Below, piece by piece: positions 1-64,000 of a stretch of DNA of 64,000 nucleotides. Both the position numbers and the translations under genes were made by a program. This stretch comes from Filimonas sp. GTDB taxonomy: Bacteria; Bacteroidota; Bacteroidia; Chitinophagales; Chitinophagaceae. The first letter of the stretch is position 1. Every line of letters begins with the position of its first letter. The notes under the pieces were generated by a model. That model was given only the letters and a program-made list of their open reading frames with translations. It made no database searches and was not told the DNA's origin. Location: the NCBI GenBank assembly GCA_017306865.1, contig JAFKHH010000016.1, forward strand, positions 248,001 to 312,000, in the 5' to 3' direction.

Positions 1-359
1 GCAACCTCCTGCTTTGAGGCTATTGATAGATATGGAGTATGTAGGCTTTTGATCTAAGCAAAACTTTGAAACAATGAAACTATGTGAAACTTTCCTTACG
101 CAACCGTTTGTTTAGAATCCGTTTAATATTCAGACGCATCTAAAATTAAATGAACAAAAAATATTAATGTGTTTGCGCAACTAAAAATAAAAAAAATTAC
201 ATTTATCACTCGTTATTACATATATAACAGTAAACGATATGCAAGCCTCCAAACTAACTGCTTATATTTTTAGGCCTGATGGCCTATGTCGTTTGCATCC
301 GCCTTACTGTGATACCATAGCAACCTTTTATAATCCCTTATAACCAATACAACAACCGT
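1..359. other. 5' spacer with candidate operator
   Basis: No gene is seen. The stretch holds a GTTTCAA-type word array (around 64-93), a 14-bp box ACGCAACCGTTTGT at 98-111 resembling LacI-family operators, and an AT-rich tract (about 140-240) ahead of the transporter gene. A small AGGCC/GGCCT hairpin lies near 272-285. The upstream gene lies outside the window. Confidence 0.4.
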
Positions 360-1589
360 ATGAGCATTAGCACACGCTTTAAATTATCATTCATGATGTT
401 CCTGGAGTTCTTCATCTGGGGCGCATGGTTTGTAACGTTGGGTACTTTCCTCGGCAATAATTTGCATGCAACAGGTGGACAAACAGGATCTGTTTTCTCT
501 ACGCAATCATGGGGTGCAATCATCGCGCCATTCATTATTGGCTTGATTGCAGACAGATATTTTAATGCGGAAAAAATATTGGGTGTGCTTCACATCATTG
601 GTGCCATACTTATGTACCAGATGTATAAAGCAACAGACATTGCAGTATTCTATCCCTATGTATTATCGTATATGATCTTATTTATGCCAACACTGGCATT
701 GGTTAATTCTGTTTCATTCAATCAAATGAAAAATCCTGAAAAAGAATTTTCCATTATCAGGGTATTTGGAACATTGGGATGGATCATCGCGGGGTTGACG
801 ATAAGCTTTGTTTTCCACTGGGATGCCACAGAGAATGTTTCTGCCGGTATGCTTAAAAATACATTCCTGATGGCAGGTGCAGCTTCTTTGCTGTTAGGCC
901 TTTTCAGTTTCACATTACCAGCAACGCCTCCAAAAGGCAAAACAGGTGAAAAGGTAAAAGTTTCTGACCTGCTTGGTTTAGATGCGTTGAAGCTATTGAA
1001 GGATAAAAACTTTGCAATCTTCTTTATATCGTCCATTCTCATTTGTATTCCATTGGCATTTTATTACCAGAACGCAAACGCCTTTCTTTCCAATGTTGGC
1101 GTTACCAACCCGACGGGAAAAATGACGATCGGCCAAATGTCAGAAGTCTTATTCCTGTTGTTACTCCCGGTATTCTTTAGCCGTTTTGGCTTTAAGAAAA
1201 CAATCCTGGTGGGTATGCTTGCCTGGGCAGTACGATATGCATTGTTTGCGTATGGTAATGCAGGCGCATTAAGTTTCATGTTAATTATCGGCATCGCTCT
1301 TCATGGCATTTGTTATGACTTCTTCTTTGTATCAGGTCAGATCTATACAGATTCTAAAGCTGGTGAAAAATATAAAAGTGCAGCACAAGGTTTAATTACG
1401 CTGGCAACATACGGTGTTGGTATGCTAATCGGGTTTGAGGTAGCAGGTCATATAACTGATACATACAAAGCTGCTGATGGCACGTTTGACTGGAAAATGG
1501 TGTGGATCATTCCATCTGGTATTGCAGCGGTTGTATTCTTATTATTTGCATTATTATTCAATGATAAAAAAGCTGACGCCAAAGCATAA
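360..1589 (+). CDS. NupG-like nucleoside/sugar:H+ symporter (MFS)
   Basis: This 409-residue polytopic inner-membrane protein has about twelve hydrophobic segments. It begins with a stretch (KLSFMMFLEFFIWGAWFVTLG) typical of the nucleoside:H+ symporter branch of the major facilitator superfamily, whose members include NupG and XapB. The family imports nucleosides or sugar-like substrates with protons. A charged cytoplasmic loop separates the two halves near residue 200. The next gene starts 3 bp after its stop, so it heads an operon with a TIM-barrel isomerase. Given the glycoside-oxidising neighbours, the substrate is more likely a sugar derivative than a nucleoside, but this is inference. 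Confidence 0.85.
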   Translation: MSISTRFKLSFMMFLEFFIWGAWFVTLGTFLGNNLHATGGQTGSVFSTQSWGAIIAPFIIGLIADRYFNAEKILGVLHIIGAILMYQMYKATDIAVFYPYVLSYMILFMPTLALVNSVSFNQMKNPEKEFSIIRVFGTLGWIIAGLTISFVFHWDATENVSAGMLKNTFLMAGAASLLLGLFSFTLPATPPKGKTGEKVKVSDLLGLDALKLLKDKNFAIFFISSILICIPLAFYYQNANAFLSNVGVTNPTGKMTIGQMSEVLFLLLLPVFFSRFGFKKTILVGMLAWAVRYALFAYGNAGALSFMLIIGIALHGICYDFFFVSGQIYTDSKAGEKYKSAAQGLITLATYGVGMLIGFEVAGHITDTYKAADGTFDWKMVWIIPSGIAAVVFLLFALLFNDKKADAKA

Positions 1590-1592
1590 TTT

Positions 1593-2489
1593 ATGACATC
1601 TGAAAACAGCAGGAGAAAAGCGATTAAAAACATTGTAGCAGGTAGCGCTGTAGCGGCTATCGGCTCCAGTGTGCTTACTTCATTTACCAACATACCATCT
1701 ACTCAAAATCAAACATCCACTGCTTTGAAAGGAAATATACAACACGCTGTTTGCCGCTGGTGCTTCAGCGATCTGTCTGTAGAGCAACTATGCATTGAAG
1801 CAAAAAAAATGGGCATCACAGGCATCGACCTTGTTGGCCCTAAAGACTGGGATACGCTGAAGAAAAACGGCCTGTTCTCTTCTATGTGTAACGGCGCAGA
1901 AATAAACCTGACAGACGGATGGAATAATCCGCAGTATCACGATACGCTGATCAAAAACTATACGGAGCATATTGATTATGTTTCGAAAGCCGGCTACAAA
2001 AACCTGATCTGCTTCAGCGGCAATAGGAAAGGCATGGATGATGAAACAGGGCTGAAGAATTGTGCAGAAGGATTGAAGAAAGTGATTGGCCTTGCAGAAA
2101 AAAAAGGAGTGGTCTTACAAATGGAATTGCTAAACAGCAAGCTGAATCATAAAGATTATATGTGCGACAGAACATCCTGGGGCGTAGAGTTATGTAAGCG
2201 TATCGGCTCTCCTAACTTCAAATTGCTCTATGACATTTATCACATGCAGATAGATGAAGGAGATGTGATTGCTACGATCAAAGCAAACTCAGCCTATATC
2301 GGGCACTATCACACGGCAGGTGTACCTGGCAGGCATGAGATAGATGATACACAGGAGCTATACTATCCGGCTATCATGCGCGCTATTGTGGCAACAGGCT
2401 TTAAAGATTTTGTGGCTCAGGAATTTATTCCAACGGCAAAAGACAAACTGGCTTCGCTGCAAAAGGCGATAGATATATGCGACGTTTAA
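1593..2489 (+). CDS. Tat-exported hydroxypyruvate-isomerase-like TIM barrel protein
   Basis: This 298-residue sugar phosphate isomerase/epimerase family (AP_endonuc_2) protein opens with a twin-arginine signal (SRRKAIKNIVAGS plus a hydrophobic stretch), so the enzyme is probably periplasmic. The body starts at HAVCRWCFSDLS and follows the hydroxypyruvate isomerase pattern: metal ligands in MELLNSK, LLYDIYHMQ, GRHEID and QEFIP. The family isomerises or epimerises small keto sugars using a divalent metal. It lies 3 bp after the transporter and upstream of the GMC oxidoreductase, suggesting it acts on an oxidised sugar. The exact substrate is not readable from sequence. Confidence 0.82.
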   Translation: MTSENSRRKAIKNIVAGSAVAAIGSSVLTSFTNIPSTQNQTSTALKGNIQHAVCRWCFSDLSVEQLCIEAKKMGITGIDLVGPKDWDTLKKNGLFSSMCNGAEINLTDGWNNPQYHDTLIKNYTEHIDYVSKAGYKNLICFSGNRKGMDDETGLKNCAEGLKKVIGLAEKKGVVLQMELLNSKLNHKDYMCDRTSWGVELCKRIGSPNFKLLYDIYHMQIDEGDVIATIKANSAYIGHYHTAGVPGRHEIDDTQELYYPAIMRAIVATGFKDFVAQEFIPTAKDKLASLQKAIDICDV

Positions 2490-2603
2490 TGTCAGTGGTG
2501 AGTTGTCAGTTGTGAATACGCTCAATGAAGAAAGCACTACTCACAGCTCACCACTCACAATTCACAAACTGCTTTTCAATTTTAACCATAATAAACAAAC
2601 GAC
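2490..2603. repeat. GTGA-word palindromic spacer
   Basis: The 114-bp spacer contains GTGAGTTGTCAGTTGTGAAT-like words on one arm (2496-2518) and their inverted relatives CACTCACAATTCACAA on the other (2539-2571). They could fold into an imperfect hairpin in the transcript between two genes of the same cluster. Related words recur at about 38760-38818. Confidence 0.5.
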
Positions 2604-4283
2604 ATGGCTGATCAAACGTTCGATGCAATTGTAGTAGGTTCCGGTATTAGTGGCGGTTGGGCTGCTAAGGAACTTACGGAAAAGGGATTGAAAGTATTGA
2701 TGCTGGAACGTGGTCGTAATATCGAACACGTAAAGGATTATGTAAACGCGACGAAGAATCCCTGGGATATTCCGCACAGAGGGAAAAACACACAGCAGAT
2801 GATCAAAGATTATCCTGTGTTGAAAAGAGACTACACGCTGAATGAAAGCAACCTTGACTATTGGGTAAACGAAAAGGAATGCCCGTATAGCGAGGCAAAA
2901 CCATTTGACTGGTTTAGAGGTTATCATGTAGGCGGACGTTCTTTAATGTGGGGAAGACAAAGTTATCGCTGGAGCGATTTTGACTTTGAAGCCAATGCAA
3001 AAGATGGCATGGGCGTTGACTGGCCTATCCGCTATAAAGATATTTCCAAATGGTACGACTATGCTGAAACATTTGCCGGCATTAGTGGCTCTATTGAGGG
3101 GTTACCTCAACTACCTGATGGTAAGTTCATGCCACCAATGGACCTGAACTGTGTGGAGAAGGATGTGGCAGCAAGAATTAAAGAACACTTCAAAGACTCA
3201 CGAAGACTGATCATAGGCCGCGTTGCAAACATTACGCAGCCACACAATAATAGAACTAATTGCCAATACCGTAACAAGTGCTGGCTGGGTTGTCCGTTTG
3301 GTGCATACTTCAGCACGCAGTCTGCAACATTGCCTGCGGCAATGAAAACAAATAACCTGACACTGCGTCCGTTCTCTATTGTTACAAAAGTGTTGTACGA
3401 TAAAGATTCAAAGAAGGCAACAGGTGTAGAAGTGTTGGATGCAGAAACAAATAAAACGTATGAGTACAAAGCAAAGATCATTTTCTTAAATGCGTCTGCG
3501 CTTAACTCTGCATGGATATTGATGAACTCTGCTACTGATGTATGGGAAGGTGGTTTGGGTAGCAGTAGCGGAGAATTGGGCCACAATGTAATGGACCACC
3601 ATTTCCGTTGCGGCGCTAGTGGTGAGGTAGAAGGATATGAAGATAAGTACACGTTTGGCCGTCGCGCAAATGGTTTCTATATTCCCCGTTTCCGCAACTT
3701 GTTTAACGACAAACGCGAGTATCTCCGTGGCTTTGGTTACCAGGGTGGTGCAGGCCGCCAGGGATGGGGAAAGGATGTTGCTGAACTAGGTATAGGCGCA
3801 GACATGAAGGAAGCAATGACTGAACCTGGTAAATGGACAATAGGCATGACCGGCTTCGGCGAAATACTTCCTTATCATGAAAACAAAATGTACCTGGATA
3901 AGGCGAAGAAAGATAAGTGGGGCTTGCCAACGCTGGTGCTTGATTGCGAGATTAAGGATAATGAGAAGAAGATGCGTACAGATATGATGAATGATGCGGC
4001 AGAAATGTTGCAGGCGTCTGGCATTAAGAATGTAAAGACTAGCGACAATGGTTATACATTCGGACAGGGCATTCATGAAATGGGTACGGCACGTATGGGC
4101 AAAGACGCTAAAACATCTGTGCTGAACGGCAACAACCAGATGTGGGATGCGAAGAATGTGTTCATTACAGACGGTGCCTGTATGACATCTGCGGCTTGCG
4201 TAAACCCGTCATTAACTTATATGGCATTGACAGCACGCGCTGCTGACTTTGCTGTGAGTGAATTGAAGAAGGGGAACTTGTAA
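2604..4283 (+). CDS. GMC oxidoreductase, probable sugar/glycoside dehydrogenase catalytic subunit
   Basis: This 559-residue FAD-dependent oxidoreductase of the GMC family is related to gluconate 2-dehydrogenase and FAD glucoside-3-dehydrogenase large subunits. The dinucleotide-binding motif GSGISG lies at residues 12-17, and MLERG follows at the end of the second strand. The C-terminal GMC region has IHEMGTARMG and the VNPSLTYMAL active-site segment. A Cys cluster C220-x5-C226-x3-C230 resembles that proposed to hold an iron-sulfur cluster in membrane FAD dehydrogenases. It has no signal peptide of its own. The gene for a Tat-bearing small subunit follows, so hitch-hiker export is likely. Electrons would pass to a cytochrome c or quinone. 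Confidence 0.87.
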   Translation: MADQTFDAIVVGSGISGGWAAKELTEKGLKVLMLERGRNIEHVKDYVNATKNPWDIPHRGKNTQQMIKDYPVLKRDYTLNESNLDYWVNEKECPYSEAKPFDWFRGYHVGGRSLMWGRQSYRWSDFDFEANAKDGMGVDWPIRYKDISKWYDYAETFAGISGSIEGLPQLPDGKFMPPMDLNCVEKDVAARIKEHFKDSRRLIIGRVANITQPHNNRTNCQYRNKCWLGCPFGAYFSTQSATLPAAMKTNNLTLRPFSIVTKVLYDKDSKKATGVEVLDAETNKTYEYKAKIIFLNASALNSAWILMNSATDVWEGGLGSSSGELGHNVMDHHFRCGASGEVEGYEDKYTFGRRANGFYIPRFRNLFNDKREYLRGFGYQGGAGRQGWGKDVAELGIGADMKEAMTEPGKWTIGMTGFGEILPYHENKMYLDKAKKDKWGLPTLVLDCEIKDNEKKMRTDMMNDAAEMLQASGIKNVKTSDNGYTFGQGIHEMGTARMGKDAKTSVLNGNNQMWDAKNVFITDGACMTSAACVNPSLTYMALTARAADFAVSELKKGNL

Positions 4284-4309
4284 GTACAAAGTACTAACTA
4301 CGAAGTACT

Positions 4310-4398
4310 AAAAATGTACGATGTTAGATGTATGATGTAATAATGAAAACGTATAAGCCTTTGCGACTTTGTTTATTCTTTGCGGCTTTGCGTGAAAT
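4310..4398 (+). repeat. 25-bp gene-end element plus CGCAAAG words
   Basis: Downstream of the GMC gene lie AAGTAC-type words (4283-4310), then ATGTACGATGTTAGATGTA at 4314-4332 continuing TGATGT. This 25-bp element recurs after two other genes. CTTTGCG words follow (4360-4396). No protein is encoded. Confidence 0.6.
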
Positions 4399-4423
4399 TT
4401 TTCAAAAAAATTAAACCAACATT

Positions 4424-4993
4424 ATGATAAACAGAAGAGATGCACTTGCGCGTGTTGGCCTTATAATGGGTGGCGCGGTTATTGGTGCTGAATTCTTTTT
4501 AAGCGGTTGTAAAAACACGGAAAAGAAAGACGGCGCTTCTTTTTCTGAAGATGATATTGCCTTGCTAGATGAGGTGGGCGAAACAATTATCCCTACTACA
4601 TCAACTCCGGGTGCGAAATCAGTTAAGATAGGCGCATTCATGACGATGATGGTGCATGACTGCTATGATGATAAAAATCAAAAAGCTTTCACAGAAGGTT
4701 TAAGCAAACTGGATGAGGCTAGCAAAAAGAAAAACAATGCGTCTTTCATGAAAAGCACACCAGAGCAACGTACAGCTTTGCTGAATGACCTGGATAAAGA
4801 AATGCGTGCTTATATGAAGGAGAAAAAGAAAGAAGATGCCGCGCATTATTTCAAATTGATGAAAGAGCTTACAATCTTAGGTTATTTCACCTCTGAAACA
4901 GGTGCAACAAAGGCATTGCGTTATATGGAAACACCGGGCAGATATGATGGTGCATTTCCGTATAAAAAAGGCGACAAGGCCTGGGCAACGTAG
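4424..4993 (+). CDS. Gluconate 2-dehydrogenase subunit 3-like small subunit
   Basis: This 189-residue protein belongs to the gluconate 2-dehydrogenase subunit 3 family. It starts with a twin-arginine signal (NRRDALARVGLIMGG) followed by FFLSGC, which could also act as a lipobox, giving a membrane-anchored periplasmic subunit. The rest is mostly helical and charged, as usual for this small subunit, which stabilises and exports the FAD-carrying partner. It lies 140 bp behind the GMC gene on the same strand, supporting a heteromeric dehydrogenase. No heme-binding CxxCH is present, so the electron-accepting cytochrome must be encoded elsewhere. Confidence 0.85.
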   Translation: MINRRDALARVGLIMGGAVIGAEFFLSGCKNTEKKDGASFSEDDIALLDEVGETIIPTTSTPGAKSVKIGAFMTMMVHDCYDDKNQKAFTEGLSKLDEASKKKNNASFMKSTPEQRTALLNDLDKEMRAYMKEKKKEDAAHYFKLMKELTILGYFTSETGATKALRYMETPGRYDGAFPYKKGDKAWAT

Positions 4994-5095
4994 TGAAGTA
5001 CTAAAGACGAAGTACAAAGGTCAAGCGAAGTGCTTTTCTGTACTTGGTACTTAGTACCTTGTACTTATTTACTTTAACAGTTTAATCGATTGATA
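4994..5095. repeat. AAGTAC-word inverted array
   Basis: The spacer has GAAGTACTAAAGACGAAGTA on the left arm (4995-5014) and TGTACTTGGTACTTAGTACC on the right (5039-5058), forming an imperfect hairpin from repeated AAGTAC words. The same words follow the GMC gene at 4283-4310. Confidence 0.55.
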
Positions 5096-5947
5096 ATGGT
5101 ACAGAATCGAAGAGATTTTTTGAAAATGGCTGGGTTTGCTGCCGGAGCTTTACTGCCTGCGACTAAATTACTTGCAGGAAGCAAAGGAACTAAACCATTC
5201 GGCATACAGTTATATTCGATAAAAGAAGATATAGCCAAAGACCCGAAAGATGTATTGAAACAACTGGCGTCTTATGGTTATAAACAAATAGAAAGCTTTG
5301 AAGGCTCGCAAGGCATTTTTTGGGGCATGGCTCCAAAAGAGTTTGGCAAGTATGTAAGCGACCTGGGCATGAAGATCATCTCTGCGCATTGCGATATTGA
5401 AAAAGATTTTGAACGCAAAGCAGCAGATGCGGCTTCTATCGGTATGAAGTATTTGTTGTGCCCATGGAAGGGCCCGCAAAAATCAATTGATGCTTTCAAA
5501 AAATTCGCAGATGAATTTAATAAATGCGGAGAAATATGTAAGAAGAATGGCATCCGTTTCGGTTATCACAACCACGATTATTCTTTCAAAACAATTGATG
5601 GACAGTTACCGCAGGATGTAATGATGGCGAATACTGACCCTGCATTGGTTGACTTTGAAATGGATATGTATTGGGTGGTAACGGCGGGCATGGACCCGAT
5701 TGCATATATGCAGAAGCATAAGAACCGTTTCCGCCTTTGTCATATTAAAGACCGTGTAAAGAATGCGCATGACCAGTTTGACTCGTGTGTATTGGGTACA
5801 GGAAGTATTGACTATCCATCTATCGTGAAGAAAGCGAAAGCATTGGGTATGCAGTATTTCATAGTGGAGCAGGAGAAGTTTGACCAGGGTACGCCAATGG
5901 AGTGCGCGCAAAAGAACGCGGTGTATATGAAGACGCTTAGCTTATAG
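5096..5947 (+). CDS. Tat-exported sugar phosphate isomerase/epimerase
   Basis: This TIM-barrel protein of the AP_endonuc_2 family is 283 residues from the ATG at 5096; a TTG at 5090 could add two residues but is less likely. The N-terminus (QNRRDFLKMAGFAAGALLP) is a clear twin-arginine signal. The barrel begins at PFGIQLYSIKED. Conserved positions include GYHNHDYSF, a metal-binding LVDFEMDMYWV, the HIKD turn and IVEQEKF near the end. These proteins act as epimerases or as 3-keto-glycoside lyases or hydrolases in several glycoside pathways. It differs clearly from the first TIM-barrel gene in the cluster, so two different steps are likely. Confidence 0.85.
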   Translation: MVQNRRDFLKMAGFAAGALLPATKLLAGSKGTKPFGIQLYSIKEDIAKDPKDVLKQLASYGYKQIESFEGSQGIFWGMAPKEFGKYVSDLGMKIISAHCDIEKDFERKAADAASIGMKYLLCPWKGPQKSIDAFKKFADEFNKCGEICKKNGIRFGYHNHDYSFKTIDGQLPQDVMMANTDPALVDFEMDMYWVVTAGMDPIAYMQKHKNRFRLCHIKDRVKNAHDQFDSCVLGTGSIDYPSIVKKAKALGMQYFIVEQEKFDQGTPMECAQKNAVYMKTLSL

Positions 5948-6269
5948 TATATAAGTTTATAAAGTAGATAGGGTATATAAAGTAGTTTTTGCTTTATATG
6001 CCCTTTTTTAATGAACAGATCTAAGCGATTTTTTCACCACATAGACACAGTAGGTACATAGTCACATAGAATAGGTTAAGGTCTTTTTATTAATAGTTAT
6101 GCCCGATTCATTCAAGAGAACATAGAACACATAGAGGAAATGCTTTGCATTTCTTGGTGTGCCACTGTGTCTTTGTGGCCAAATAAAAAATGTTAGACGT
6201 CCAACGTAACAAAGCATCTCGGCTTCATTACATCGTACATCTAACATCATACATATTTCTACCTTGTAC
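5948..6269. other. 322-bp convergent spacer with word repeats
   Basis: No gene is supported between the converging genes. The stretch contains TATAAAGTA words (5948-5992), two CACATAGA/CACAGTAG arrays (6035-6070 and 6115-6190, the second partly self-complementary), and the 25-bp gene-end element at 6230-6254, which lies 15 bp from the stop of the Gfo/Idh gene. Confidence 0.5.
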
Positions 6270-7694
6270 TTACAATTTCGGCCATCCTGCCCTATACTCT
6301 CTTTTCACAAACTGGTTGGCATCATCGTAGTTGGTTATGCGCATTGCCTGTGCATCCCATAGTAATTTTTTACGGCCGGAGAATTTACCGTTTGCATCTT
6401 TCAGGTTCCAGCTACGGAGCGCAAGATTGGCAAACAATACGGTCTCCGTTAGCGGACCGGCATAGTCAAACGGAGAGCTCAATTTGCTTTTTCCATAACC
6501 CGCTATACACGCATTTACCCATTGCTGATAGTGTCCTTCCGGCACGCGTGCCAATGTTTTAGCCACGTTAAGGTCTTTCATTTTTGAAGTAGGTAGTAAT
6601 GTAGGATTGCTACCATATGTGCCATACATGATCTTACCTTTGGTGCCTTCAATTATACCACCACCATCTCCATTGCCCATTGGTTCGTCCGGGCCTAATT
6701 CGGCAGGTCTTTCAGGGCGAATGTTGCCATCCATCCATGTCAGCTTCACATCGTTCTTACCTTTTTTACCGGGAAATTTAATACTTACAGAAGAAGCAAC
6801 AGGGCAACTTTCCGGATGGAAAGCTGGCTTCCACATTACTTCATAAATATCTGCCACGCTACACTCCACTTCTGATGGATAACCTAGCTCGCATACATTG
6901 AACGCAGGGTCTATGATATGGCACCCCATATCGCCCAACGCGCCTGTACCAAAGTCCCAGTAACCGCGCCAGTTAAATGGCACAAATGCGTTATGATAAT
7001 CATGGAACTGGGTAGGGCCTAACCAGAGATCCCAATCCAGCTCTTTAGGTATTTCTTCTTTTTGTGTTGGCGCTCCGCCACCTTGTGGCCATACGGGGCG
7101 GTTTGTCCAGCAACGTATGGTATGTGCTTCACCGATCAGTCCGGCAGCATACCATTCCTTCATTACACGTACACCATCACCCGACGAACCCTGATTACCC
7201 ATTTGTGTAACTACTTTATAACGCCTTGCTGCTTCCGTAAGCATACGCGCTTCATATATGTCGTGTGTGAGTGGCTTTTGTACATACACATGTTTGCCTA
7301 ACTGCATGGCTGCAATAGCAGCAGAGGCGTGTGTGTGGTCAGGTGTAGATACAGACACGGCATCAATATTTTTATGCTCTTTGTCCAGCATCTCACGAAA
7401 ATCTTTATAACGTTTTGCATTGGGAAACGCAGCGTATGACTTAGCTGCCTGGCGGTCATCTACATCGCAGAGAAACGCAATATTCGCTTTGGGGCTTTTT
7501 GCGAACTCGGCAATATCAGACTGGCCTTTACCTCCAACGCCTATACCGGCAATATTCAGCCGGTCACTAGGTGCAATAAATCCTTTGCCCAGTACGTGAC
7601 GCGGTACAATATAAAAACCTGCTAAAGCAGTTGCGGCCTGTTGTATGAACTTTCGGCGCGACTTGTTTGTTGTTATTGGTTGCTTAGGTTTCAT
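6270..7694 (-). CDS. Tat-exported Gfo/Idh/MocA family oxidoreductase
   Basis: This 474-residue NAD(P)-dependent sugar oxidoreductase has a twin-arginine signal (KSRRKFIQQAATALAGF). The Rossmann region starts at LNIAGIGVGGKGQSDI, and the dinucleotide-binding domain ends near VQKPLTHDIYEA, which carries the conserved EKP-like lysine as QKP. The C-terminal domain has an insert region around residues 230-300 typical of Bacteroidota members. Enzymes of this type oxidise or reduce sugar C3 positions, often with tightly bound cofactor when periplasmic. It faces the two-isomerase/GMC cluster and is divergent from the aldehyde dehydrogenase. A role in the same glycoside pathway is inference. Confidence 0.87.
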   Translation of the reverse strand: MKPKQPITTNKSRRKFIQQAATALAGFYIVPRHVLGKGFIAPSDRLNIAGIGVGGKGQSDIAEFAKSPKANIAFLCDVDDRQAAKSYAAFPNAKRYKDFREMLDKEHKNIDAVSVSTPDHTHASAAIAAMQLGKHVYVQKPLTHDIYEARMLTEAARRYKVVTQMGNQGSSGDGVRVMKEWYAAGLIGEAHTIRCWTNRPVWPQGGGAPTQKEEIPKELDWDLWLGPTQFHDYHNAFVPFNWRGYWDFGTGALGDMGCHIIDPAFNVCELGYPSEVECSVADIYEVMWKPAFHPESCPVASSVSIKFPGKKGKNDVKLTWMDGNIRPERPAELGPDEPMGNGDGGGIIEGTKGKIMYGTYGSNPTLLPTSKMKDLNVAKTLARVPEGHYQQWVNACIAGYGKSKLSSPFDYAGPLTETVLFANLALRSWNLKDANGKFSGRKKLLWDAQAMRITNYDDANQFVKREYRAGWPKL

Positions 7695-7828
7695 GCTCGT
7701 AATCGTTAGTGAAGAAAAGTTGCTCTTGAAGATAAGTATAATTATATAACGAAAATTATGATATGGCTTAATTTACAATCTGTTTAAATTTGGTTTGGTC
7801 CGGACTATTTTTTTGTAGTTTGTATTTT

Positions 7829-7842
7829 ACGCAAACGGTTGA
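7829..7842. promoter_or_regulatory. Candidate LacI-type operator
   Basis: ACGCAAACGGTTGA lies in the divergent gap, 36 bp before the aldehyde dehydrogenase start. Its core CAAACGGTTG is the exact reverse complement of the core at 101-110 upstream of the transporter operon. The resemblance to LacI-family operators is suggestive only. Confidence 0.3.
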
Positions 7843-7878
7843 TTGAATTTGATATTTTAGCTAAAGAATTATATTCCC

Positions 7879-9249
7879 ATGAACACCGAGGACTTATTAA
7901 AAATACGATACTACTTCAATAGCGGCGATACGCGTACATACGCAGTGCGGAAGGTACAGTTGCAGCATTTAAAAGAAGCAGTGAAAAACTATGAAGGCCG
8001 AATTATAGAAGCCTTACACGCCGATTTACATAAGTCGGCAGAGGAATCATATACTACAGAGATCGGAATTGTTTATGCAGAGATTTCTCATACACTGGCT
8101 AACCTGAGGGTTTGGATGGAAGATACGCACGTAAGCACGCCACTGGCACTCTTCCCTTCATCCAGCTCTATTACGCGCGATCCATGGGGCATTAGCCTGA
8201 TCGTAGCACCGTGGAATTATCCTTTTCAACTGTTGATCGCACCGTTGATAGGTGCAATAGCAGGTGGCAATTGTGCTGTACTAAAGCCGTCGGAGTTTGC
8301 GCCGCGTACTGCTGCAGTCATCACGGCAATGATCACAGAGCATTTTGCCTCTGACTATATTGCTGTAGTAAATGGTGACGGAGCTAATGTGATCCAGGAT
8401 TTGTTTTCCCGTTTTCGCTTCGATCATATTTTCTTTACCGGTAGCGTAAATGTAGGCAGGCAGATGGCGAAGATGGCGGCGGAGCAATTGATCCCAACAA
8501 CACTGGAACTAGGTGGCAAAAGCCCTTGCATAGTTGATAAGGATGTAAACATTAAAGTAGCCGCCGCGCGCATCGCATGGGGTAAATTTACCAATGCAGG
8601 ACAAACATGTGTTGCCCCGGATTACTTGCTGGTGCATGAGTCTGTAAAAACATCTTTGATAGAAGAGATCATTTCCTGTATTGATAAATTTTACGGAACT
8701 AACCCGCAGCAATCTGATGATTATGGGCGCATTATTACGGACAGACATTTCGGACGGCTTCAGTCTTTTCTTACACAAGGTAAATCTTTGACAAATGGCG
8801 AGGTGAACAGCGAGACTAGATATATTCCACCTACCTTGCTGGAAGATGTACCACTAAATGCACCAGTAATGCAGGAAGAAATTTTTGGGCCAATACTACC
8901 TGTATATTCTTACAACACAAAAGAAGAGGCGCTATCGTTTATACAGCAACATCCGGATCCGTTGGCCTTATATGTATTTAGTAACAATAAAAAGATACAG
9001 GCTTATTTCACGCAAAACATCTCATTTGGTGGGGGCTGTATTAATAATACGCTGGTGCACCTGGGTAACCCGGAACTACCGTTTGGCGGCGTGGGGAATA
9101 GTGGTATAGGGCAATATCATGGCAAGTATAGTTTTGAAACATTTACCCGCCCGAAAGCTGTATTAAAAACGAGCACCATGCTTGATCCATCAATTAAATA
9201 TCCGCCGTATAAGGGGAAGTTGCGTTTGCTAAAATGGCTGTTGAAATAG
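7879..9249 (+). CDS. NAD(P)-dependent aldehyde dehydrogenase
   Basis: This 456-residue soluble aldehyde dehydrogenase is of the shorter class-3 type, which oxidises medium or long-chain or aromatic aldehydes to acids. Visible catalytic elements are PWNYPF (Asn113), the general base Glu210 in LELGGK, the nucleophile Cys244 in GQTCVAP, and EEIFGPILPV near residue 335. Like other class-3 enzymes it ends in a hydrophobic, basic tail (GKLRLLKWLLK), which may touch the membrane. It is divergent from the Gfo/Idh gene, with a 184-bp gap holding the candidate operator. Substrate cannot be told from sequence. Confidence 0.92.
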   Translation: MNTEDLLKIRYYFNSGDTRTYAVRKVQLQHLKEAVKNYEGRIIEALHADLHKSAEESYTTEIGIVYAEISHTLANLRVWMEDTHVSTPLALFPSSSSITRDPWGISLIVAPWNYPFQLLIAPLIGAIAGGNCAVLKPSEFAPRTAAVITAMITEHFASDYIAVVNGDGANVIQDLFSRFRFDHIFFTGSVNVGRQMAKMAAEQLIPTTLELGGKSPCIVDKDVNIKVAAARIAWGKFTNAGQTCVAPDYLLVHESVKTSLIEEIISCIDKFYGTNPQQSDDYGRIITDRHFGRLQSFLTQGKSLTNGEVNSETRYIPPTLLEDVPLNAPVMQEEIFGPILPVYSYNTKEEALSFIQQHPDPLALYVFSNNKKIQAYFTQNISFGGGCINNTLVHLGNPELPFGGVGNSGIGQYHGKYSFETFTRPKAVLKTSTMLDPSIKYPPYKGKLRLLKWLLK

Positions 9250-9483
9250 TTCCAGGTGTTTCAACGTTTCATGGGGTTTCATTGAAACGTCCTGCAAAAA
9301 GCGGTATTAAACACATAGGTAAGATAGGAGAAATCGCTTCGCGATTTTTGAATAATTAACCGCTGAGCCGCAGAGAACGGGGAGTTACGCAGCAATATTG
9401 TTCACGATTCTCGTCTCACGATTCACGATTATTTCTTTGCGACCTTTGCGACACTTGGCATCTTTGCGTGAAACATATGAACT
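9250..9483. repeat. Spacer filled with GTTTCAA, GCAGAG, TTCACGA and CTTTGCG words
   Basis: The 234-bp gap contains four word families in a row: GTTTCAACGTTTCATG (9258-9290), CCGCAGAGAACGG (9367-9382), TTCACGATTCTCG and CACGATTCACGA (9401-9430), and CTTTGCGACCTTTGCG (9435-9474). No coding sequence is supported. Confidence 0.55.
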
Positions 9484-10071
9484 ATGACCGGTAAACAATC
9501 ATTCTTAAAAAAATTATATCCTTTGCTAATGAAGGTGACAAACCTCTTTGGCGCAAATAATAAAGTATTGGACAATAACAAACACGTTGCGCCCCCACAA
9601 TCTTTGTATGACCTGGCAGCAACACAAAATAACGGGCAAGCAGTAGCATTGAGTAATTTTAAGGGAAAGAAAATCCTGTTTGTCAATACTGCTTCCAATT
9701 GCGGTTATACCGGGCAATATGCAGAATTACAACAATTGCACGAGCGTTTTCCGCAACTGGTTATACTCGGCTTTCCGGCAAATGATTTTAAAGAACAGGA
9801 GAAAGGGTCTGATGCAGAAATAGCCGAGTTCTGTAAGGTGAACTATGGCGTAACATTTCCGATCATGCAAAAAAGCAGCGTGATCAGAAGCGCAGAACAA
9901 AACAAGGTTTTTGACTGGCTAAGTAGCGCTGCCAAAAACGGATGGAACGATCAGCAACCGGAATGGAATTTTAGTAAGTATCTTACAGACGAACAGGGTA
10001 ACCTGCTGCACTATTTCGGCCCATCGGTTTCACCATTGAGCAAGGAGATAACAGAAGCTATCAACATATAA
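9484..10071 (+). CDS. Glutathione peroxidase family thiol peroxidase
   Basis: This 195-residue protein of the glutathione peroxidase family reduces hydroperoxides, in bacteria usually with thioredoxin. The peroxidatic residue is Cys73 in NTASNCGYT, so this is a cysteine rather than selenocysteine enzyme. The usual Gln segment appears as FPANDFKEQEKGSD, and the Trp motif as PEWNFSKYL. The N-terminus is about 35 residues longer than the minimal family domain (SFLKKLYPLLMKVTN) and mildly hydrophobic, but it is not a clear signal peptide. A small membrane protein gene follows after 10 bp and is probably co-transcribed. Confidence 0.9.
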   Translation: MTGKQSFLKKLYPLLMKVTNLFGANNKVLDNNKHVAPPQSLYDLAATQNNGQAVALSNFKGKKILFVNTASNCGYTGQYAELQQLHERFPQLVILGFPANDFKEQEKGSDAEIAEFCKVNYGVTFPIMQKSSVIRSAEQNKVFDWLSSAAKNGWNDQQPEWNFSKYLTDEQGNLLHYFGPSVSPLSKEITEAINI

Positions 10072-10081
10072 ACACGATAAC

Positions 10082-10600
10082 ATGCTAACAAAATCCCTGA
10101 TTGAAAAATACTTTGTTGCGGAAAAAAATGCGTGCCTGGTATTCATCATTATAGGCATTATAACAACGCTTGTTGCTATTACAGGCTATCTAGTTTATAA
10201 AAATAATTTCTGGAAGGGCGCGTTCATCCCATTGTTATTGCTTGGCACCGTTCAGATCATAACCGCATATATGCCGTATAAAAAAGCGGATGAATTTCGT
10301 ACGGCAAATGTGTATGCAATGGACATGAACCCTTCTCTGCTAAGAGAAAAAGAGTTGCCACGTATGCAACAGTTACAGCGTAGCATCAATTTGTTTCGCT
10401 GGATAGAAATTGCGCTTATTGTTGTAGCCGCAGTTCTGATCTTTCGTTTCAGGGCGAACCCGGAGCAAGTCTATTGGTATGGCTTCGGCGTAGCATTGCT
10501 GATACAATCGGCAATTTTATTAGTAGGCGAGGTCATGGCTGGTCAGCGGGCATCAGGATATTTGTTGCAATTGGAAGCATTTATTAAACAAATAGGATAA
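10082..10600 (+). CDS. Four-helix membrane protein of unknown function
   Basis: This 172-residue protein shows four hydrophobic segments: about residues 20-40, 48-66, 104-122 and 130-150. Between helices two and three is a charged loop (RTANVYAMDMNPSLLREKE). I do not recognise a named family. It starts 10 bp after the glutathione peroxidase stop, on the same strand, so a shared transcript is likely. The charged loop and paired helices suggest an inner-membrane protein without an obvious transport or enzymatic motif. Confidence 0.72.
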   Translation: MLTKSLIEKYFVAEKNACLVFIIIGIITTLVAITGYLVYKNNFWKGAFIPLLLLGTVQIITAYMPYKKADEFRTANVYAMDMNPSLLREKELPRMQQLQRSINLFRWIEIALIVVAAVLIFRFRANPEQVYWYGFGVALLIQSAILLVGEVMAGQRASGYLLQLEAFIKQIG

Positions 10601-10603
10601 ACT

Positions 10604-10733
10604 ATTCACCGCAGAGCCGCAGAGAACGGAGAGTAACATAGAGAGAAGCCTATTCACGATTGCCGCCTCACGATTCACGAAACCTCCTTTGCACCAACTG
10701 TAATACTTATAGGTCTTTGTGTGACATAAGTGT
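10604..10733. repeat. GCAGAG and TTCACGA word array between converging genes
   Basis: CACCGCAGAGCCGCAGAG (10605-10622) and ATTCACGATTGCCGCCTCAC (10650-10669) lie between converging genes. They belong to the same word families seen at 9357-9430 and elsewhere. Confidence 0.5.
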
Positions 10734-11225
10734 TTAAAAGAATTTTACTACAGGTTCTTCGCCCATTTTCCCAAACATACCAGTAATTGTCTTTATTCTG
10801 AATGCGAAGATCTCTTTCAGCTTAGGCCGTACTAGTACGCTGTTTGCGATGTCTCCTACGAACCAATAAGGAATTTTATAATGCACGAGATCAGTCATTT
10901 CTACGCCGCCCGCTATTTCTTTAAAGTGATGTTGATGATGCCATAGGGAATAAGGCCCAAAACGCTGTTCATCTACAAAGTACGTCTTGTCTTGCACATG
11001 TGTTATCTCTGTCATCCAGTACATAGAAATGCCGAGCAAAGGTTTTAGTGTATATTCTATAACCTGGCCGGCATACATAAAATCCTGTTGCTTGCTTGTT
11101 ACAGTAAACGACATATTACCTGGTGTAATGCTTTGCAGGTTGGCAGGGTTACTAAAGAACCGCCACGCTGTATCGAGGTCAACCGGCATTTGTTGTGTTA
11201 CAGTGAGTTTGTAAACGATCGACAT
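10734..11225 (-). CDS. SRPBCC-fold (START-like) ligand-binding protein
   Basis: This 163-residue protein has the SRPBCC layout: an opening strand (VYKLTVTQQMPVDLDTAWRF), FFSNPANLQSITP as the helix signature, and a long C-terminal helix (RPKLKEIFAFRIKTITGMF). The superfamily encloses hydrophobic ligands. This branch is often annotated as a cell-division-inhibitor-like or coenzyme-Q-binding protein, but no enzymatic residue set is visible. It is a lone gene with repeat-filled spacers on both sides. Confidence 0.75.
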   Translation of the reverse strand: MSIVYKLTVTQQMPVDLDTAWRFFSNPANLQSITPGNMSFTVTSKQQDFMYAGQVIEYTLKPLLGISMYWMTEITHVQDKTYFVDEQRFGPYSLWHHQHHFKEIAGGVEMTDLVHYKIPYWFVGDIANSVLVRPKLKEIFAFRIKTITGMFGKMGEEPVVKFF

Positions 11226-11384
11226 AAGTTTGGGTTTGTCACAAAAAAGAGGTTATAACGCAAAGGTCGCAAAGGAAACGCAGAGATTTGCCACAGAGGC
11301 ATGGTAACACAGAAATTCACCATTCGAAATTCCTTGTTCGATATTTAATGACTTATTGACTCTCTTCTTGCTTTGCTGAATTAA
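11226..11384. repeat. CGCAAAG/CACAGAG word array
   Basis: Positions 11257-11318 read as a chain of near-repeated words: ACGCAAAGGTCGCAAAGG, AACGCAGAG, CCACAGAGG, AACACAGAA. This is among the clearest examples of the word arrays found throughout the host part of the window. Confidence 0.6.
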
Positions 11385-11415
11385 ACAAAAAGGCCCATCT
11401 TAAAAAAGATGAGCC
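11385..11415 (-). terminator. Rho-independent terminator of the small Cys/Lys-rich gene
   Basis: On the minus strand GGCTCATCTT pairs with AAGATGGGCC (one G-T pair) and is followed by TTTTTG. It lies 30 bp after the stop of the 67-residue gene. Confidence 0.8.
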
Positions 11416-11445
11416 ATTATTATTCGTTCTCGCTAGACTGTGTTG

Positions 11446-11649
11446 TTATGCTGCTTTTTTTACCGCAGGCTTTGCAGCTTTGTCTTTATCTGCTTTTGCC
11501 TCTTTCTTTTCTGCTTTATCTTTTGTGCAGCATTCTTTGTTTTCTTTTTTGCAACAAGCTTTGTCTTTTCCTTTTTTGTCATCGCCTTGTGCAAATGCAA
11601 AGCTGGTAACCAATAAAGCCGCTGTTGCGAGTGTAAGTATTTTCTTCAT
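11446..11649 (-). CDS. Small exported Lys/Ala/Cys-rich protein
   Basis: This 67-residue protein has a clean Sec signal (MKKILTLATAALLVTSFAFA, cleavage after AFAQ). The mature part is about 47 residues, is almost entirely Lys, Ala, Asp and Glu, and carries two Cys pairs (KACCKKENKECCTK). The gene has its own terminator, supporting expression. Nothing like an enzyme is present. The CC...CC arrangement could bind metal or form disulfides after export, and the Lys/Ala tail resembles low-complexity histone-like tails. Function is unknown. Confidence 0.75.
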   Translation of the reverse strand: MKKILTLATAALLVTSFAFAQGDDKKGKDKACCKKENKECCTKDKAEKKEAKADKDKAAKPAVKKAA

Positions 11650-11752
11650 ACCGTTTTATTTTTAAGGTTTATTGTAACGTTACTGAAGATACTGTTTTTT
11701 AACCCCGCTGCTGATAAGTGTTTGTTAAAGTAGCGGATGTTTACACAAGCGG

Positions 11753-12412
11753 TTAATTCCAGCTTGCCAGCACTGTTACACCACCTTGTACTACCTGGTT
11801 CAGGCTAACTTCTACTTTAGTGCCTACCGGCAATAATACGTCTACACGGCTACCAAATTTGATAAAGCCCATTTCTTCTCCTTGCTTTACCTGCTGACCT
11901 GCTGTAAGGTAATTGCAGATACGCTTAGCAAGGGCGCCGGCTATTTGTTTTACAAGAATGATCCCTTTTTCATTTTCCAACACTACACTATGTCTTTCAT
12001 TCTCTGTAGAAGATTTTGGATGCCAGGCTACCAGGTATTTGCCTTTGTGGTACTGGCTATATTTTACGTTGCCGCTCATGGCATTCCTGTTCACGTGTAC
12101 GTTTGCAGGGCTCATAAAGATGCTAACCTGTATGCGTTTGTCTTTGAAATATTCTACATCTACAATTTCTTCTATTACTACCACTTTCCCATCTGCCGGG
12201 CAGATCACTTTGTTGTCATCTATGGTCAACTTCCTGTTAGGAATGCGGAAGAAAGAAACAATGAAAAGGAAAAGGCCCAGTGTTACAATGAAAATAATAC
12301 CGGCCAGCCATGGCAAATTTGCACTTAAGAACGTAAAAGAGATAATATTGAGCACACCGAAGATCAATGCTGCAATGCCAATGGATTTGTATCCTTCTTT
12401 GTGAATTGTCAT
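11753..12412 (-). CDS. psd: Phosphatidylserine decarboxylase
   Basis: This 219-residue protein is of the short, single-polypeptide phosphatidylserine decarboxylase type. It makes phosphatidylethanolamine from phosphatidylserine at the inner membrane. Two N-terminal helices (residues 10-52) anchor it. The self-cleavage site is in FGSRVDVLLP, where Ser188 would become the pyruvoyl cofactor. The upstream HRNAMSGNV/NVHVNRN region holds conserved His residues. CdsA is encoded 239 bp upstream on the same strand, so two phospholipid-synthesis steps are clustered here. Confidence 0.92.
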   Translation of the reverse strand: MTIHKEGYKSIGIAALIFGVLNIISFTFLSANLPWLAGIIFIVTLGLFLFIVSFFRIPNRKLTIDDNKVICPADGKVVVIEEIVDVEYFKDKRIQVSIFMSPANVHVNRNAMSGNVKYSQYHKGKYLVAWHPKSSTENERHSVVLENEKGIILVKQIAGALAKRICNYLTAGQQVKQGEEMGFIKFGSRVDVLLPVGTKVEVSLNQVVQGGVTVLASWN

Positions 12413-12651
12413 TTTTTTGATTTGAACTGCAAAGGTAGATTTAAATGGGGGAATTGTGGCATTGTTTAATAGCTAAATTGACTGGAATATATGAGAAACA
12501 AGGAGTTAGAAAATTACTAAATCACAGTCAAGAGGCAGAGGGCATAACGATTGCGCAGAAAAAAGAAAATGAATTTGCCGCATAGACTCAGAAACACAGA
12601 AAAGAAAACTTATCGGGCCTCTCCGTTCTCTGCGTCTCTGCGGTAAATTTC
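12413..12651. repeat. Inverted GCAGAG/CTCTGCG word array
   Basis: Between psd and cdsA, CCGCATAGACTCAGAAACAC (12579-12598) faces CCGTTCTCTGCGTCTCTGCG (12623-12642). The two arms are inverted relatives and could fold into an imperfect hairpin. No gene is seen. Confidence 0.5.
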
Positions 12652-13530
12652 TTACGCCATTACCAGTTTTAAATATAACCACACAATGGGTGTTGCCAGT
12701 AAGAGTGAATCGAAACGGTCGAGGAAGCCGCCGTGACCGGGCATCATGCTGCCGCTGTCTTTTACGCCCGCCATGCGTTTGAGTTTGCTCTCCAGCAGGT
12801 CACCGGCTGTACCAAAAATGGCTGCAATAGCAGAAACAACGAGCAATAGTTGTGTATCGCCCATATAAGCCCAGTTACCTACCAGCGTTACAACTACTAC
12901 CGCAAGTATAGCACCACCTACGGTGCCTTCCCATGTTTTCTTAGGAGATATTTTGGAGAAGGGCGTTTTACCTATAAATGACCCGACAATGTATGCCATG
13001 GTATCATTGATCCAGATAGACGCGATTAATACAATCGGTATGCGCCAGCCAAAATCAGGGAACGAGAAGTATTCTGTAAATCTCGTATCATAATTACGGA
13101 TGTTGATCATTAAACCCCAGCTTAGGGATATGTACAATAAACCGAGCAATGAGTGTACAAGTACTTTTGGATTGAACTTTTTGCTGAGCAAGACTTCCAC
13201 TACGGGAATAGCAATTGCGAAAACGATCATGAGCCACTTTCCTATTTCCGCAAAATAAAAACCACCTAACCTGTATGACTTGTTGGTCATAAATAACATG
13301 AAGCCCCAGCCGAGGAGCATGATACCGTATTTATGAAAAGGATTGATCTTTTGATATCCGGGATCAATTAGCCCGATGAGTTTCTGGTATTCATGCCAGC
13401 AACCAAAATGTATAACAGAGAAGAGCAGGAAGAATGTCCAGTGATTGAGCAACAGACCTGTGAGCATAATGATCACAAAGAATACTGCTGATAACGCACG
13501 TGTCTTAAAGGTATCTACGTTGAAAGCCAA
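12652..13530 (-). CDS. cdsA: Phosphatidate cytidylyltransferase
   Basis: This 292-residue integral membrane protein has about eight helices. It makes CDP-diacylglycerol from phosphatidic acid and CTP. The family signature is intact near the C-terminus: SKLKRMAGVKDSG, then PGHGG and FLDRFDS. The metal-binding Asp residues in this signature are all present. It lies between the DUF2007-like gene (131 bp upstream) and psd (downstream). Confidence 0.95.
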   Translation of the reverse strand: MAFNVDTFKTRALSAVFFVIIMLTGLLLNHWTFFLLFSVIHFGCWHEYQKLIGLIDPGYQKINPFHKYGIMLLGWGFMLFMTNKSYRLGGFYFAEIGKWLMIVFAIAIPVVEVLLSKKFNPKVLVHSLLGLLYISLSWGLMINIRNYDTRFTEYFSFPDFGWRIPIVLIASIWINDTMAYIVGSFIGKTPFSKISPKKTWEGTVGGAILAVVVVTLVGNWAYMGDTQLLLVVSAIAAIFGTAGDLLESKLKRMAGVKDSGSMMPGHGGFLDRFDSLLLATPIVWLYLKLVMA

Positions 13531-13661
13531 GGTGAGATGATTTAGGTGTAAAAATAACAGGGAATTGTTGAATTGCTCAATTGTTACATGGTTATATTGC
13601 TGTATGGTTTATCCAAATAACAATTTAACCATAAAACCATTTGACCACAATTATCCGCGCA

Positions 13662-13865
13662 TCAGTTTAATAATCCCTTATCCAGCAACCCTCTCGCTAT
13701 TTCTTTAAAATGAACCGGCACATATATTTCAATATCGCCATAGAGCATACTGCTGTCCTGTTTGTTCAGCAGCATTACGCGGATCTGGTTTTCTTCCAGC
13801 ATGCCTTTGATAATGCTGGCCTCAGTCGGATTTTTAGTTGCAAAGAGTAAGTACCAGGGAGCCAT
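13662..13865 (-). CDS. DUF2007-type small signal-transducing-like protein
   Basis: This 67-residue protein matches the DUF2007 pattern: WYLLFATKNPTEASIIKGML, then ENQIRVMLLNKQDSS, and an end describing a strand plus amphipathic helix (IEIYVPVHFKEIARGLL). The fold is ferredoxin-like and the function is unknown. It starts 8 bp after the CPBP protease gene, so the two are translationally close and probably co-expressed, with cdsA behind. Confidence 0.82.
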   Translation of the reverse strand: MAPWYLLFATKNPTEASIIKGMLEENQIRVMLLNKQDSSMLYGDIEIYVPVHFKEIARGLLDKGLLN

Positions 13866-13873
13866 CAGGATAT

Positions 13874-14800
13874 TTATTGATTGTCTGTTGTGGTTGGTAT
13901 AGCATGCGCTGCCTGTAATTTATCACTTTCTTTTTTGAAATAAATAAACAGGGCTATTACAGCAATTAATCCTATTGCACCAAAATAATATGGATATGTT
14001 TCGTTCATGCTATCTGCATCCAGCTTACCTGTCTTGCTTAGCACATACATCTGCGTTACAGCAAGTGCATTGTTTACAAAATGCGCAAGAATATTCAACC
14101 AGATATTTTTACTGAAGTAAAAAAGATAGCCAAGCATACCGCCTAAAAAGAGGCGTGGCAAAAAGCCGTAATACGATAGATGAAAGGCGCTGAAGATAAT
14201 GCTGGTAATAAGGATACCGATCCATGCACGTTTTGTCCAACGTACCAGTAACTTCTGCATACAGCCGCGGAAAAACATTTCTTCGACCATTGCGGGTACA
14301 AAGGCGAGAATGACAAGGGTATAGATATATTCACCAAAGGAACGCATGTTGGCAATAACCAATACCTGTTGTGTGTATTCGTCCTCTGCCTTCCTGAATA
14401 TTTTTTGCCAATGTTTGGAAATAGGGATCTGTTCATTCAACTGGGCAAGGCTACCGCTTACAGCTAATGCGACTAGCACTATGAGTACCATTGTGCCGAT
14501 CTGTTTGGCATTGATAATGCGTGAGAAGCCTAGTTCTTGCAGGGGGTCCTGGTTGAGGATGCGACCATATAGCAGTGCGGGGATACCAAGTGCTACAAAG
14601 GCGCCTACGCCTTGTATGAGACGGATAACGGAAGCATTTTCCGGCTTTAACATTTCAAACTCCATCTCGGTTACGGGTACGTGTAAAAGACTGACTACCA
14701 ATATGGCTGATGCCATAGCTGCGAGTATAAGTCCTACGCCGATCAATCCCAGCAAAATGCCAAACTGCCCCAAATAGCTAATTCTTCCCTGTTGGTACAT
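13874..14800 (-). CDS. CPBP family intramembrane glutamic endopeptidase
   Basis: This is a polytopic CPBP (CAAX protease and bacteriocin-processing) protein, 308 residues from the chosen start. Catalytic motifs are EEMFFRG (paired Glu plus Arg), FSAFHLSYYGFLPRLF (His) and NILAHFVNNA. An upstream in-frame ATG at 14866 would add 22 non-hydrophobic residues. The downstream MYQQGRISY start at 14800 fits better, as the longer version would begin within an AT-rich promoter-like stretch. It heads the block DUF2007-cdsA-psd, so it may share regulation with phospholipid synthesis. Substrate unknown. Confidence 0.87.
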   Translation of the reverse strand: MYQQGRISYLGQFGILLGLIGVGLILAAMASAILVVSLLHVPVTEMEFEMLKPENASVIRLIQGVGAFVALGIPALLYGRILNQDPLQELGFSRIINAKQIGTMVLIVLVALAVSGSLAQLNEQIPISKHWQKIFRKAEDEYTQQVLVIANMRSFGEYIYTLVILAFVPAMVEEMFFRGCMQKLLVRWTKRAWIGILITSIIFSAFHLSYYGFLPRLFLGGMLGYLFYFSKNIWLNILAHFVNNALAVTQMYVLSKTGKLDADSMNETYPYYFGAIGLIAVIALFIYFKKESDKLQAAHAIPTTTDNQ

Positions 14801-14864
14801 ATAAATCCTGTATAAGGTTGTAAATTTGCGTCCTTTAATTGCGCTGCAAAGTAAGTCAAGTTTC

Positions 14865-15030
14865 AATGTTTCAGCGTTTCAAAAGTTTCAATGGTAAAAA
14901 TGAAACGGGTAAACGCAGCAATTTTTAAAACCCTTCGAAGTTTCTTCGCCTGATCCAGACCTGGCCGGGCAATAAAACTTCGCTGAGGAAAATGAAACGG
15001 GTGAGACTTTGAAACAATGAAACTAAAAGT
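14865..15030. repeat. GTTTCAA/TGAAAC word array in a divergent gap
   Basis: GTTTCAATGTTTCAGCG (14863-14879), AAAGTTTCAATGG (14881-14893), ATGAAACGGGT (14901-14911 and 14992-15002) and TTTGAAACAATGAAAC (15008-15023) fill the gap before dusB. The same words occur at 64-93, 9258-9290 and 33503-33560. Confidence 0.5.
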
Positions 15031-16062
15031 ATGGTACGTATTGGCAATATAGAACTTCCTGATTTCCCGCTGTTACTGGCTCCTATGGAGGATGTGAGTG
15101 ACCCGCCTTTCCGCGCGGTGTGTAAGGACAACGGAGCAGACCTGATGTACACGGAATTTATCAGCAGCGAGGGGCTAATACGTGATGCTATTAAGAGCAG
15201 GCAGAAACTAGACATTTTTGACTACGAGCGCCCGATTGGTATCCAGATTTTTGGAGGGGATGAGGAGGCGATGGCACTGAGTGCTAAAATAGTAAGTACG
15301 ACAGACCCTGATCTGGTGGATATTAACTTTGGCTGCCCGGTGAAGAAGGTGGTGTGCAAAGGTGCCGGCGCTGGCGTACTGAAGGATATAGACCTGATGA
15401 TACGCCTGACGAAAGCAGTGGTGAACTCTACAGATAAGCCTGTAACAGTAAAGACCCGCCTTGGCTGGGATGAAGATTCTATCAATATAGAAGAGGTGGC
15501 GGAACGTTTGCAGGATGTAGGCATTAAAGCACTAAGCATTCACGGACGTACGCGCTCCCAGATGTATAAGGGTGAGGCCGACTGGACGCTGATTGGTAAG
15601 GTGAAAAATAACCCTCGTATCCAGATCCCGATCTTTGGCAATGGTGATATTGACAGCCCGCAAAAGGCGTTGGAATATAAAAACCGCTATGGTGTAGATG
15701 GCATTATGATAGGCCGTGCGGCGATTGGTTACCCGTGGGTGTTCAATGAGATTAAACATTATGTAGCAACAGGCGTGGAAGCGCCTCCCCCAACTATACA
15801 ACAGCGTGTGGATGTGATCCGCAAGCATTTACAAAAATCCGTGGAATGGAAGGGTGAAGTGGTGGGCGTATTGGAAATGCGCAGGCACTATACCAACTAC
15901 CTGAAAGGATTCCCACACATAAAAGAATTCCGCAATCAACTGGTGAATCTAAAATCAGTGGAAGAAATAGAAGCGGTACTCGCAGAAATCGCCATCCGTT
16001 ACGATGGCCTTGTTCCCGAAAGAAAAATAGCAGCAGTAGCGACAGAAGAGCGGTGTGATTGA
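15031..16062 (+). CDS. dusB: tRNA-dihydrouridine synthase DusB
   Basis: This 343-residue flavoenzyme reduces uridines to dihydrouridine in tRNA D-loops. The TIM barrel starts at FPLLLAPMEDVSDPPFR, which binds FMN. DINFGCPVKKVVCKGAGAG contains the catalytic Cys109. IHGRTRSQMYKG and GNGDI, MIGRAAIG supply the phosphate-binding loops. The C-terminal helical domain (from about 245) recognises tRNA. Length and motifs match DusB. The stop is followed immediately by a TTCACGA-type palindrome shared with the converging neighbour. Confidence 0.95.
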   Translation: MVRIGNIELPDFPLLLAPMEDVSDPPFRAVCKDNGADLMYTEFISSEGLIRDAIKSRQKLDIFDYERPIGIQIFGGDEEAMALSAKIVSTTDPDLVDINFGCPVKKVVCKGAGAGVLKDIDLMIRLTKAVVNSTDKPVTVKTRLGWDEDSINIEEVAERLQDVGIKALSIHGRTRSQMYKGEADWTLIGKVKNNPRIQIPIFGNGDIDSPQKALEYKNRYGVDGIMIGRAAIGYPWVFNEIKHYVATGVEAPPPTIQQRVDVIRKHLQKSVEWKGEVVGVLEMRRHYTNYLKGFPHIKEFRNQLVNLKSVEEIEAVLAEIAIRYDGLVPERKIAAVATEERCD

Positions 16063-16196
16063 GCACGTGAATCGTGAGACGATAATCGTGAACGGCTAAC
16101 TAGTCTTCAAAAAAACTTTAATAGCGACAAGTTGGTATCAACAGATCCAGTTTGTGCCATCATTCACGATTATCGATTCACGTCTCACGAATCATC
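16063..16196. repeat. TTCACGA-type hairpin between converging genes
   Basis: CGTGAATCGTGAGACGATAA at 16065-16084 is facing its inverted relative ATTCACGATTATCGATTCAC at 16162-16181. The arms are long and imperfect. They sit on the stops of dusB and of the converging dioxygenase gene, a position expected of a bidirectional transcription end. Confidence 0.6.
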
Positions 16197-16998
16197 CTAC
16201 CAGCCCCGCAAACCTTTGATACAACGGCGTGGTGCTGTTGGCATTTTTTGGCGCATACTTACCGGCAATGATCGGCACGTAGATCACGCGTCTGCGGCTG
16301 CTTTCACCTACTACAGATGATTGCGCTACGCGATGCCAGAGGCGTCCGTCATGCACGGTAAGGTCGCCGGCAGCAGGAATAATTGCAACTTCTTTTTTAT
16401 CGGCTTCGTTATCCAGGAAATATTTTTTACGGAACAGTAGATTAAACAGGCTTTGCCTGTGTGTACCCGGCAAAATGCGCAAGCCGCCATTCTCCGGCTT
16501 TAATGTATTGAGGTGTATGCCCACATTCAGCATGGGGTTTAGCTTACCACCCAGGAAGAGATCGCGAAGGCCGTCGGTGTGCCAGCCCATTTTAGCAAAT
16601 TTGCTGTCGGGCCCATTGACATAATGATTGAAGACCATGCCGTCTTTTTCATCTACACCAAAGCGTGCGCCATCTCCTACCAGTTGAAGTAAAGCGGGTA
16701 TGCGTTGATCGTTAAAGAAGGATTGAAGTGTGGGGTGATGTTGATTGATAAAAGCAAAACGCTGAACAATAGTATTACCGTCCAGGTCTTTACCATATTT
16801 TACCGGAACACCATTTACCTTTTCTACATTGTCGCGCTTCCATTTTGCCTCCACTTCTTTGGAAGCGGTGATGTAAGCCTGTACTTGCTCTGGTGCCAGG
16901 AAATTTTTAAAATGAATAAAACCATGTTTGTGGAAGAAATGCAATTGTTCATCCGTAAGAGATCCCTGTAGCGTAAACGCCGGATATGCTAGTGCCAT
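16192..16998 (-). CDS. Phytanoyl-CoA dioxygenase family (PhyH) protein
   Basis: This 268-residue Fe(II)/2-oxoglutarate-dependent oxygenase of the PhyH family is built around a double-stranded beta helix. Metal ligands are visible as His140 and Asp142 in GWHTDG and His222 in LWHRVAQ. A following Arg in SSRRRVIYVP probably binds 2-oxoglutarate. The N-terminus (DEQLHFFHKHGFIHFKNFL) is the usual family opening. The family hydroxylates varied small molecules, and the substrate here is unknown. A structured-looking leader lies upstream. Confidence 0.87.
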   Translation of the reverse strand: MALAYPAFTLQGSLTDEQLHFFHKHGFIHFKNFLAPEQVQAYITASKEVEAKWKRDNVEKVNGVPVKYGKDLDGNTIVQRFAFINQHHPTLQSFFNDQRIPALLQLVGDGARFGVDEKDGMVFNHYVNGPDSKFAKMGWHTDGLRDLFLGGKLNPMLNVGIHLNTLKPENGGLRILPGTHRQSLFNLLFRKKYFLDNEADKKEVAIIPAAGDLTVHDGRLWHRVAQSSVVGESSRRRVIYVPIIAGKYAPKNANSTTPLYQRFAGLVG

Positions 16999-17492
16999 GA
17001 TAATCTGTTTGTGTAATGAGTAAAAAGGTTTGCTCCTTATAAAGACAACCGGGAAGGATGTTACCCTACGTGCCTAAGGAAATATTTGCCCACTGCTGTG
17101 TGGGATTAAACCAGACAACAAGAAGACAGGCTATAAGCCGCTCGCAACAGCGGCCTGCGCATACGGGAAGAAGTAGATTTTAACTGCCAGGTCATTAGTC
17201 TATCATTTTTATAGACTAAACGAAGATAAGATTTAAACCCAATCGGCCAAAAAAATTTGCCACAAAGACAAGAAGACACAAAGAAGCACAAAGGCCCTTG
17301 GTGTTCCTTGGAGCTTTTGTGCCTTTATGGTAAATAAAAAAGGAAGACACTTTTGCATCTTCCTTCTTCTCTTTGGGTTATTCGCCAAGGCTCGTTGCCC
17401 AAGATTATAGATAACGGCCCTTCGGGCCTTTATTACTTATGTAGATTTTATACCTCTTCACATCGTACATCTACCATCATACATCCTTATTC
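16999..17492. other. 494-bp spacer with a structured region and word repeats
   Basis: No coding sequence is seen. From the dioxygenase start outward it holds: stem-loops at 17089-17104 (CCCAC/GTGGG) and 17137-17154 (GCCGCT/AGCGGC), a perfect 8-bp stem at 17196-17218 (TAGTCTAT/ATAGACTA), an inverted CACAAAGA/TTTGTGCC array (17257-17330), a minus-strand terminator (17334-17365), a GGCCC-TTC-GGGCC hairpin near 17416-17428, and the 25-bp gene-end element (17460-17484). The stem-loop part (17041-17160) could be a leader RNA of the dioxygenase gene. I could not match it to a known riboswitch class. Confidence 0.45.
17334..17365 (-). terminator. Rho-independent terminator
   Basis: On the minus strand AAGGAAGA and TCTTCCTT form a perfect 8-bp stem around a 10-nt loop, followed by TTTTTATTT. 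It would end transcripts coming from the TPR gene about 130 bp upstream. Confidence 0.65.
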
Positions 17493-18149
17493 CTATCCCG
17501 GTATTCTCGAAATATACTTTTCTATTTCTTTGATCTGGGCAACCACTTCTTTGCTCTTTGGATTACAAGCTTTTGCTTTACGGAAAAACTCTTTTGCAGC
17601 GCGGAACTCACGCTTGTTCATAAAGATCTGGCACATGCTCAGGTAAGCTACGGCTTCGCTTTCTTTGTCCGGAATACCGGCACGGATCGCTGCGCGGATA
17701 TACCCTTCACCACCTTTCATATCGCCACGCTGCAGGGCCATCATACCCAATTGCAACTTATTAGCTCCTTCTGCTTCAGGCATTGGTGCGCCTAGTTCAG
17801 AACTCTTTTTCAAATGCTTCTCCGCAGTGTCAAAGTCCTGCTTCATCATGGCCATGTTGCCTTTGATGGTATAGTAAGTAGAGCGGATGGGCTTAAAGAG
17901 CAGGTTAGGAAACCAGATACTGCTTAGTATTTTTTCCACTTCTTCTATATTACCCTGTTCCATTGGTCCCTGGATGAGACGCATTGGCCCGATAAAGAAA
18001 TGGCTAAACAGGCCGATCACAGCCAGGAAATATAATGGGAAGGTTGGCCAAAAACCGGCAGAATGGGTCACATTTAGTGCAACCGCCGCTACCAGCGCAA
18101 TGATACTCAACCAAAAACGATATTTAATAATGACATTGTAAAACTTCAT
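17493..18149 (-). CDS. Membrane-anchored TPR protein
   Basis: This 218-residue protein has two N-terminal transmembrane helices (about residues 10-28 and 34-53), then helical repeats of TPR type: SSIWFPNLLFKPIRSTYYTI, NMAMMKQDFDTAEKHLKKS, MMALQRGDMKGGEGYIRAAI and MCQIFMNKREFRAAKEFFR. The repeats would face the cytoplasm and bind other proteins. No enzymatic domain is visible. A 25-bp repeated element lies 8 bp after the stop. Confidence 0.78.
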   Translation of the reverse strand: MKFYNVIIKYRFWLSIIALVAAVALNVTHSAGFWPTFPLYFLAVIGLFSHFFIGPMRLIQGPMEQGNIEEVEKILSSIWFPNLLFKPIRSTYYTIKGNMAMMKQDFDTAEKHLKKSSELGAPMPEAEGANKLQLGMMALQRGDMKGGEGYIRAAIRAGIPDKESEAVAYLSMCQIFMNKREFRAAKEFFRKAKACNPKSKEVVAQIKEIEKYISRIPG

Positions 18150-18179
18150 ACACTCCTTTTAAGACGCGCAAAGATAAGG

Positions 18180-18311
18180 GAAGGCAGCCACTAAGACACC
18201 AAGGCAGAAAGAAACACCAAGACAAGTTTTCGCTGCGAACTTTTCCTAATCTCTATAGAATGAGAGACAATTAAGACCGTGGTGTATCTTCCTGTCTTAG
18301 TGCCTTGGCGG
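18180..18311. repeat. Inverted CACCAAGAC/TGCCTTGGCGG array
   Basis: GCCACTAAGACACCAAGGC (18188-18206) is facing CTTAGTGCCTTGGCGGC (18296-18312), with more copies of the words between them. The arms are inverted relatives and end on the stop of the VOC gene. Confidence 0.55.
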
Positions 18312-18773
18312 CTATTGTCTCGCGTCATTGATCTCTATCCAATACCCGTCCGGGTCTTTCAGGTATAGCTGCTTTACACCATCTACACGCACGGCATATT
18401 TTCCTTTTTCGCCACCCCAGTTTTCAAATGCAACTTTTTCTTTTTTCAGGATCACCATAAAATCATCCACCGAAGGCACACTGAAGCAGATATGTGCATT
18501 TTTATCATGCGTTGTCGCTGCTTCAGCACCCTGGATCACATGAAGATGGCAATTCTCTCCTACACGAAACCAGGCATGTTTGCCGTCATGAAAAGGCTCC
18601 GGCATAGTATCCAGCCCCAACACGTCACGATAGAAATGCACACTCTGCGGCAAATTGACTACATACACAGCTACGTGATTAAGCGTAACGGATGGTTTTG
18701 CTTTTTGCTGAGCGGAAGCAGTAAGCGTAAAGAAGGCTATGCTACATACAAATAAGAATTGGACTTTTCTCAT
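18312..18773 (-). CDS. Exported VOC (glyoxalase/bleomycin-resistance fold) protein
   Basis: This 153-residue protein has a Sec signal (MRKVQFLFVCSIAFFTLTASAQ) and a single vicinal-oxygen-chelate domain of two beta-alpha-beta-beta-beta modules. Candidate metal ligands are His in LNHVAVYV, His in NAHICFSV and Glu in GYWIEIND. VOC enzymes include glyoxalase I, dioxygenases and epimerases. An exported member is less common, so its substrate is probably periplasmic. Specific function cannot be assigned. Confidence 0.82.
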   Translation of the reverse strand: MRKVQFLFVCSIAFFTLTASAQQKAKPSVTLNHVAVYVVNLPQSVHFYRDVLGLDTMPEPFHDGKHAWFRVGENCHLHVIQGAEAATTHDKNAHICFSVPSVDDFMVILKKEKVAFENWGGEKGKYAVRVDGVKQLYLKDPDGYWIEINDARQ

Positions 18774-18792
18774 ACTGACAAGTTAGATGATT

Positions 18793-18872
18793 TCACGCAA
18801 AGCCGCAAAGCAACACTAAGACAGCAAAGGCTCTTGGCGTTTCTTTTAGTCTTCTGGCCTTTGCGGCTACTT
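18793..18872. repeat. Inverted CGCAAAG/CTTTGCGG hairpin array
   Basis: CGCAAAGCCGCAAAGC (18796-18811) pairs imperfectly with GGCCTTTGCGGCTAC (18856-18870), with AACACTAAGACAG and TTTTAGTCTTCTGG as inner inverted words. It lies between the VOC gene start and the tRNA promoter. Confidence 0.55.
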
Positions 18873-18878
18873 TTCTTA

Positions 18879-18907
18879 TTGTTTTCTCGTGGAAACTGTT
18901 ATTTTTG
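18879..18907 (+). promoter_or_regulatory. Bacteroidota-type promoter of tRNA-Arg
   Basis: A -33 TTG at 18879-18881 and a -7 TATTTTTG (TAnnTTTG consensus) at 18900-18907 are separated by 18 bp. The tRNA begins 31 bp downstream. Confidence 0.6.
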
Positions 18908-18937
18908 CGCCCGGCTGACGCCTAAAGTCAGTTTGTT

Positions 18938-19009
18938 GGTCCCGTAGTTCAATGGATAGAATAGAAGTTTCCTAAACTTTAGATACAAGTTCGATTCTTG
19001 TCGGGACTA
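18938..19009 (+). tRNA. tRNA-Arg (anticodon CCT)
   Basis: The 72-nt cloverleaf folds by eye. Acceptor GGTCCCG pairs with CGGGACT (one G-T pair). The D stem is GTTC/GAAT, the anticodon stem GAAGT/ACTTT around loop TTCCTAA (anticodon CCT, reading AGG), and the T stem ACAAG/CTTGT with loop TTCGATT. CCA is not encoded. The last 13 nt lie in the 17-bp repeat that bounds the downstream island, so the tRNA serves as integration site and stays intact. Confidence 0.95.
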
Positions 19010-19013
19010 CAAA
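18997..19013 (+). repeat. Left attachment site (attL core)
   Basis: The 17-bp copy covers the 3' half of the T stem, the acceptor strand, the discriminator base and four bases beyond tRNA-Arg. It matches 30228-30244 exactly. Confidence 0.9.
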
Positions 19014-19334
19014 TTTTTCGCGAAGGCGCCGATTTTACCGGCGTCTTTTCTTTTCTACGACTTGGTTGACTTTGGGGTTGACTTACAAATTCTATAAGAA
19101 ACATAGAAATTTTAAAAGAAAATTTCCCTTTATTGAAGAAATGAATTTCTTAATAGGAAATTTCAAAATTTTGTTACAGGAGGTTCTGAAATTTCACTTT
19201 GCTAACAAAGGTAAAAAAGGAAGTAGTAGAAGATCCCGAAATTTTTATCATTTTGTTAAACAACAATCCTTATTGTCTTTAACATTAAATATTGCCTAAC
19301 TACGCCGTAATCGCGCCAAAGACGAAAAATAAGT
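19014..19334. other. Left island end: terminator and candidate integrase arm sites
   Basis: No convincing gene is seen; a 77-codon open frame here is low in complexity and built on repeated AAATTT words. The stretch holds a terminator (19025-19055), two direct GTTGACTT boxes 12 bp apart (19065-19072, 19077-19084), and at least five GAAATTT or GAATTTC words (about 19103-19245). Such repeats near an att core could be arm-type sites for integrase or excisionase. Confidence 0.45.
19025..19055 (+). terminator. Terminator after tRNA-Arg supplied by the island
   Basis: GGCGCCG pairs with CGGCGTC (one G-T) around an ATTTTAC loop and is followed by TTTTCTTTTC. It lies 16 bp after the tRNA, inside the island. 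Confidence 0.75.
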
Positions 19335-20786
19335 TTACATATGGACGTTTAAATTTTCAAGCATCACAACAGCACTTATTAATAATCTATGAAAGTCTTC
19401 ACTGGTGAAAGATATGTCAGGGTCACATTTTGCCTTAATAATGCTATGTCCTTGATGCCTATCTTCCACTATTTCAAAAGTCACTCTACGCCCTCTTAAA
19501 TCATAGCTAACCTTTCTGTTTGTTTGATATAAGTGCATTGGATAGGAACAAAACACTAGCAGTAATGAAGTATAGTCTTGAATATCAAAATCAATTTTAT
19601 ACGGTGGAAGCTTTTCCAGTTTTTGTCTTAAAATTCCTAAGCTCCCTACAAACTTTGATAAAAGCACAATTGTGGGAATTACTGATATAGTTGACAAATA
19701 TCTACTGAGAGTCGGAGATAAATTTATTCTCTTATCTGAAACATTTACTCTAATTCTATTGGACCTAACAATATTTCTTAATGAAAGAATTTTTAATTCA
19801 GTCAACAATAAATACATATCCACGAATAGTCTGTTAGGAAACATTGCCCTAATTTGCAAATCAAGTATATCGCTCTGAGCATTGGTAGAATAATAGTGAA
19901 CTTTTTCAAGTTGGACACTTACTAATTTTTCAGCTTCCTCGTTGTAAGTATAGTAAAAAACATTTGTTGAAAAAAACTTATCTATATAACCAGAATAATC
20001 ACACTCTATACCAAACTTATGAAAAAAGATATTCTGCAAATTAACTTCGTCACAAACAACGACAACTTTATCGAAGCCAAATTTATTTTTTTCATTATTT
20101 TGCCAATTAAAACTTGCAGCAAAAACATTCAATAATCTAAAAATATGTTCTGGGTCTATTCGCTCCAAATCATCAATAATTAACACAGAAGTCTTTGTCT
20201 TATTTATATCCTCTATCTTCTTCTGAATAATTTGAGAAATAATATTATGCTCGTATATAGCGCCTTCATTATCTTTTATTGACGCCAGGAAAGAGGTTAC
20301 GGCTTCTTCTTCATTATATTTTTTGTTCTTCTCTTTTTTAAATTCCGCATAACTAGGCAAATCATCTAAAAAAAATTTACTAACCGTGTCGATTATTGCA
20401 GACAAAGAATTTGTACCAGGCAAAATAGCTGCTATCCGTTTTAAAGCCATCTTTGAAATAGTAGAGCCATTCTCTTGGAGATATAAAAAAGAAAAATGAG
20501 AGAAGTTTAAATCAAGTTTATCAAGCTCAACGCCGTGTTTCAACAATTCAATTAAAATGTCATGCTTTATATATTCTAGAATATCCTCGTTAGCACTGAT
20601 TGAGTAATTAACTGGATATAAATGCACTTTGAAATAGCTTTCATTGCTTTCAAAAAAATGATTGATGAAAGTAGTTTTACCTGTTCCAAATTTTCCTGAA
20701 AAAAGAATTCGATCATTATTCTTATCCTCTAGATGATTTTTGAATAAGGCTTCTATTGATTTAAATACACTTTGGTCAATTGACAT
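19335..20786 (-). CDS. KAP-family P-loop NTPase (candidate defence protein)
   Basis: This 483-residue protein has Walker A GKFGTGKT at residues 31-38 and a Walker B with the KAP hallmark VLIIDDLERID at 201-211 (Asp205, Asp206, Arg209). KAP NTPases are STAND-like ATPases, often membrane-linked, and recur in bacterial anti-phage cargo. A 160-residue insert lies between Walker A and B, as is usual in the family. A hydrophobic stretch near residues 375-395 (ISVIPTIVLLSKFVG) could touch a membrane. The C-terminal 90 residues match no domain I know. It is the last gene of a three-gene operon at the island's left end. No nuclease motif was seen in it. Confidence 0.85.
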   Translation of the reverse strand: MSIDQSVFKSIEALFKNHLEDKNNDRILFSGKFGTGKTTFINHFFESNESYFKVHLYPVNYSISANEDILEYIKHDILIELLKHGVELDKLDLNFSHFSFLYLQENGSTISKMALKRIAAILPGTNSLSAIIDTVSKFFLDDLPSYAEFKKEKNKKYNEEEAVTSFLASIKDNEGAIYEHNIISQIIQKKIEDINKTKTSVLIIDDLERIDPEHIFRLLNVFAASFNWQNNEKNKFGFDKVVVVCDEVNLQNIFFHKFGIECDYSGYIDKFFSTNVFYYTYNEEAEKLVSVQLEKVHYYSTNAQSDILDLQIRAMFPNRLFVDMYLLLTELKILSLRNIVRSNRIRVNVSDKRINLSPTLSRYLSTISVIPTIVLLSKFVGSLGILRQKLEKLPPYKIDFDIQDYTSLLLVFCSYPMHLYQTNRKVSYDLRGRRVTFEIVEDRHQGHSIIKAKCDPDISFTSEDFHRLLISAVVMLENLNVHM

Positions 20787-20844
20787 ACTACAAATAGCTG
20801 AATTTTATACTAGCTACTTGTTATATAAGTAGCTAGTATTATAG

Positions 20845-21090
20845 TTAGCGTTTCGAATCGGATTGTGACAAAATTGAGGCAGCCAACTGTTTCGTTGTTT
20901 CGCTATATTTATCACTCTTTAAAACATTGGATGCAATTGTCTCCATTGATTTACCCGTTTCATTTTCTTTATTTACTTGTGACAATACCGATCCTGCTAA
21001 TTGCTTAGCAATGGAAGAAGAGCTTGAATTGCTAAGTGTATGAGCGGCGATAGATGCTAATGCTCTGGAAGTTACTTTTTTATTACTCAT
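20845..21090 (-). CDS. Small protein with two internal repeats, linked to the KAP NTPase
   Basis: This 81-residue soluble protein consists of two related helical units: SRALASIAAHTLSNSSSS followed by IAKQLAGSVLSQ (about 7-37), and METIASNVLKSDKYSE followed by TTKQLAASILSQ (about 48-77). The shared core is IAxxxL-(6-9)-S-KQLAxSxLSQ. Similar small AxSxLSQ proteins occur on mobile elements in other bacteria, to my recollection, without known function. It lies 15 bp after the 215-residue gene and 58 bp before the KAP gene. It may be a regulator or adaptor in the module. Confidence 0.75.
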   Translation of the reverse strand: MSNKKVTSRALASIAAHTLSNSSSSSIAKQLAGSVLSQVNKENETGKSMETIASNVLKSDKYSETTKQLAASILSQSDSKR

Positions 21091-21105
21091 AATATTTGCT
21101 TTGGA

Positions 21106-21753
21106 TTATTTTGTTACTGATTTTAAGCGAAACTCTTCATAAATTTTCCCAAAAAGCTGCTTAGTTTCAATTACTGATGATAAAATTTCTTTCGTAGAAT
21201 ATTTTCTAAACTCAAACACACCAGTATCGAGAAAATAGACCCCCATATTTAACTGCCTAAAATTGCACTTGACATTATGCTCACTCATATACTTCTGTAA
21301 AAGTGGAAATCTTAATTCTTTTTTCCAGTCATATTTTTTTTCAATAACATAGTAAGCAAAATATTCTTCCCCACTTTCAAAAACCCAAGGAGTTAGACCA
21401 GATAAATGTATTTCTGGAATAATAGGCCATCTTATCCGCCTTCGCCCATCATAAAACTGAAAATTTTGTTTTTCATAGCACTGATGATACTTAACCAATT
21501 GGTCTAACAATAAATTTTGCTTATCACGATTTCTTTTGTTATCATCGAAATTGCTATAAAGCGAAGTCAATGTCTTAATTCCCGATGATAAATTCAATTC
21601 ATTTTGATGTATTTTTTTGGATACATCTTGCCAATAAGCAAACATCCCGTGAGTACCTCCTCTACTTATTTTTTCTCCGGTACTCAACAACTCGACATAC
21701 GGCAAATAATTGTTTCTTACTTGCTCTAAAAGTGAACACGAAATTGTTAACAT
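21106..21753 (-). CDS. Unknown 215-residue protein, first gene of the KAP operon
   Basis: No family is recognised. The protein is soluble and mixed alpha/beta, rich in Tyr, Phe and Lys. Notable stretches are SRGGTHGMFAYWQDV (about 30-44), a charged linker NFDDNKRNRDKQN, an aromatic and basic patch FQFYDGRRRIRWP, and EKKYDWKKELRFPLL followed by a predicted helix. Glu and Lys positions in the last part could belong to a divergent nuclease, but no full catalytic set is visible. It starts the operon whose last gene is the KAP NTPase, so it is the prime candidate for sensor or effector. Confidence 0.7.
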   Translation of the reverse strand: MLTISCSLLEQVRNNYLPYVELLSTGEKISRGGTHGMFAYWQDVSKKIHQNELNLSSGIKTLTSLYSNFDDNKRNRDKQNLLLDQLVKYHQCYEKQNFQFYDGRRRIRWPIIPEIHLSGLTPWVFESGEEYFAYYVIEKKYDWKKELRFPLLQKYMSEHNVKCNFRQLNMGVYFLDTGVFEFRKYSTKEILSSVIETKQLFGKIYEEFRLKSVTK

Positions 21754-22030
21754 ATGTTAGTTTTTTGATTACTAAGCAATTGTTAACGCGCTGATAAACA
21801 GCGAACTGTAGATTGTTCTTTGTGTAGAAAAATTTGCGGAGAGTTAATTGGTAGAAAATTTGTAATCAAATAAATAAATTACAAAATCTAGTTTCTAGAC
21901 ATTACTTTTGCTCAAATTTTTCTTTCAGTTGAGAGTGGCACTGCAAAGTGCCAGGGCTCCACTCCTTTCTCAAACTGAATACAAAGCCCTTTTACAGTTT
22001 CTTGTAAAGGGCTTTCTTTACATACTGACG
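21754..22030. promoter_or_regulatory. Promoter and structured region of the KAP operon
   Basis: The 277-bp gap holds a TTTGTAAT/ATTACAAA dyad (about 21859-21885), a TCTAG/CTAGA dyad (21888-21900), a compound stem-loop at about 21927-21979 (outer TCAGTTGAGA with TCTCAAACTGA, inner GGCACT-GCAA-AGTGCC with a GNRA-type loop) and a strong hairpin at 21983-22015. The last is likely the terminator of the upstream chaperone operon. The compound stem could be a leader RNA. Confidence 0.5.
21983..22019. terminator. Strong hairpin, probable bidirectional terminator
   Basis: AAAGCCCTTTTACA pairs with TGTAAAGGGCTTT (one base bulged) around GTTTCT, followed by CTTTA on the plus strand and TTTGTATT on the minus strand. 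It lies 15 bp after the stop of the SecB-like gene. Confidence 0.7.
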
Positions 22031-22513
22031 TTAACTATTTTCATCTTTTTTTTCATTATTATTATCTGAAATTAATTTTTTAGGATCTATTACTGGTAAT
22101 AATATCCCTCCAGTAATAGATGTCGCTTGTGTACGCGTATATATTATTCCCCTAATTGTTGAATAAGCAATGCCTATCAAAGTTCCAAGCATTATCCTGT
22201 CTATTATTGGCTCGGAACTACCTTCGGAAAAATCTAGAAAATCATCTAGATTATCTATTTCAAACACCAGTTCATGCGTAAACGCAGCATGTACACCAAT
22301 AGGCATTTTATCTGAATCTACAGCTTCGATTGTAACGGAAAGAAGAAGTCCAACAACTTTCTCTTCTGCTTTAATTGCATGTTCGAGTTCGAACGAAAAA
22401 GAGTAATTCCCTTCTTCGTTTTTAACCGCAGCAGTCGTATCTATGCTTCCTTTTATTGCGCGAAGCTTTACTATATTAATCTTTTCAGGCTCTATCTTTC
22501 TATCGTCTTTCAT
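22031..22513 (-). CDS. SecB-like chaperone of a toxin-antitoxin-chaperone operon
   Basis: This 160-residue protein shows the SecB fold pattern: alternating beta strands (FSFELEHAIKA, GLLLSVTIEAV, AFTHELVFEID), then a helix AYSTIRGIIYTRTQ and the SecB-like closing segment GGILLPVIDPKKLI. SecB-like proteins linked to HigBA-type modules protect an unstable antitoxin. It follows the antitoxin gene by 2 bp and is third in the order toxin, antitoxin, chaperone, the same as in the M. tuberculosis HigB-HigA-SecB operon. The assignment rests on pattern and context. Confidence 0.72.
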   Translation of the reverse strand: MKDDRKIEPEKINIVKLRAIKGSIDTTAAVKNEEGNYSFSFELEHAIKAEEKVVGLLLSVTIEAVDSDKMPIGVHAAFTHELVFEIDNLDDFLDFSEGSSEPIIDRIMLGTLIGIAYSTIRGIIYTRTQATSITGGILLPVIDPKKLISDNNNEKKDENS

Positions 22514-22515
22514 AT

Positions 22516-22971
22516 TTACACAGCTATAACTCGTTGATTTGCATCAATTGACATATCAACTACTTTCGCATACTCCAATGATATATCATCTTTACCCATG
22601 TTAGGTTTATACCCTTTGAACTCTTGATAATAGCATTTTTTATGTTCATTATATTCCACATGGAATTTAAGAGTATTTCTTCTCTCATTCGGAACGCAAA
22701 TAACTTCATTCTCAAGAGCTACTTCCAATTTTATTAAAGAACGTAATGTGTAATTATGAAGACCGGACAACCATTTGCTTACTTCTGCCTCCGTTTTGCC
22801 CATTATTAATGCCAATTCCTTTTGCTTTAGTCCTTTTCGATCCATTAGTAACATTATATAGTTAGCGATATCGAGAGACTTATCGACAAATCCCTTTTCT
22901 TCTGGAGACATTAACTCAATAGTCTTTTGAATTTCAGGTATACTGATTGTTTTTTCAATGCGCTTTTTCAT
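22516..22971 (-). CDS. XRE-type antitoxin with C-terminal extension
   Basis: This 151-residue protein has a central Cro/C1-type helix-turn-helix (RKGLKQKELALIMGKTEAEVS then KWLSG, about residues 44-70). About 60 residues follow the HTH, including TLKFHVEYNEHKKCYYQEF and a hydrophobic C-terminus. In chaperone-dependent HigA antitoxins such an extension is the part recognised by the SecB-like chaperone. It is placed between the putative toxin (27 bp upstream) and chaperone (2 bp downstream) and should repress its own operon. Confidence 0.82.
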   Translation of the reverse strand: MKKRIEKTISIPEIQKTIELMSPEEKGFVDKSLDIANYIMLLMDRKGLKQKELALIMGKTEAEVSKWLSGLHNYTLRSLIKLEVALENEVICVPNERRNTLKFHVEYNEHKKCYYQEFKGYKPNMGKDDISLEYAKVVDMSIDANQRVIAV

Positions 22972-22998
22972 TTCATACTTATTTAAACGACTATCAAA

Positions 22999-23478
22999 TT
23001 ATATATTTAAAACAAATCCATCTTCAATAAGAAAATCATTTCCATTTATTTCTAAAAAACCTTCTTTTATTGCATTTAAAATCCCATAAGCAGTCTTTTC
23101 TGCAAATATTAAATGATCCTGACCATCCACGCTCTTATCTATGCTGCTTGTTGTTTTTATGTCACCATTTAGTAGGATAACAATCTCATCGCTTATTTTA
23201 ATACAGCATAATCTTAATTCCAAATTTGACTTTTCTGAACTACTAATAAAGCAGTATGGCTGTAGTTTATTTTCTTTTTTAAAAAAAATATCTTTAGCAC
23301 CGTATAAGCAACCCATCTGCTCAATAACCCTAAAAATTATCGCCATCTGTTTTTGGCGATCCCTTAATCGAATTTCAAAATCTTCAAATTCCGCATAGGA
23401 ACGATCGCTTACTTTAACAGTATAGTAAGAGACCTTGTCAAATTGTAAGGTACGAACATAAAGTATCTCAGTTTTCAA
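22999..23478 (-). CDS. Putative HigB/RelE-like toxin
   Basis: This 159-residue protein is first in the operon with the XRE and SecB-like genes. The middle resembles HigB/Gp49-type toxins: a helix FEDFEIRLRDRQKQMAIIF, then strands LELRLCCIKIS and DEIVILLNGDIKT ending in the lysine-containing turn seen in RelE-fold mRNA interferases. It is longer than typical HigB (about 110 residues) because of an N-terminal stretch and a C-terminal ILNAIKEGFL part. Identification depends mostly on gene order. No second family was recognised. Confidence 0.6.
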   Translation of the reverse strand: MKTEILYVRTLQFDKVSYYTVKVSDRSYAEFEDFEIRLRDRQKQMAIIFRVIEQMGCLYGAKDIFFKKENKLQPYCFISSSEKSNLELRLCCIKISDEIVILLNGDIKTTSSIDKSVDGQDHLIFAEKTAYGILNAIKEGFLEINGNDFLIEDGFVLNI

Positions 23479-23711
23479 CTTAACTTAAAAGTTAAGTAAA
23501 GATATAGCAAGTAGTAGAATAAATAAAATAAAAATATTTCAAACTATTATTTTCCATTAAACTTATTAACAACAGATGCTTACACAATATTATTTTATAT
23601 ATATATCGATGGGCCCAAAAAATAATCGCATCCTCAAAACTGCTATTTGCTTACTTAAAAATAAGAACTCATTCCATTTTTCTTAAATACTGATTCAGAA
23701 CATATCAAATT

Positions 23712-24626
23712 TCAGCGAATAAATTTTTTATCAATAAAAACTCCCTTGATCGGCACATCATATCCATCGTATTCAATTGTATAGTTGTTAGGATAAGTAA
23801 TAGTTATATTGCCCAATTGACTAAAGATGTACCCCTCTTTGGTTTTCATTACTGAAATTTCATCTTCCAAATACCTTTTACTGATTTGCCAAATACCAAC
23901 AATATTACCCTTTTCAAGTAAGTATATTTTAGAATTATAAAAAATTAAATACATATTGGATTTTATACTTTTAAATTGTGTCTCTACGCCATTTGGGTTT
24001 TCTCTATATTCAGAAATTTTCCAAGCAACACTTTTCGGATTATTAATAAATGCTTTGGGGAGATAAACATCATTTAGTTTAGGTAATGGCAATTTTGATT
24101 TATCTTCTTTCTGTAATGTATCCCGCATAAGACTCGGTTGTGCATTTTCAAAACAGCCACGAACGTAAAAACGAAATACTTTCTTCCATGCATTTATTCC
24201 TTTATCAGCGTCAATTGCTTTTCCACTTCTAAGTTCAATAACACAACCTTTATCTTTTGTTTGTAAGACACGAAGTTCGCAGGTAGAGTAATCATCAACC
24301 CATGTTCCAGCATAGCAAACCTCTGTTACAGCCCCAAGTTCACTATCATATCCATTTGTTGTTGTAGTCTTTTTTGTATATCGTGCTGACCAATCATTTC
24401 CATTCTCCCACTTCAGTAAAAAAGTACGATTAGATTCATCTAGTTCAAATCTTCCATTTGAAAAAGTTTCACCCATATTTTGATAATACGCCTTATATAT
24501 CCCGTCAAGTGCTAAAATAGGACGTTGATATTGCATTAATCGATAGCCATAAAATTCAAGCTTTTTTGTCTGAGCATGTAGGAGGCTTGAGGAAAAGACA
24601 AATAGAAAAATGTAAAATGTTCTCAT
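23712..24626 (-). CDS. Secreted protein of unknown function (island cargo)
   Basis: This 304-residue protein has a Sec signal (MRTFYIFLFVFSSSLLHAQ). The mature part is mainly beta: an early segment KLEFYGYRLMQYQRPI, MORN-like turn FSNGRFELDE, and a C-terminal half with LIFYNSKIYLLEKGNIVGIW. Three or four Cys residues could make disulfides in the periplasm. No lipobox is seen. It has its own upstream region divergent from the XRE regulator and does not belong to a replication function, so it looks like cargo. The family is not recognised. Confidence 0.7.
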   Translation of the reverse strand: MRTFYIFLFVFSSSLLHAQTKKLEFYGYRLMQYQRPILALDGIYKAYYQNMGETFSNGRFELDESNRTFLLKWENGNDWSARYTKKTTTTNGYDSELGAVTEVCYAGTWVDDYSTCELRVLQTKDKGCVIELRSGKAIDADKGINAWKKVFRFYVRGCFENAQPSLMRDTLQKEDKSKLPLPKLNDVYLPKAFINNPKSVAWKISEYRENPNGVETQFKSIKSNMYLIFYNSKIYLLEKGNIVGIWQISKRYLEDEISVMKTKEGYIFSQLGNITITYPNNYTIEYDGYDVPIKGVFIDKKFIR

Positions 24627-24688
24627 AACGAATTATTGTTTAAGATTAAAAATAACGCATATATACGTCTATTCAAAATATACAAAAA

Positions 24689-24701
24689 GCCCAATTTGGG
24701 C
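24689..24701. promoter_or_regulatory. 13-bp dyad before the XRE gene
   Basis: GCCCAATTTGGGC is a perfect palindrome around a central T. It ends 2 bp before the GTG start of the XRE regulator, in the divergent gap, as expected for an autoregulatory operator. Confidence 0.45.
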
Positions 24702-24703
24702 CG

Positions 24704-24937
24704 GTGATAAGTGTCAAAAATAAAAAATTAATAAAAGCAATCGGTGAACAAGTTCGCTCGGTACGCCTACAACTTGATTTATCGCAAGAGGAGTTGGCAA
24801 ATGAGGCAGATATTCCATTATCACAGATTGGCAGAATAGAAAGAGGTGAAACAAATCCAACTATTTCAACCTTATTTGTAATAGCAGAAGCTTTAAAGAC
24901 AGATTTAAAAAATCTGGTGAGTGTGAAGTTGAAATAA
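24704..24937 (+). CDS. Cro/C1-type (XRE) transcriptional regulator
   Basis: This 77-residue protein is a single helix-turn-helix domain: LIKAIGEQVRSVRLQLDLSQ, EELANEADIPLSQIGRIERG, then TNPTISTLFVIAEAL. It has a GTG start and is the only plus-strand gene in the island. It is likely the island's master repressor or a regulator of the neighbouring divergent gene, as similar small XRE proteins control excision and replication in satellites. That role is inferred from position. Confidence 0.85.
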   Translation: MISVKNKKLIKAIGEQVRSVRLQLDLSQEELANEADIPLSQIGRIERGETNPTISTLFVIAEALKTDLKNLVSVKLK

Positions 24938-24967
24938 AGTTTTCAGATTTCCGAAACCCTTAAAATC

Positions 24968-25174
24968 CTACAGAGCTTTTTTACTGCTATTATTGTCCAA
25001 GGCATCAAGTAGATCAAAAATTACTTCTATATTCTTAAGTATATTTTCAAAATCTACAGGTAAATTGTCATAGTAAGAAGCAAAATAACCTAGCATAATT
25101 CTTCGCAAGGATCTATCCATCATTTTTATCTCCACATCGCTAACAATCTGTAATACTTTATCAATACTCAGCAT
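24968..25174 (-). CDS. Small helical protein of unknown function
   Basis: This 68-residue protein is predicted to be all-helical and acidic (LSIDKVLQIVSDVEIKMMDR, FENILKNIEVIFDLLDALD). No family recognised. It lies between the XRE regulator (converging) and the KilAC-like gene. A short helical protein at this place could be a regulator or anti-repressor partner. Its reality is supported by a plausible start and composition only. Confidence 0.5.
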   Translation of the reverse strand: MLSIDKVLQIVSDVEIKMMDRSLRRIMLGYFASYYDNLPVDFENILKNIEVIFDLLDALDNNSSKKAL

Positions 25175-25235
25175 TATTCATTTTTTGCGAATGTCTGCAG
25201 AAGGCATACAAAGAGCATATAATCGCATATAAGTT

Positions 25236-25319
25236 TTTTATGACCCCTATATTGCAAGAAAGAAAGAGAGTTGGCGAATTTGCCGCCTTTTTCATAAAGC
25301 CAATATAAGGGCCATAAAA
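25236..25319. repeat. Imperfect 19-bp inverted repeat
   Basis: TTTTATGACCCCTATATTG (25236-25254) and CAATATAAGGGCCATAAAA (25301-25319) are inverted copies with two mismatches, spaced by 46 bp. They lie just after the stop of the KilAC-like gene and could be a terminator-like structure or a protein-binding pair. Confidence 0.5.
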
Positions 25320-25327
25320 ATTTTATA

Positions 25328-25675
25328 TTAATTGACTTCATTTAAAAGATGAAGATCATTGGGGTAAAATTCTTGCCAATGCTTATACTCTAATTCCTTA
25401 ATTATTGGCAATTTTGTCTTCTTTATCCAATTTATTCCTCTTTTAGAAATCATCACTCTTGGATAAGACTTGCGTTTGATAGTTACCCACTCTATTTTAA
25501 ACCACCCAAGCTTCAGTAAGTCTTCACATGGCTTATTATGATTTTTTCCCTTTTGCAAAACTTTCAACTCACGTAAGTATTCAAAAAAAATATTTCTACC
25601 CATTAAATATTGACCAATCTTAAGGTTAATCATTTTTAAAGCTTGTGAAATAGTATAATAATCTTTTTGATTCAT
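25328..25675 (-). CDS. KilAC-like phage antirepressor domain protein
   Basis: From the ATG at 25675 this protein is 115 residues: MNQKDYYTISQALKMINLKIG, then a core matching the KilAC pattern (MGRNIFFEYLRELKVLQKG, NKPCEDLLKLGWFKIE, RVMISKRGINWIKK). KilAC domains end many phage antirepressors. A longer frame from 25726 is rejected because it would run through a clear terminator hairpin (25694-25716). It lies directly after the primase-helicase gene and indicates phage-related regulation in the island. Confidence 0.75.
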   Translation of the reverse strand: MNQKDYYTISQALKMINLKIGQYLMGRNIFFEYLRELKVLQKGKNHNKPCEDLLKLGWFKIEWVTIKRKSYPRVMISKRGINWIKKTKLPIIKELEYKHWQEFYPNDLHLLNEVN

Positions 25676-25680
25676 GTTTA

Positions 25681-25716
25681 TTTTTTTAAAAAAGCCAGTG
25701 GCAAAATACCACTGGC
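25681..25716 (-). terminator. Terminator of the primase-helicase gene
   Basis: On the minus strand GCCAGTGG and CCACTGGC form a perfect 8-bp stem around TATTTTG, followed by TTTTTTAAAAAAA. It also fixes the start of the next gene downstream of it. Confidence 0.85.
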
Positions 25717-25755
25717 AAGGATTCATAGGATGTAGGAAATTTAAGAATTGTGTCT

Positions 25756-28044
25756 CTAAGCAACTTTCTTATATTCATTATGCTTCGGCTTGCTTAACAT
25801 CTCTGCATTCACTGCTTGAGTCAAATAACTCTCTGCCGTTTTTTCTGGAATCTGCATGAGATTTGCTATATCCATTGCGTCTTTTCTGTTAAACTGTGAC
25901 GGAAGAGATTGAATATATTTTTCTTTATTACTTGCTCTACCAGTTTTTGTTGCTTTTAATGTAGAGTAAATTTCTACACTATGATAGATCAGGCAATCGA
26001 TCATCCCGGTCGTTGTTCTAAAATCAATATCAGAACAGACTATTTGAGATGGCAATATTTCATTTTCAGCAATTCTAATTGTTGTCAAAATCATGGCAAT
26101 GCGAAAAAATATTGTTCCCATTCTGCGTATCGATGCCAAAACATCATCTCCATATATATTCTTCAAAGAGATGCTCTTTTCTCTAAACCAATCATTAAAC
26201 TCTTTTCCTTGTTGTTCGGATAGAGAAAATTCAATCTCATCGCTTTCCGCCCCATTTAAAAAGTCAAATAAATATGGTTTAGTAATATCAAATAACCTCA
26301 CCCCTTCACTCCTTAGTTTGTAATCACAACTTTCTTTTTTTGCAAACACATCTTTCCAAATACATTCTGAAGAAAAGGAGTAAAACAAAAACCTACTTGT
26401 CAATCCATTCTCAGAACCTGGCAACATTCTTCTAACTTGATTTGGGGTACCTGAAACAAGTACAGAAAATGCAGAAGAGTTTATACAACAATATTCATCA
26501 TTAGTTTTTCTTTCATAGGAGATATCTTCATGATGAAAAGCCTTGCGGTAAATCTCAGAAAAATTACCATGTTCGGATTTATTAGCATTAGTCAAAGTAT
26601 CAGCCTCCGTATCAAATACCAACCCCATTTTTTTATTTCCCTCGATGGTATTCATTAATTTAGCTGATGTATTATTGGCAGGCACAAAAAATTTTTTCAT
26701 AACAGGAGGTATTATGCCTTTTTTCCCATCTTCCTCCAGCGCATCATAAGCACCTTTTTCATATTGGTAATCATCCAAAAAGCGCTTGTGAATTTCTCCT
26801 CCTAATTCCTTGATGCCATTTAACACCCCTTTTCCACTTGCCGCGGGGGCAGTAATAAATGAGAAAAGATTTGCATGAATACGTCTGGAATCATAAACAC
26901 CAAAAACTCTTGGAAAGCAGGTACTAAGTAGAGTAAGTGTGCCGAGAAGAAACATATCCCTTTCTCTAGCATCATCATAAAGTGACATTATTCCTTTAAT
27001 GAAAGGGGGCAAATTTTGATATGCCATATCAGGAATAACAGGAGTTTTCCAATTTTCAGTTTTATCTGTCCAACTGGAAAAGACTTCCTGATTTTTCTCA
27101 TACATACCATCGAACACGCGATATAAATCATTTTTTTCATCGAAAGGATTTGCCTCGCAAATTACTGCCTCGCTATTCCAAAAAAACGTTTTAAAATGCT
27201 GAATCGCCTTTTCCTTAGTAATTCCAAAAGAATTGCAGTAAACTGCTAGCTTCACAAGCCAATTATGCCTATTTCCCACTTTAAAGTCACCTGCATCACG
27301 CGTAGCTAGCCTGCACAATGAAACAAAATTTGAAGGGTCGTTTCTTTTTTCATAATTTAATCTAGAAGATAAATATTGATATCCCTTCTCAAAAAGAATA
27401 TGTGCTTCGTTTTTTCCTATCTCATTGTTGGCACTTGTTGCACTTAACCTTTTAACATTTTCAAAATACTTATCGGCCAAAAATGTATAGTAGCTATTTG
27501 ATTGTATGTCATATAAAGTAGGATTATAATAAACATCCGCATCATGGCATAAAAAACAGGCTCTTGAAATATTAGAGCAACTTTTATCAATAGCATTTTC
27601 TGGCAGGCCTATGTCATTTATCAAATAATCAACATATGCATCAAAATTGCGTTTAAAGCTAAATTGCGGATTACATGGAAAGATGAGTTTCAAACCATTA
27701 CCCCTTGGGGATATAAATGCCATTACTAAAATCTGCTCTGCAGTCTCCAACACCTTTTTTTTGAAATCTTGAGCGTTGTTCAACCCATCAATATCAAGGC
27801 AGATTAAACCAGATTCCTGAACAAGATCGCCATCTTTTCTTGTTTTAAATGTACCTCCAAAAGTTACATAAGGCAATTGATTTTTCTTATATAAACTCTG
27901 AAGAGCAGGGAGCGCTTTGCGCAAATAAGCAGTTTTCCTTTTTAGTTCTTCATCTGCTTTAATTAAATTAAACACTTCATCAATACTGATTTGAGACTGC
28001 GGGGTAATATTTGTTATACCGGCAGAAAAGAAGTTAATTGTCAT
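25756..28044 (-). CDS. BT4734-like/DUF3987 primase-helicase
   Basis: This 762-residue replication protein has two parts. The N-terminal 200 residues match the BT4734-like (VirE-N) domain with an archaeo-eukaryotic primase-like core: GLICLDIDG (metal-binding Asp pair) and SPRGNGLKLIFP, then DKSCSNISRACFL. The C-terminal part from about 345 is DUF3987, a superfamily-3-like helicase with Walker A APAASGKG and Walker B LVFDTEADTL. Such proteins replicate Bacteroidota mobile elements. An AT-rich stretch upstream (28120-28310) could be the origin. Confidence 0.88.
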   Translation of the reverse strand: MTINFFSAGITNITPQSQISIDEVFNLIKADEELKRKTAYLRKALPALQSLYKKNQLPYVTFGGTFKTRKDGDLVQESGLICLDIDGLNNAQDFKKKVLETAEQILVMAFISPRGNGLKLIFPCNPQFSFKRNFDAYVDYLINDIGLPENAIDKSCSNISRACFLCHDADVYYNPTLYDIQSNSYYTFLADKYFENVKRLSATSANNEIGKNEAHILFEKGYQYLSSRLNYEKRNDPSNFVSLCRLATRDAGDFKVGNRHNWLVKLAVYCNSFGITKEKAIQHFKTFFWNSEAVICEANPFDEKNDLYRVFDGMYEKNQEVFSSWTDKTENWKTPVIPDMAYQNLPPFIKGIMSLYDDARERDMFLLGTLTLLSTCFPRVFGVYDSRRIHANLFSFITAPAASGKGVLNGIKELGGEIHKRFLDDYQYEKGAYDALEEDGKKGIIPPVMKKFFVPANNTSAKLMNTIEGNKKMGLVFDTEADTLTNANKSEHGNFSEIYRKAFHHEDISYERKTNDEYCCINSSAFSVLVSGTPNQVRRMLPGSENGLTSRFLFYSFSSECIWKDVFAKKESCDYKLRSEGVRLFDITKPYLFDFLNGAESDEIEFSLSEQQGKEFNDWFREKSISLKNIYGDDVLASIRRMGTIFFRIAMILTTIRIAENEILPSQIVCSDIDFRTTTGMIDCLIYHSVEIYSTLKATKTGRASNKEKYIQSLPSQFNRKDAMDIANLMQIPEKTAESYLTQAVNAEMLSKPKHNEYKKVA

Positions 28045-28317
28045 TTTTAAAAAAATTAATAAATGAAACCGATTTGTTCTTTCTACGATTTTTAAACTAT
28101 TGTCAGCAAAAAGCTGATTCCCTCTTTCAAAGAACTTCAGCGAAGAACATCACACTAATCACTCTTCACACATCGCTATATATAGAAGTCAAACAGTAAT
28201 CCATTTGACTCAATAAGAAAAATTGACAGTATATAAACTATTAATATTTTATATAATTTTTTATTTGATATTATAATTTATATAGCTGCAATTTTTTCAT
28301 GCTCATGACAAAATGGA
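28045..28317. other. AT-rich gap, candidate replication origin
   Basis: The 273-bp gap contains no gene. It includes short repeats around TCAGC and CACTAATCACTCTTCACACA (about 28136-28173) and an extreme AT tract (28200-28300). Placement beside a primase-helicase gene fits an origin, but no iteron series could be proven. Confidence 0.3.
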
Positions 28318-28608
28318 TTAGCGGTATCCTCTTATTGCCTTGATCGATTTTTCTAGATCAGATTGCCAAAAGCGTTGACGTGTGCCTGAAACCGACAACG
28401 CTTTTACTCTCCCCTCTCTTATGTATTTCGAAAGAGTAGGAGCAGAAACACCTAAAAACTTTGCTGCCTCTTTTTTTGTTAGTAGGCTATCGTCTTTCTT
28501 TTCATCAGCAGAAGGAGTACGTATGTTTACTATAGCTTCTTTAACTGCTTCAGTAATATATTGTTTCAATAGATCGATACTGTGTACTTCAATAAATGTT
28601 GTTGACAT
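28318..28608 (-). CDS. Excisionase-like helix-turn-helix protein
   Basis: This 96-residue protein ends in a winged HTH of the MerR/excisionase group: TKKEAAKFLGVSAPTLSKYI, REGRVKALSVSGTRQRFW, then SDLEKSIKAI. A charged N-terminal helix precedes it. In Bacteroidota islands such a gene beside integrase and primase directs excision or controls replication. It is encoded between integrase and primase-helicase on the same strand. Confidence 0.85.
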   Translation of the reverse strand: MSTTFIEVHSIDLLKQYITEAVKEAIVNIRTPSADEKKDDSLLTKKEAAKFLGVSAPTLSKYIREGRVKALSVSGTRQRFWQSDLEKSIKAIRGYR

Positions 28609-28757
28609 AAAATCGGCTTTATTTTTTAGTTATAAATAGCTTTCGCTGTTACCGATTTGTCACCAGCAGTGAGGTTCGCTGGCGATTTTACAATTTTTGA
28701 TGCGAGATGCATCGGAAGAACAAAGGAAAATGAAATTTAAAAACTTTCGCTATTATG

Positions 28758-30017
28758 CTAAGAAAAGATCGAATATTTTTTTAACGCCTCGGCGTTTTGT
28801 TGTTGACTAATTCTTACATAGCTCTGAAATGCGCGCAATGATTTATGCGCCGTCATCAACATAATACTACTTGTATTTATCCCATCTAAAATTGAATTAC
28901 TTATTAAGCTTCTTCTTCCAACATGGGTTGTAAGTAACTGCCATTTTTCTTTTGTTGCTGTCTTTTTATTACCTCCAATAGTTTTTGTAACGATGACCGG
29001 ATCATTCAATTCTGCTTTTTTTCCAATTTCCTTCAGGCAACGATTCGATATCTGATTGCATGGAGCTTTGGGTAATTCGTAGTTATATTTTTCAAATACC
29101 CTGCGAACATGAGAAGAAATGGGTATTACAACTTCTTGACCGGTCTTTACTGTTCTTACAATTAAAACTTCATCTTTTATATTCTCTTTCTTAAGCCTTA
29201 CAACATCTGAATACCTCAAGGCTGTATAACAGCTAATAATAAAATAATCACGTACTACATCGTTTGTTTTATCGTCAGAAAGGTCAAGATTCGCCAGTGT
29301 TTCAATTTCTTCTTTTGTAAGAAAAATCCTTTCTACATCTTCTGCTGGCTTTTGAAAGCTTTTGCTTCTGAATGATAAATTTGTGTTCAGACCTCTTTCG
29401 GTTGCTTCATTCATAAATACCTTCACCGTCTTAATATGCTTCCCTTCAGTATTGCGACCTATCCCTCTAGATTGAAGGAATTTAATAAATTGACTACGCC
29501 ATTCTATTGTAATATCATCATACTCAAAACTTCTCTTTGCTAACGTTTCAGCGAACTGTTTCATTCTCCTATATGTACCCCAGTATGTTTTTATTGTTGC
29601 TTCTTTCTTAATTGGCGTACAGTCTGAAATATATTGCTCAATAAAAGGAAATAAGGAAAGTTTTTGGGGTGCAGCTTCTTTAATGCTAACTGGTAGAATA
29701 TTTAGTTTCGAATTAACTCTTTCTTTCAATTCACTAGCAAGTGGCACAATGCCATCAATTTGAAAATTGCGGAATTCTTCTTTGAAAGTATTTGCCATTT
29801 TATCAAGCCAAAAATTCAATGAGCTTGACATTGGCTTCTGTTTTCCAGCAATAGCTCTTTGAGATGCAAAACTCCAGGCAGTTGCAAGGATTTTTTCACC
29901 TGTTGTAAGAGTAAAACGTTGAGGCCCTTCAGAAGCAGTGTATTTTACATCCATATAAATCAGCGTTGGCTCTTGTGACTTGGGGTCTTTTAAGTAAAAC
30001 CGTGGTTCAGGAATCAT
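28758..30017 (-). CDS. Tyrosine recombinase/integrase of the island
   Basis: This 419-residue protein has an N-terminal arm-binding region (RFYLKDPKSQEPTLIYMDVK), a SAM-like core-binding domain (about 125-225) and a C-terminal catalytic domain. Catalytic residues can be picked out: Arg in CYTALRYSDVVRLK, Lys in VKTGQEV, His365-x-x-Arg368 in THVGRRS, His391 in TAHKS, and the nucleophile Tyr400 in FQSYVRI. It faces away from the right att site, 211 bp off. It should integrate the island at the 3' end of tRNA-Arg. Confidence 0.95.
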   Translation of the reverse strand: MIPEPRFYLKDPKSQEPTLIYMDVKYTASEGPQRFTLTTGEKILATAWSFASQRAIAGKQKPMSSSLNFWLDKMANTFKEEFRNFQIDGIVPLASELKERVNSKLNILPVSIKEAAPQKLSLFPFIEQYISDCTPIKKEATIKTYWGTYRRMKQFAETLAKRSFEYDDITIEWRSQFIKFLQSRGIGRNTEGKHIKTVKVFMNEATERGLNTNLSFRSKSFQKPAEDVERIFLTKEEIETLANLDLSDDKTNDVVRDYFIISCYTALRYSDVVRLKKENIKDEVLIVRTVKTGQEVVIPISSHVRRVFEKYNYELPKAPCNQISNRCLKEIGKKAELNDPVIVTKTIGGNKKTATKEKWQLLTTHVGRRSLISNSILDGINTSSIMLMTAHKSLRAFQSYVRISQQQNAEALKKYSIFS

Positions 30018-30227
30018 TATATTTGTTTTATTATTATAATTATTTTATTTAAATAAATAATTGATTATTAAATAATTATAGTTGTTTTTACAGTTGACTG
30101 CAACTTTCGCACATTTTTTTCGAATTATTAAATCTTTTTCAGAAAAGCCTATAAACAACAACAGCACACATCTGTGTGCTGCGAAGGGCAGTAAAGAGCA
30201 AATAAGGGCAATCAACTGTTTGCCGGA
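30018..30227. other. Right island end upstream of integrase
   Basis: The 210-bp gap contains no supported gene. It includes AGTTGACTGCAACT (30092-30105) and ATCAACTG (30211-30218), related to the GTTGACTT boxes near the left end, so it may hold integrase arm sites and the integrase promoter. Confidence 0.4.
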
Positions 30228-30244
30228 CTTGTCGGGACTACAAA
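30228..30244 (+). repeat. Right attachment site (attR core)
   Basis: Exact 17-bp copy of the tRNA-Arg 3' end (18997-19013). Confidence 0.9.
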
Positions 30245-30278
30245 AGCTCATCTGAAAAGATGGGCTTTTTATTTTTTA
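30245..30278 (+). terminator. Displaced original terminator of tRNA-Arg
   Basis: AGCTCATCT-GAAA-AGATGGGCT followed by TTTTTATTTTTT directly abuts the right att repeat. If the island were removed it would sit just after the tRNA, so it is probably the ancestral tRNA terminator. Confidence 0.75.
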
Positions 30279-30290
30279 GCTAAAGATATT

Positions 30291-30677
30291 TTAAGCTTTA
30301 TACTTACTTAAACTGACGATGCCCCATGCAGCCAATAAAACCTCTACAACTAAACCCACCAAAAAGAAATTAGAAGGGGTTCCATCGAAAACAATGCTGA
30401 TAATTCTACCTGAAGCAAGACCAGCCATAAACAAAATATTGGCGATTGTTGCAGGCTTCCAGTATGCTGGTTTAATAATTCCAACAAACCAAAACGCAGC
30501 CATCGCGATGTACAAACCCATTAAGGCTCTAAAAATGCCTGAAAGCCCTCTCTGTTCTAATGTGAAATGAAAGCAGCTTTGCATAAATCCACCGGGAAGT
30601 AGACCATACACTATTGCTATCGGAACAATGACAATAATGGACGCCAGTAAGTGAATATTCTTTGCTTTCAAGATCAT
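30291..30677 (-). CDS. DUF4345 family membrane protein
   Basis: This 128-residue protein has four hydrophobic helices. The pattern GIFRALMGLYIAMAAFWFVG, then ILFMAGLASGRIISIVFDGTPS, matches DUF4345, a small inner-membrane family with no known function. It is the first host gene to the right of the island and is transcribed toward the att site. Confidence 0.82.
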   Translation of the reverse strand: MILKAKNIHLLASIIVIVPIAIVYGLLPGGFMQSCFHFTLEQRGLSGIFRALMGLYIAMAAFWFVGIIKPAYWKPATIANILFMAGLASGRIISIVFDGTPSNFFLVGLVVEVLLAAWGIVSLSKYKA

Positions 30678-30687
30678 CTTTTAAAAT

Positions 30688-31015
30688 ATGAGTCAAGGTA
30701 ACCAAACATATCGGCCAGAGAGTATTTAAAGCAAGACCTCCAAATTTTAAGAAGAAAAGTGTCTATAATCGTCGTTTTATGTATCAACATAGCTTTGATG
30801 AGCTGGATGCCCACCACTGGAAATATATGTGGGTGAATCTGAAAGGTGTACCGGAGGAGCATCAGGAGTGTGAAGTTGCGGAGAGATGAAAGACAGATGC
30901 TTTACGTTATGCAGAAAGAATCTGAAAACTGTGCAGCACAAATAATGGCTACAACTGGATGCTTACGACAATTAAAGAGTGAGAATACGAATACTTAAAG
31001 AAGATGATTGGCTAA
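30688..31015 (+). pseudogene. Broken gene: one frameshift and three in-frame TGA codons
   Basis: Starting at ATG 30688 the frame reads MSQGNQTYRPES and stops at TAA 30727. A one-base shift restores a long frame (FKARPPNFKKKSVYNRRFMY, then HSFDELDAHHWKYMWVNLKG) interrupted only by TGA at 30887, 30923 and 30980, and ending at TAA 31013. The text keeps a natural protein composition across the stops (KTDALRYAERI, STNNGYNWMLTTIKE, EYEYLKKMIG), so an approximately 108-residue protein was probably encoded. The family is not recognised. It overlaps the tail of the small minus-strand gene by about 20 bp. Confidence 0.5.
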
Positions 31016-31114
31016 CATTTCAAAAAAACAAGTAACCGCTAGTTGCGCAAAATCGAACAACTTTTCTATTAATGTCTTCTTAGAAGAAGAAACTTGATCT
31101 TCCGTCTGTTCCAT
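30995..31114 (-). CDS. Small hydrophobic-tailed protein, copy 2 of a tandem pair
   Basis: This 39-residue protein (MEQTEDQVSSSKKT, then a hydrophobic half with FDFAQLAVTCFFEML) is paralogous in layout to the 37-residue gene 219 bp upstream: both start M-(E/Q)-Q-T-(E/D)-(D/N)-Q, then a basic stretch, then a hydrophobic helix. Both starts lie exactly 74 bp from a shared CAATTAATTGTTAT box. An ATG at 31120 would add two residues but breaks the 219-bp register. It may be a small membrane protein. Function unknown. Confidence 0.55.
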   Translation of the reverse strand: MEQTEDQVSSSKKTLIEKLFDFAQLAVTCFFEMLANHLL

Positions 31115-31187
31115 GGGCATGAATTTATTTGCCGGATAATACTTTAAAAATATCCTGGTATTGCAAAAAATGACGCACCTCTCACAA

Positions 31188-31201
31188 CAATTAATTGTTA
31201 T
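31188..31201. repeat. 14-bp box, copy 2
   Basis: CAATTAATTGTTAT, identical to 31407-31420 and exactly 219 bp from it, as expected if the region arose by tandem duplication. Confidence 0.7.
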
Positions 31202-31219
31202 TAACCTTTCACAAAACAA

Positions 31220-31333
31220 TTAATGATCAAACAAAAGGTAGCCAACACATTCAACTAAAAACCACAGGGCACCAGAAAAATTTCGTTTTCGTTTTTCCTT
31301 AGGCGGAAAAGGTTGATTGTCCGTCTGCTGCAT
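31220..31333 (-). CDS. Small basic/hydrophobic protein, copy 1 of a tandem pair
   Basis: This 37-residue protein reads MQQTDNQPFPPKEKRKR, then NFSGALWFLVECVGYLLFDH. A strongly basic N-terminal half precedes a single hydrophobic helix, a layout typical of small membrane proteins. The second copy follows on the same strand after about 105 bp. The frame is short, so support comes from the conserved pair: matching N-termini, matching spacing to the upstream box and matching start neighbourhoods (CAAATAAATT before both ATGs). Confidence 0.55.
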   Translation of the reverse strand: MQQTDNQPFPPKEKRKRNFSGALWFLVECVGYLLFDH

Positions 31334-31406
31334 GTTTATAATTTATTTGACTGTACACTATGCTAAATATATTTTACTATTTTATAAAGATGCTCCATCT
31401 CTCTGC

Positions 31407-31420
31407 CAATTAATTGTTAT
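31407..31420. repeat. 14-bp box, copy 1
   Basis: CAATTAATTGTTAT, 74 bp before the start of the 37-residue gene. See the copy at 31188-31201. Confidence 0.7.
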
Positions 31421-31423
31421 AAA

Positions 31424-31461
31424 AGCTCAAGGCACAGCCTATCCTGGTTGTGCCTTGAGCT
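31424..31461 (-). terminator. Terminator of the NTF2-like lipoprotein gene
   Basis: AGCTCAAGGCACA and TGTGCCTTGAGCT form a perfect 13-bp stem, followed on the minus strand by TTTTATAA. It separates this gene from the tandem small-protein genes. Confidence 0.85.
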
Positions 31462-31510
31462 AGCAAGCTACCCCATAAGGTTACTAAGTGCGACAAAACT
31501 CTATTGTCTA

Positions 31511-31999
31511 TTATTTCATTTTATTAAACATATAACGTGCTATTTTCCATGAGCCATTTTCTTTTTGCAATACAAATAATTCCCGGTTTTCCTCAGGTGT
31601 AGTTTGGCCTGTGGCATGAATAAGTGTCGTTGCTTTTGAGGTAGTACGGGCGAATGCATAATCACCGTTAACGACTATTTCATCTATATGGAATGCAATT
31701 TTGAGTTGTATGTTTTTAAATACAAACTCATACGCGTCCTTTATTTGCGCTTGCCCTATTGAAGTAGGCGCATTAGTGGGCATAAACACGCCTTCTTGTG
31801 CATAGAGGGGTAATACCTTGTTTACATCAGAAACATTTAACGCATCTCTGTAGGCAAATAATAATTTTTCGATTGCTGATTTTTGTGTACTTGTTTCCAT
31901 TGTAGCATTGTTTTGTTGTTCTGAATTTTGTTGTTGTGTTTCATTATTACAGGCTATCAATAATAGTATTGTGGCAACTGTCAAGAACGTTTTCTTCAT
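31511..31999 (-). CDS. NTF2-like (SnoaL/DUF4440) lipoprotein
   Basis: From ATG 31999 the protein is 162 residues with a lipoprotein signal (MKKTFLTVATILLLIAC, lipidated Cys17). A Gln/Asn-rich linker follows, then an NTF2-like cone fold: IEKLLFAYRDALNVSDVNKV, PLYAQEGVFMPTNAPTSIG, AYEFVFKNIQ and a closing strand GSWKIARYMFNK. The fold binds small molecules or acts as a ketosteroid-isomerase-like enzyme. No specific activity can be given. A longer frame starting at 32044 would put residues before the signal and is rejected. Confidence 0.82.
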   Translation of the reverse strand: MKKTFLTVATILLLIACNNETQQQNSEQQNNATMETSTQKSAIEKLLFAYRDALNVSDVNKVLPLYAQEGVFMPTNAPTSIGQAQIKDAYEFVFKNIQLKIAFHIDEIVVNGDYAFARTTSKATTLIHATGQTTPEENRELFVLQKENGSWKIARYMFNKMK

Positions 32000-32206
32000 A
32001 AGTGATGTGTTTAAATGAACAACACAAAATTGTCCCGGAACCACTATTTATGCCAATGACCTACAGCAAGAAATAATCTTAAACTAGTTTAAGCATAACA
32101 ACGGTCATATACCTGCAATAACAACAGCTCTATTACATACACAAAAAAGCATCGCCTGAACAAGCGATGCTTTCGTTACTAAAACAACCCACCATTTATT
32201 ATAAAA

Positions 32207-33397
32207 CTATAACAATGTGGCAATGACTTCACACAGTTTATCTATCTCCTGTTCTGTGTTATAGTAATGTACCGATGCACGCACTACAACATCAAGTTGC
32301 TTACGGTTCATATAGTAAAGTGTAGATTTGGCAAAGCCGATAGTTACATTAATGTGGTGTTCTGCTAATGTTGCACGTACCTGTGCAGCATCTATATTAG
32401 CAACGGAAAAGGTTACAATACCGCAGAGATCATCGCCCTGGTCATGTACTGTTACGCCAGGTATGCTGCGGAGCGCATTACGCGTGTACGTAGCAATGTA
32501 TTGATTGCGCTGCCAGATGCGGTCTATACCAATATTCAGCGCATACGCAATGGCTTTTTGAAAGCCTAGCTGTACTGCATGATTTTTTTCATGCCATTCA
32601 AAACGTTTGGCATCTGCACGTACAATATAGTTCTGCTGGCTCATGTCTGTAACTGTACGGCCGTCCATCTGGAAGAGTTGCAGGGTGTCCTGTATTTCTT
32701 TTTTTACATACAGGAATGCTGTACCGCGCGGACCGCGCAGGAACTTTCTCCCCGTCGTTACCAGTATATCACAACCTATTTGCTTTACATCCAGCGGTAC
32801 CTGGCCTATGGATTGGGCAGCATCCAGCAAGTAGGTAATCCTATGCTTTTGTGCAATCGCTCCTATTGCCACAACCGGTAGTACATTACCAGCAGTAGAT
32901 GGTATATGTGTTACAGCTATCAGTTTTGTTTGCGGCGTAATGGCTTCTTCCAGCTCTCGCAAAGGGAAATTTCCCTGCGCATCATTGTTAATGACGATAA
33001 TTTTTACGCCGCGCAATTGTGCGCTTACCAGGCCTAAAACATTAGATGCATATTCCATTTCAGACGTAACGACTTCGTCGCCCGCTTGCAGATTCATGCC
33101 ATGAAAGGCAATATCCCAGGCCGCGCTGGCATTTTCCACCAGGGCTATTTCGTCTGCACCTGCATTAATAAGCTGTGCAATAAGCGTATGGGTATGATCT
33201 AGTTGTGCCTTGTACTTTGCTTCTGTTTCATATCCACCATATTGTGCTTCTTCCTGCAAGAAGGAAACAATAGCCTCGTTTACCACATCGGGAGGCAGGG
33301 AGGCGCCGGCATTATTTAAGTGTGTGACAGAATCCGTTCCCTTTGTATCAGAACGGAATGATGCAATTTCCTGTGGAGTGAATGGTGTTTGGTTCAT
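32207..33397 (-). CDS. Class V aminotransferase-fold PLP enzyme
   Basis: This 396-residue PLP enzyme is of the class V group (cysteine desulfurase/selenocysteine lyase-like). The cofactor lysine is in TTGRKFLRGPRG, with the usual YLLDAAQSIGQVPLD containing the Asp and Gln/His-side residues that hold the pyridine ring. THIPSTAGNVLP and the N-terminal HLNNAGASLPP are further family marks. The catalytic Cys loop of true cysteine desulfurases was not identified. It is divergent from a MocR regulator, which probably controls it. The substrate amino acid is unknown. Confidence 0.88.
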   Translation of the reverse strand: MNQTPFTPQEIASFRSDTKGTDSVTHLNNAGASLPPDVVNEAIVSFLQEEAQYGGYETEAKYKAQLDHTHTLIAQLINAGADEIALVENASAAWDIAFHGMNLQAGDEVVTSEMEYASNVLGLVSAQLRGVKIIVINNDAQGNFPLRELEEAITPQTKLIAVTHIPSTAGNVLPVVAIGAIAQKHRITYLLDAAQSIGQVPLDVKQIGCDILVTTGRKFLRGPRGTAFLYVKKEIQDTLQLFQMDGRTVTDMSQQNYIVRADAKRFEWHEKNHAVQLGFQKAIAYALNIGIDRIWQRNQYIATYTRNALRSIPGVTVHDQGDDLCGIVTFSVANIDAAQVRATLAEHHINVTIGFAKSTLYYMNRKQLDVVVRASVHYYNTEQEIDKLCEVIATLL

Positions 33398-33583
33398 TTT
33401 ATCTTATTAAATATCAATAGCGTTTTTTAACTATACAAAATAACTGCAAAGTCTAAAAGCAAAACAGATTCAGATTTTTTAATTTTGACCAGAACAGATG
33501 AATGTTTCAGAAGTTTCAACGGAACATTTATGATCAGGTAATGAAATGAAACTTTGAAACTTGTAAACGATGGCACTATTATT

Positions 33584-35050
33584 ATGAAGACAGAACATTT
33601 TTTATATGAGCAGATCGTGGAGCGATTTACGCAGCAGGTAAAGAATCAGTTGCTAAAGCCCGGCGACAAATTGCCTTCGGTCAGGTCCCTAAGCGAAGAG
33701 CAGGGCATAAGCATGAGTACAGCGTTCAAAGCCTACACAGAACTGGAAAATATGGGTGTGATAGAGGCCAGGTCTAAGTCCGGCTATTACGTTCGTTTTC
33801 AGCCCGAACGCTTTTTCAAACAACCGGAGTTCATGCTACCGGTAAAAAAGATATATAAGGCGAGCGTAGAACAAATGATCGCTGAGGTATATGATAGCCT
33901 GTCAGAAGAGGGTGTACTCCGTTTGTCCTTATCCGCTCCTGATCTTAGCCTGATACCATTAGCGAAGCTGAATAAATCTATGACAGAAGCCATTCGTGAA
34001 AGCCCATCAGGTAACAGTCATTATGAGCAGGCACAGGGAAACATGGCTTTACGTAAACAAATAGCAAAGCATGCATTTAACTGGGGCGGGGTTATTACAC
34101 AAGACGACATAGTAACTACACATGGCTGCCTGGAGGCGCTTGCATTTTGCCTGCGGGCAGTTACACAACCGGGAGATACGGTTGCGATTGAGAGCCCTAC
34201 TTATTTTGGTATTTTCAACATTATGCTAAGTCTTGGTTTAAAGGTAGTGGAGATACCGGTTAACCCTCTTACAGGTGTGGATATAGATTACCTGGCAAAA
34301 GCAATAGATAAGGTGCCGGTAAAAGCGTGCCTGTTCGTAACAAGTTTCAGCAACCCTGTTGGCAGCTGTATGCCGGAAACGCATAAGCAGAAGCTGGTAC
34401 GTTTGCTGACAAAAAAGAAAATACCGCTGATAGAAGATGATATTTATGGCGAAACATATTTTGGAAAAAATCGCCCGCGTACCTGCAAGAGTTATGATAA
34501 AGATGGCTGGGTAATGTTATGTTCTTCCGTATCTAAATCACTTGCGCCTGGCTATCGCGTTGGATGGTGCATTCCGGGACGGTTTAAGGAGCGGATCATC
34601 CAGATCAAGATCATGCATACTGTTACGTCTGCAACTCCCACACAGGCAGCAATAGCCCGTTTTTTTGAAACAGGCCGTTATGATCTGCATATGCGCAACC
34701 TGCGTAAAGCGCTGCATACCCAATGTCTGCGCTATATGCACGCAATAGCAGAATCGTTTCCTGCATCTACAAAAATCAGCAGCCCGCAAGGCGGTTATGT
34801 ATTATGGATAGAGCTGGATCACAACATTGATGCGCTTGCCTTATACCAGGCAGCTATTGCAAAACAGATTAGCATTGCTCCGGGGCATATTTTCAGCACA
34901 GATATGCGATTCACTCATTTTATTCGGATCAGTTTTGGTATTCCATATGATGCAGTGGTTGAAAGAAGCATTCATGCGCTGGGCGCTATTGCACATAAAA
35001 TGCTTGGTGAGGTACGAAATACAAAGTATAAAGTCCGAAGCCAGGGGTAG
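33584..35050 (+). CDS. MocR-type (GntR/aminotransferase) transcriptional regulator
   Basis: From ATG 33584 this is a 488-residue fusion of an N-terminal GntR winged helix (YEQIVERFTQQVKNQLLKPG, DKLPSVRSLSEEQGISMSTA) with a class I aminotransferase-like domain. The PLP lysine is in CSSVSKSLAPGYRVGW, and VTSFSNPVGSCMP is the substrate-side loop. MocR proteins sense PLP-linked metabolites and often regulate a neighbouring gene. The neighbour here is the divergent class V PLP enzyme, 186 bp away. A longer frame from 33554 has a poor start. Confidence 0.88.
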   Translation: MKTEHFLYEQIVERFTQQVKNQLLKPGDKLPSVRSLSEEQGISMSTAFKAYTELENMGVIEARSKSGYYVRFQPERFFKQPEFMLPVKKIYKASVEQMIAEVYDSLSEEGVLRLSLSAPDLSLIPLAKLNKSMTEAIRESPSGNSHYEQAQGNMALRKQIAKHAFNWGGVITQDDIVTTHGCLEALAFCLRAVTQPGDTVAIESPTYFGIFNIMLSLGLKVVEIPVNPLTGVDIDYLAKAIDKVPVKACLFVTSFSNPVGSCMPETHKQKLVRLLTKKKIPLIEDDIYGETYFGKNRPRTCKSYDKDGWVMLCSSVSKSLAPGYRVGWCIPGRFKERIIQIKIMHTVTSATPTQAAIARFFETGRYDLHMRNLRKALHTQCLRYMHAIAESFPASTKISSPQGGYVLWIELDHNIDALALYQAAIAKQISIAPGHIFSTDMRFTHFIRISFGIPYDAVVERSIHALGAIAHKMLGEVRNTKYKVRSQG

Positions 35051-35059
35051 ACCGTTTAT
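35041..35059. promoter_or_regulatory. Candidate regulatory box before the AraC gene
   Basis: CCAGGGGTAGACCGTTTAT, overlapping the stop of the first MocR gene and 45 bp before the AraC start. It matches 37107-37125 at 16 of 19 positions. Confidence 0.35.
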
Positions 35060-35104
35060 CCTATTTAGACAGTATCTGCGCAGGCGATAGCGTATATTTA
35101 TGCT

Positions 35105-35953
35105 ATGCATTACCAGGAGTTTACACCGCCGCCACATCTCGCCAAATATGTCCGTTACTTTTGGACGCTGGAGAGTGATGGTCCACAGGAGGAGGTACAA
35201 ACTTTCCGGCCTATTGCAGATGGCTGCCCGGGCCTCATTTACCAGCCGGGCTTTCGTGATGAAACGAACAAGGAATTACCAGATCTCTTCCTGTACGGAC
35301 AAACTACTACGCAGGTAGACCTGACTGTAAACGATAAGATCAATGCAGCAGGTATTTATTTTCAACCTGATGTATTACGTACACTTTTTAACCTGAATGC
35401 AGTAGAGCATACAAATGGCTGTCTTGATCCTGACTTGCTTTCCGGCAAACAGCATGATAAATTTCTTTCGGAAAAACTACTATCTGCGTCCTCCCCGGCT
35501 AATAAAATTGCGGTGCTATCAGACTATGTGTTATCGCTGCTGAAGCGGAATAACCTGCAGGAAGATGATGTAACGCAATATGCCTTGTCCCGCATTCATG
35601 CATCGAATGGTATTCTTTCTTTGAAAGACTTGCATGAAGAAATCCGTTTATCGGAAAGAACATTGGAACGTAAATTCAGGGAGCAGGTAGGCATCTCGGC
35701 GGGCTTGTACGCACGCATCTGCCGGTTTCAATCTGCATTGGATCAATTACGGCAAAACAACTATGATAAGTTGTCTGACATTGCGTACGATAATGAATAT
35801 GCTGACCAATCACATTTTATCAGGGCGTTTAAAGAGTTTGCAGGATCTACGCCAAATCAATTCCAGAAAAACGCTTCTGAATTAGTAAAAAACTTCCCGG
35901 TCGTTTCACACAAAGAAGTGCCACCAAGACGCCAAGGCACGAAGAAACACTAA
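35105..35953 (+). CDS. AraC-family transcriptional regulator
   Basis: This 282-residue protein has an N-terminal DUF6597-like sensor half (EFTPPPHLAKYVRYFWTLES) and a C-terminal AraC double helix-turn-helix: SLKDLHEEIRLSERTLERKF, REQVGISAGLYARICRFQSA, then LSDIAYDNEYADQSHFIRAF and FAGSTPNQFQ. Both HTH units are complete. The last residues run into CACCAAGACGCCAAGGCACG repeat words, so the terminal KEVPPRRQGTKKH is probably repeat-derived. Confidence 0.9.
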   Translation: MHYQEFTPPPHLAKYVRYFWTLESDGPQEEVQTFRPIADGCPGLIYQPGFRDETNKELPDLFLYGQTTTQVDLTVNDKINAAGIYFQPDVLRTLFNLNAVEHTNGCLDPDLLSGKQHDKFLSEKLLSASSPANKIAVLSDYVLSLLKRNNLQEDDVTQYALSRIHASNGILSLKDLHEEIRLSERTLERKFREQVGISAGLYARICRFQSALDQLRQNNYDKLSDIAYDNEYADQSHFIRAFKEFAGSTPNQFQKNASELVKNFPVVSHKEVPPRRQGTKKH

Positions 35954-36100
35954 GGCAGACGAAGCATTTCCATTATGTGCCTTATTCTGTCACGGGCATG
36001 TTCGTTATATTCTCCAAACAGCCTTATGTAGCAAGAAGTCAACATTTCCTTCTGTTCAAAAAACTTCGCTGTGGTAAGAACAATTTAACCATGTAACCAT
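35911..36100. repeat. CACAAAG/CCAAGACGCC word array
   Basis: Words CACAAAGAAG, CACCAAGACGCC, AAGGCACGAAG and AAACACTAAGGCAG (35911-35960) start inside the AraC reading frame and continue after its stop. Nothing else is recognised before the cytochrome gene. Confidence 0.45.
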
Positions 36101-36184
36101 TCAACAATTCCTTCCCTGTCGGTTTTGTTCTATTTTATCCTTCCGCTTCTTTCTTTTTTTGCTATAGAAAAACGAAAAGAAGTT

Positions 36185-36481
36185 ATGAAAACGTTTATAG
36201 CAATTACGCTTGTCGGAGGGGCATTGATTTTATCCAGTGCCTTTCGCGCACCGTTATCAGGTAAATCTTTATTTACGGAGAATTGTATCCGTTGTCATGG
36301 AGAAGACGGCACACGTGGTTTCCTGGGTGCAAAGAACCTGCGCAAAAGCACTCTGGCTGATTCCGCTATTATTTTGAAGATCACCAATGGCAGAAGAATC
36401 ATGCCGTCGTTTAAGAAAAGATTTACGCCTGAAGAAATAAGAGAGGTGATGGAGTACGTGAAGACGTTGAGAAAAACGTGA
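36185..36481 (+). CDS. Small class I cytochrome c
   Basis: From ATG 36185 the protein is 98 residues with a Sec signal (MKTFIAITLVGGALILSSAF). Heme is bound by Cys34-x-x-Cys37-His38 (NCIRCHGEDG), with Met73 in GRRIMPSF as the distal ligand. A final helix (TPEEIREVMEYVKTL) completes the fold. It carries electrons in the periplasm and could accept them from a dehydrogenase such as the GMC complex, although it is 30 kb away. A longer frame from 36125 starts with a non-signal stretch and is less likely. Confidence 0.88.
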   Translation: MKTFIAITLVGGALILSSAFRAPLSGKSLFTENCIRCHGEDGTRGFLGAKNLRKSTLADSAIILKITNGRRIMPSFKKRFTPEEIREVMEYVKTLRKT

Positions 36482-36577
36482 GACGTGAACCGCCAATCGT
36501 GAATATAACGATTGTGCTTTTATTGACGACTCCCGTTTCGCGATTCACGTTTCACTATTCACAATTGACTATTTCAT
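36482..36577. repeat. Inverted TTCACGA-type array
   Basis: GTGAGACGTGAACCGCCAAT (36479-36498) follows the cytochrome stop. Its inverted relatives CGCGATTCACGTTTCAC and TATTCACAATTGAC (36538-36567) precede the next start. Confidence 0.5.
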
Positions 36578-37078
36578 ATGAAAAAGAATACTATGTTAAG
36601 TACACTCATTTTAATATTGGCGGCGGTGGCTGCTGCTTTGATGGCCGGCCTGTTTTATGCGTGGTCTTGCTCTATTGTACCAGGCTTGGCTACAGTGCCG
36701 GATGATATGTATGTACAGTCTATGCAGGCATTTAATAAGGCTATACTGAACCCCGTTTTTTTCGCTGGTTTTATGGGTGCTTTGCTCTTATTACCTATAG
36801 CAGCTTATATGCAATACACACCTTCACCTTCTTTGCGTTTCTGGTTATTGACAGCAGCGTCGGCTGTATATATTATTGGTGTGTTTGGCATTACTGCAGC
36901 AGGGAATGTACCGCTAAACGATGGGCTGGCCGCTTTTGACCTGGCACATGCAACACCGGAAATGATCAGTGCGGCACGAAAAAAATTCGAAGACCCGTGG
37001 AATCAGTTGCAGACAATAAGGACTGTATGCGCCATTGCAACAAGTATATTGACGATAATTGGTTGCATAAGCAGGTAG
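36578..37078 (+). CDS. DUF1772 (anthrone oxygenase-like) membrane protein
   Basis: This 166-residue protein has four hydrophobic segments. The DUF1772 marks are visible: an N-terminal helix with AGLFYAWSCSIVPGL, AFNKAILNPVFFAGF, and GNVPLNDGLAAF in the second half. Related fungal proteins are anthrone oxygenases, while bacterial members are of unknown function. It ends with a TIRTVCAIATSILTIIG helix. Location between a cytochrome and a MocR gene says little of its job. Confidence 0.85.
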   Translation: MKKNTMLSTLILILAAVAAALMAGLFYAWSCSIVPGLATVPDDMYVQSMQAFNKAILNPVFFAGFMGALLLLPIAAYMQYTPSPSLRFWLLTAASAVYIIGVFGITAAGNVPLNDGLAAFDLAHATPEMISAARKKFEDPWNQLQTIRTVCAIATSILTIIGCISR

Positions 37079-37106
37079 CCGCTAAGGCACGAGACAAAAA
37101 GCAGTA

Positions 37107-37125
37107 CCAGGAATAGACCATTTAT
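37107..37125. promoter_or_regulatory. Candidate regulatory box before the second MocR gene
   Basis: CCAGGAATAGACCATTTAT, 38 bp before the chosen start, matches 35041-35059 at 16 of 19 positions. Confidence 0.35.
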
Positions 37126-37163
37126 GTATGCAGCAATTAAGCAATTCCTGCTTAATTTCACTT

Positions 37164-38651
37164 ATGCCCAAAGAGTCCCCGGAAATATTTTTAAGCGGCA
37201 TTAAGCTTTCGCGAAAATCCAGCGAGCCTTTGTATGCACAGCTATATGCGCAACTACGCGAGATGATCATTCACGGACGTTTGCGCGCGGGTGATCGCTT
37301 GCCGGCAGGAAGAACGCTCGCAGAGGAGTTAGGTATTTCACGTGTGATTGTGAGCCAGACTTATGAGCAACTGACGATAGAGGGATACTTAATTGGCAAA
37401 ACAGGTTCCGGTACTTTTGTAGCAGACACGTTACCTGATCATCTGTTACATGCAGGCAAACTTAAGGTCGTATCTCCGAAACCGAAGAAGGAGCCGGTTG
37501 TAAACATTAACGAGTCGACGGTACGTCTACCTGCCTCTAGTACGGAGAATGAGATTGTACCATTTCATCTTGGCGTTCCATCTCTTGATTCATTTCCTTT
37601 CAAAATATGGCACCAGATCGGCAACAAGGTATTGAAGGATTTGAAAAAACAAAATCTGGGCTATAATAATACGCTTGGCTATTGGCCTTTGCGTAAGGCA
37701 ATTGCATCTTACCTGCGCTTGTCACGGGCAGTACAATGCGAAGCAGAGCAGGTGATCATTGTTACAGGCGCACAGCAAGGTATGAACCTGGTTGCACAAT
37801 GCTTGCTAAAGCGGGGCGACAAGGTTTGCATAGAGGACCCCGGCTATTTTGGCGCAGCATCTGCATTTGCCAATGCGGGTGTAGAGATGTGCCCCGTACC
37901 TGTCAGGGAAGATGGCTTTGACGTTGATTACGCGCAAGCAACGTATAAAAATATAAAACTGGCTTATGTAACGCCTTCTCACCAGTTTCCGTTGGGCTAT
38001 ACTTTATCGCAGGAAAAACGAAAGCAGTTACTCGCGTGGGCAGAAGCAAATGATACCTGGATACTGGAAGATGATTATGATAGTGAATACCGCTACGAGG
38101 GCAGGCCACTACCTAGCCTGCAAGGATTGGATACATGTGGCAGGGTAATCTATTGTGGTACGTTTAGTAAAGTACTGTTCCCCGCATTGCGTTTAGGGTA
38201 TCTTGTTTTGCCTTCGGCAGAAATGGTGCAGGGTTTTAAAAAGATAAAACAGATCATTGACACGCAACCTCCATTGATGGAGCAACTGATCTTGTGTAGC
38301 TTTATGGAAGAGGGTTATTTTTTGCGGCATATCCGTAAAATGCGTTTACTGTATGCAGAGAGATTAAATACGCTGTTAACTTTAGTCAAGGATCAATTAA
38401 GTGAATTTCTAACCCCGAATACTTCACAGTCTGGTATGCACCTGTTATGCTGGTTGTCTGATGATATTGATGCGGCGAAACTAAAAGCAGAAGTAAGAAA
38501 AGAAAAGGTGTTTGTTTCTTTCCCTTCGGAATATACCATACAGCATCATATGCCCCCATCGATTACGCTGGGCTTCCCTGCATTTACAAAATATAGATTG
38601 AAACTGGGTGTAGAGAAGCTGAAGGTATGTATGGAAAGAGCAAGAAAGTAG
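37164..38651 (+). CDS. PdxR/MocR-type regulator with aminotransferase domain
   Basis: From ATG 37164 the protein is 495 residues. The GntR part is AQLREMIIHGRLRAGDRLPA, GRTLAEELGISRVIVSQTYE, QLTIEGYLIGKTGSGTFV. The aminotransferase-like part has its PLP lysine in YCGTFSKVLFPALRLGY and the ILEDDYDSEYRYEG motif. The GRPLPSLQGLD segment is typical of PdxR/GabR-like members. An ATG at 37128 would add 12 residues but lies next to a probable operator. It may control the downstream dehalogenase cluster. Confidence 0.88.
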   Translation: MPKESPEIFLSGIKLSRKSSEPLYAQLYAQLREMIIHGRLRAGDRLPAGRTLAEELGISRVIVSQTYEQLTIEGYLIGKTGSGTFVADTLPDHLLHAGKLKVVSPKPKKEPVVNINESTVRLPASSTENEIVPFHLGVPSLDSFPFKIWHQIGNKVLKDLKKQNLGYNNTLGYWPLRKAIASYLRLSRAVQCEAEQVIIVTGAQQGMNLVAQCLLKRGDKVCIEDPGYFGAASAFANAGVEMCPVPVREDGFDVDYAQATYKNIKLAYVTPSHQFPLGYTLSQEKRKQLLAWAEANDTWILEDDYDSEYRYEGRPLPSLQGLDTCGRVIYCGTFSKVLFPALRLGYLVLPSAEMVQGFKKIKQIIDTQPPLMEQLILCSFMEEGYFLRHIRKMRLLYAERLNTLLTLVKDQLSEFLTPNTSQSGMHLLCWLSDDIDAAKLKAEVRKEKVFVSFPSEYTIQHHMPPSITLGFPAFTKYRLKLGVEKLKVCMERARK

Positions 38652-38909
38652 GTTTCACGCAAAGGGGCTAAGTATCGCAAAGAACGCCAAGAAAACACAA
38701 AGATCGCAGAGATTTGCCACAGAGATTCTGAAACACGGATGAACCCTTTAGTCAAAACATCGATTCATGATTATCTAGTCACATTTCATGACTCACAATT
38801 GACAACTTACCACTCACTATAAAATTGGTCTTATCACTTTCTGCAAAATGGATATAAACATCCTCTGTATGCATGATTAGTTTTGTTTCAGCAATAAAAA
38901 CTATAGATC
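38652..38909. repeat. CGCAAAG/CACAGAG and TCACAATTGAC arrays, then dehalogenase promoter region
   Basis: CACGCAAAGGGGCTAAG, ATCGCAAAGAACGCCAAG, AACACAAAGATCGCAGAG and CCACAGAGATTCTG follow in a chain (38656-38730). TCATGATTATCTAGTCACAT and ACTCACAATTGACAAC follow (38766-38806). AATTGGTCTTATC (38822-38834) loosely resembles the inverted MocR-type box. Confidence 0.45.
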
Positions 38910-39842
38910 ATGCAAGCAACTACTACACCGGTTTTCTCTACTATAGAAACAGAGGAACCAATAAACGCGAAGGATACACTTACTCGCAAACGGGTGAAGG
39001 TATTGGACATTGAAATGAGTTTTATAGATGAGGGGCACGGCGATCCTGTTGTGTTCCTGCACGGCAACCCGACTTCATCTTACCTGTGGCGCAATATTAT
39101 TCCTTACTTATCTAAATACCGCAGATGTTTAGCGCCTGACCTGGCGGGTATGGGACAGTCTGATAAGCTGCCAGGTAACCAATATACTTTCTTAACGCAC
39201 AGCGCGTACCTGGATGCATGGTTTGAAGCTGCAGGAGTGGATAAGCCTGCCGTATTGGTTTTACATGATTGGGGTTCTGCATTGGGTTTTTACTGGGCGC
39301 ACAGGCATCCGGAAAGAGTGAAGGGTATTGCTTATATGGAAGCAATTGTGCAACCAAGATTGTGGAGCGATTTTCCGGCTGGCCGGGATGCAATTTTTCG
39401 TGCGTTGCGCTCTGAAAAAGGCGAAGCAATGATCTTTGAAGACAACTTTTTTATTGAAACCGTGTTGCCGAAGAGCATTATGCGTAAGCTAGCCGATGAG
39501 GAAATGGATGCTTATCGCCAACCGTTTCAAAATAAAGAGGATCGTTTACCTACGCTGGTTTTTCCCAGGGAAATACCAATAGAGGGTGAGCCTTTGCATA
39601 TTACACAGATCGTAAATGAATATGGCGCATGGCTAAGTAAGGCTACTTTCCCTAAACTATTGATCGCTGCGGAACCTGGTGCATTATTAATCGGCAGTGC
39701 GTTAGAATTTTGCAGACGCTGGCCTAACCAGCGGGAGATAACAGTAAAAGGAATTCACTATATACAGGAAGATTCTCCTGCGGAAATTGGTATTGCGGTA
39801 CGGGAATTTGTATTGAATGATTGTGTCGAACGACAGCATTAA
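38910..39842 (+). CDS. Haloalkane dehalogenase (HLD-II type)
   Basis: This 310-residue alpha/beta hydrolase cleaves carbon-halogen bonds to give alcohol, halide and proton. Key residues are present: halide-stabilising Asn53 in HGNPTS and Trp121 in HDWGSA, nucleophile Asp120, catalytic Glu144 in YMEAIV and His283 in GIHYIQED. The Glu position after beta-6 marks the HLD-II subfamily (DhaA/LinB). The lid runs from about residue 150 to 225. It begins a plus-strand series with a DoxX protein, an AhpD-like protein, a PEP-mutase family enzyme and an MFS exporter. The natural substrate is unknown. Confidence 0.92.
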   Translation: MQATTTPVFSTIETEEPINAKDTLTRKRVKVLDIEMSFIDEGHGDPVVFLHGNPTSSYLWRNIIPYLSKYRRCLAPDLAGMGQSDKLPGNQYTFLTHSAYLDAWFEAAGVDKPAVLVLHDWGSALGFYWAHRHPERVKGIAYMEAIVQPRLWSDFPAGRDAIFRALRSEKGEAMIFEDNFFIETVLPKSIMRKLADEEMDAYRQPFQNKEDRLPTLVFPREIPIEGEPLHITQIVNEYGAWLSKATFPKLLIAAEPGALLIGSALEFCRRWPNQREITVKGIHYIQEDSPAEIGIAVREFVLNDCVERQH

Positions 39843-39905
39843 TTTCACGATGTTTGAAGGCTGCTAAATTTTGCAGATGCAGTGTGCTTAGCTACAATGT
39901 TAATT

Positions 39906-39940
39906 TTGTCTTGATACAAAAAGAAACAAAAAAATCAAGG
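39906..39940 (+). repeat. TTTGTCTTGATACAAAAAG repeat, copy 1
   Basis: The 35-bp element reads TTTGTCTTGATACAAAAAG, then AAACAAAAAAATCAAG. A near-identical 36-bp copy is at 40569-40604. CTTGA and TCAAG at the ends are inverted. Confidence 0.7.
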
Positions 39941-40042
39941 TCAATCCGACCGCTCCGTACGTTTGGTTTTGTTCACGCACCTTCTGTGGAACAGATAACA
40001 TCATCTATTATCAATTCTATTTTAAAAAATATAATTATCATT

Positions 40043-40489
40043 ATGAAATCAAATTTTGCGCAACTATACTTCCGGGTGGCGATTGGTGTTGCATTTTTTA
40101 TACTTGGCCTGGACCGCCTGGGCGCCTGGGGGCCTTATGGAAGTAAAAATGTAGACTGGGGAGACTGGCAACACTTTTATACATATGCACGGTCACTTAT
40201 GTTTTTTCTTCCCGATAGCCTGGCTTTTGCGGGTGCAGTAATTGCAACGGGATGTGAGATTCTATTTGGCATATTGCTGGTCGTTGGCTTGTTTACGCGC
40301 GTGGCTGCTATTGGGAGCGCCATACTTACGTTCTCATTTGCTGTTTGTATGGCTTTGGCTAATGGCATTATGTCTCCTATCAATTATTCTGTATTTGCAG
40401 TAAGTGCGGGCTTTTGCCTGCTGGCTAGTGTTTCAAATTACAAGTGGAGTATTGATGAATGGCTGGCATCCCGGAAGCCAAAAAAATAA
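40043..40489 (+). CDS. DoxX family membrane protein
   Basis: From ATG 40043 the protein is 148 residues with four transmembrane helices. The first segment (YFRVAIGVAFFILGLDRLGA) and the GCEILFGILLVVGLFTRVAA helix match the DoxX/SURF4-like family. In other bacteria DoxX proteins associate with redox or thiosulfate-handling complexes. A longer frame starting at 39821 is rejected because it overlaps the dehalogenase end and includes the 35-bp repeat. It stands alone between two copies of the repeat. Confidence 0.85.
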   Translation: MKSNFAQLYFRVAIGVAFFILGLDRLGAWGPYGSKNVDWGDWQHFYTYARSLMFFLPDSLAFAGAVIATGCEILFGILLVVGLFTRVAAIGSAILTFSFAVCMALANGIMSPINYSVFAVSAGFCLLASVSNYKWSIDEWLASRKPKK

Positions 40490-40568
40490 TTGTTGCCAGC
40501 GGAAAGTCTTATGTCGATTTTACCTTTTTATATAGTGAGCTTTCGCTGGTCTACCGACGGTGTTCCTT

Positions 40569-40604
40569 TTTGTCTTGATACAAAAAGTAACCAAAAAAAT
40601 CAAG
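40569..40604 (+). repeat. TTTGTCTTGATACAAAAAG repeat, copy 2
   Basis: The 36-bp copy of the element at 39906-39940, with one added base, in the same orientation. After it come about 200 bp without a gene, including an approximate CCGCCGAAATCCATTGAACT / GCAATGGATTTTTCCGGCG inverted pair (40638-40719). Confidence 0.65.
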
Positions 40605-40821
40605 GCTCCAGAAAAGCAGGCTAAAAATTGTCACGCCCGCCGAAATCCATTGAACTCGCCGCTGACAGTTCTAGTAAGTAAGTTGTGTATGGCCCAAACA
40701 GCAATGGATTTTTCCGGCGTTCATCCCAATTTTCTTAACGCAGCTTTTCTGAGGCCAGGCGCCTCTCTACAAAAAACTAGTCGACTTACTATATCAGAGA
40801 ACAATGGTTAAAAATAAACAG

Positions 40822-41274
40822 ATGAAAAAAAGAATCGGGATACCGGAGATTCAGCCGGAAGCATACAGGGCGTTAAAGGGCTTGGAGAATTATACAGCAC
40901 AAACAAGTATCGATCCGTTACATAAGGAGCTGATTAAGATTCGTGCTTCGCAAATAAATGGCTGTTCGTTTTGCCTGAATATGCATGTAAAGGATGCACG
41001 CAAGAAAGGAATGCCAGAAGAAAAAGCATTCCTGGTCAGCGCCTGGCGTGAGGCAGAGAATGCCTTTACAGAAGAGGAGTTGCTCTTGCTACAATTAACA
41101 GAGGAGGTAACGCTGTTACACAAACAGGGGCTTACAGATACAACTTATGATAAAGCGATTGCACTGTTTGGCGAAATAAAGACAGCCGAGATCATTATGT
41201 GTGTGATTACTATTAATAGTTGGAACCGGATGGCTGTAGCAACAAGATTGCTACCTGTATTGGAAAACAAATAA
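40822..41274 (+). CDS. AhpD-like carboxymuconolactone decarboxylase family protein
   Basis: This 150-residue all-helical protein has the AhpD redox motif Cys48-x-x-Cys51 with His55 (NGCSFCLNMHVKDARK). These proteins act as peroxidase or disulfide reductants. Further family marks are LIKIRASQINGC and the C-terminal AEIIMCVITINSWNRMAVA. An ATG at 40804 would add six residues and cannot be excluded. It precedes the PEP-mutase family gene by 65 bp. Confidence 0.9.
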   Translation: MKKRIGIPEIQPEAYRALKGLENYTAQTSIDPLHKELIKIRASQINGCSFCLNMHVKDARKKGMPEEKAFLVSAWREAENAFTEEELLLLQLTEEVTLLHKQGLTDTTYDKAIALFGEIKTAEIIMCVITINSWNRMAVATRLLPVLENK

Positions 41275-41339
41275 GCTTTACATTTTAATGACGACAGGTG
41301 CGTATATACCATTTACCTTTACACGCTTAAATAACTACT

Positions 41340-42098
41340 ATGACTAACTACGAGGTTTTTAAAGGCTTACACTACGAGGAGGAGCCGTTGCTATTGGGAA
41401 ATGCATGGGATGTGCAAAGTGCGGCACTCTCTGTGCAAACCGGCTATAAAGCTGTTGCAACATCCAGTTCTGCCATTGCAAATATTCTTGGCAGTGAGGA
41501 TGGCGAAAATATTTCTTTCAGTGAGTTACTGTTTATTGTTGAACGTATCGCAAAGAATATTCAACTGCCATTGACAGTGGATATAGAATCCGGGTACAGT
41601 GAGAACGTTTCGCAGGTTATTGCAAACATAGAGGCGTTATGTGATATTGGTGTTGCGGGTATAAACCTGGAAGATGCGGTGAAGAAGCAACTTATTCCAG
41701 CAACTGCATTCATGGCTAAACTAGCAGCAATAAAAGAAGGCCTTGCCAAAAAGGGAAAACAAATTTTTATCAATGCCCGTACAGATGCTTTTTTATTAAA
41801 GCAACCCAATGCTTTAGATGAAACACTGGCGCGAATAAAATTGTATGAAAGCTTTGCTGACAGCATTTTTGTTCCGTTTGCTACCGAGGATAGCGATATT
41901 AAAACTATTACTGCTGCCACAAAACTGCCGGTGAATATACTGGCTGTTGCGTCACTTACGTCTATTGATAAATTAAAAGAGCTGGGTGTAAAAAGAATCA
42001 GTATGGGTGGAGGTTTGTTCCGCTCTGCTTACAAACATGCCGGTTCCTTACTTGAGCAAATAAAATCACAACGCACACTACAACCTCTTTTTGCATAA
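41340..42098 (+). CDS. Isocitrate lyase/PEP mutase superfamily enzyme
   Basis: This 252-residue TIM-barrel protein of the isocitrate lyase/phosphoenolpyruvate mutase superfamily cleaves or isomerises C-C or C-P bonds of 2-oxo acids. Visible parts are LLLGNAWDVQSAALSVQTGY, VDIESGYSE (metal-binding Asp/Glu), GINLED and NARTDAFLL. The catalytic Cys signature of isocitrate lyase (KKCGH) is absent, placing it with the short phosphonomutase/oxaloacetate-decarboxylase-like members. It overlaps functionally with its neighbour: the MFS gene starts 5 bp after the stop. Confidence 0.88.
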   Translation: MTNYEVFKGLHYEEEPLLLGNAWDVQSAALSVQTGYKAVATSSSAIANILGSEDGENISFSELLFIVERIAKNIQLPLTVDIESGYSENVSQVIANIEALCDIGVAGINLEDAVKKQLIPATAFMAKLAAIKEGLAKKGKQIFINARTDAFLLKQPNALDETLARIKLYESFADSIFVPFATEDSDIKTITAATKLPVNILAVASLTSIDKLKELGVKRISMGGGLFRSAYKHAGSLLEQIKSQRTLQPLFA

Positions 42099-42103
42099 CT
42101 GCT

Positions 42104-43333
42104 ATGTTTAAGAAAGTCGCCAATACCTATCGAGATTCATTTACCGGGCTTAGCAGGGAAACCTGGTTACTGAGTGTTGTAATGCTCATTAACAGGGCCA
42201 GCACTATGGCCGTTCCTTTCATGAGCATGTACATTACGCAGAGTATGCACAGAAGCCTTACAGATGCAGGCCTGATCATTACTTTGTTTGGCGTTGGTTC
42301 TGTGCTTGGCTCTGCATCGGGTGGTTATTTTATTGACAAACTGGGTTTTCGCCCTGTGCAGATATTTACCTCACTGGTAGGTGGCGTGTTGTTTATGGTC
42401 TTTGGGCACATCAATCATTTTCCTACGTTGTGTGTTATGACAGTTGTACTGAGTTTTGTTGCGGAAGCATTTCGCCCTGCGAACTTTACTGCCATTGCAA
42501 CATATTCAACACCGGAGAAGCTTACGCGCTCTTATTCGCTAAACAGGCTTGCAACGAATATAGGTTGGGGGCTGGGCATTTCATTTGCCGGTGTGCTGGC
42601 TGCGATCAATTATCATTTGTTGTTTTGGGTTGAGGGTGGTACTTATATACTGGTGAGCGTATTGATTACGCTGTTATTGCCGAAGGCGAAACAAATAGCA
42701 AAGCCGGCACACAACCTATCAGCGCCTGTACCATCATCCTCGCCGTGGCGCGATCCTTTCCTGCTCCGGTTTATTGTATGTGTGATTGTGTACACTACCT
42801 GTTGTATGCTGATGTTCCGCCTCGTTCCCGTGTACTGGAAGGAGGTTTTGAAAATACCTGAGTGGATGATTGGTATATTTCTTGGCCTGAATGGAATTAT
42901 CATTGCGTTGTTTGAAATGGTACTGGTAAGACGTTGGGAAAACAAACGGCCCAATATGCATTATATTATTCTTGGTGCATTGGCAACAGCATGCGGCTAT
43001 TTACTTCTGATCACGCCGGGCATATCGCCTTTGCTAATAGCAACAGGGACAGTTATCCTGATCACTGTTGGTGAGATGCTGGCTTTTCCTTTTATCAATA
43101 CAGTAATTATGAGCCGTGCAAGCGAACACAATCGCGGTCAGTATGCGGCATCTTATGCCCTGTCCTGGTCTGTAGCGCAAATAGGCGGGTCGGGCGGCGG
43201 TGCATTGATTGCGCAGCATTGGGGATTTAAAACTTTATGGCTGGTGCTGGTAGTCTTGTGTATTGGTTGTGCAATTGTGTTTAAAAGTATGGCGCACAGG
43301 GACAGGAGAACTGAGGTGCTGGTAGAAGCGTAA
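42104..43333 (+). CDS. MFS exporter (DHA-type)
   Basis: This 409-residue major facilitator protein has about twelve helices. GYFIDKLGFRPVQIF is the loop 2-3 signature, and NRLATNIGWGLGISFAGVLA resembles antiporter motif C of drug exporters. LVRRWENKRPNMHYI is the matching cytoplasmic loop of the second half. It is 5 bp behind the PEP-mutase family gene, so the two are one transcript. Substrate unknown. Confidence 0.9.
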   Translation: MFKKVANTYRDSFTGLSRETWLLSVVMLINRASTMAVPFMSMYITQSMHRSLTDAGLIITLFGVGSVLGSASGGYFIDKLGFRPVQIFTSLVGGVLFMVFGHINHFPTLCVMTVVLSFVAEAFRPANFTAIATYSTPEKLTRSYSLNRLATNIGWGLGISFAGVLAAINYHLLFWVEGGTYILVSVLITLLLPKAKQIAKPAHNLSAPVPSSSPWRDPFLLRFIVCVIVYTTCCMLMFRLVPVYWKEVLKIPEWMIGIFLGLNGIIIALFEMVLVRRWENKRPNMHYIILGALATACGYLLLITPGISPLLIATGTVILITVGEMLAFPFINTVIMSRASEHNRGQYAASYALSWSVAQIGGSGGGALIAQHWGFKTLWLVLVVLCIGCAIVFKSMAHRDRRTEVLVEA

Positions 43334-43636
43334 GGGGATTGAGATTGGACAACCGTTTAATGGCTATATGGTTTAATTGTTGAAGTATGCTGAGGCAACA
43401 GGATTTTTGCAACTTCCGTGTTTTCCGCGATGACTTCATTCTCGATTCTTCTTACCTGAATGACACAGTCGGGCAGGCAGAAATATCTAATAAGGAATTG
43501 CTTAGAGAGGATTTTTTTCACCACACAGGCAAGTCGCTGCGCGACTAAAATAAAATTGCCACAGAGGCACAGAAACACGGGGGTATTTTTAACTCATAAA
43601 TTGCTCTCCTTGACTTATCTAAAATTTCAAATTTCT
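43334..43636. other. 303-bp convergent spacer
   Basis: No gene is supported. It contains a short CCACAGAGGCACAGAAACAC word array (43559-43578) and an A/T-rich tail before the TfoX-like stop. Frames seen here look like chance. Confidence 0.45.
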
Positions 43637-43987
43637 TTATTTTTTCTTTTTTGTTTTGCTGGACTTGGCTTTTGCATTGAAGTCGAGACAGAGTTTGATC
43701 CAGTAGTCGAAATCTTTTTTTGTTTTTATCGCGTCAGGCGCTACATACACGTATCCTACAATCGGTTTATTGTTGCGATACATGCCACGAACGCCATCGC
43801 GTTCCATTAGTGGTTCCCATATTGTAGGGTCTATGCGGCACATCATTTCATCTCCACTAACGCATACACACATTTTATCATTAACCATGAAGCATAGTCC
43901 ACGGAACATTTGTTTCTCCTGAATATCAGTTACTGATTTCACGAGCGCTTCGCGTATGCGGTCGGCAAGTTTTTCATTGTAAGGCAT
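43637..43987 (-). CDS. TfoX N-terminal domain-like protein
   Basis: From ATG 43987 the protein is 116 residues: MPYNEKLADRIREAL, then MFRGLCFMVNDKMCVCVSGD and a helix-containing end (IKTKKDFDYWIKLCLDFNAK) with a Lys-rich tail. This is the TfoX/Sxy N-terminal domain alone, as often found in Bacteroidota, where it has no proven competence role. The longer frame to 44104 starts in CGCAAAG/GAGAAACGC repeat words and is rejected. Confidence 0.85.
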   Translation of the reverse strand: MPYNEKLADRIREALVKSVTDIQEKQMFRGLCFMVNDKMCVCVSGDEMMCRIDPTIWEPLMERDGVRGMYRNNKPIVGYVYVAPDAIKTKKDFDYWIKLCLDFNAKAKSSKTKKKK

Positions 43988-44040
43988 AGGTAAAGTTAAG
44001 AATATCGGGCAAGGAACAAGGGATATCGAATGTAGAATTA

Positions 44041-44112
44041 GATTGTCACAGAGACAAGAAGAGAGGGATATCGCAAAGGACACGGAGAAACGCAGAGGTC
44101 GCAAAGTCTTTT
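44041..44112. repeat. CACAGAG/CGCAAAG word array
   Basis: TTGTCACAGAGACAAG (44043-44058), ATATCGCAAAGGACACGG (44069-44086) and AACGCAGAGGTCGCAAAG (44091-44108) form a chain between the TfoX-like gene and the terminator of the next gene. Confidence 0.55.
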
Positions 44113-44168
44113 ACTGGAAATATTATAAAAAGCCTTTTCCTATTATACAAAGGGCTTACATATAAAAA

Positions 44169-44199
44169 GACCTATAAGGTTTTTGAAACCTTATAGGTC
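44169..44199 (-). terminator. Terminator of the metallophosphoesterase gene
   Basis: GACCTATAAGGTTT and AACCTTATAGGTC form a 13-bp stem around a short loop, followed on the minus strand by TTTTTATA. Confidence 0.85.
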
Positions 44200-44225
44200 C
44201 GTAATAATTCTTCTCACAACTCACA

Positions 44226-45464
44226 TTACTTCTTCCTTAACTCTATTACGGTAATCTCTGGCCAGATGCCTACACGGCCTGAAAAGCCAAGGAAGCCAAA
44301 GCCCCGGTTTACATATAAGTGCCTGTTGTTTTCTGTAGCAAGCCCTGCCCAGTTTTTATACCGGTATTGCACAGGGCTCCATTTGAATAATGGTGTTTCA
44401 ATTCCCATTTGCATACCATGTGTATGACCAGACAAAGTGAGGTGGATATGTGTGGGATGATCTTTTACTTGTGCATCCCAATGCGATGGGTCGTGCGATA
44501 GCAATACTTTAAAGTCTTTATCATCTACACCATTCAATGCCTTATTGAGATCGCCTTGCATTACAAAGCCTTTACCCCAGTTTTCCACACCTACCAGTTT
44601 TATAGTAGCTCCGCCTTTCTCCAATGTAATGTTTTCATTGAGTAATAAACGGAAGCCCATGCTTGCATGGTGTGCTTTCAATTTATGCAAATTCTCTGCT
44701 TTTGCTTCGGCAGAAGGCCATTGAATATAATCACCATAGTCATGATTGCCGAGGATAGAAAACTGTCCGTGTTTTGCTTTAATTTTTTTAAAGGTATCTA
44801 TCCACGGCTCTATTTCTTCTGCGTGGTTATTTACGAGATCACCCGTAAAGACAAACACATCAGCATCCTGTTTATTGATAAGCTCTATCCCTTTTGCTAC
44901 GGCTTCTGCATTATCGAAACTGCCGGAATGCACATCGGAAATCTGGGCTATGGTAAAACCGTCAAATGCTTCGGGCAGGTCATCAAAGTACAATACTTGT
45001 TTATGTACTTTATACCTGTATTTTCCTTTAGTGGTTCCGTACACAAAAGATGCAAATGGCACCAGCGCAATAAGTAAACCAGCCTGGCTTACGACTGCCT
45101 GTCTTTCGGGTAACACGTGACCAGTAGTACCATTAAACAAATGTGCTACAGCTACTACACCGCGGTAAATATCTTCACCAAACAATACGATGAGTAATGT
45201 AGCCTTGGTAACAAGTAAGGTTATAAATATGTTGAATGTTGCTTTGAAGTAGGCGGGAATGTTTTTACTCCCCCGCATGTTTAGCATACCGTACACAAAG
45301 AATAATAAAATACCGGCAGAAACAGACCAATATGCTGCGTGTGCAAATGTTGCAAGCGCGCTGTTTGTTTTCGTAGCTGTTTCTATTGCCTGGAATGCAT
45401 ACACATCGATCCCTAATACAAGAAGAATAATCAACACAAAAATCATCAAGCGTCCACTCTTCAT
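44226..45464 (-). CDS. Membrane-bound metallophosphoesterase
   Basis: This 412-residue protein has four N-terminal membrane helices (within residues 1-145), then a calcineurin-like phosphoesterase domain. Metal ligands are visible in QISDVHSG, FTGDLVNN, LGNHDYG, LLSHDPS and LSGHTHGMQ. It resembles YaeI/YkuE-type enzymes, some of which act on lipid-linked phosphates such as UDP-diacylglucosamine. The membrane anchor fits a lipid substrate, but the reaction is not fixed by sequence. Confidence 0.9.
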   Translation of the reverse strand: MKSGRLMIFVLIILLVLGIDVYAFQAIETATKTNSALATFAHAAYWSVSAGILLFFVYGMLNMRGSKNIPAYFKATFNIFITLLVTKATLLIVLFGEDIYRGVVAVAHLFNGTTGHVLPERQAVVSQAGLLIALVPFASFVYGTTKGKYRYKVHKQVLYFDDLPEAFDGFTIAQISDVHSGSFDNAEAVAKGIELINKQDADVFVFTGDLVNNHAEEIEPWIDTFKKIKAKHGQFSILGNHDYGDYIQWPSAEAKAENLHKLKAHHASMGFRLLLNENITLEKGGATIKLVGVENWGKGFVMQGDLNKALNGVDDKDFKVLLSHDPSHWDAQVKDHPTHIHLTLSGHTHGMQMGIETPLFKWSPVQYRYKNWAGLATENNRHLYVNRGFGFLGFSGRVGIWPEITVIELRKK

Positions 45465-45696
45465 GAGAGAATAATTTTTTGAGACTGCAAGTTACATTGG
45501 CAATTGTCGCCATTGTGTCACAAGAGACTGAAAATGAATTAAAAGATGCTAAAAAAAGAGGGCAACACTTGCGATTCGCTGATTTACAAATGGATGCAAG
45601 TGTTCTAATGAAATACTAAAATTGGTTGCAGGTTGCCGGCAATGCGATTCCTGACTTTATTCGGACAATACTTGTAACTGGCACGGCAGCTAGCCT

Positions 45697-47835
45697 CTAT
45701 TTCATAATGGTAACATTGCCTGATATGGCTTCGAAGTCAGCATCAGGTTTTATAACATAATAGTAGGTGGCAAATTGCAGCATCTTGCCATTGAATGTTC
45801 CATTCCATGGATCGGCATAACCGCGTGAATGAAATACATTTTGCCCATAGCGGTTGTACACATCAACCGTACATTTTGGATAGCGTTGATTGAGCAATGG
45901 AATGATCCATGTTTCATTAATGCCATCTCCGTTTGGAGAAAATGCATTTGGCGGACTAATAACGGGCTCTTTAACAACAATTTTTACTGATTTACTGATG
46001 GAACAATTAAATCTATTCGTGGCTTTGATGTAGAAGCGGCCACTTGTATCAATGGATGTAGGTGTGGCTACTGATTTTGTCAGCGCATCATTTGTCCAAT
46101 AGGTATAATTCAGATTAGCAGATGAATGTGGTAATGTAGTCAGATCCATTACCGCAGGATAAAAGATGGGTGCAGGATCCGTAAGTGTAAAATCCGGGTT
46201 AGGATATACGGTTACGTTCACAGGACGTACGATAGCGCAATCGTACAAGTCGGTTGCTTTAATGTAATAAACGCCACTTTGTGTAACAGCATCTACAGGA
46301 GATAATGCTGCCGTTGCTTCGGGGTTTGTCCAATAAGTAAGTGCGTAGCCGGAAGTATTATTATTCCTTGCAGACCTCTCCAGGTTTACCTGTGCGCAGG
46401 CTATTGCATCGGTAAAAGAAATATCAAATTGTTTATCGATTACTATGCTTACAGGCTGCACTATACCACAACCGCCTGCTGTTAGTGCTTTAATAAAATA
46501 AATGCCGGTTTTGCTTATAGATGCAGGATCTGGTATAGCACTGGTTGCTGCCAGGTCTGTCCAATAGGAATAAGTAAGCCCTGCATCGCTACCTGCTATA
46601 ATGCTGCTTTGTGTAATATCGCCAATGGCAGGGTAGCATGCAGCAGGGGGATCTTTAATTAATAAATTGGGAGTTGGTGCAATGTTTATCCTGATCTGTT
46701 TAACCTCGTTGCATCCCGCTTTATTTGTTGCCTTTACAAAATACATCCCGCTTTCCGATACTTTTTGCGGATAAGAGAGATAATTATTTTCATTCTGGTC
46801 TGTGAAGTATTCAAACTCAAGATTAGATGAACTGCCTGCTGTAATAACGGGTGCTGTGAGGTTTACACCTTTGTCTCCACAACTATCTACAGAGCTAAGT
46901 AGATTAAATTTAAATGGCTCTGAAGAATAGGCAACTTTTGTTTTAAGTGTATCGAGACATCCCTGGTTTGGATATGGTGTAATTATCAGGTTGTAGAGTG
47001 TGCCTACAGCAGGAATAGTTGGAAAGGTCAAAACGTTGCTGGTGCCTAAGAGCTGGCTATAGTCTTCATTATACCATTCATAACCGCTAAATCCGTAAGG
47101 CGCCGTTAAGCGTAGCCCGGTAGCGTTGTCGCAAAATGTATTGCCTGTTATAGGAGAGGTACAGTTTTGCATTACGTCAATATAGGCATAGCCAAAGTGC
47201 CCGCGCCTGGCGCAGTCATTGGTTGTAAACTCCAGGCGTACAGTTTTGCCAGCATAGCCTGTTAGCTTAATGGTAATGGGTGACCATGTTTTATAATACA
47301 CTTCCGGCTTACGTGTCGATAACTGGAACCCTGGCAAGCTACCGCTGGCAACAAATTCGAAAGAGGCGCAATCTATGTATTGGTTGTCGGTAACATTAAA
47401 TACTTTGGCTGTAAACCTCGGTTGTTCGGCTGCGGTATGACTCGGATTTTCGAGCACTACTGCATAGTTGTAAATAATGCTGTAGTCGCCCATGCTGGCA
47501 GGAATAGTAAAGGTATAGCTCATCCGCTCTGCCTGTGCGTCTGTTTGCTCGTTACCCAATTTTACAGAATAGATGCTGCCGTTGGGGCTATAAACAGAGA
47601 AGCCTCCATAATAGTCTTTTGCATTGTCCCCGGTATTTCTTAGCAATGTGTGCCTGCCGGGTATAGGAGGCGTAGGGCTTACCGTAATATTACCCCCGGC
47701 GTCTACAGAACCTGCATAGCAGTCCCACCCTGCAAGGCTGCCATCCTCAAAGCCAATATTGCCCGGACACTGGGCCAGGCTTTGCTGTACGGCAAACAAC
47801 AAAATGATACAGAGGGATGCGCGAAGCAATTTCAT
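45697..47835 (-). CDS. Secreted gliding-motility (CHU_C) C-terminal domain protein
   Basis: This 712-residue protein has a Sec signal (MKLLRASLCIILLFAVQQSLAQ). It ends in a CHU_C domain (FSPNGDGINETWII, VDVYNRYGQNVFHS, DPWNGTFNGKML), the sorting tail of type IX secretion. The N-terminal 220 residues contain a lectin-like region starting at GNIGFEDGSLAGWDCY. The middle has repeated Ig-like units, each with a YWT...A...SGVYYIKA pattern (about four copies, every 80-90 residues). It should be a cell-surface adhesin-like protein. Confidence 0.9.
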   Translation of the reverse strand: MKLLRASLCIILLFAVQQSLAQCPGNIGFEDGSLAGWDCYAGSVDAGGNITVSPTPPIPGRHTLLRNTGDNAKDYYGGFSVYSPNGSIYSVKLGNEQTDAQAERMSYTFTIPASMGDYSIIYNYAVVLENPSHTAAEQPRFTAKVFNVTDNQYIDCASFEFVASGSLPGFQLSTRKPEVYYKTWSPITIKLTGYAGKTVRLEFTTNDCARRGHFGYAYIDVMQNCTSPITGNTFCDNATGLRLTAPYGFSGYEWYNEDYSQLLGTSNVLTFPTIPAVGTLYNLIITPYPNQGCLDTLKTKVAYSSEPFKFNLLSSVDSCGDKGVNLTAPVITAGSSSNLEFEYFTDQNENNYLSYPQKVSESGMYFVKATNKAGCNEVKQIRINIAPTPNLLIKDPPAACYPAIGDITQSSIIAGSDAGLTYSYWTDLAATSAIPDPASISKTGIYFIKALTAGGCGIVQPVSIVIDKQFDISFTDAIACAQVNLERSARNNNTSGYALTYWTNPEATAALSPVDAVTQSGVYYIKATDLYDCAIVRPVNVTVYPNPDFTLTDPAPIFYPAVMDLTTLPHSSANLNYTYWTNDALTKSVATPTSIDTSGRFYIKATNRFNCSISKSVKIVVKEPVISPPNAFSPNGDGINETWIIPLLNQRYPKCTVDVYNRYGQNVFHSRGYADPWNGTFNGKMLQFATYYYVIKPDADFEAISGNVTIMK

Positions 47836-48075
47836 AAAAGTTTATCTTGCTAAAACTTCCTTGGTACGGGAATGTCTCCAGGGGTTTATTGCTGTTTAAG
47901 TTCCAGGTCTAAAATTTTATCAGCTAAGGGTATCAACGAAACTTAAACGGCTTTTAAATTTAAAACATATTCCCGTATGGCTTATTTTTAATAACACATT
48001 TCTATTACAAAACGTAAAGACGGTTTGTTCGGCGTATTTTTTAAAAAGTCGCCGTAATTACGCAGAATTCGGACT
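47836..48075. promoter_or_regulatory. Divergent promoter region, CHU_C gene and LacI regulator
   Basis: This 240-bp gap lies between divergent genes. It contains an AT-rich section ACTTAAACGGCTTTTAAATT (47940-47959) and AAAACGTAAAGACGGTTTGT (48007-48026). Either could hold an operator, but none is a clear palindrome. No gene is present. Confidence 0.35.
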
Positions 48076-49086
48076 ATGAGGAAAGTTACCATTCACGATA
48101 TTGCTAAAAAACTGGAGCTGACAGCCGCAACTGTTTCCCGCGCCCTTAATAATCATCCAGCTATTAGCGCTGCTACAAAAAAGCGGGTGTTGGATATGGC
48201 CAAGAAACTCAACTATACACCTAACAACCTGGCAGCTTCTTTGCGTATTGGCAAAACGAATATGATCGGGGTGATTATTCCGAGCGCAGAGCTCCATTTT
48301 TTCGGTTCGGTACTACATGGTATAGAGAAGGTGGCTAATGAGCATAAGCATAATATTATTATTTGCCAGACGAATGAGAAAACAGCAGATGAAATAAAAA
48401 GTATTGAGGCATTACTTCACTCAAGGGTTGATTGCATACTTGCCTCACTGGCAAAGGAAACAACAGATACGAGTCACTTTGCAGAACTGAAGAAAAAAAA
48501 TACACCGTTAATATTGTTTGACCGTATCAGCACACAACTGGAGGTGCCTACCGTATCGGTAGATGACTATAAAGGTGCATTTATGGCGGTGGAACATTTA
48601 ATTAAACAGGGATGTAAACGGATTGCGCATATAGCGGGTACAGAAAATGTACTGGCCTTCAGCGAGCGTATCCGTGGTTATAAGGATGCATTAAAAAAGC
48701 ACAAGCTGCCGGTAAGTAAAGAGCTTATTTTATATGGCGATATGACGCTTGAATCCGGCGCGGCTATTACGTCCCAGTTATTGAAGTTGCCTACGCCCCC
48801 GGACGGCATTTTTGCCGTAGAAGATTTTTCTGCACTGGGCGCTATCAAAACATTGCAGCAAAAGAAAATACGTGTACCGGAAGATGTTGCTGTAATCGGG
48901 TTTGCCAATGAAAGTTTTGGCCAGTATGTAACGCCTTCTATCTCTACCGTAGACCAACAGGCCATTAAAATGGGCGAAACGGCCGCACAACTCTATTTCA
49001 ATTCCTTGCTGAAAAAGAATTTCCAGATCAGCCACATTATCTTAGAGCCTATGCTGCTCATCAGGGAATCTTCGGATAAAGCATAA
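48076..49086 (+). CDS. LacI-family transcriptional regulator
   Basis: This 336-residue protein starts with the LacI helix-turn-helix and hinge: TIHDIAKKLELTAATVSRAL, NNHPAISAATKKRVLDMAK, NYTPNNLAASLRIGKT. The periplasmic-binding-like sensor domain follows (MIGVIIPSAELHFFGSVLHG, then EDFSALGAIKTLQQ and GFANESFGQYVTPSISTV). Members respond to sugars or nucleosides. It is a lone gene, so its targets may be distant, for example the SusCD pairs or the glycoside cluster. No direct evidence links them. Confidence 0.92.
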   Translation: MRKVTIHDIAKKLELTAATVSRALNNHPAISAATKKRVLDMAKKLNYTPNNLAASLRIGKTNMIGVIIPSAELHFFGSVLHGIEKVANEHKHNIIICQTNEKTADEIKSIEALLHSRVDCILASLAKETTDTSHFAELKKKNTPLILFDRISTQLEVPTVSVDDYKGAFMAVEHLIKQGCKRIAHIAGTENVLAFSERIRGYKDALKKHKLPVSKELILYGDMTLESGAAITSQLLKLPTPPDGIFAVEDFSALGAIKTLQQKKIRVPEDVAVIGFANESFGQYVTPSISTVDQQAIKMGETAAQLYFNSLLKKNFQISHIILEPMLLIRESSDKA

Positions 49087-49236
49087 AGAGGTGAGAGGGA
49101 TAAGGAGTAAGGTTAAAGGAAAACCGGATACCCTCCTCCAGACCTCAAATCTCCTGCCTTATACCTTGCTCTTCCTCCTATTTTTATTAACCTTAATTAA
49201 CATTTCCGAAAAGTTTCGTATTTCAAAAAACTTCCC

Positions 49237-49244
49237 TACATTTG
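49237..49244 (+). promoter_or_regulatory. -7 promoter element of the PDZ gene
   Basis: TACATTTG matches the TAnnTTTG Bacteroidota -7 consensus, 37 bp before the start codon. The -33 region is degenerate. Confidence 0.45.
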
Positions 49245-49281
49245 ACCTACTAAATTTTTCGTAGTTCAAAAACATCTCACT

Positions 49282-50202
49282 ATGTACAAGCAAATCATAC
49301 CCGCATTAGCCCTGGTTCTTGGCGTGAGTACGCTACACGCACAGGTTACAGAGCGCAAAGATGAAAGCATTACTATCCGCAAAAAAGGCGACAGTAAGGA
49401 AAAGACAACGGTTATTATTGATGGAGACAAAGTAACGATCAATGGTAAGCCGATCGAAGATTTTAAAAGCGACAATGTAGATGTATTTGTAAACAAGGGT
49501 CGCAGCAGGGTCTTTGTTGCGCCACGTGCCCCTATGCCTCCCGGCGGTGCAAAAATGTTCCGCTCCAATAAAGCGTTCTTAGGTGTTACAAGTGAAAAAA
49601 CAGATGGTGGTGTAAAGATCATTGACATAAGAAAGGAAAGCCCTGCCGAAAAGGCTGGTTTGAAGAAGGATGATGTGATCACTAAAGTAGGTGATACAAA
49701 GGTGGAGGATACCGATGACCTGTTTGATGCAGTAGGCAAATACGATGCAGACGCTAAGGTGGATATTACCTATAAAAGGGACGGCAAGGAAACAAAAACG
49801 CCTGTTACGCTGGAAAAGAACAAGAATGTAACATTCAACTTCAACGCGGATGGCGAACATTTTAACCTGAATATGCCTGCTATAGAAATACCTGAATTCA
49901 ATTTCAACAGCAACTTTATGCGCAGACCACGCCTGGGAATACAGATACAAGATACTGAGGATGGCAGCGGCGTTAAGATCCTGGATGTGGACGACGAAAC
50001 ACCGGCAGCCAAAGCGGGCCTGAAAAAAGATGATGTAATTACAGGTGTAAATGGTAAAACTGTAAAGGGTGTGGGTGAAGTGAAAGAGGCTTTGGACGAC
50101 GTAAAAGAAGGCGATACGGTGAAGTTCTCTTACAAGAGAAATAGCCAGGCGCAAACGGCTGACGTAAAGTTCCCTAAGCGTTTAAGAACGTCTAACCTGT
50201 AG
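49282..50202 (+). CDS. Exported protein with two PDZ domains
   Basis: This 306-residue protein has a Sec signal (MYKQIIPALALVLGVSTLHAQ). Two PDZ domains lie at about residues 95-180 (FLGVTSEKTDGGVKIIDIRK, SPAEKAGLKKDDVITKVGDT) and 215-300 (RLGIQIQDTEDGSGVKILDV, TPAAKAGLKKDDVITGVNGK). The two are clearly related to one another. There is no protease domain, unlike DegP-type proteins, so it likely acts as a periplasmic adaptor for substrates or proteases. Confidence 0.9.
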   Translation: MYKQIIPALALVLGVSTLHAQVTERKDESITIRKKGDSKEKTTVIIDGDKVTINGKPIEDFKSDNVDVFVNKGRSRVFVAPRAPMPPGGAKMFRSNKAFLGVTSEKTDGGVKIIDIRKESPAEKAGLKKDDVITKVGDTKVEDTDDLFDAVGKYDADAKVDITYKRDGKETKTPVTLEKNKNVTFNFNADGEHFNLNMPAIEIPEFNFNSNFMRRPRLGIQIQDTEDGSGVKILDVDDETPAAKAGLKKDDVITGVNGKTVKGVGEVKEALDDVKEGDTVKFSYKRNSQAQTADVKFPKRLRTSNL

Positions 50203-50258
50203 GTCGTAGCGTTTTATTAAGTGAGAAGAGTTTGTATCAATTATAGCTCTCATGTGCA

Positions 50259-50290
50259 AAACCGTTGTTTTCCAACAGCGGTTTTTTATT
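50259..50290 (+). terminator. Terminator of the PDZ gene
   Basis: AAACCG pairs with CGGTTT, with an added GTTG/CAAC pairing inside, followed by TTTATT. It lies 57 bp after the stop. Confidence 0.6.
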
Positions 50291-50475
50291 AATAATCATT
50301 GAAGCCATTGGTCATAAAGTCATTTTGGAGTTACCGTTTGGCCAGTTAACGGACTAACTGATGGCCTGCAAGTAACTGACTTATTGACTCTTTTGACCAA
50401 TGACTTATCTGTAAATGATTTTATTGAGTCATAATTTGGGTATTTTCGCGTAATTGTTCGTTCAAGCATTACTTA

Positions 50476-51918
50476 ATGGATTATTCAGAAAAATACGAGG
50501 TGGTCATAGGGTTGGAGGTTCACGCGCAACTGGCTACAGAAAGTAAGTTGTTTTGTGGTGATGCTACCAGTTTTGGCGCAGCTCCGAATACACACATCAG
50601 CCCGATTACAATGGGGCATCCGGGCACACTTCCTAAAACCAATAAGAAAGCAGTAGCCTACGCAATAAAAATGGGTATGGCTTGTAATTGTGAAATAGAA
50701 AAGGAAAACTATTTCGCACGCAAAAACTATTTCTACCCTGACTTGCCAAAAGGTTACCAGGTATCACAACATACTACGCCAATATGTAAGGGCGGATATG
50801 TGACGATCAAAACAGCGGCAGGCGCACGTAATGTGCAGCTAAACCGCATTCACCTGGAAGAAGATGCAGGCAAGAGCATCCACGATATTAATCCCGATTT
50901 CACTTGCCTTGACTATAACCGTGCAGGTGTACCGCTGATAGAGATTGTAACGGAGCCTGATTTGTTTAGTGCAGACGAAGCTTATCAATACGTAACGGAG
51001 GTAAGAAAACTGGTACGATGGATAGGCGTGTGTGATGGTAATATGGAAGAGGGTAGCCTGCGTTGCGATGCGAATGTATCTATACGCCTGAAGGGTGAGA
51101 CGAAGCTGGGCACAAAGGTAGAGGTGAAGAACCTGAACTCCATCCGTAATGTAAAGAAGGCGATTGAGTTTGAAATACAGCGTATGATAGCGTTGGTAGA
51201 AAGTGGTGGCAAGGTGCAGCAACAGACACGCAGTTTTGACGCGAGCGATGATACGACGTTTGCCATTCGTGAAAAAGAAGAGGCAAATGACTATCGTTAT
51301 TTCGCAGAACCTGATCTCTCCCCTTTCAGCTTAAGCGATGAGCTGCTAAATGATATTAAGAACAGCATGCCTACTTTGCCTGCTGCATTGCTACAGCAAT
51401 ACATTGCTGAGTATGGGCTAAATGAATATGACGCCACACAGTTGTGCCTGGAAAAAGAGACAGCGGATTACTTCTCGTCCCTTGTATCGCATACCAGCAA
51501 TTACAAGGCTGCTGCAAACTGGATGAATGGCCCGCTACGCCAGTACATGAATGAGCATAAATTATCTTTTGATTCATTTGCATTGGCTCCGGAAAAATTA
51601 GCTGGTTTATTAAAGCTGGTTGAAGAAGGCCAATTGAATTTCTCCATTGCTTCTTCCCGCATACTGCCGGTAATGATCGAAACAGGAAAGGATGCTGCCA
51701 CTATTGCAACAGAGTTAAACCTGTTACAGGTAAGCGATAGTAATGAACTGGAAACATGGGTAAATGGTGTGATAGAGAAAATGCCAGACAAAGTTGCCGA
51801 ATACAAAAAGGGTAAGAAAGGATTGATTGGCTTGTTTGTAGGTGAGGTGAAAAAGGTGAGTAAGGGTAAGGCTGATCCGAAACTGGTAACAAGTTTATTA
51901 GAAGAGAAGTTGAAGTAG
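50476..51918 (+). CDS. gatB: Asp-tRNA(Asn)/Glu-tRNA(Gln) amidotransferase subunit B
   Basis: This 480-residue subunit of GatCAB activates mischarged Glu-tRNA(Gln) or Asp-tRNA(Asn) by phosphorylation for transamidation. The cradle domain opens with YEVVIGLEVHAQLATESKLF, then HPGTLPKTN and KNYFYPDLPKGYQVSQ. EIVTEPDL, GSLRCDANVSI and EVKNLNSIRN are the family's active-site and zinc-region segments. The helical and YqeY tail domains end at LLEEKLK. GatA and GatC are not in this window. Confidence 0.97.
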   Translation: MDYSEKYEVVIGLEVHAQLATESKLFCGDATSFGAAPNTHISPITMGHPGTLPKTNKKAVAYAIKMGMACNCEIEKENYFARKNYFYPDLPKGYQVSQHTTPICKGGYVTIKTAAGARNVQLNRIHLEEDAGKSIHDINPDFTCLDYNRAGVPLIEIVTEPDLFSADEAYQYVTEVRKLVRWIGVCDGNMEEGSLRCDANVSIRLKGETKLGTKVEVKNLNSIRNVKKAIEFEIQRMIALVESGGKVQQQTRSFDASDDTTFAIREKEEANDYRYFAEPDLSPFSLSDELLNDIKNSMPTLPAALLQQYIAEYGLNEYDATQLCLEKETADYFSSLVSHTSNYKAAANWMNGPLRQYMNEHKLSFDSFALAPEKLAGLLKLVEEGQLNFSIASSRILPVMIETGKDAATIATELNLLQVSDSNELETWVNGVIEKMPDKVAEYKKGKKGLIGLFVGEVKKVSKGKADPKLVTSLLEEKLK

Positions 51919-51976
51919 TGAGAGGTCAGTTGTGTGTTGTGGGACGGAAATAAGATTGTAGTTAAAATATAGATCA

Positions 51977-53119
51977 ATGAAAAAGATATTTGTAATACTA
52001 GCAGGAGTTGCTTTATTCGCTGGGTGTCAGCAGAAGCAGCATGGAGCGTTTGTAATTGGTGGTGTGGTTGAGCATGCACCTTCTACTAAGTTATACCTGG
52101 AAGAGCTACCATTTACGGGTACTGCTCCGGTAATACTGGACTCTACTACGCTAAAGTCTAATGGCTCATTCGAGTTACGTGCTTTAGCAAAAGAAGAAGG
52201 CTTGTATCGCCTGAGTTTTGATAAAGGTGGCCCTGAGTTTGTTTTTATTAATGATAAAAATAATATCCGCGTAAAGTTTGACATCAATGATTTCAGAAAC
52301 CCTCAGATAGAAGGTTCTGAAGCTACAAAGAGTTTGTATGTGTTCTTCGACAATTATCGTAAAAAGGATTCGGCATTGATGGAAACATTTGTAATGCTGG
52401 ACTCTTTACAAAAAAAGCCTGGTGTAAAAGATAGCGCTATTAGTGTATTACAGGCATCGAGAACACAGGAACTGAATAACCTGAACGATGTTATTAAACG
52501 TTACATAAAAGAGGCGGAAAGCCCGGCCGCCGTTTACTACGCGCTGGTACTTGGCACCAAGACTATGGGAGTAGAAGATCTGAAGCCGTTGGCTGACGCT
52601 GCAAGTGACCGTTTTAAAAATCATGGCGGTCTGGCTAAACTAAAGAGCGTTATCGCTATGCAAAATGCCAGCGATGCTAATGGCAGCCATACAGCATATC
52701 CACTACTGGATAAGCAGGCGCCTGACTTAACAATGAATGATGTAAATGGCAAGCCGGTAAGCATCAGTAGCTTTAAGGGCAAATATGTGTTGGTAGATTT
52801 CTGGGCTAGCTGGTGCGGGCCTTGCAGGCAGGAAAATCCGAATGTGGTTGCTGCTTACAACAAGTTTAAGGATAAAAATTTTACCATACTCGGCGTATCG
52901 CTGGACAACGATAAGAAGGCATGGCAGGATGCAATAGCAAAAGACGGCCTTACGTGGACACATATGAGCGATCTGAAGCAATGGGAAAGCACGGCAGTAA
53001 ACATTTACCAGTTTAATGCTATTCCTTTTAATGTTTTGATAGACCCAACCGGAAAGATCATTGCAAGTGAACTGAGGGGAGATGAGCTATTGAAAAAGCT
53101 GGGTGAGGTGTTGAAATAA
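51977..53119 (+). CDS. TlpA-like thiol:disulfide lipoprotein with DUF4369
   Basis: This 380-residue protein has a lipobox (FVILAGVALFAGC, Cys17). The N-terminal half is a DUF4369-type beta domain (FVIGGVVEHAPSTKLYLEEL), then a helical linker. The C-terminal half is a thioredoxin-fold domain with active-site CxxC in WASWCGPCRQEN, followed by FNAIPFNVLIDPTGK with the cis-Pro. It would reduce or oxidise periplasmic thiols, as in cytochrome maturation or peroxide defence. It is 58 bp downstream of gatB. Confidence 0.92.
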   Translation: MKKIFVILAGVALFAGCQQKQHGAFVIGGVVEHAPSTKLYLEELPFTGTAPVILDSTTLKSNGSFELRALAKEEGLYRLSFDKGGPEFVFINDKNNIRVKFDINDFRNPQIEGSEATKSLYVFFDNYRKKDSALMETFVMLDSLQKKPGVKDSAISVLQASRTQELNNLNDVIKRYIKEAESPAAVYYALVLGTKTMGVEDLKPLADAASDRFKNHGGLAKLKSVIAMQNASDANGSHTAYPLLDKQAPDLTMNDVNGKPVSISSFKGKYVLVDFWASWCGPCRQENPNVVAAYNKFKDKNFTILGVSLDNDKKAWQDAIAKDGLTWTHMSDLKQWESTAVNIYQFNAIPFNVLIDPTGKIIASELRGDELLKKLGEVLK

Positions 53120-53161
53120 TTGTTGCATTGTTAGATTGCTACATTGTTGTAGTTGATATAG

Positions 53162-53200
53162 AAACCCGCTTCCTGTAATGCAGGAAGCGGGTTTTATTTT
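53162..53200 (+). terminator. Terminator of the TlpA-like gene
   Basis: AAACCCGCTTCCTG and CAGGAAGCGGGTTT form a perfect 14-bp stem around TAATG, followed by TATTTTTT. Confidence 0.9.
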
Positions 53201-53375
53201 TTAGCGGTTATGGCCACCAAGACCCCAAGGCAACACGCATACTTTATCCTTTGGTGCCTATTGAGTTAAAATACTAACCACAAGGCTCACTACGCTGTAA
53301 CGCGAGGAACGCAAAGAAAAGCCTTCGTGATCCTTCTGGCTAACTTATTAGTAACTCGCTGGCTCAGGCCGGGAG

Positions 53376-53768
53376 GCCATAGGTGTTCGAAAGAATAATA
53401 AAGTCCCAGAGAGCAATGTCATTAAGTTAAGCGGGCTTAAAAATAAATGTACCAGAGTGGGCCACTTTTTAAAAGCAGCTATAACTAGAAAAGTATGCTT
53501 TTTGAAAGTGGCCCACTCTTAACCTAATGACATTGCCCAGAAGGACGCCAGATTGGTAGTTTAATTATTCATGCAAGCAGTTGAGTTCCGGAGGAGCGAC
53601 AGAATGGATCGTTTTGCAAGAGAATAATTCTGTCGCCGCGCTGCGGCTCTGATTGGTGTGGGATATATCTTTCTACCATTCTATCGAGCCTCCGGCTCTC
53701 TGTCATAGCAAGTACATGCTATGTTTTTTGCTGAGATTATATATCAACGTCTTTCGAACACCTATGGC
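53376..53768. mobile_element. MITE-like nested inverted-repeat element
   Basis: The outer arms GCCATAGGTGTTCGAAAGA (53376-53394) and TCTTTCGAACACCTATGGC (53750-53768) are perfect 19-bp inverted repeats. Inside is a 122-bp unit (53414-53535) with two nested inverted pairs, CAATGTCATTAAGTTAAG (one mismatch) and AGAGTGGGCCACTTT (15 bp, perfect). Further hairpins include GCGACAGAAT/ATTCTGTCGC (53596-53635) and TAGCA/TGCTA. No transposase is encoded. It looks like a non-autonomous element with a second one inserted into it. Confidence 0.65.
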
Positions 53769-53848
53769 TGGGAGTCCTGCGCCAGGAAGTTCACAAAAGA
53801 GCTAACCTAGTTTGTACTGTTTCTTACTCATTAAAAACCGCTATACAC

Positions 53849-53887
53849 AAAAAGAGAAGCCCGGCAATGATGCCGGGCTTCTCTTTT
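53849..53887. terminator. Terminator of the first SusCD operon
   Basis: AAAAGAGAAGCCCGGCA and TGCCGGGCTTCTCTTTT form a perfect 17-bp stem around ATGA. It lies 39 bp after the SusD stop and can act in both directions. Confidence 0.9.
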
Positions 53888-53925
53888 ATTACGATAGAGA
53901 TTATAGCTCTATAGAAATGTAATGA

Positions 53926-55431
53926 CTAGTTATTCAACACTGGGTTATTGTTAACCTCAGCTTGCGGAATAGAGAAAGTCAATTTAGGATCATTATACGG
54001 GAATGACTGGCCAGCAAAGAACAAGTGGTTAGAACCTCTTGTTATTGTAGCTTTATTCCTCTTCATAGCCAGGTAAGATTTGCCTTCACCCCAGAATTCT
54101 ACACGAGTCTGGAAGTAAATTTCATTTAACAATGCCTGACCTGCTAATGCGTTGATATAAGATACGTCTGCAATTCTATCACCATTACCTAAGAATGAAG
54201 TAAGTGTAGTTCTCGCAGCACCATCCTGCCCTAAACGTGCGTTTGCTTCAGCATTCAACAAATAGAACTCATCTGAACGCATGTACACAAGGTCAGTAAT
54301 CACTTGTCTTTGTCCACCTGGAACACGTCCTGGATCAAAGAATTTGTATAACGGCATAAATGCAGTGCTGCTAAATTGTTTCTTCCTGATGTCATCAGCT
54401 CTGATCGCATCGTAAAGACCTTTGTCGATCAACTTTCTGTCACCTGCGTATGCATAGCTGTAAGTATAGTAGTCAACTTGTCCCCACCATGAAATCAGGT
54501 CAATACCGCTAGCGATTGTTAAGTCTACACCCCACATCCAGCTAGGAGTTGCAACGTTGTTAAATCCAGACTCAGGATTTGTAACAACTGTACCATTCAT
54601 TACTGCAACTGTTGCGCCTTTTGTAGTTTTAGGATAAGCAGACATGATGTCCTGAGTGATTGATAACACTTGTGTCCAGTCTGCCTGAGTACCTCTAGTA
54701 GCCAGTACATAAGCTAACAATCCTTTTGCTACATCTTTATTCACTTTGTCTTTACTACCTAACCTGTCGAAACCATCCAATAATGTAATGGCATCATTCA
54801 GATCAGAGATCATCAGATCAAACACAGCTTTTGCAGTGCTTTTAGGCTGGTTAGGCACTTTTGTATCTTTGTAGATCGGCAAAATTTTAGTAGAGCCGTC
54901 ACCGTAGTCACCACCATAAAGTTGAGTCAGGTAGAAATAAGCGTATGCACGCATCGCTTTTGCCTGTCCCATAATATACTTTGCAGTAGCAGTTGGCGGC
55001 GTAACTGTTGTACCACCCAACGCATCTATGATAGTGTTAGCACCAAAGATTTGTCTGTAGTAGTATCTCCACGGAACGTAGTTCTCGTTACGTGTGAAGT
55101 CAATGGTAGCCTGGTAACGAACAAGGTTGGAATACCAGCCATAGTTCAATGCGCCCAGTACCATATCAGAGCACAACATATCTGTATAGATATCTATACC
55201 TTTCTGACCAAAGTCATCGTGTCCTGTTGTACCACCTACGGCTGGTGTAAACATTGTAGTGTACAAACCAGCAATGTTACCATTCAGTAATGATGGATCT
55301 TGTTTGGAAGCGTCGATCAACTGATCTCCGGAGATCAACTGAGTTGGCTTTTTCTCAAGAAAATCTTTTTTACATCCGGTAGCTACTGTTGAAGCAACAA
55401 CAGCCAGGGATAAAATGTATTTCAGTTTCAT
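53926..55431 (-). CDS. SusD/RagB-type nutrient-binding lipoprotein
   Basis: This 501-residue outer-membrane lipoprotein has a lipobox (VASTVATGCKK, Cys near residue 20) and SusD-type architecture: tetratricopeptide-like helices (MGQAKAMRAYAYFYLTQLYG) and a C-terminal region RVEFWGEGKSYLAMKRNKAT typical of the family. It binds the substrate at the lid of its SusC partner. It follows that SusC by 18 bp. Codons are enriched in C-ending forms, as in its partner, suggesting strong expression. Confidence 0.93.
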   Translation of the reverse strand: MKLKYILSLAVVASTVATGCKKDFLEKKPTQLISGDQLIDASKQDPSLLNGNIAGLYTTMFTPAVGGTTGHDDFGQKGIDIYTDMLCSDMVLGALNYGWYSNLVRYQATIDFTRNENYVPWRYYYRQIFGANTIIDALGGTTVTPPTATAKYIMGQAKAMRAYAYFYLTQLYGGDYGDGSTKILPIYKDTKVPNQPKSTAKAVFDLMISDLNDAITLLDGFDRLGSKDKVNKDVAKGLLAYVLATRGTQADWTQVLSITQDIMSAYPKTTKGATVAVMNGTVVTNPESGFNNVATPSWMWGVDLTIASGIDLISWWGQVDYYTYSYAYAGDRKLIDKGLYDAIRADDIRKKQFSSTAFMPLYKFFDPGRVPGGQRQVITDLVYMRSDEFYLLNAEANARLGQDGAARTTLTSFLGNGDRIADVSYINALAGQALLNEIYFQTRVEFWGEGKSYLAMKRNKATITRGSNHLFFAGQSFPYNDPKLTFSIPQAEVNNNPVLNN

Positions 55432-55449
55432 AATTCTCTTTTAAGTGGA

Positions 55450-58400
55450 TTAAAATTTAACTCTTAGACCAGCAGAAATTGTTGACAATGGATTGTACCT
55501 GTAAGTGTTAGACTGACCATCTTCTGCAGTTGCAGGGTTAAATCCTTTTCTTTTAGTAGCCAACCACAGGTTGTCACCAGAAACCCAAACGGTTGCCTCT
55601 TCGAGGATACCAGTTCTCTTAACAATTTTTGAAGGAATAGTATAACCGATACGTACGTTGTTCAATGCCAGGTAATCTGCTTTTGTAACAAAACGGGAAG
55701 ATGTTGCAGTTACATTCGCGTCAGCATTGTTTGAAATACGAGGTACATCAGTTACATCGCCTGCCTTCTTCCAGGCATTTCTGATATCAGTGCTCCAGTT
55801 GTTGCTACCTATCAGACCATTGCCCATTAAGCCAGCATAGTCATAATCATAAGCGTAACCACCAACGCTATACAATATCTGTACTGCGATGTCGATACCT
55901 TTCCAGCCGCCATGCAGGTTTATACCGCCTCTAAGTTTAGGAATAGCAGATTTACCAATATAGTATTGAGTAGCCTGGCTATAATCTTTAGTATTAGTAG
56001 TTTTCAATGCACCAGCTTTGCTAGGGTTTGCAGCATTATATGTTTCCAGATCTGTTACCTGCTCACCAGCATCAAATGTACCGTTGGCATTTTTATCTTC
56101 ATAGTAAACAGTCCACATGCTCTTACCATCAGTAGGATCTACACCTGCATAGTTCCTGATATAGAAATCATATACAGAATGTCCTACTGCCCAGCCATAA
56201 GGAGACTGGATATCAATTACTTTTTGTTGACCAGTTGCCGGATCAATTGGCATAGTCACAATTTTGTTAGTGAAATGTTCGCCATTGATACCAAAGTCAA
56301 AGAAGTAATCTTTCTTGTTGATCAGGTGTGCTGTCAGATCGAACTCAACACCAGAGTTTCTTAATCTGCCATCATTTACCTGGATCAATGCATAACCGAT
56401 TGACGGACCTACTCTTCTATTGAAGATCAGGTTGTCTGTATTTTTGATATAGTAATCAACAGAACCTGTCAGGTAGTTACCCAGTTTGAACTCTACGCCT
56501 GTCTGGAACATTTTAGATGTTTCCCATGTCAGGTTTGGATTTCCTTTTGTGTTGAACGCAAAAGAAGGTTGGTTGTTCAGGTTATTGATAGTGTACAAGT
56601 CATAACCAGGGTAGTAACCTACACCAGACTGATCACCCAGGATACCATAGCTTGCTTTCAATTTCAGGAAGTCAACAAACTTCAGGCTTTTCATGAAGTT
56701 CATGTTTGTCATAACCCAGCCAAGACCTACAGATCCAAAGTTACCCCAAGTGTTTCCTTTAATGAAACGGGAAGAACCATCTCTTCTGATAGTACCAGAT
56801 ACATAATACGTACGATTGAAGTTATAGTTGGCTTGAGCAAAATAACTTTCTAACGCATATGTATTAGAGTAAGAAGATGAAGGGTTTGATACAACTGCAT
56901 TGTTCAACTCCAGGTTATCATTTTCAACCAGGTTGTAACCAGATGCGTTTGCAATATTCTGTTTGAAATTAGTAGCCTCGTGAGCTGCCAATACTTCCAG
57001 ATCATGATCACCAAATTTCTTAGCGTAGCGCAATAAGTTCAACAAGTTCAAATTCATCAACTCAGTTTTAGTCTGGCTGATAGAACCTTTTTGAGAAGCA
57101 GAGCTTCCGTAGAATTTGTTAGAACGGCTTACAGCAGCATTGTTGTAATACTGAACACCCAGTTTAGTTTCAAAAGAAAGCTCTTTTGTAAACTTCAGGT
57201 TTAATGAAGTATTACCAGTCAGCTCATTTCTTTTTGCCTGAGATGTGTTATATGTAACGTCCGCAATTGCGTTTGTCAGAGAACCGAATTTTCTTCCCTG
57301 GTCACCATAATCATACTGGTAACCACCAAAGATCGGGTCAGCTACTTTGTTACCTGTAGCCGGGTCACGCAAAAACAGTGGGTAGATAGAAGGCATATTA
57401 TCTACAAACCAGAAAACGCTTCCTGAGTTGCTAGACTGTCCGCCATTGTTTGTTGTTGTATTTGCATAGTTGATGTTCACGTTTGCAGACAACCAAGGTT
57501 TAACTTCCTGGTTTAAATTCAAACGGCCAACAAAACGCTGAAAGTCTGTTTTAATAGAGTAGCCATTATCTTTCAGGTAACCGAACGATGTGTAATAGTT
57601 TGTTTTACCCTCGCTACCGCCCAACTTCACATTTACTTCTTTCCTGGATGAAGACTGGAAAGCATAGTCATCCCATTTTTCCGGAGTGTACTTACGTGTA
57701 ACACCAGATTTGAATGCACCAGTAGTAGGATCTATCAGATCTTTACCTGCAGCATTCCAGATGTTGTAGTTAGGGCTAATACCGCTTGCAGAATACAAGT
57801 TGTTGCTTGCAGTTGTCTGCGCAGCAGCAGGAGTAGCACCGCCAGCAATAGCCTGGTTGTACAGTGCCTGCCAGCTAAGGCTTATATACTCTTCTGGTGA
57901 AGAGATTACACTGTAGCGAGGCAACAGTTTCATGTTAGAACCGATTTTGCCATCTACTTCAATAAAGGATTTTTTACCTCTACCTGTTCTTGTTGTAATT
58001 ACGATTACACCATTCGCACCTCTTGAACCATAGATAGAAGTTGCAGCAGCGTCTTTCAATACTGTAAGATTTGCAACGTCTTCCATGTTAAGTGCATTCA
58101 ACTGACCTGAGTATGGGATACCATCTATCACATACAAAGGAGCACGGTTACCATTTACAGATCCGATACCACGTATACGGATATCTGCAGATACACCCGG
58201 CTGGCCAGATGTATTGATAGCCCTTACACCAGCAACTTCACCTGCAAGCGCCTGTGAAACGTTAGAGAGGTTTTTATTGTTCAATTGCTCACCGGATACC
58301 ACCTTCGCAGAACCAGTAAACGCCTCTTTTGTTGTTGTGCTATAACCTACAACAACTACCTCTTCTATCTTAGCTGTCGATTCCTGTAACACTACAGAAA

Positions 58401-58665
58401 TATTTGCTTTGCTACCGATCACAATTTCCTGGGTAGCAAAGTTTAATGACGCAACCACCAGTGTTTTGGCAGTAGAAGCTACCTGGATTGTAAAATTACC
58501 TGCAGCGTCAGCGGTAACACCAGTTACTGTTCCTTTAATGGTTATGGATGCATGAGGAATTGGGTTCCCTTTATCATCCAATATCCTACCGGTTATTGTC
58601 CGGTTTTGTGCCCATGCCTGTAAAATACAGAGTGTCATGCACACAAGTAGTAGCAGTTTTCTCAT
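55450..58665 (-). CDS. SusC/RagA TonB-dependent outer-membrane transporter
   Basis: This 1071-residue receptor has a signal (MRKLLLLVCMTLCILQAWAQ), a CarboxypepD-reg-like domain (TITGRILDDKGNPIPHASIT), a TonB-box region (EEVVVVGYSTTTKEAFTGS), a plug (residues about 130-235, with PLYVIDGIPYSG) and a 22-strand barrel ending in SAGLRVKF. It imports large nutrients into the periplasm using TonB energy. No glycoside hydrolase or peptidase genes flank it, so the substrate cannot be inferred. AAC-type Asn and CTG Leu codons dominate. Confidence 0.95.
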   Translation of the reverse strand: MRKLLLLVCMTLCILQAWAQNRTITGRILDDKGNPIPHASITIKGTVTGVTADAAGNFTIQVASTAKTLVVASLNFATQEIVIGSKANISVVLQESTAKIEEVVVVGYSTTTKEAFTGSAKVVSGEQLNNKNLSNVSQALAGEVAGVRAINTSGQPGVSADIRIRGIGSVNGNRAPLYVIDGIPYSGQLNALNMEDVANLTVLKDAAATSIYGSRGANGVIVITTRTGRGKKSFIEVDGKIGSNMKLLPRYSVISSPEEYISLSWQALYNQAIAGGATPAAAQTTASNNLYSASGISPNYNIWNAAGKDLIDPTTGAFKSGVTRKYTPEKWDDYAFQSSSRKEVNVKLGGSEGKTNYYTSFGYLKDNGYSIKTDFQRFVGRLNLNQEVKPWLSANVNINYANTTTNNGGQSSNSGSVFWFVDNMPSIYPLFLRDPATGNKVADPIFGGYQYDYGDQGRKFGSLTNAIADVTYNTSQAKRNELTGNTSLNLKFTKELSFETKLGVQYYNNAAVSRSNKFYGSSASQKGSISQTKTELMNLNLLNLLRYAKKFGDHDLEVLAAHEATNFKQNIANASGYNLVENDNLELNNAVVSNPSSSYSNTYALESYFAQANYNFNRTYYVSGTIRRDGSSRFIKGNTWGNFGSVGLGWVMTNMNFMKSLKFVDFLKLKASYGILGDQSGVGYYPGYDLYTINNLNNQPSFAFNTKGNPNLTWETSKMFQTGVEFKLGNYLTGSVDYYIKNTDNLIFNRRVGPSIGYALIQVNDGRLRNSGVEFDLTAHLINKKDYFFDFGINGEHFTNKIVTMPIDPATGQQKVIDIQSPYGWAVGHSVYDFYIRNYAGVDPTDGKSMWTVYYEDKNANGTFDAGEQVTDLETYNAANPSKAGALKTTNTKDYSQATQYYIGKSAIPKLRGGINLHGGWKGIDIAVQILYSVGGYAYDYDYAGLMGNGLIGSNNWSTDIRNAWKKAGDVTDVPRISNNADANVTATSSRFVTKADYLALNNVRIGYTIPSKIVKRTGILEEATVWVSGDNLWLATKRKGFNPATAEDGQSNTYRYNPLSTISAGLRVKF

Positions 58666-59281
58666 AATTAAGGGTGATTTTTAATTTAAGTGAACTTGAA
58701 AAAAATATATACGCGCAGCAGTTTTTTCCCTTGTTCTTAACAAGTTCAAATACTAACTAGACTAAATGTTGATTGAAATTTTGCTTATTTAGATCCGCAG
58801 GTAGTTATTGTTACATTCTAGATGAAGTAACGAATGATCGTAGTCATACAGGCAGATTAAGCTGAGTAGTATTGGTTTTCTCATGACTCAGTGGTTAAAT
58901 AATTTTATCTGGATTTGATGCAATGTGTTCGCGAATATATTAAGATTTTGCTAACAATTCCCAAAAGAATTTTTTCATTTTAAAAAAGATCATATAGGAT
59001 TTTTTCTCATAGAAATCCTAATAATCTCATTACGAAACCGTTAAACAGAACCCTGAATTTACAATTCATTAACAAAGACAGTTAGTTTTTTTAAATAGCT
59101 GCATCTGTTTTTATACAAAACAATGTTTGGGAAGAAAAAAAATACATAAATAATTAAAAATGAGCAGGGAGGCAGACAATATCGTTAGAACATTAAAATT
59201 TGATAAGACAGAGGAACGAGGATTCCGTAAAAGAAAAGCCGGCTGAAACGCCGGCTTTTTGATGATATGTATATAATCGAT
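58666..59281. promoter_or_regulatory. 616-bp gap with promoter region and terminator
   Basis: No gene is supported. On the minus strand the first 150 bp ahead of SusC contain TAGTATTTG, close to the -7 consensus (one base longer spacer). A perfect TAGGATTT/AAATCCTA 8-bp hairpin lies at 58995-59020. The terminator of the upstream SusCD operon is at 59231-59260. The long AT-rich rest may be an untranslated leader. Confidence 0.4.
59231..59260 (-). terminator. Terminator of the second SusCD operon
   Basis: AAAAGCCGGC and GCCGGCTTTTT form a 10-bp stem around TGAAAC, with a T run on either strand. It lies 21 bp after the SusD stop. Confidence 0.85.
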
Positions 59282-60703
59282 TTAATATCCAGGATTTTGT
59301 TTCAGATTATTATTAAAGTTGAGCTCAGTTTGCGGGTAAGGTAATTGAAAACGATAATCCCCAACTTCTAGATTAGTATAAACGTACGGCGTACCCGAAC
59401 CGTCCGCTTTATCTCCTTTGGTTGGATCTCTATGCACAGGCACATTCTGCCTCTTCATATCCCAAAAACGATCACCTTCAAATGCCAGCTCTAATCTTCT
59501 TTCTTTTAAAATTTCAGTTAACAATGTTTGCCCCGACATTGTAACCGGAGCATAATCGGAATATCTATTTTTCTTCAAAAGATTCAAATCAGCAAGAGCG
59601 TCAGTCTCATCTCCTTTTCTATAGTACGCCTCTGCCCGATTCAACAACACTTCTGCTGTGCGCAAAACCTTAGCATCACAAACACCCGCTGGCTTTCCCT
59701 TGCCTCCCGCATACTTAATAACGTCATTATACATACTTCCTAAATAAGGAGCAGTTTTTATATATGCTGATGTCCTTATGTCTGTCGTCTTAAATATCTG
59801 CATGAAGTTATACTCGACTACAAATTCTGATTTAATTTCACCGCCTGAAACCTGATAATAATTTACACCTTGTGTATTTACGTTGTCTACAGCAGTATTG
59901 TACACTTTGAACAAAACTCCAGACTCTGTCTCATCTGTCCAGATTTTTGGGAAAGTACTTGCATCAGGCAATACAGGAGATGCACCTAATGCTGTATTTG
60001 CAGCGTTAATTACTGCATCATAGTCTCCTTTATATAGATTTACCCGGGAAAGCAACCCAGCTACAGCAGCCTTATTAAGCCTACCTGTGCCATTACTTGC
60101 ATTTATTAGTGGTAATGCAGTATTTAAATCATTCAGCACCTTATCATAAAAACCTTTCACGGGTTCTTTTGAAGGCATAATTGTAGCATCTGTTGTTGTA
60201 ATGTATGGCAACACAGAGTCTGTAGCTATTGCATTTTGATATGTCTTGGCATATACTCTTGCCATATCAAAATAAGTCATGCCGCGTATAGCAAGTGCTT
60301 CGCCTTTTGCATTATCCCGAAAGGTACCAGCGGAAAATTTATCAATATTCTCAAGTATGGCATTTGCTCTCCTTGTCATAGTATAACCGCCAGAAAAAAG
60401 AAGATATGTGTTTGATCCGTTTAACATCCATTGGTTGTAAGAAAGCAAAGAACCACGACCAGCTTTGTTAGTAAGCAAATTATCTGATAATACATCTGCT
60501 ACTATATTCCATGTACCATTATAATAAGAGCTTGAGGCCCTAATTCCATAATACATACCATTAACAGCCAAGGTAACATCTGCCTGCGTATTAAATGCTT
60601 GTGTAGTTTCCACCTGATTATACGGATATAAATCAAGCTCACTTTTTTTACAGGCTCCTATTAATAAGAAACCTGACAATGTTATATATAAATATTTCTT
60701 CAT
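59282..60703 (-). CDS. SusD/RagB-type nutrient-binding lipoprotein
   Basis: From ATG 60703 the protein is 473 residues with a lipobox (MKKYLYITLSGFLLIGAC, Cys18). It has the SusD layout: ALAIRGMTYFDMARVYAKTY in the helical N-terminal part, RTAEVLLNRAEAYYRKGDET, and ERRLELAFEGDRFWDMKRQN near the end. It lies 10 bp behind its SusC partner. A longer frame starting at 60766 overlaps SusC and puts residues before the signal, so it is rejected. Base use is more AT-rich than in the first SusD. Confidence 0.93.
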   Translation of the reverse strand: MKKYLYITLSGFLLIGACKKSELDLYPYNQVETTQAFNTQADVTLAVNGMYYGIRASSSYYNGTWNIVADVLSDNLLTNKAGRGSLLSYNQWMLNGSNTYLLFSGGYTMTRRANAILENIDKFSAGTFRDNAKGEALAIRGMTYFDMARVYAKTYQNAIATDSVLPYITTTDATIMPSKEPVKGFYDKVLNDLNTALPLINASNGTGRLNKAAVAGLLSRVNLYKGDYDAVINAANTALGASPVLPDASTFPKIWTDETESGVLFKVYNTAVDNVNTQGVNYYQVSGGEIKSEFVVEYNFMQIFKTTDIRTSAYIKTAPYLGSMYNDVIKYAGGKGKPAGVCDAKVLRTAEVLLNRAEAYYRKGDETDALADLNLLKKNRYSDYAPVTMSGQTLLTEILKERRLELAFEGDRFWDMKRQNVPVHRDPTKGDKADGSGTPYVYTNLEVGDYRFQLPYPQTELNFNNNLKQNPGY

Positions 60704-60713
60704 TGCAATAGAT

Positions 60714-63700
60714 TTAAAATTTGATATTAGCTCCCACTGTGAATGCTTTATATTGAGGATAACCATATAAAGTCAGTTGCCCCGGCTGGTAAGAAGTGTT
60801 TTCTCCATTTGATTGACCTACTTCCGGAATACCTCTAAATTTCGTTCCCATCCATAAGTTTGTACCTTGTATGTAGACCCGGATAGATTTAAATTTGATT
60901 TTTTGAGCTATGTCAGCAGGAAGTGTATATCCAAGAGTGATATCTCTTAACGACAGATAGTCACCTTTTTCCAAATACTTATCTGTATCATATGTTACTC
61001 TTTGACTTGGGTCTTTTATATTAGCCATTTGCACGTTATCACCAGACTTCTTCCAATAGTTTAAAGCATCAGTAAATTGGTTTTTGCTTATTTGCTCCCC
61101 TTCGGATGCCCCAATCTGATACAGTGCGTTGAAAATATAATTACCACCAGAATAATATAACTGTGCAGACAAATCAATTCCTTTATAGGATAAAGAAGTA
61201 TTAATACTTCCATTAAATTTCACCAGAGGAGACTTACCATTCATCATCACTGCTTGAGAACTAGGATCACTTTCTGTTAAAGTCCCATCTATTTTATAAT
61301 ATTGATTTTTACCATCTGTTGGATTTACCCCTGCCCACCGAACAAGTTTATAGACATATAGAGGTTGCCCAATTTTCAATAATGCTAAGCCACCTTGTGT
61401 TGGTACATTATCTGAGTATAATTCAAGAACTTTATTGTCATTGTTAGCATAGATAACAGATACATTCCAGTTAAAATCTTTCTTTTTAATTATGTCTCCA
61501 CTTAATGACACTTCAATACCACGATTTCTCAGGCTTCCTACATTCCCTGTATAATTTGAAAACCCTGTAGTTTGAGAAACATTTACATTATATAAAAGAG
61601 AACTTGTTTTTTTATTATAGTACTCGATTGTTCCGGTTATTCTATTGTTTAGTATACCAAAATCAATTCCAACATCAAATAATGCAGCTTTTTCCCAAGT
61701 CAAATCAGGATTTGCAAGATTGTTTGGACTAGCAGCCGGGCTTCCATTGTAACTAACATTTAATGCATACGTTCCTAATGCCTGATAATTTCCAATACCA
61801 TTATTATTTCCTGCTGTACCATAAGATGCTCTAAGCTTAAGATCACTAACAGGTTCCACCTTAAAGAATGTTTCCTTTTTTATATCCCATGTTGCTCCAA
61901 CAGACCAGAAATTCGCGAATCGATTATTTTTCCCAAATCGAGATGAACCATCTGTTCTAGCAGTTAAATCAATGAAATATTTTTTTGCGTAATTATACTG
62001 CGCTTTGGCAAAATAAGAGATCAAAGACCAATCTGATCTCGATGTAGTCGCTTGTGTAGGTGTAGCACCATTTTCAAGTGTATTTACACTTGCAGTAGGA
62101 AAACCTCTTGCAGTGAGAGAATAACTATAAAATTTATCTTTTGTAAATTCGGAACCAATTAGTCCAGAAATATTATGATTTGCTCCTAGTGTTTGTACCC
62201 AGTTGGCTGTATTTGTGAATACATAAACAAAATCTCTGTTACCATTATCACGTTTTTGATTATATCCAAGTGTCTGAGCTAAATAAGAACCGGGCTCAAG
62301 ATAGTATTCTTGGCTTAACGTGTTGTAGTTCATCCCTATTTGAGAGCGAAGCACTAAATGCTTTAATAACTTCGCCTCTCCATAAATTGTAGCAAAAGAT
62401 GAAATTCTATTCGCAACGTTAGGATTATCATCTGTAGTTTCCATTGCGTTTTGTCCTAAAGATGTAATGTTATATTTCCCATTTACATACAAAGGTTCAT
62501 ATGCATTCAGCAAAAGAGCAGAAGTATATGCCGCTTGACCATTATACACTTCTCGTATTACATTCTCTACAGAATTAGTTACCCCGAGATTCGTCCCCAT
62601 CTTCAACCAACTGTTGGCATTATATTCAACATTTAATCTACCTCCAACTGTATTAAAATAAGAGCCATAAACAGTACCCTCATTATTTGCTTTTGAGAGA
62701 GATAAATAATATCTAAACTTATCAGAAGACCCAGATATAGATGCATCATGTTTAATAAATGTTCCCGTAGGCAACATTGCCTTTCTCCAATCACCTTGTC
62801 CACGGCTAGTTGCTAGGCTCCACAATTGTTGACGTTGGTCGTTTGTCATCGTCAAAAGAGTCGTACCTGGGGCGTAAGTACCATTACTTATCCTATTCGA
62901 AATCATTGAATCCAAAATCCCATTTCCATTATAGTATCCCCCATCAAATTCATATTGAAATTTTTGCATAGCATTCATTACATCAAGATGCTTAAGTTTC
63001 AATGCATTCATTTTACCATATTGAAAAGAGTATGACACTACTGGAGCGCCCTTTCCCTTCTTACTTGTAATTAAGATAACGCCATTAGAACCTCTTGATC
63101 CATAGATGGAAGTCGCAGAGGCATCTTTTAATATAGTAATATCATCGACATCGTCAGGATTAATCATATTAAAGGCAGTACTAGAAATAGATACACCATC
63201 CATAATAATTAATGGCTCTGAAGAAGCATTAATAGAGCCCGTTCCTCTAATTCTAATATAAGCGTTGGCACCTGGTTTTCCACTTTGTCCCATTACCTGT
63301 ACACCTGCGGCTTTTCCTTGTAATAATTGAGTAATAGATGCAATAGGTTTTTCAGTCAGCTCTTGACCATCCACTATTTTTACAGAGCCGGTAGCATCTT
63401 TCTTTTTTATTGCCTGATAACCAACTATGACGATGTCATCTAAAGACGTTGCATCCGAAGCCTGTAGCTGAACATTAAACATTTTTTTTCCAGCAAGCGA
63501 AATTTCCTGTGTCTGAAAATTTAAAGAGGTAATAATGATTGTTTTAGCAGCATCCCCAATAGAAAGTGAAAAACTGCCATCATCTTTGGTATTAGTTCCT
63601 GTGTTTGTACCCTTGATTGTTACAGATGCCCCATGAACAGGCGCTCCGCTTCCATCTGTAACCTTCCCCGTAATAGTTCGGTTTTGCGCCCACGATTGTA

Positions 63701-63746
63701 CAATGCACAAGCAAGTGCACATGAGCAGTAGTAGTAGTTTTCTCAT
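60714..63746 (-). CDS. SusC/RagA TonB-dependent outer-membrane transporter
   Basis: From ATG 63746 the protein is 1010 residues: signal MRKLLLLLMCTCLCIVQSWAQ, CarboxypepD-reg-like domain (TITGKVTDGSGAPVHGASVT), TonB-box region (LDDIVIVGYQAIKKKDATGS), plug with PLIIMDGVSIS, and the barrel ending in TVGANIKF. The start was chosen by alignment with the other SusC, which begins the same way. It encodes a second, only distantly similar transporter, and AT-ending codons are clearly more common than in the first. Substrate unknown. Confidence 0.94.
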   Translation of the reverse strand: MRKLLLLLMCTCLCIVQSWAQNRTITGKVTDGSGAPVHGASVTIKGTNTGTNTKDDGSFSLSIGDAAKTIIITSLNFQTQEISLAGKKMFNVQLQASDATSLDDIVIVGYQAIKKKDATGSVKIVDGQELTEKPIASITQLLQGKAAGVQVMGQSGKPGANAYIRIRGTGSINASSEPLIIMDGVSISSTAFNMINPDDVDDITILKDASATSIYGSRGSNGVILITSKKGKGAPVVSYSFQYGKMNALKLKHLDVMNAMQKFQYEFDGGYYNGNGILDSMISNRISNGTYAPGTTLLTMTNDQRQQLWSLATSRGQGDWRKAMLPTGTFIKHDASISGSSDKFRYYLSLSKANNEGTVYGSYFNTVGGRLNVEYNANSWLKMGTNLGVTNSVENVIREVYNGQAAYTSALLLNAYEPLYVNGKYNITSLGQNAMETTDDNPNVANRISSFATIYGEAKLLKHLVLRSQIGMNYNTLSQEYYLEPGSYLAQTLGYNQKRDNGNRDFVYVFTNTANWVQTLGANHNISGLIGSEFTKDKFYSYSLTARGFPTASVNTLENGATPTQATTSRSDWSLISYFAKAQYNYAKKYFIDLTARTDGSSRFGKNNRFANFWSVGATWDIKKETFFKVEPVSDLKLRASYGTAGNNNGIGNYQALGTYALNVSYNGSPAASPNNLANPDLTWEKAALFDVGIDFGILNNRITGTIEYYNKKTSSLLYNVNVSQTTGFSNYTGNVGSLRNRGIEVSLSGDIIKKKDFNWNVSVIYANNDNKVLELYSDNVPTQGGLALLKIGQPLYVYKLVRWAGVNPTDGKNQYYKIDGTLTESDPSSQAVMMNGKSPLVKFNGSINTSLSYKGIDLSAQLYYSGGNYIFNALYQIGASEGEQISKNQFTDALNYWKKSGDNVQMANIKDPSQRVTYDTDKYLEKGDYLSLRDITLGYTLPADIAQKIKFKSIRVYIQGTNLWMGTKFRGIPEVGQSNGENTSYQPGQLTLYGYPQYKAFTVGANIKF

Positions 63747-64000
63747 TGTGTAATAAAAGTTTGTTTTCAAAAAAAATTTAGCCGGTACGGCTAGCGAAGG
63801 AGAGGTTGAGGCACTTAGGAGTTTGTGCGCAACTAGCTTATTTATTTGGATTGCCGAGACAGTAAATATAGGTTAACATTTTATTATAAAAACTTTTTTC
63901 ACCCTATTATCTTATCGCTGCGTCAGCATCGCAACACGTGTTTAATTAATCAGTGCAGACAATTAAACAAAAAGCCTTGACAGGTATTAAAGACCTGTCA
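63747..64000. promoter_or_regulatory. Upstream region of the second SusCD operon, partial hairpin at the edge
   Basis: About 250 bp without a gene. A TGACAGGT/ACCTGTCA stem at 63978-64000, preceded by AAAAAGCCT, is probably a terminator cut by the window end. The rest should contain the SusC promoter. Confidence 0.4.

Follow-up and report, generated by a model that had tools for sequence, protein, structure and literature searches.

Tandem duplication between short direct repeats arises by slippage or unequal crossing over, and orphan small ORFs form a general class of lineage-restricted short frames. Very small genes in tandem copies are also described among the type I toxins. In the part of the source available to us, zorO-orzO and zorP-orzP of E. 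coli O157:H7 are presented as tandem, highly homologous copies, each with a divergently located sRNA, and overproduction of zorO is reported to be toxic (PMC3919570). In the sections consulted of a second source, membrane type I toxins are characterized as markedly hydrophobic, with cationic residues that are generally C-terminal, and tandem duplication of small hydrophobic proteins is given among the search parameters that led to ZorO (PMC8309996).

Here we describe a locus that invites comparison with each of these, found in a window of 64,000 nt (the whole stretch of Filimonas sp. DNA that was analysed). The minus strand carries two head-to-tail units of ∼207 nt, flanked by a SnoaL-like gene (31511–32044; Pfam SnoaL_2) on one side and a DUF4345 gene (30291–30677, by Pfam) on the other. 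Each unit has the box ATAACAATTAATTG, separated by 73 nt from the ATG of a frame that runs for 37 codons in unit A and 39 in unit B. Our preferred reading, to which we assign a probability of roughly 0.55, is an old tandem duplication of intergenic DNA whose copies have drifted under little or no protein-level constraint. The features of the locus, in window coordinates, are as follows.

31214–31420, minus strand: unit A (box, leader and ORF A), aligning with unit B at 52 % identity over 207 nt without gaps
30995–31201, minus strand: unit B (box, leader and ORF B), 52 % ungapped identity to unit A over 207 nt
31220–31333, minus strand: ORF A, 37 aa, candidate orphan small protein; no match in Pfam, PHROG, NCBIfam or PADLOC
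30995–31114, minus strand: ORF B, 39 aa, candidate orphan small protein; no match in Pfam, PHROG, NCBIfam or PADLOC
31407–31420, plus strand: unit A copy of box CAATTAATTGTTAT, whose palindromic core measures 10 bp
31188–31201, plus strand: box CAATTAATTGTTAT of unit B, with the palindromic core
30962–30975, plus strand: third, degenerate box that keeps to the 219-bp register and agrees with box B at 12 of 14 bases
31340–31349, minus strand: CAAATAAATT, A-rich stretch before ORF A
31122–31131, minus strand: CAAATAAATT preceding ORF B, likewise A-rich but shifted by 1 nt from the register
31424–31461, minus strand: 16-bp hairpin (inverted repeat I2, 94 %), located after the SnoaL-like gene and ahead of unit A

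The tandem duplication and its boxes

The 219-bp duplication proposed in a first-pass annotation of this DNA is real and exceeds what chance would give. At an offset of 219, 108 of 212 bases are identical without gaps (51 %), compared with a mean of 27 % (sd 3.2 %) and a next best value of 40 % among the 5,960 offsets tried; likewise, the local alignment of the two units scores 41, whereas 2,000 Markov shuffles average 10.6 and never exceed 19. When a unit was scanned against the window, the next best place reached 42 % identity, compared with the 52 % seen between units A and B, and as likeness at offset 219 outside the units is limited to the box remnant, a third full copy was rejected. Paralogues elsewhere in the genome were rejected as well: 39 other DNA matches at E ≤ 10 were all short (best E 0.2), and the next best place for the protein model had an E-value of 1.5. 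The attC core sites of integron cassette arrays occur as RYYYAAC/GTTRRRY pairs, and no such pair at 40–140 nt was found on either strand of 30951–31450, so that an origin as integron cassettes was also set aside.

The internal order of the units is well preserved. Both minus-strand frames, of 39 and 37 codons, are present in register as had been proposed, with their ATGs 219 bp apart at equal distance from the respective boxes; they align over 111 nt without an indel and their stops fall at most two codons apart. The boxes, claimed to be identical and separated by the same 219 bp, are exactly so. The further claim that CAAATAAATT precedes both starts holds as to its presence, but its two copies lie 218 bp apart, 1 nt out of register, which points to a compensated 1-nt indel in the leader. 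Identity is unevenly spread, at 14/14 in the box, 17/21 over codons 1–7, 42/90 over codons 8–37 and 4/20 past the frames. The box is the longest identical run, with P 0.0095 under uniform identity, and the 6.15-Mb genome has no exact CAATTAATTGTTAT other than the two at this locus. The degenerate third box stands exactly one 219-bp period beyond box B, with which it was compared; an equally good match to box B is seen at a fraction of 2.4 × 10−4 of the window's other positions.

Since the layout reads box–unit–box–unit–box, we infer recombination between two boxes that flanked a single unit. An original ∼207-bp unit would have been bordered by short CAATTAATTG boxes, and unequal recombination or slippage between them is the most likely route to a head-to-tail duplication that would have left the third box as a remnant. 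Drift would since have brought the copies down to about 52 % identity, with least change in the box and around the start codon, the rest of the frames diverging as neutral DNA would; such a history is compatible with translation of the frames as well as with its absence.

The conservation of the box brings up another explanation, in which the duplicated element would be a non-coding regulatory RNA, or a binding-site region centred on the palindromic box, with the frames incidental. The box is the best-kept piece of the locus and has a palindromic core, which speaks for such a reading, but the folding energies of six stretches all fell within those of shuffled sequences (z −0.87 to 0.14), and at the Rfam gathering score the single match in the window was a tRNA, with none for the units. 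Furthermore, with exact copies of the box restricted to this locus, no regulon is visible, and we regard this explanation as very improbable. The arrangement of a box followed by CAAATAAATT, separated here by 56–57 nt, was also sought at gaps of 45–70 nt and was found in 4 of 274 genomes, including the own genome with its two places, while a reversed-pattern control gave none. Two of the outside places (L141 and L142) belong to congeneric genomes and are near-identical copies of one locus, in which no ATG-started small frame directly follows the pattern; the place in the third other genome has an ATG that is soon followed by a stop. These were discarded.

Coding potential of the two frames

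The main hint of coding is the survival, in register, of both the ATG and an open frame. In simulations of neutral mutation at the observed divergence (20,000 per template), the ATG and a 37-codon open frame survived together in 1.35–1.43 % of mutants, although this P of about 0.014 overstates the support because the locus was picked for its parallel frames. Each of the other five reading frames is broken by stops in both copies.

The first-pass annotation had argued that the proteins diverged while the layout stayed, and that this suggested selection. Our comparison of the copies does not bear this out. Identities at the three codon positions number 17, 22 and 20 of 37, with no excess of changes at third positions, and besides Met the ORFs share eight amino acids when neutral divergence gives a mean of 8.2–8.4 (P 0.59–0.63); the BLOSUM score between them, 24, is similarly ordinary (P 0.32–0.36), and pS and pN are 0.59 and 0.44, near saturation. 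As codon positions are alike and amino-acid likeness stands at the neutral expectation, protein-level selection is not seen between the copies, in a comparison of two short, saturated sequences that has low power, and the frames appear to be under little or no protein-level constraint. The N-terminal likeness that had been noted is present in that 17 of the 21 nucleotides of codons 1–7 are identical, but it is for the most part DNA that the copies have in common around the start codon: a duplication hands both copies the same start codon and N-terminus, and such likeness is in itself no evidence of selection on a protein.

Several observations run counter to plain drift and hint at some function, namely the open frames, the alignment without indels, the fall to 4/20 identity once the frames have ended, the hydropathy profiles, which agree slightly better than under neutrality (r 0.79; P 0.08–0.20), and the 14/14 box. 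In a second reading, which we hold to be possible but clearly less probable than drift, the ORFs would specify two paralogous, lineage-restricted small proteins, each with a polar N-terminus followed by a helix of moderate hydrophobicity, possibly in contact with the membrane. Transcription of each would proceed from a box-containing leader of its own, and initiation would take place at an A-rich region of Bacteroidota type. In its favour, besides the in-register frames and the near coincidence of their stops, the start region and CAAATAAATT have been kept, and V-C and H positions are common to ORF A and ORF B; against it stands the absence of any sign of constraint in codon positions or amino acids.

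The start signals divide in the same way. In Flavobacterium johnsoniae, according to the portion of that study available to us, initiation is favoured by A at −3, −6, −12 and −13 (PMC6847099). ORF A, with positions counted by eye, has A at −3, −6 and −13, in keeping with the protein-pair reading; at ORF B (ATG at 31114), −6 and −12 are A whereas −3 is C, and a further ATG lies six bases upstream, at 31120, from which this frame would encode 41 aa. Promoters of Bacteroidota follow the consensus and spacing TTG-N17-23-TAnnTTTG. No exact instance was present in 30700–31600, where one-mismatch near-matches numbered four, two per strand, when about 0.8 per strand are expected. One of these (31245–31212, minus strand) is located about 100 nt before ORF B, in keeping with the protein-pair reading, but ORF A is preceded by none, even at one mismatch. 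To our knowledge, small proteins of Bacteroidota are poorly catalogued, and if the frames are translated they would be a modest example, in this phylum, of an orphan gene that arose and was then duplicated in tandem.

Homologues and genomic neighbourhood

Homologues in relatives, on whose existence the first-pass annotation had made its reading depend, were not convincingly found as far as we searched, which likewise weighs against a pair of orphan proteins. When the DNA and both proteins were compared with 59 genomes, the only one matched was the own genome. A two-row protein model matched 33 of 394 same-family genomes at E ≤ 0.05, the own genome included, with about 20 genomes expected from the E-value alone; the other genomes contributed 34 places (best E 2.3 × 10−4), and among the 13 of these that were examined no convincing homologue was present. 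In 296 same-phylum genomes the model matched the own genome and one other (E 8.7 × 10−4), the latter not convincingly. Thirteen weak matches, twelve from the same family together with the same-phylum one, all lacked an M-x-Q-T start, and five of them fell in stop-to-stop frames of more than 80 residues; the best, L117, lies on the strand opposite to a 367-aa frame. Another weak same-family place (L135) was examined and was not convincing. Additionally, the pattern M-[EQ]-Q-T-[DE]-[ND]-Q with an ATG was present in two other genomes of 294, once inside a longer frame and once in a frame that ends 16 residues on, and neither continues like ORF A or ORF B.

Other collections gave similar results. 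Scans of genome contigs with two short peptide patterns returned 52 stretches, and a pattern scan of viral contigs 266, with no relative in either; tblastn at E ≤ 10 yielded no match for ORF B in phages and otherwise only matches at E 4–9 in phages and plasmids, and the unit DNA had no match in plasmids. In 79 loci plus two more around relatives of the SnoaL-like gene, small-frame matches were no better than E 0.09 (ORF A, two-row model). The lists of relatives hold no same-genus genome, and the contig collections may omit records very near the window's genome; single-lineage, as applied to this locus, means not seen outside the own genome, and absence from close kin is not thereby proved.

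The neighbouring genes offer observations of their own. The SnoaL-like protein has a start that by eye resembles that of a lipoprotein, and its distribution is patchy, with matches at E ≤ 1 × 10−20 in 3 of 147 relatives (own genome included) and up to 75 % identity in contigs labelled as other Bacteroidota; horizontal transfer is our guess. The hairpin at 31424–31461 is possibly the terminator of the SnoaL-like gene, but a terminator scan listed no terminator-like site in 30600–32100, this hairpin included. On the other side, the minus strand of 25756–30017 carries genes for a DUF3987/BT4734-like protein (762 aa), an excisionase-type HTH protein (96 aa) and a tyrosine recombinase (419 aa). Judged by this gene content, the block is probably an integrated mobile element with its integrase end about 1 kb from the duplication. 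No direct repeats of at least 18 nt marking element ends were found in 10–34 kb, and a link between element and duplication through long direct repeats was rejected, as none of at least 18 nt joins the two. Overlapping short frames of 36 and 50 aa on the plus strand of 30779–30998 resemble a decayed gene; they have no Pfam or NCBIfam match, PHROG gave a single weak one of unknown function (E 0.034), and for the 36-aa frame the tblastn hits in plasmids were at E 0.8 only. Farther off, a 43-nt inverted repeat (10591–10633 and 12619–12661, 81 % complementary) has its arms about 2 kb apart.

Toxin-like features and comparison with known systems

That the frames might be tandem type I toxins, repressed by antisense RNAs in the manner of Zor/Orz, Ldr or Ibs, was suggested by the first-pass annotation and would accord with their being small, tandem and provided with a hydrophobic stretch, as in the ZorO search parameters given in the consulted part of PMC8309996. 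Plus-strand promoter-like sites do overlap unit A (31313–31342 and 31347–31375), and the two plus-strand near-matches to the Bacteroidota promoter fall in the same region. Sigma-70-like sites, however, are no commoner than in shuffles (5 found and 5.8 expected), and the leaders show no structure beyond that of shuffled sequences. The hydrophobic stretches are ordinary for their composition: the best 17-residue hydropathy is 1.71 for ORF A and 1.49 for ORF B, values that 14 % and 22 %, respectively, of 3,000 composition-matched random frames reach. With GRAVY values of −0.64 and 0.11 and net charges of +1 and −3 (ORF A and ORF B), the predicted peptides differ from the membrane type I toxins, which are markedly hydrophobic and have cationic residues in the account cited above. 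Neither a protein family nor Rfam provides a match. Beyond small size and tandem layout, the toxin reading gains no support from these features and, from what the sequence offers, would seem most unlikely. Marginally less improbable, though still a long shot, is a lineage-specific pair of small membrane-active peptides that duplicated and split their functions, for example into a peptide and its modulator, with a regulator binding the palindromic CAATTAATTG box.

Among the publications listed by our searches, none dealt with such a locus to judge by its title. The likeness of the locus to described systems is in each case partial. With zorO-orzO and zorP-orzP the locus shares two tandem copies of a unit bearing a very small frame, but as far as the consulted part of that work describes them, the zor copies are highly homologous, whereas units A and B are 52 % alike, their hydrophobicity is moderate and no sRNA was found. 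Like taxonomically restricted (orphan) small ORFs, the frames are short and lack detectable homologues outside one lineage; unlike that class in general, these candidate genes are duplicated in tandem. Finally, as in a tandem duplication between direct repeats, the units are bounded by a short repeat and the copies stand in register, although, in contrast to a fresh event of this type, the copies here are old and only about half identical.
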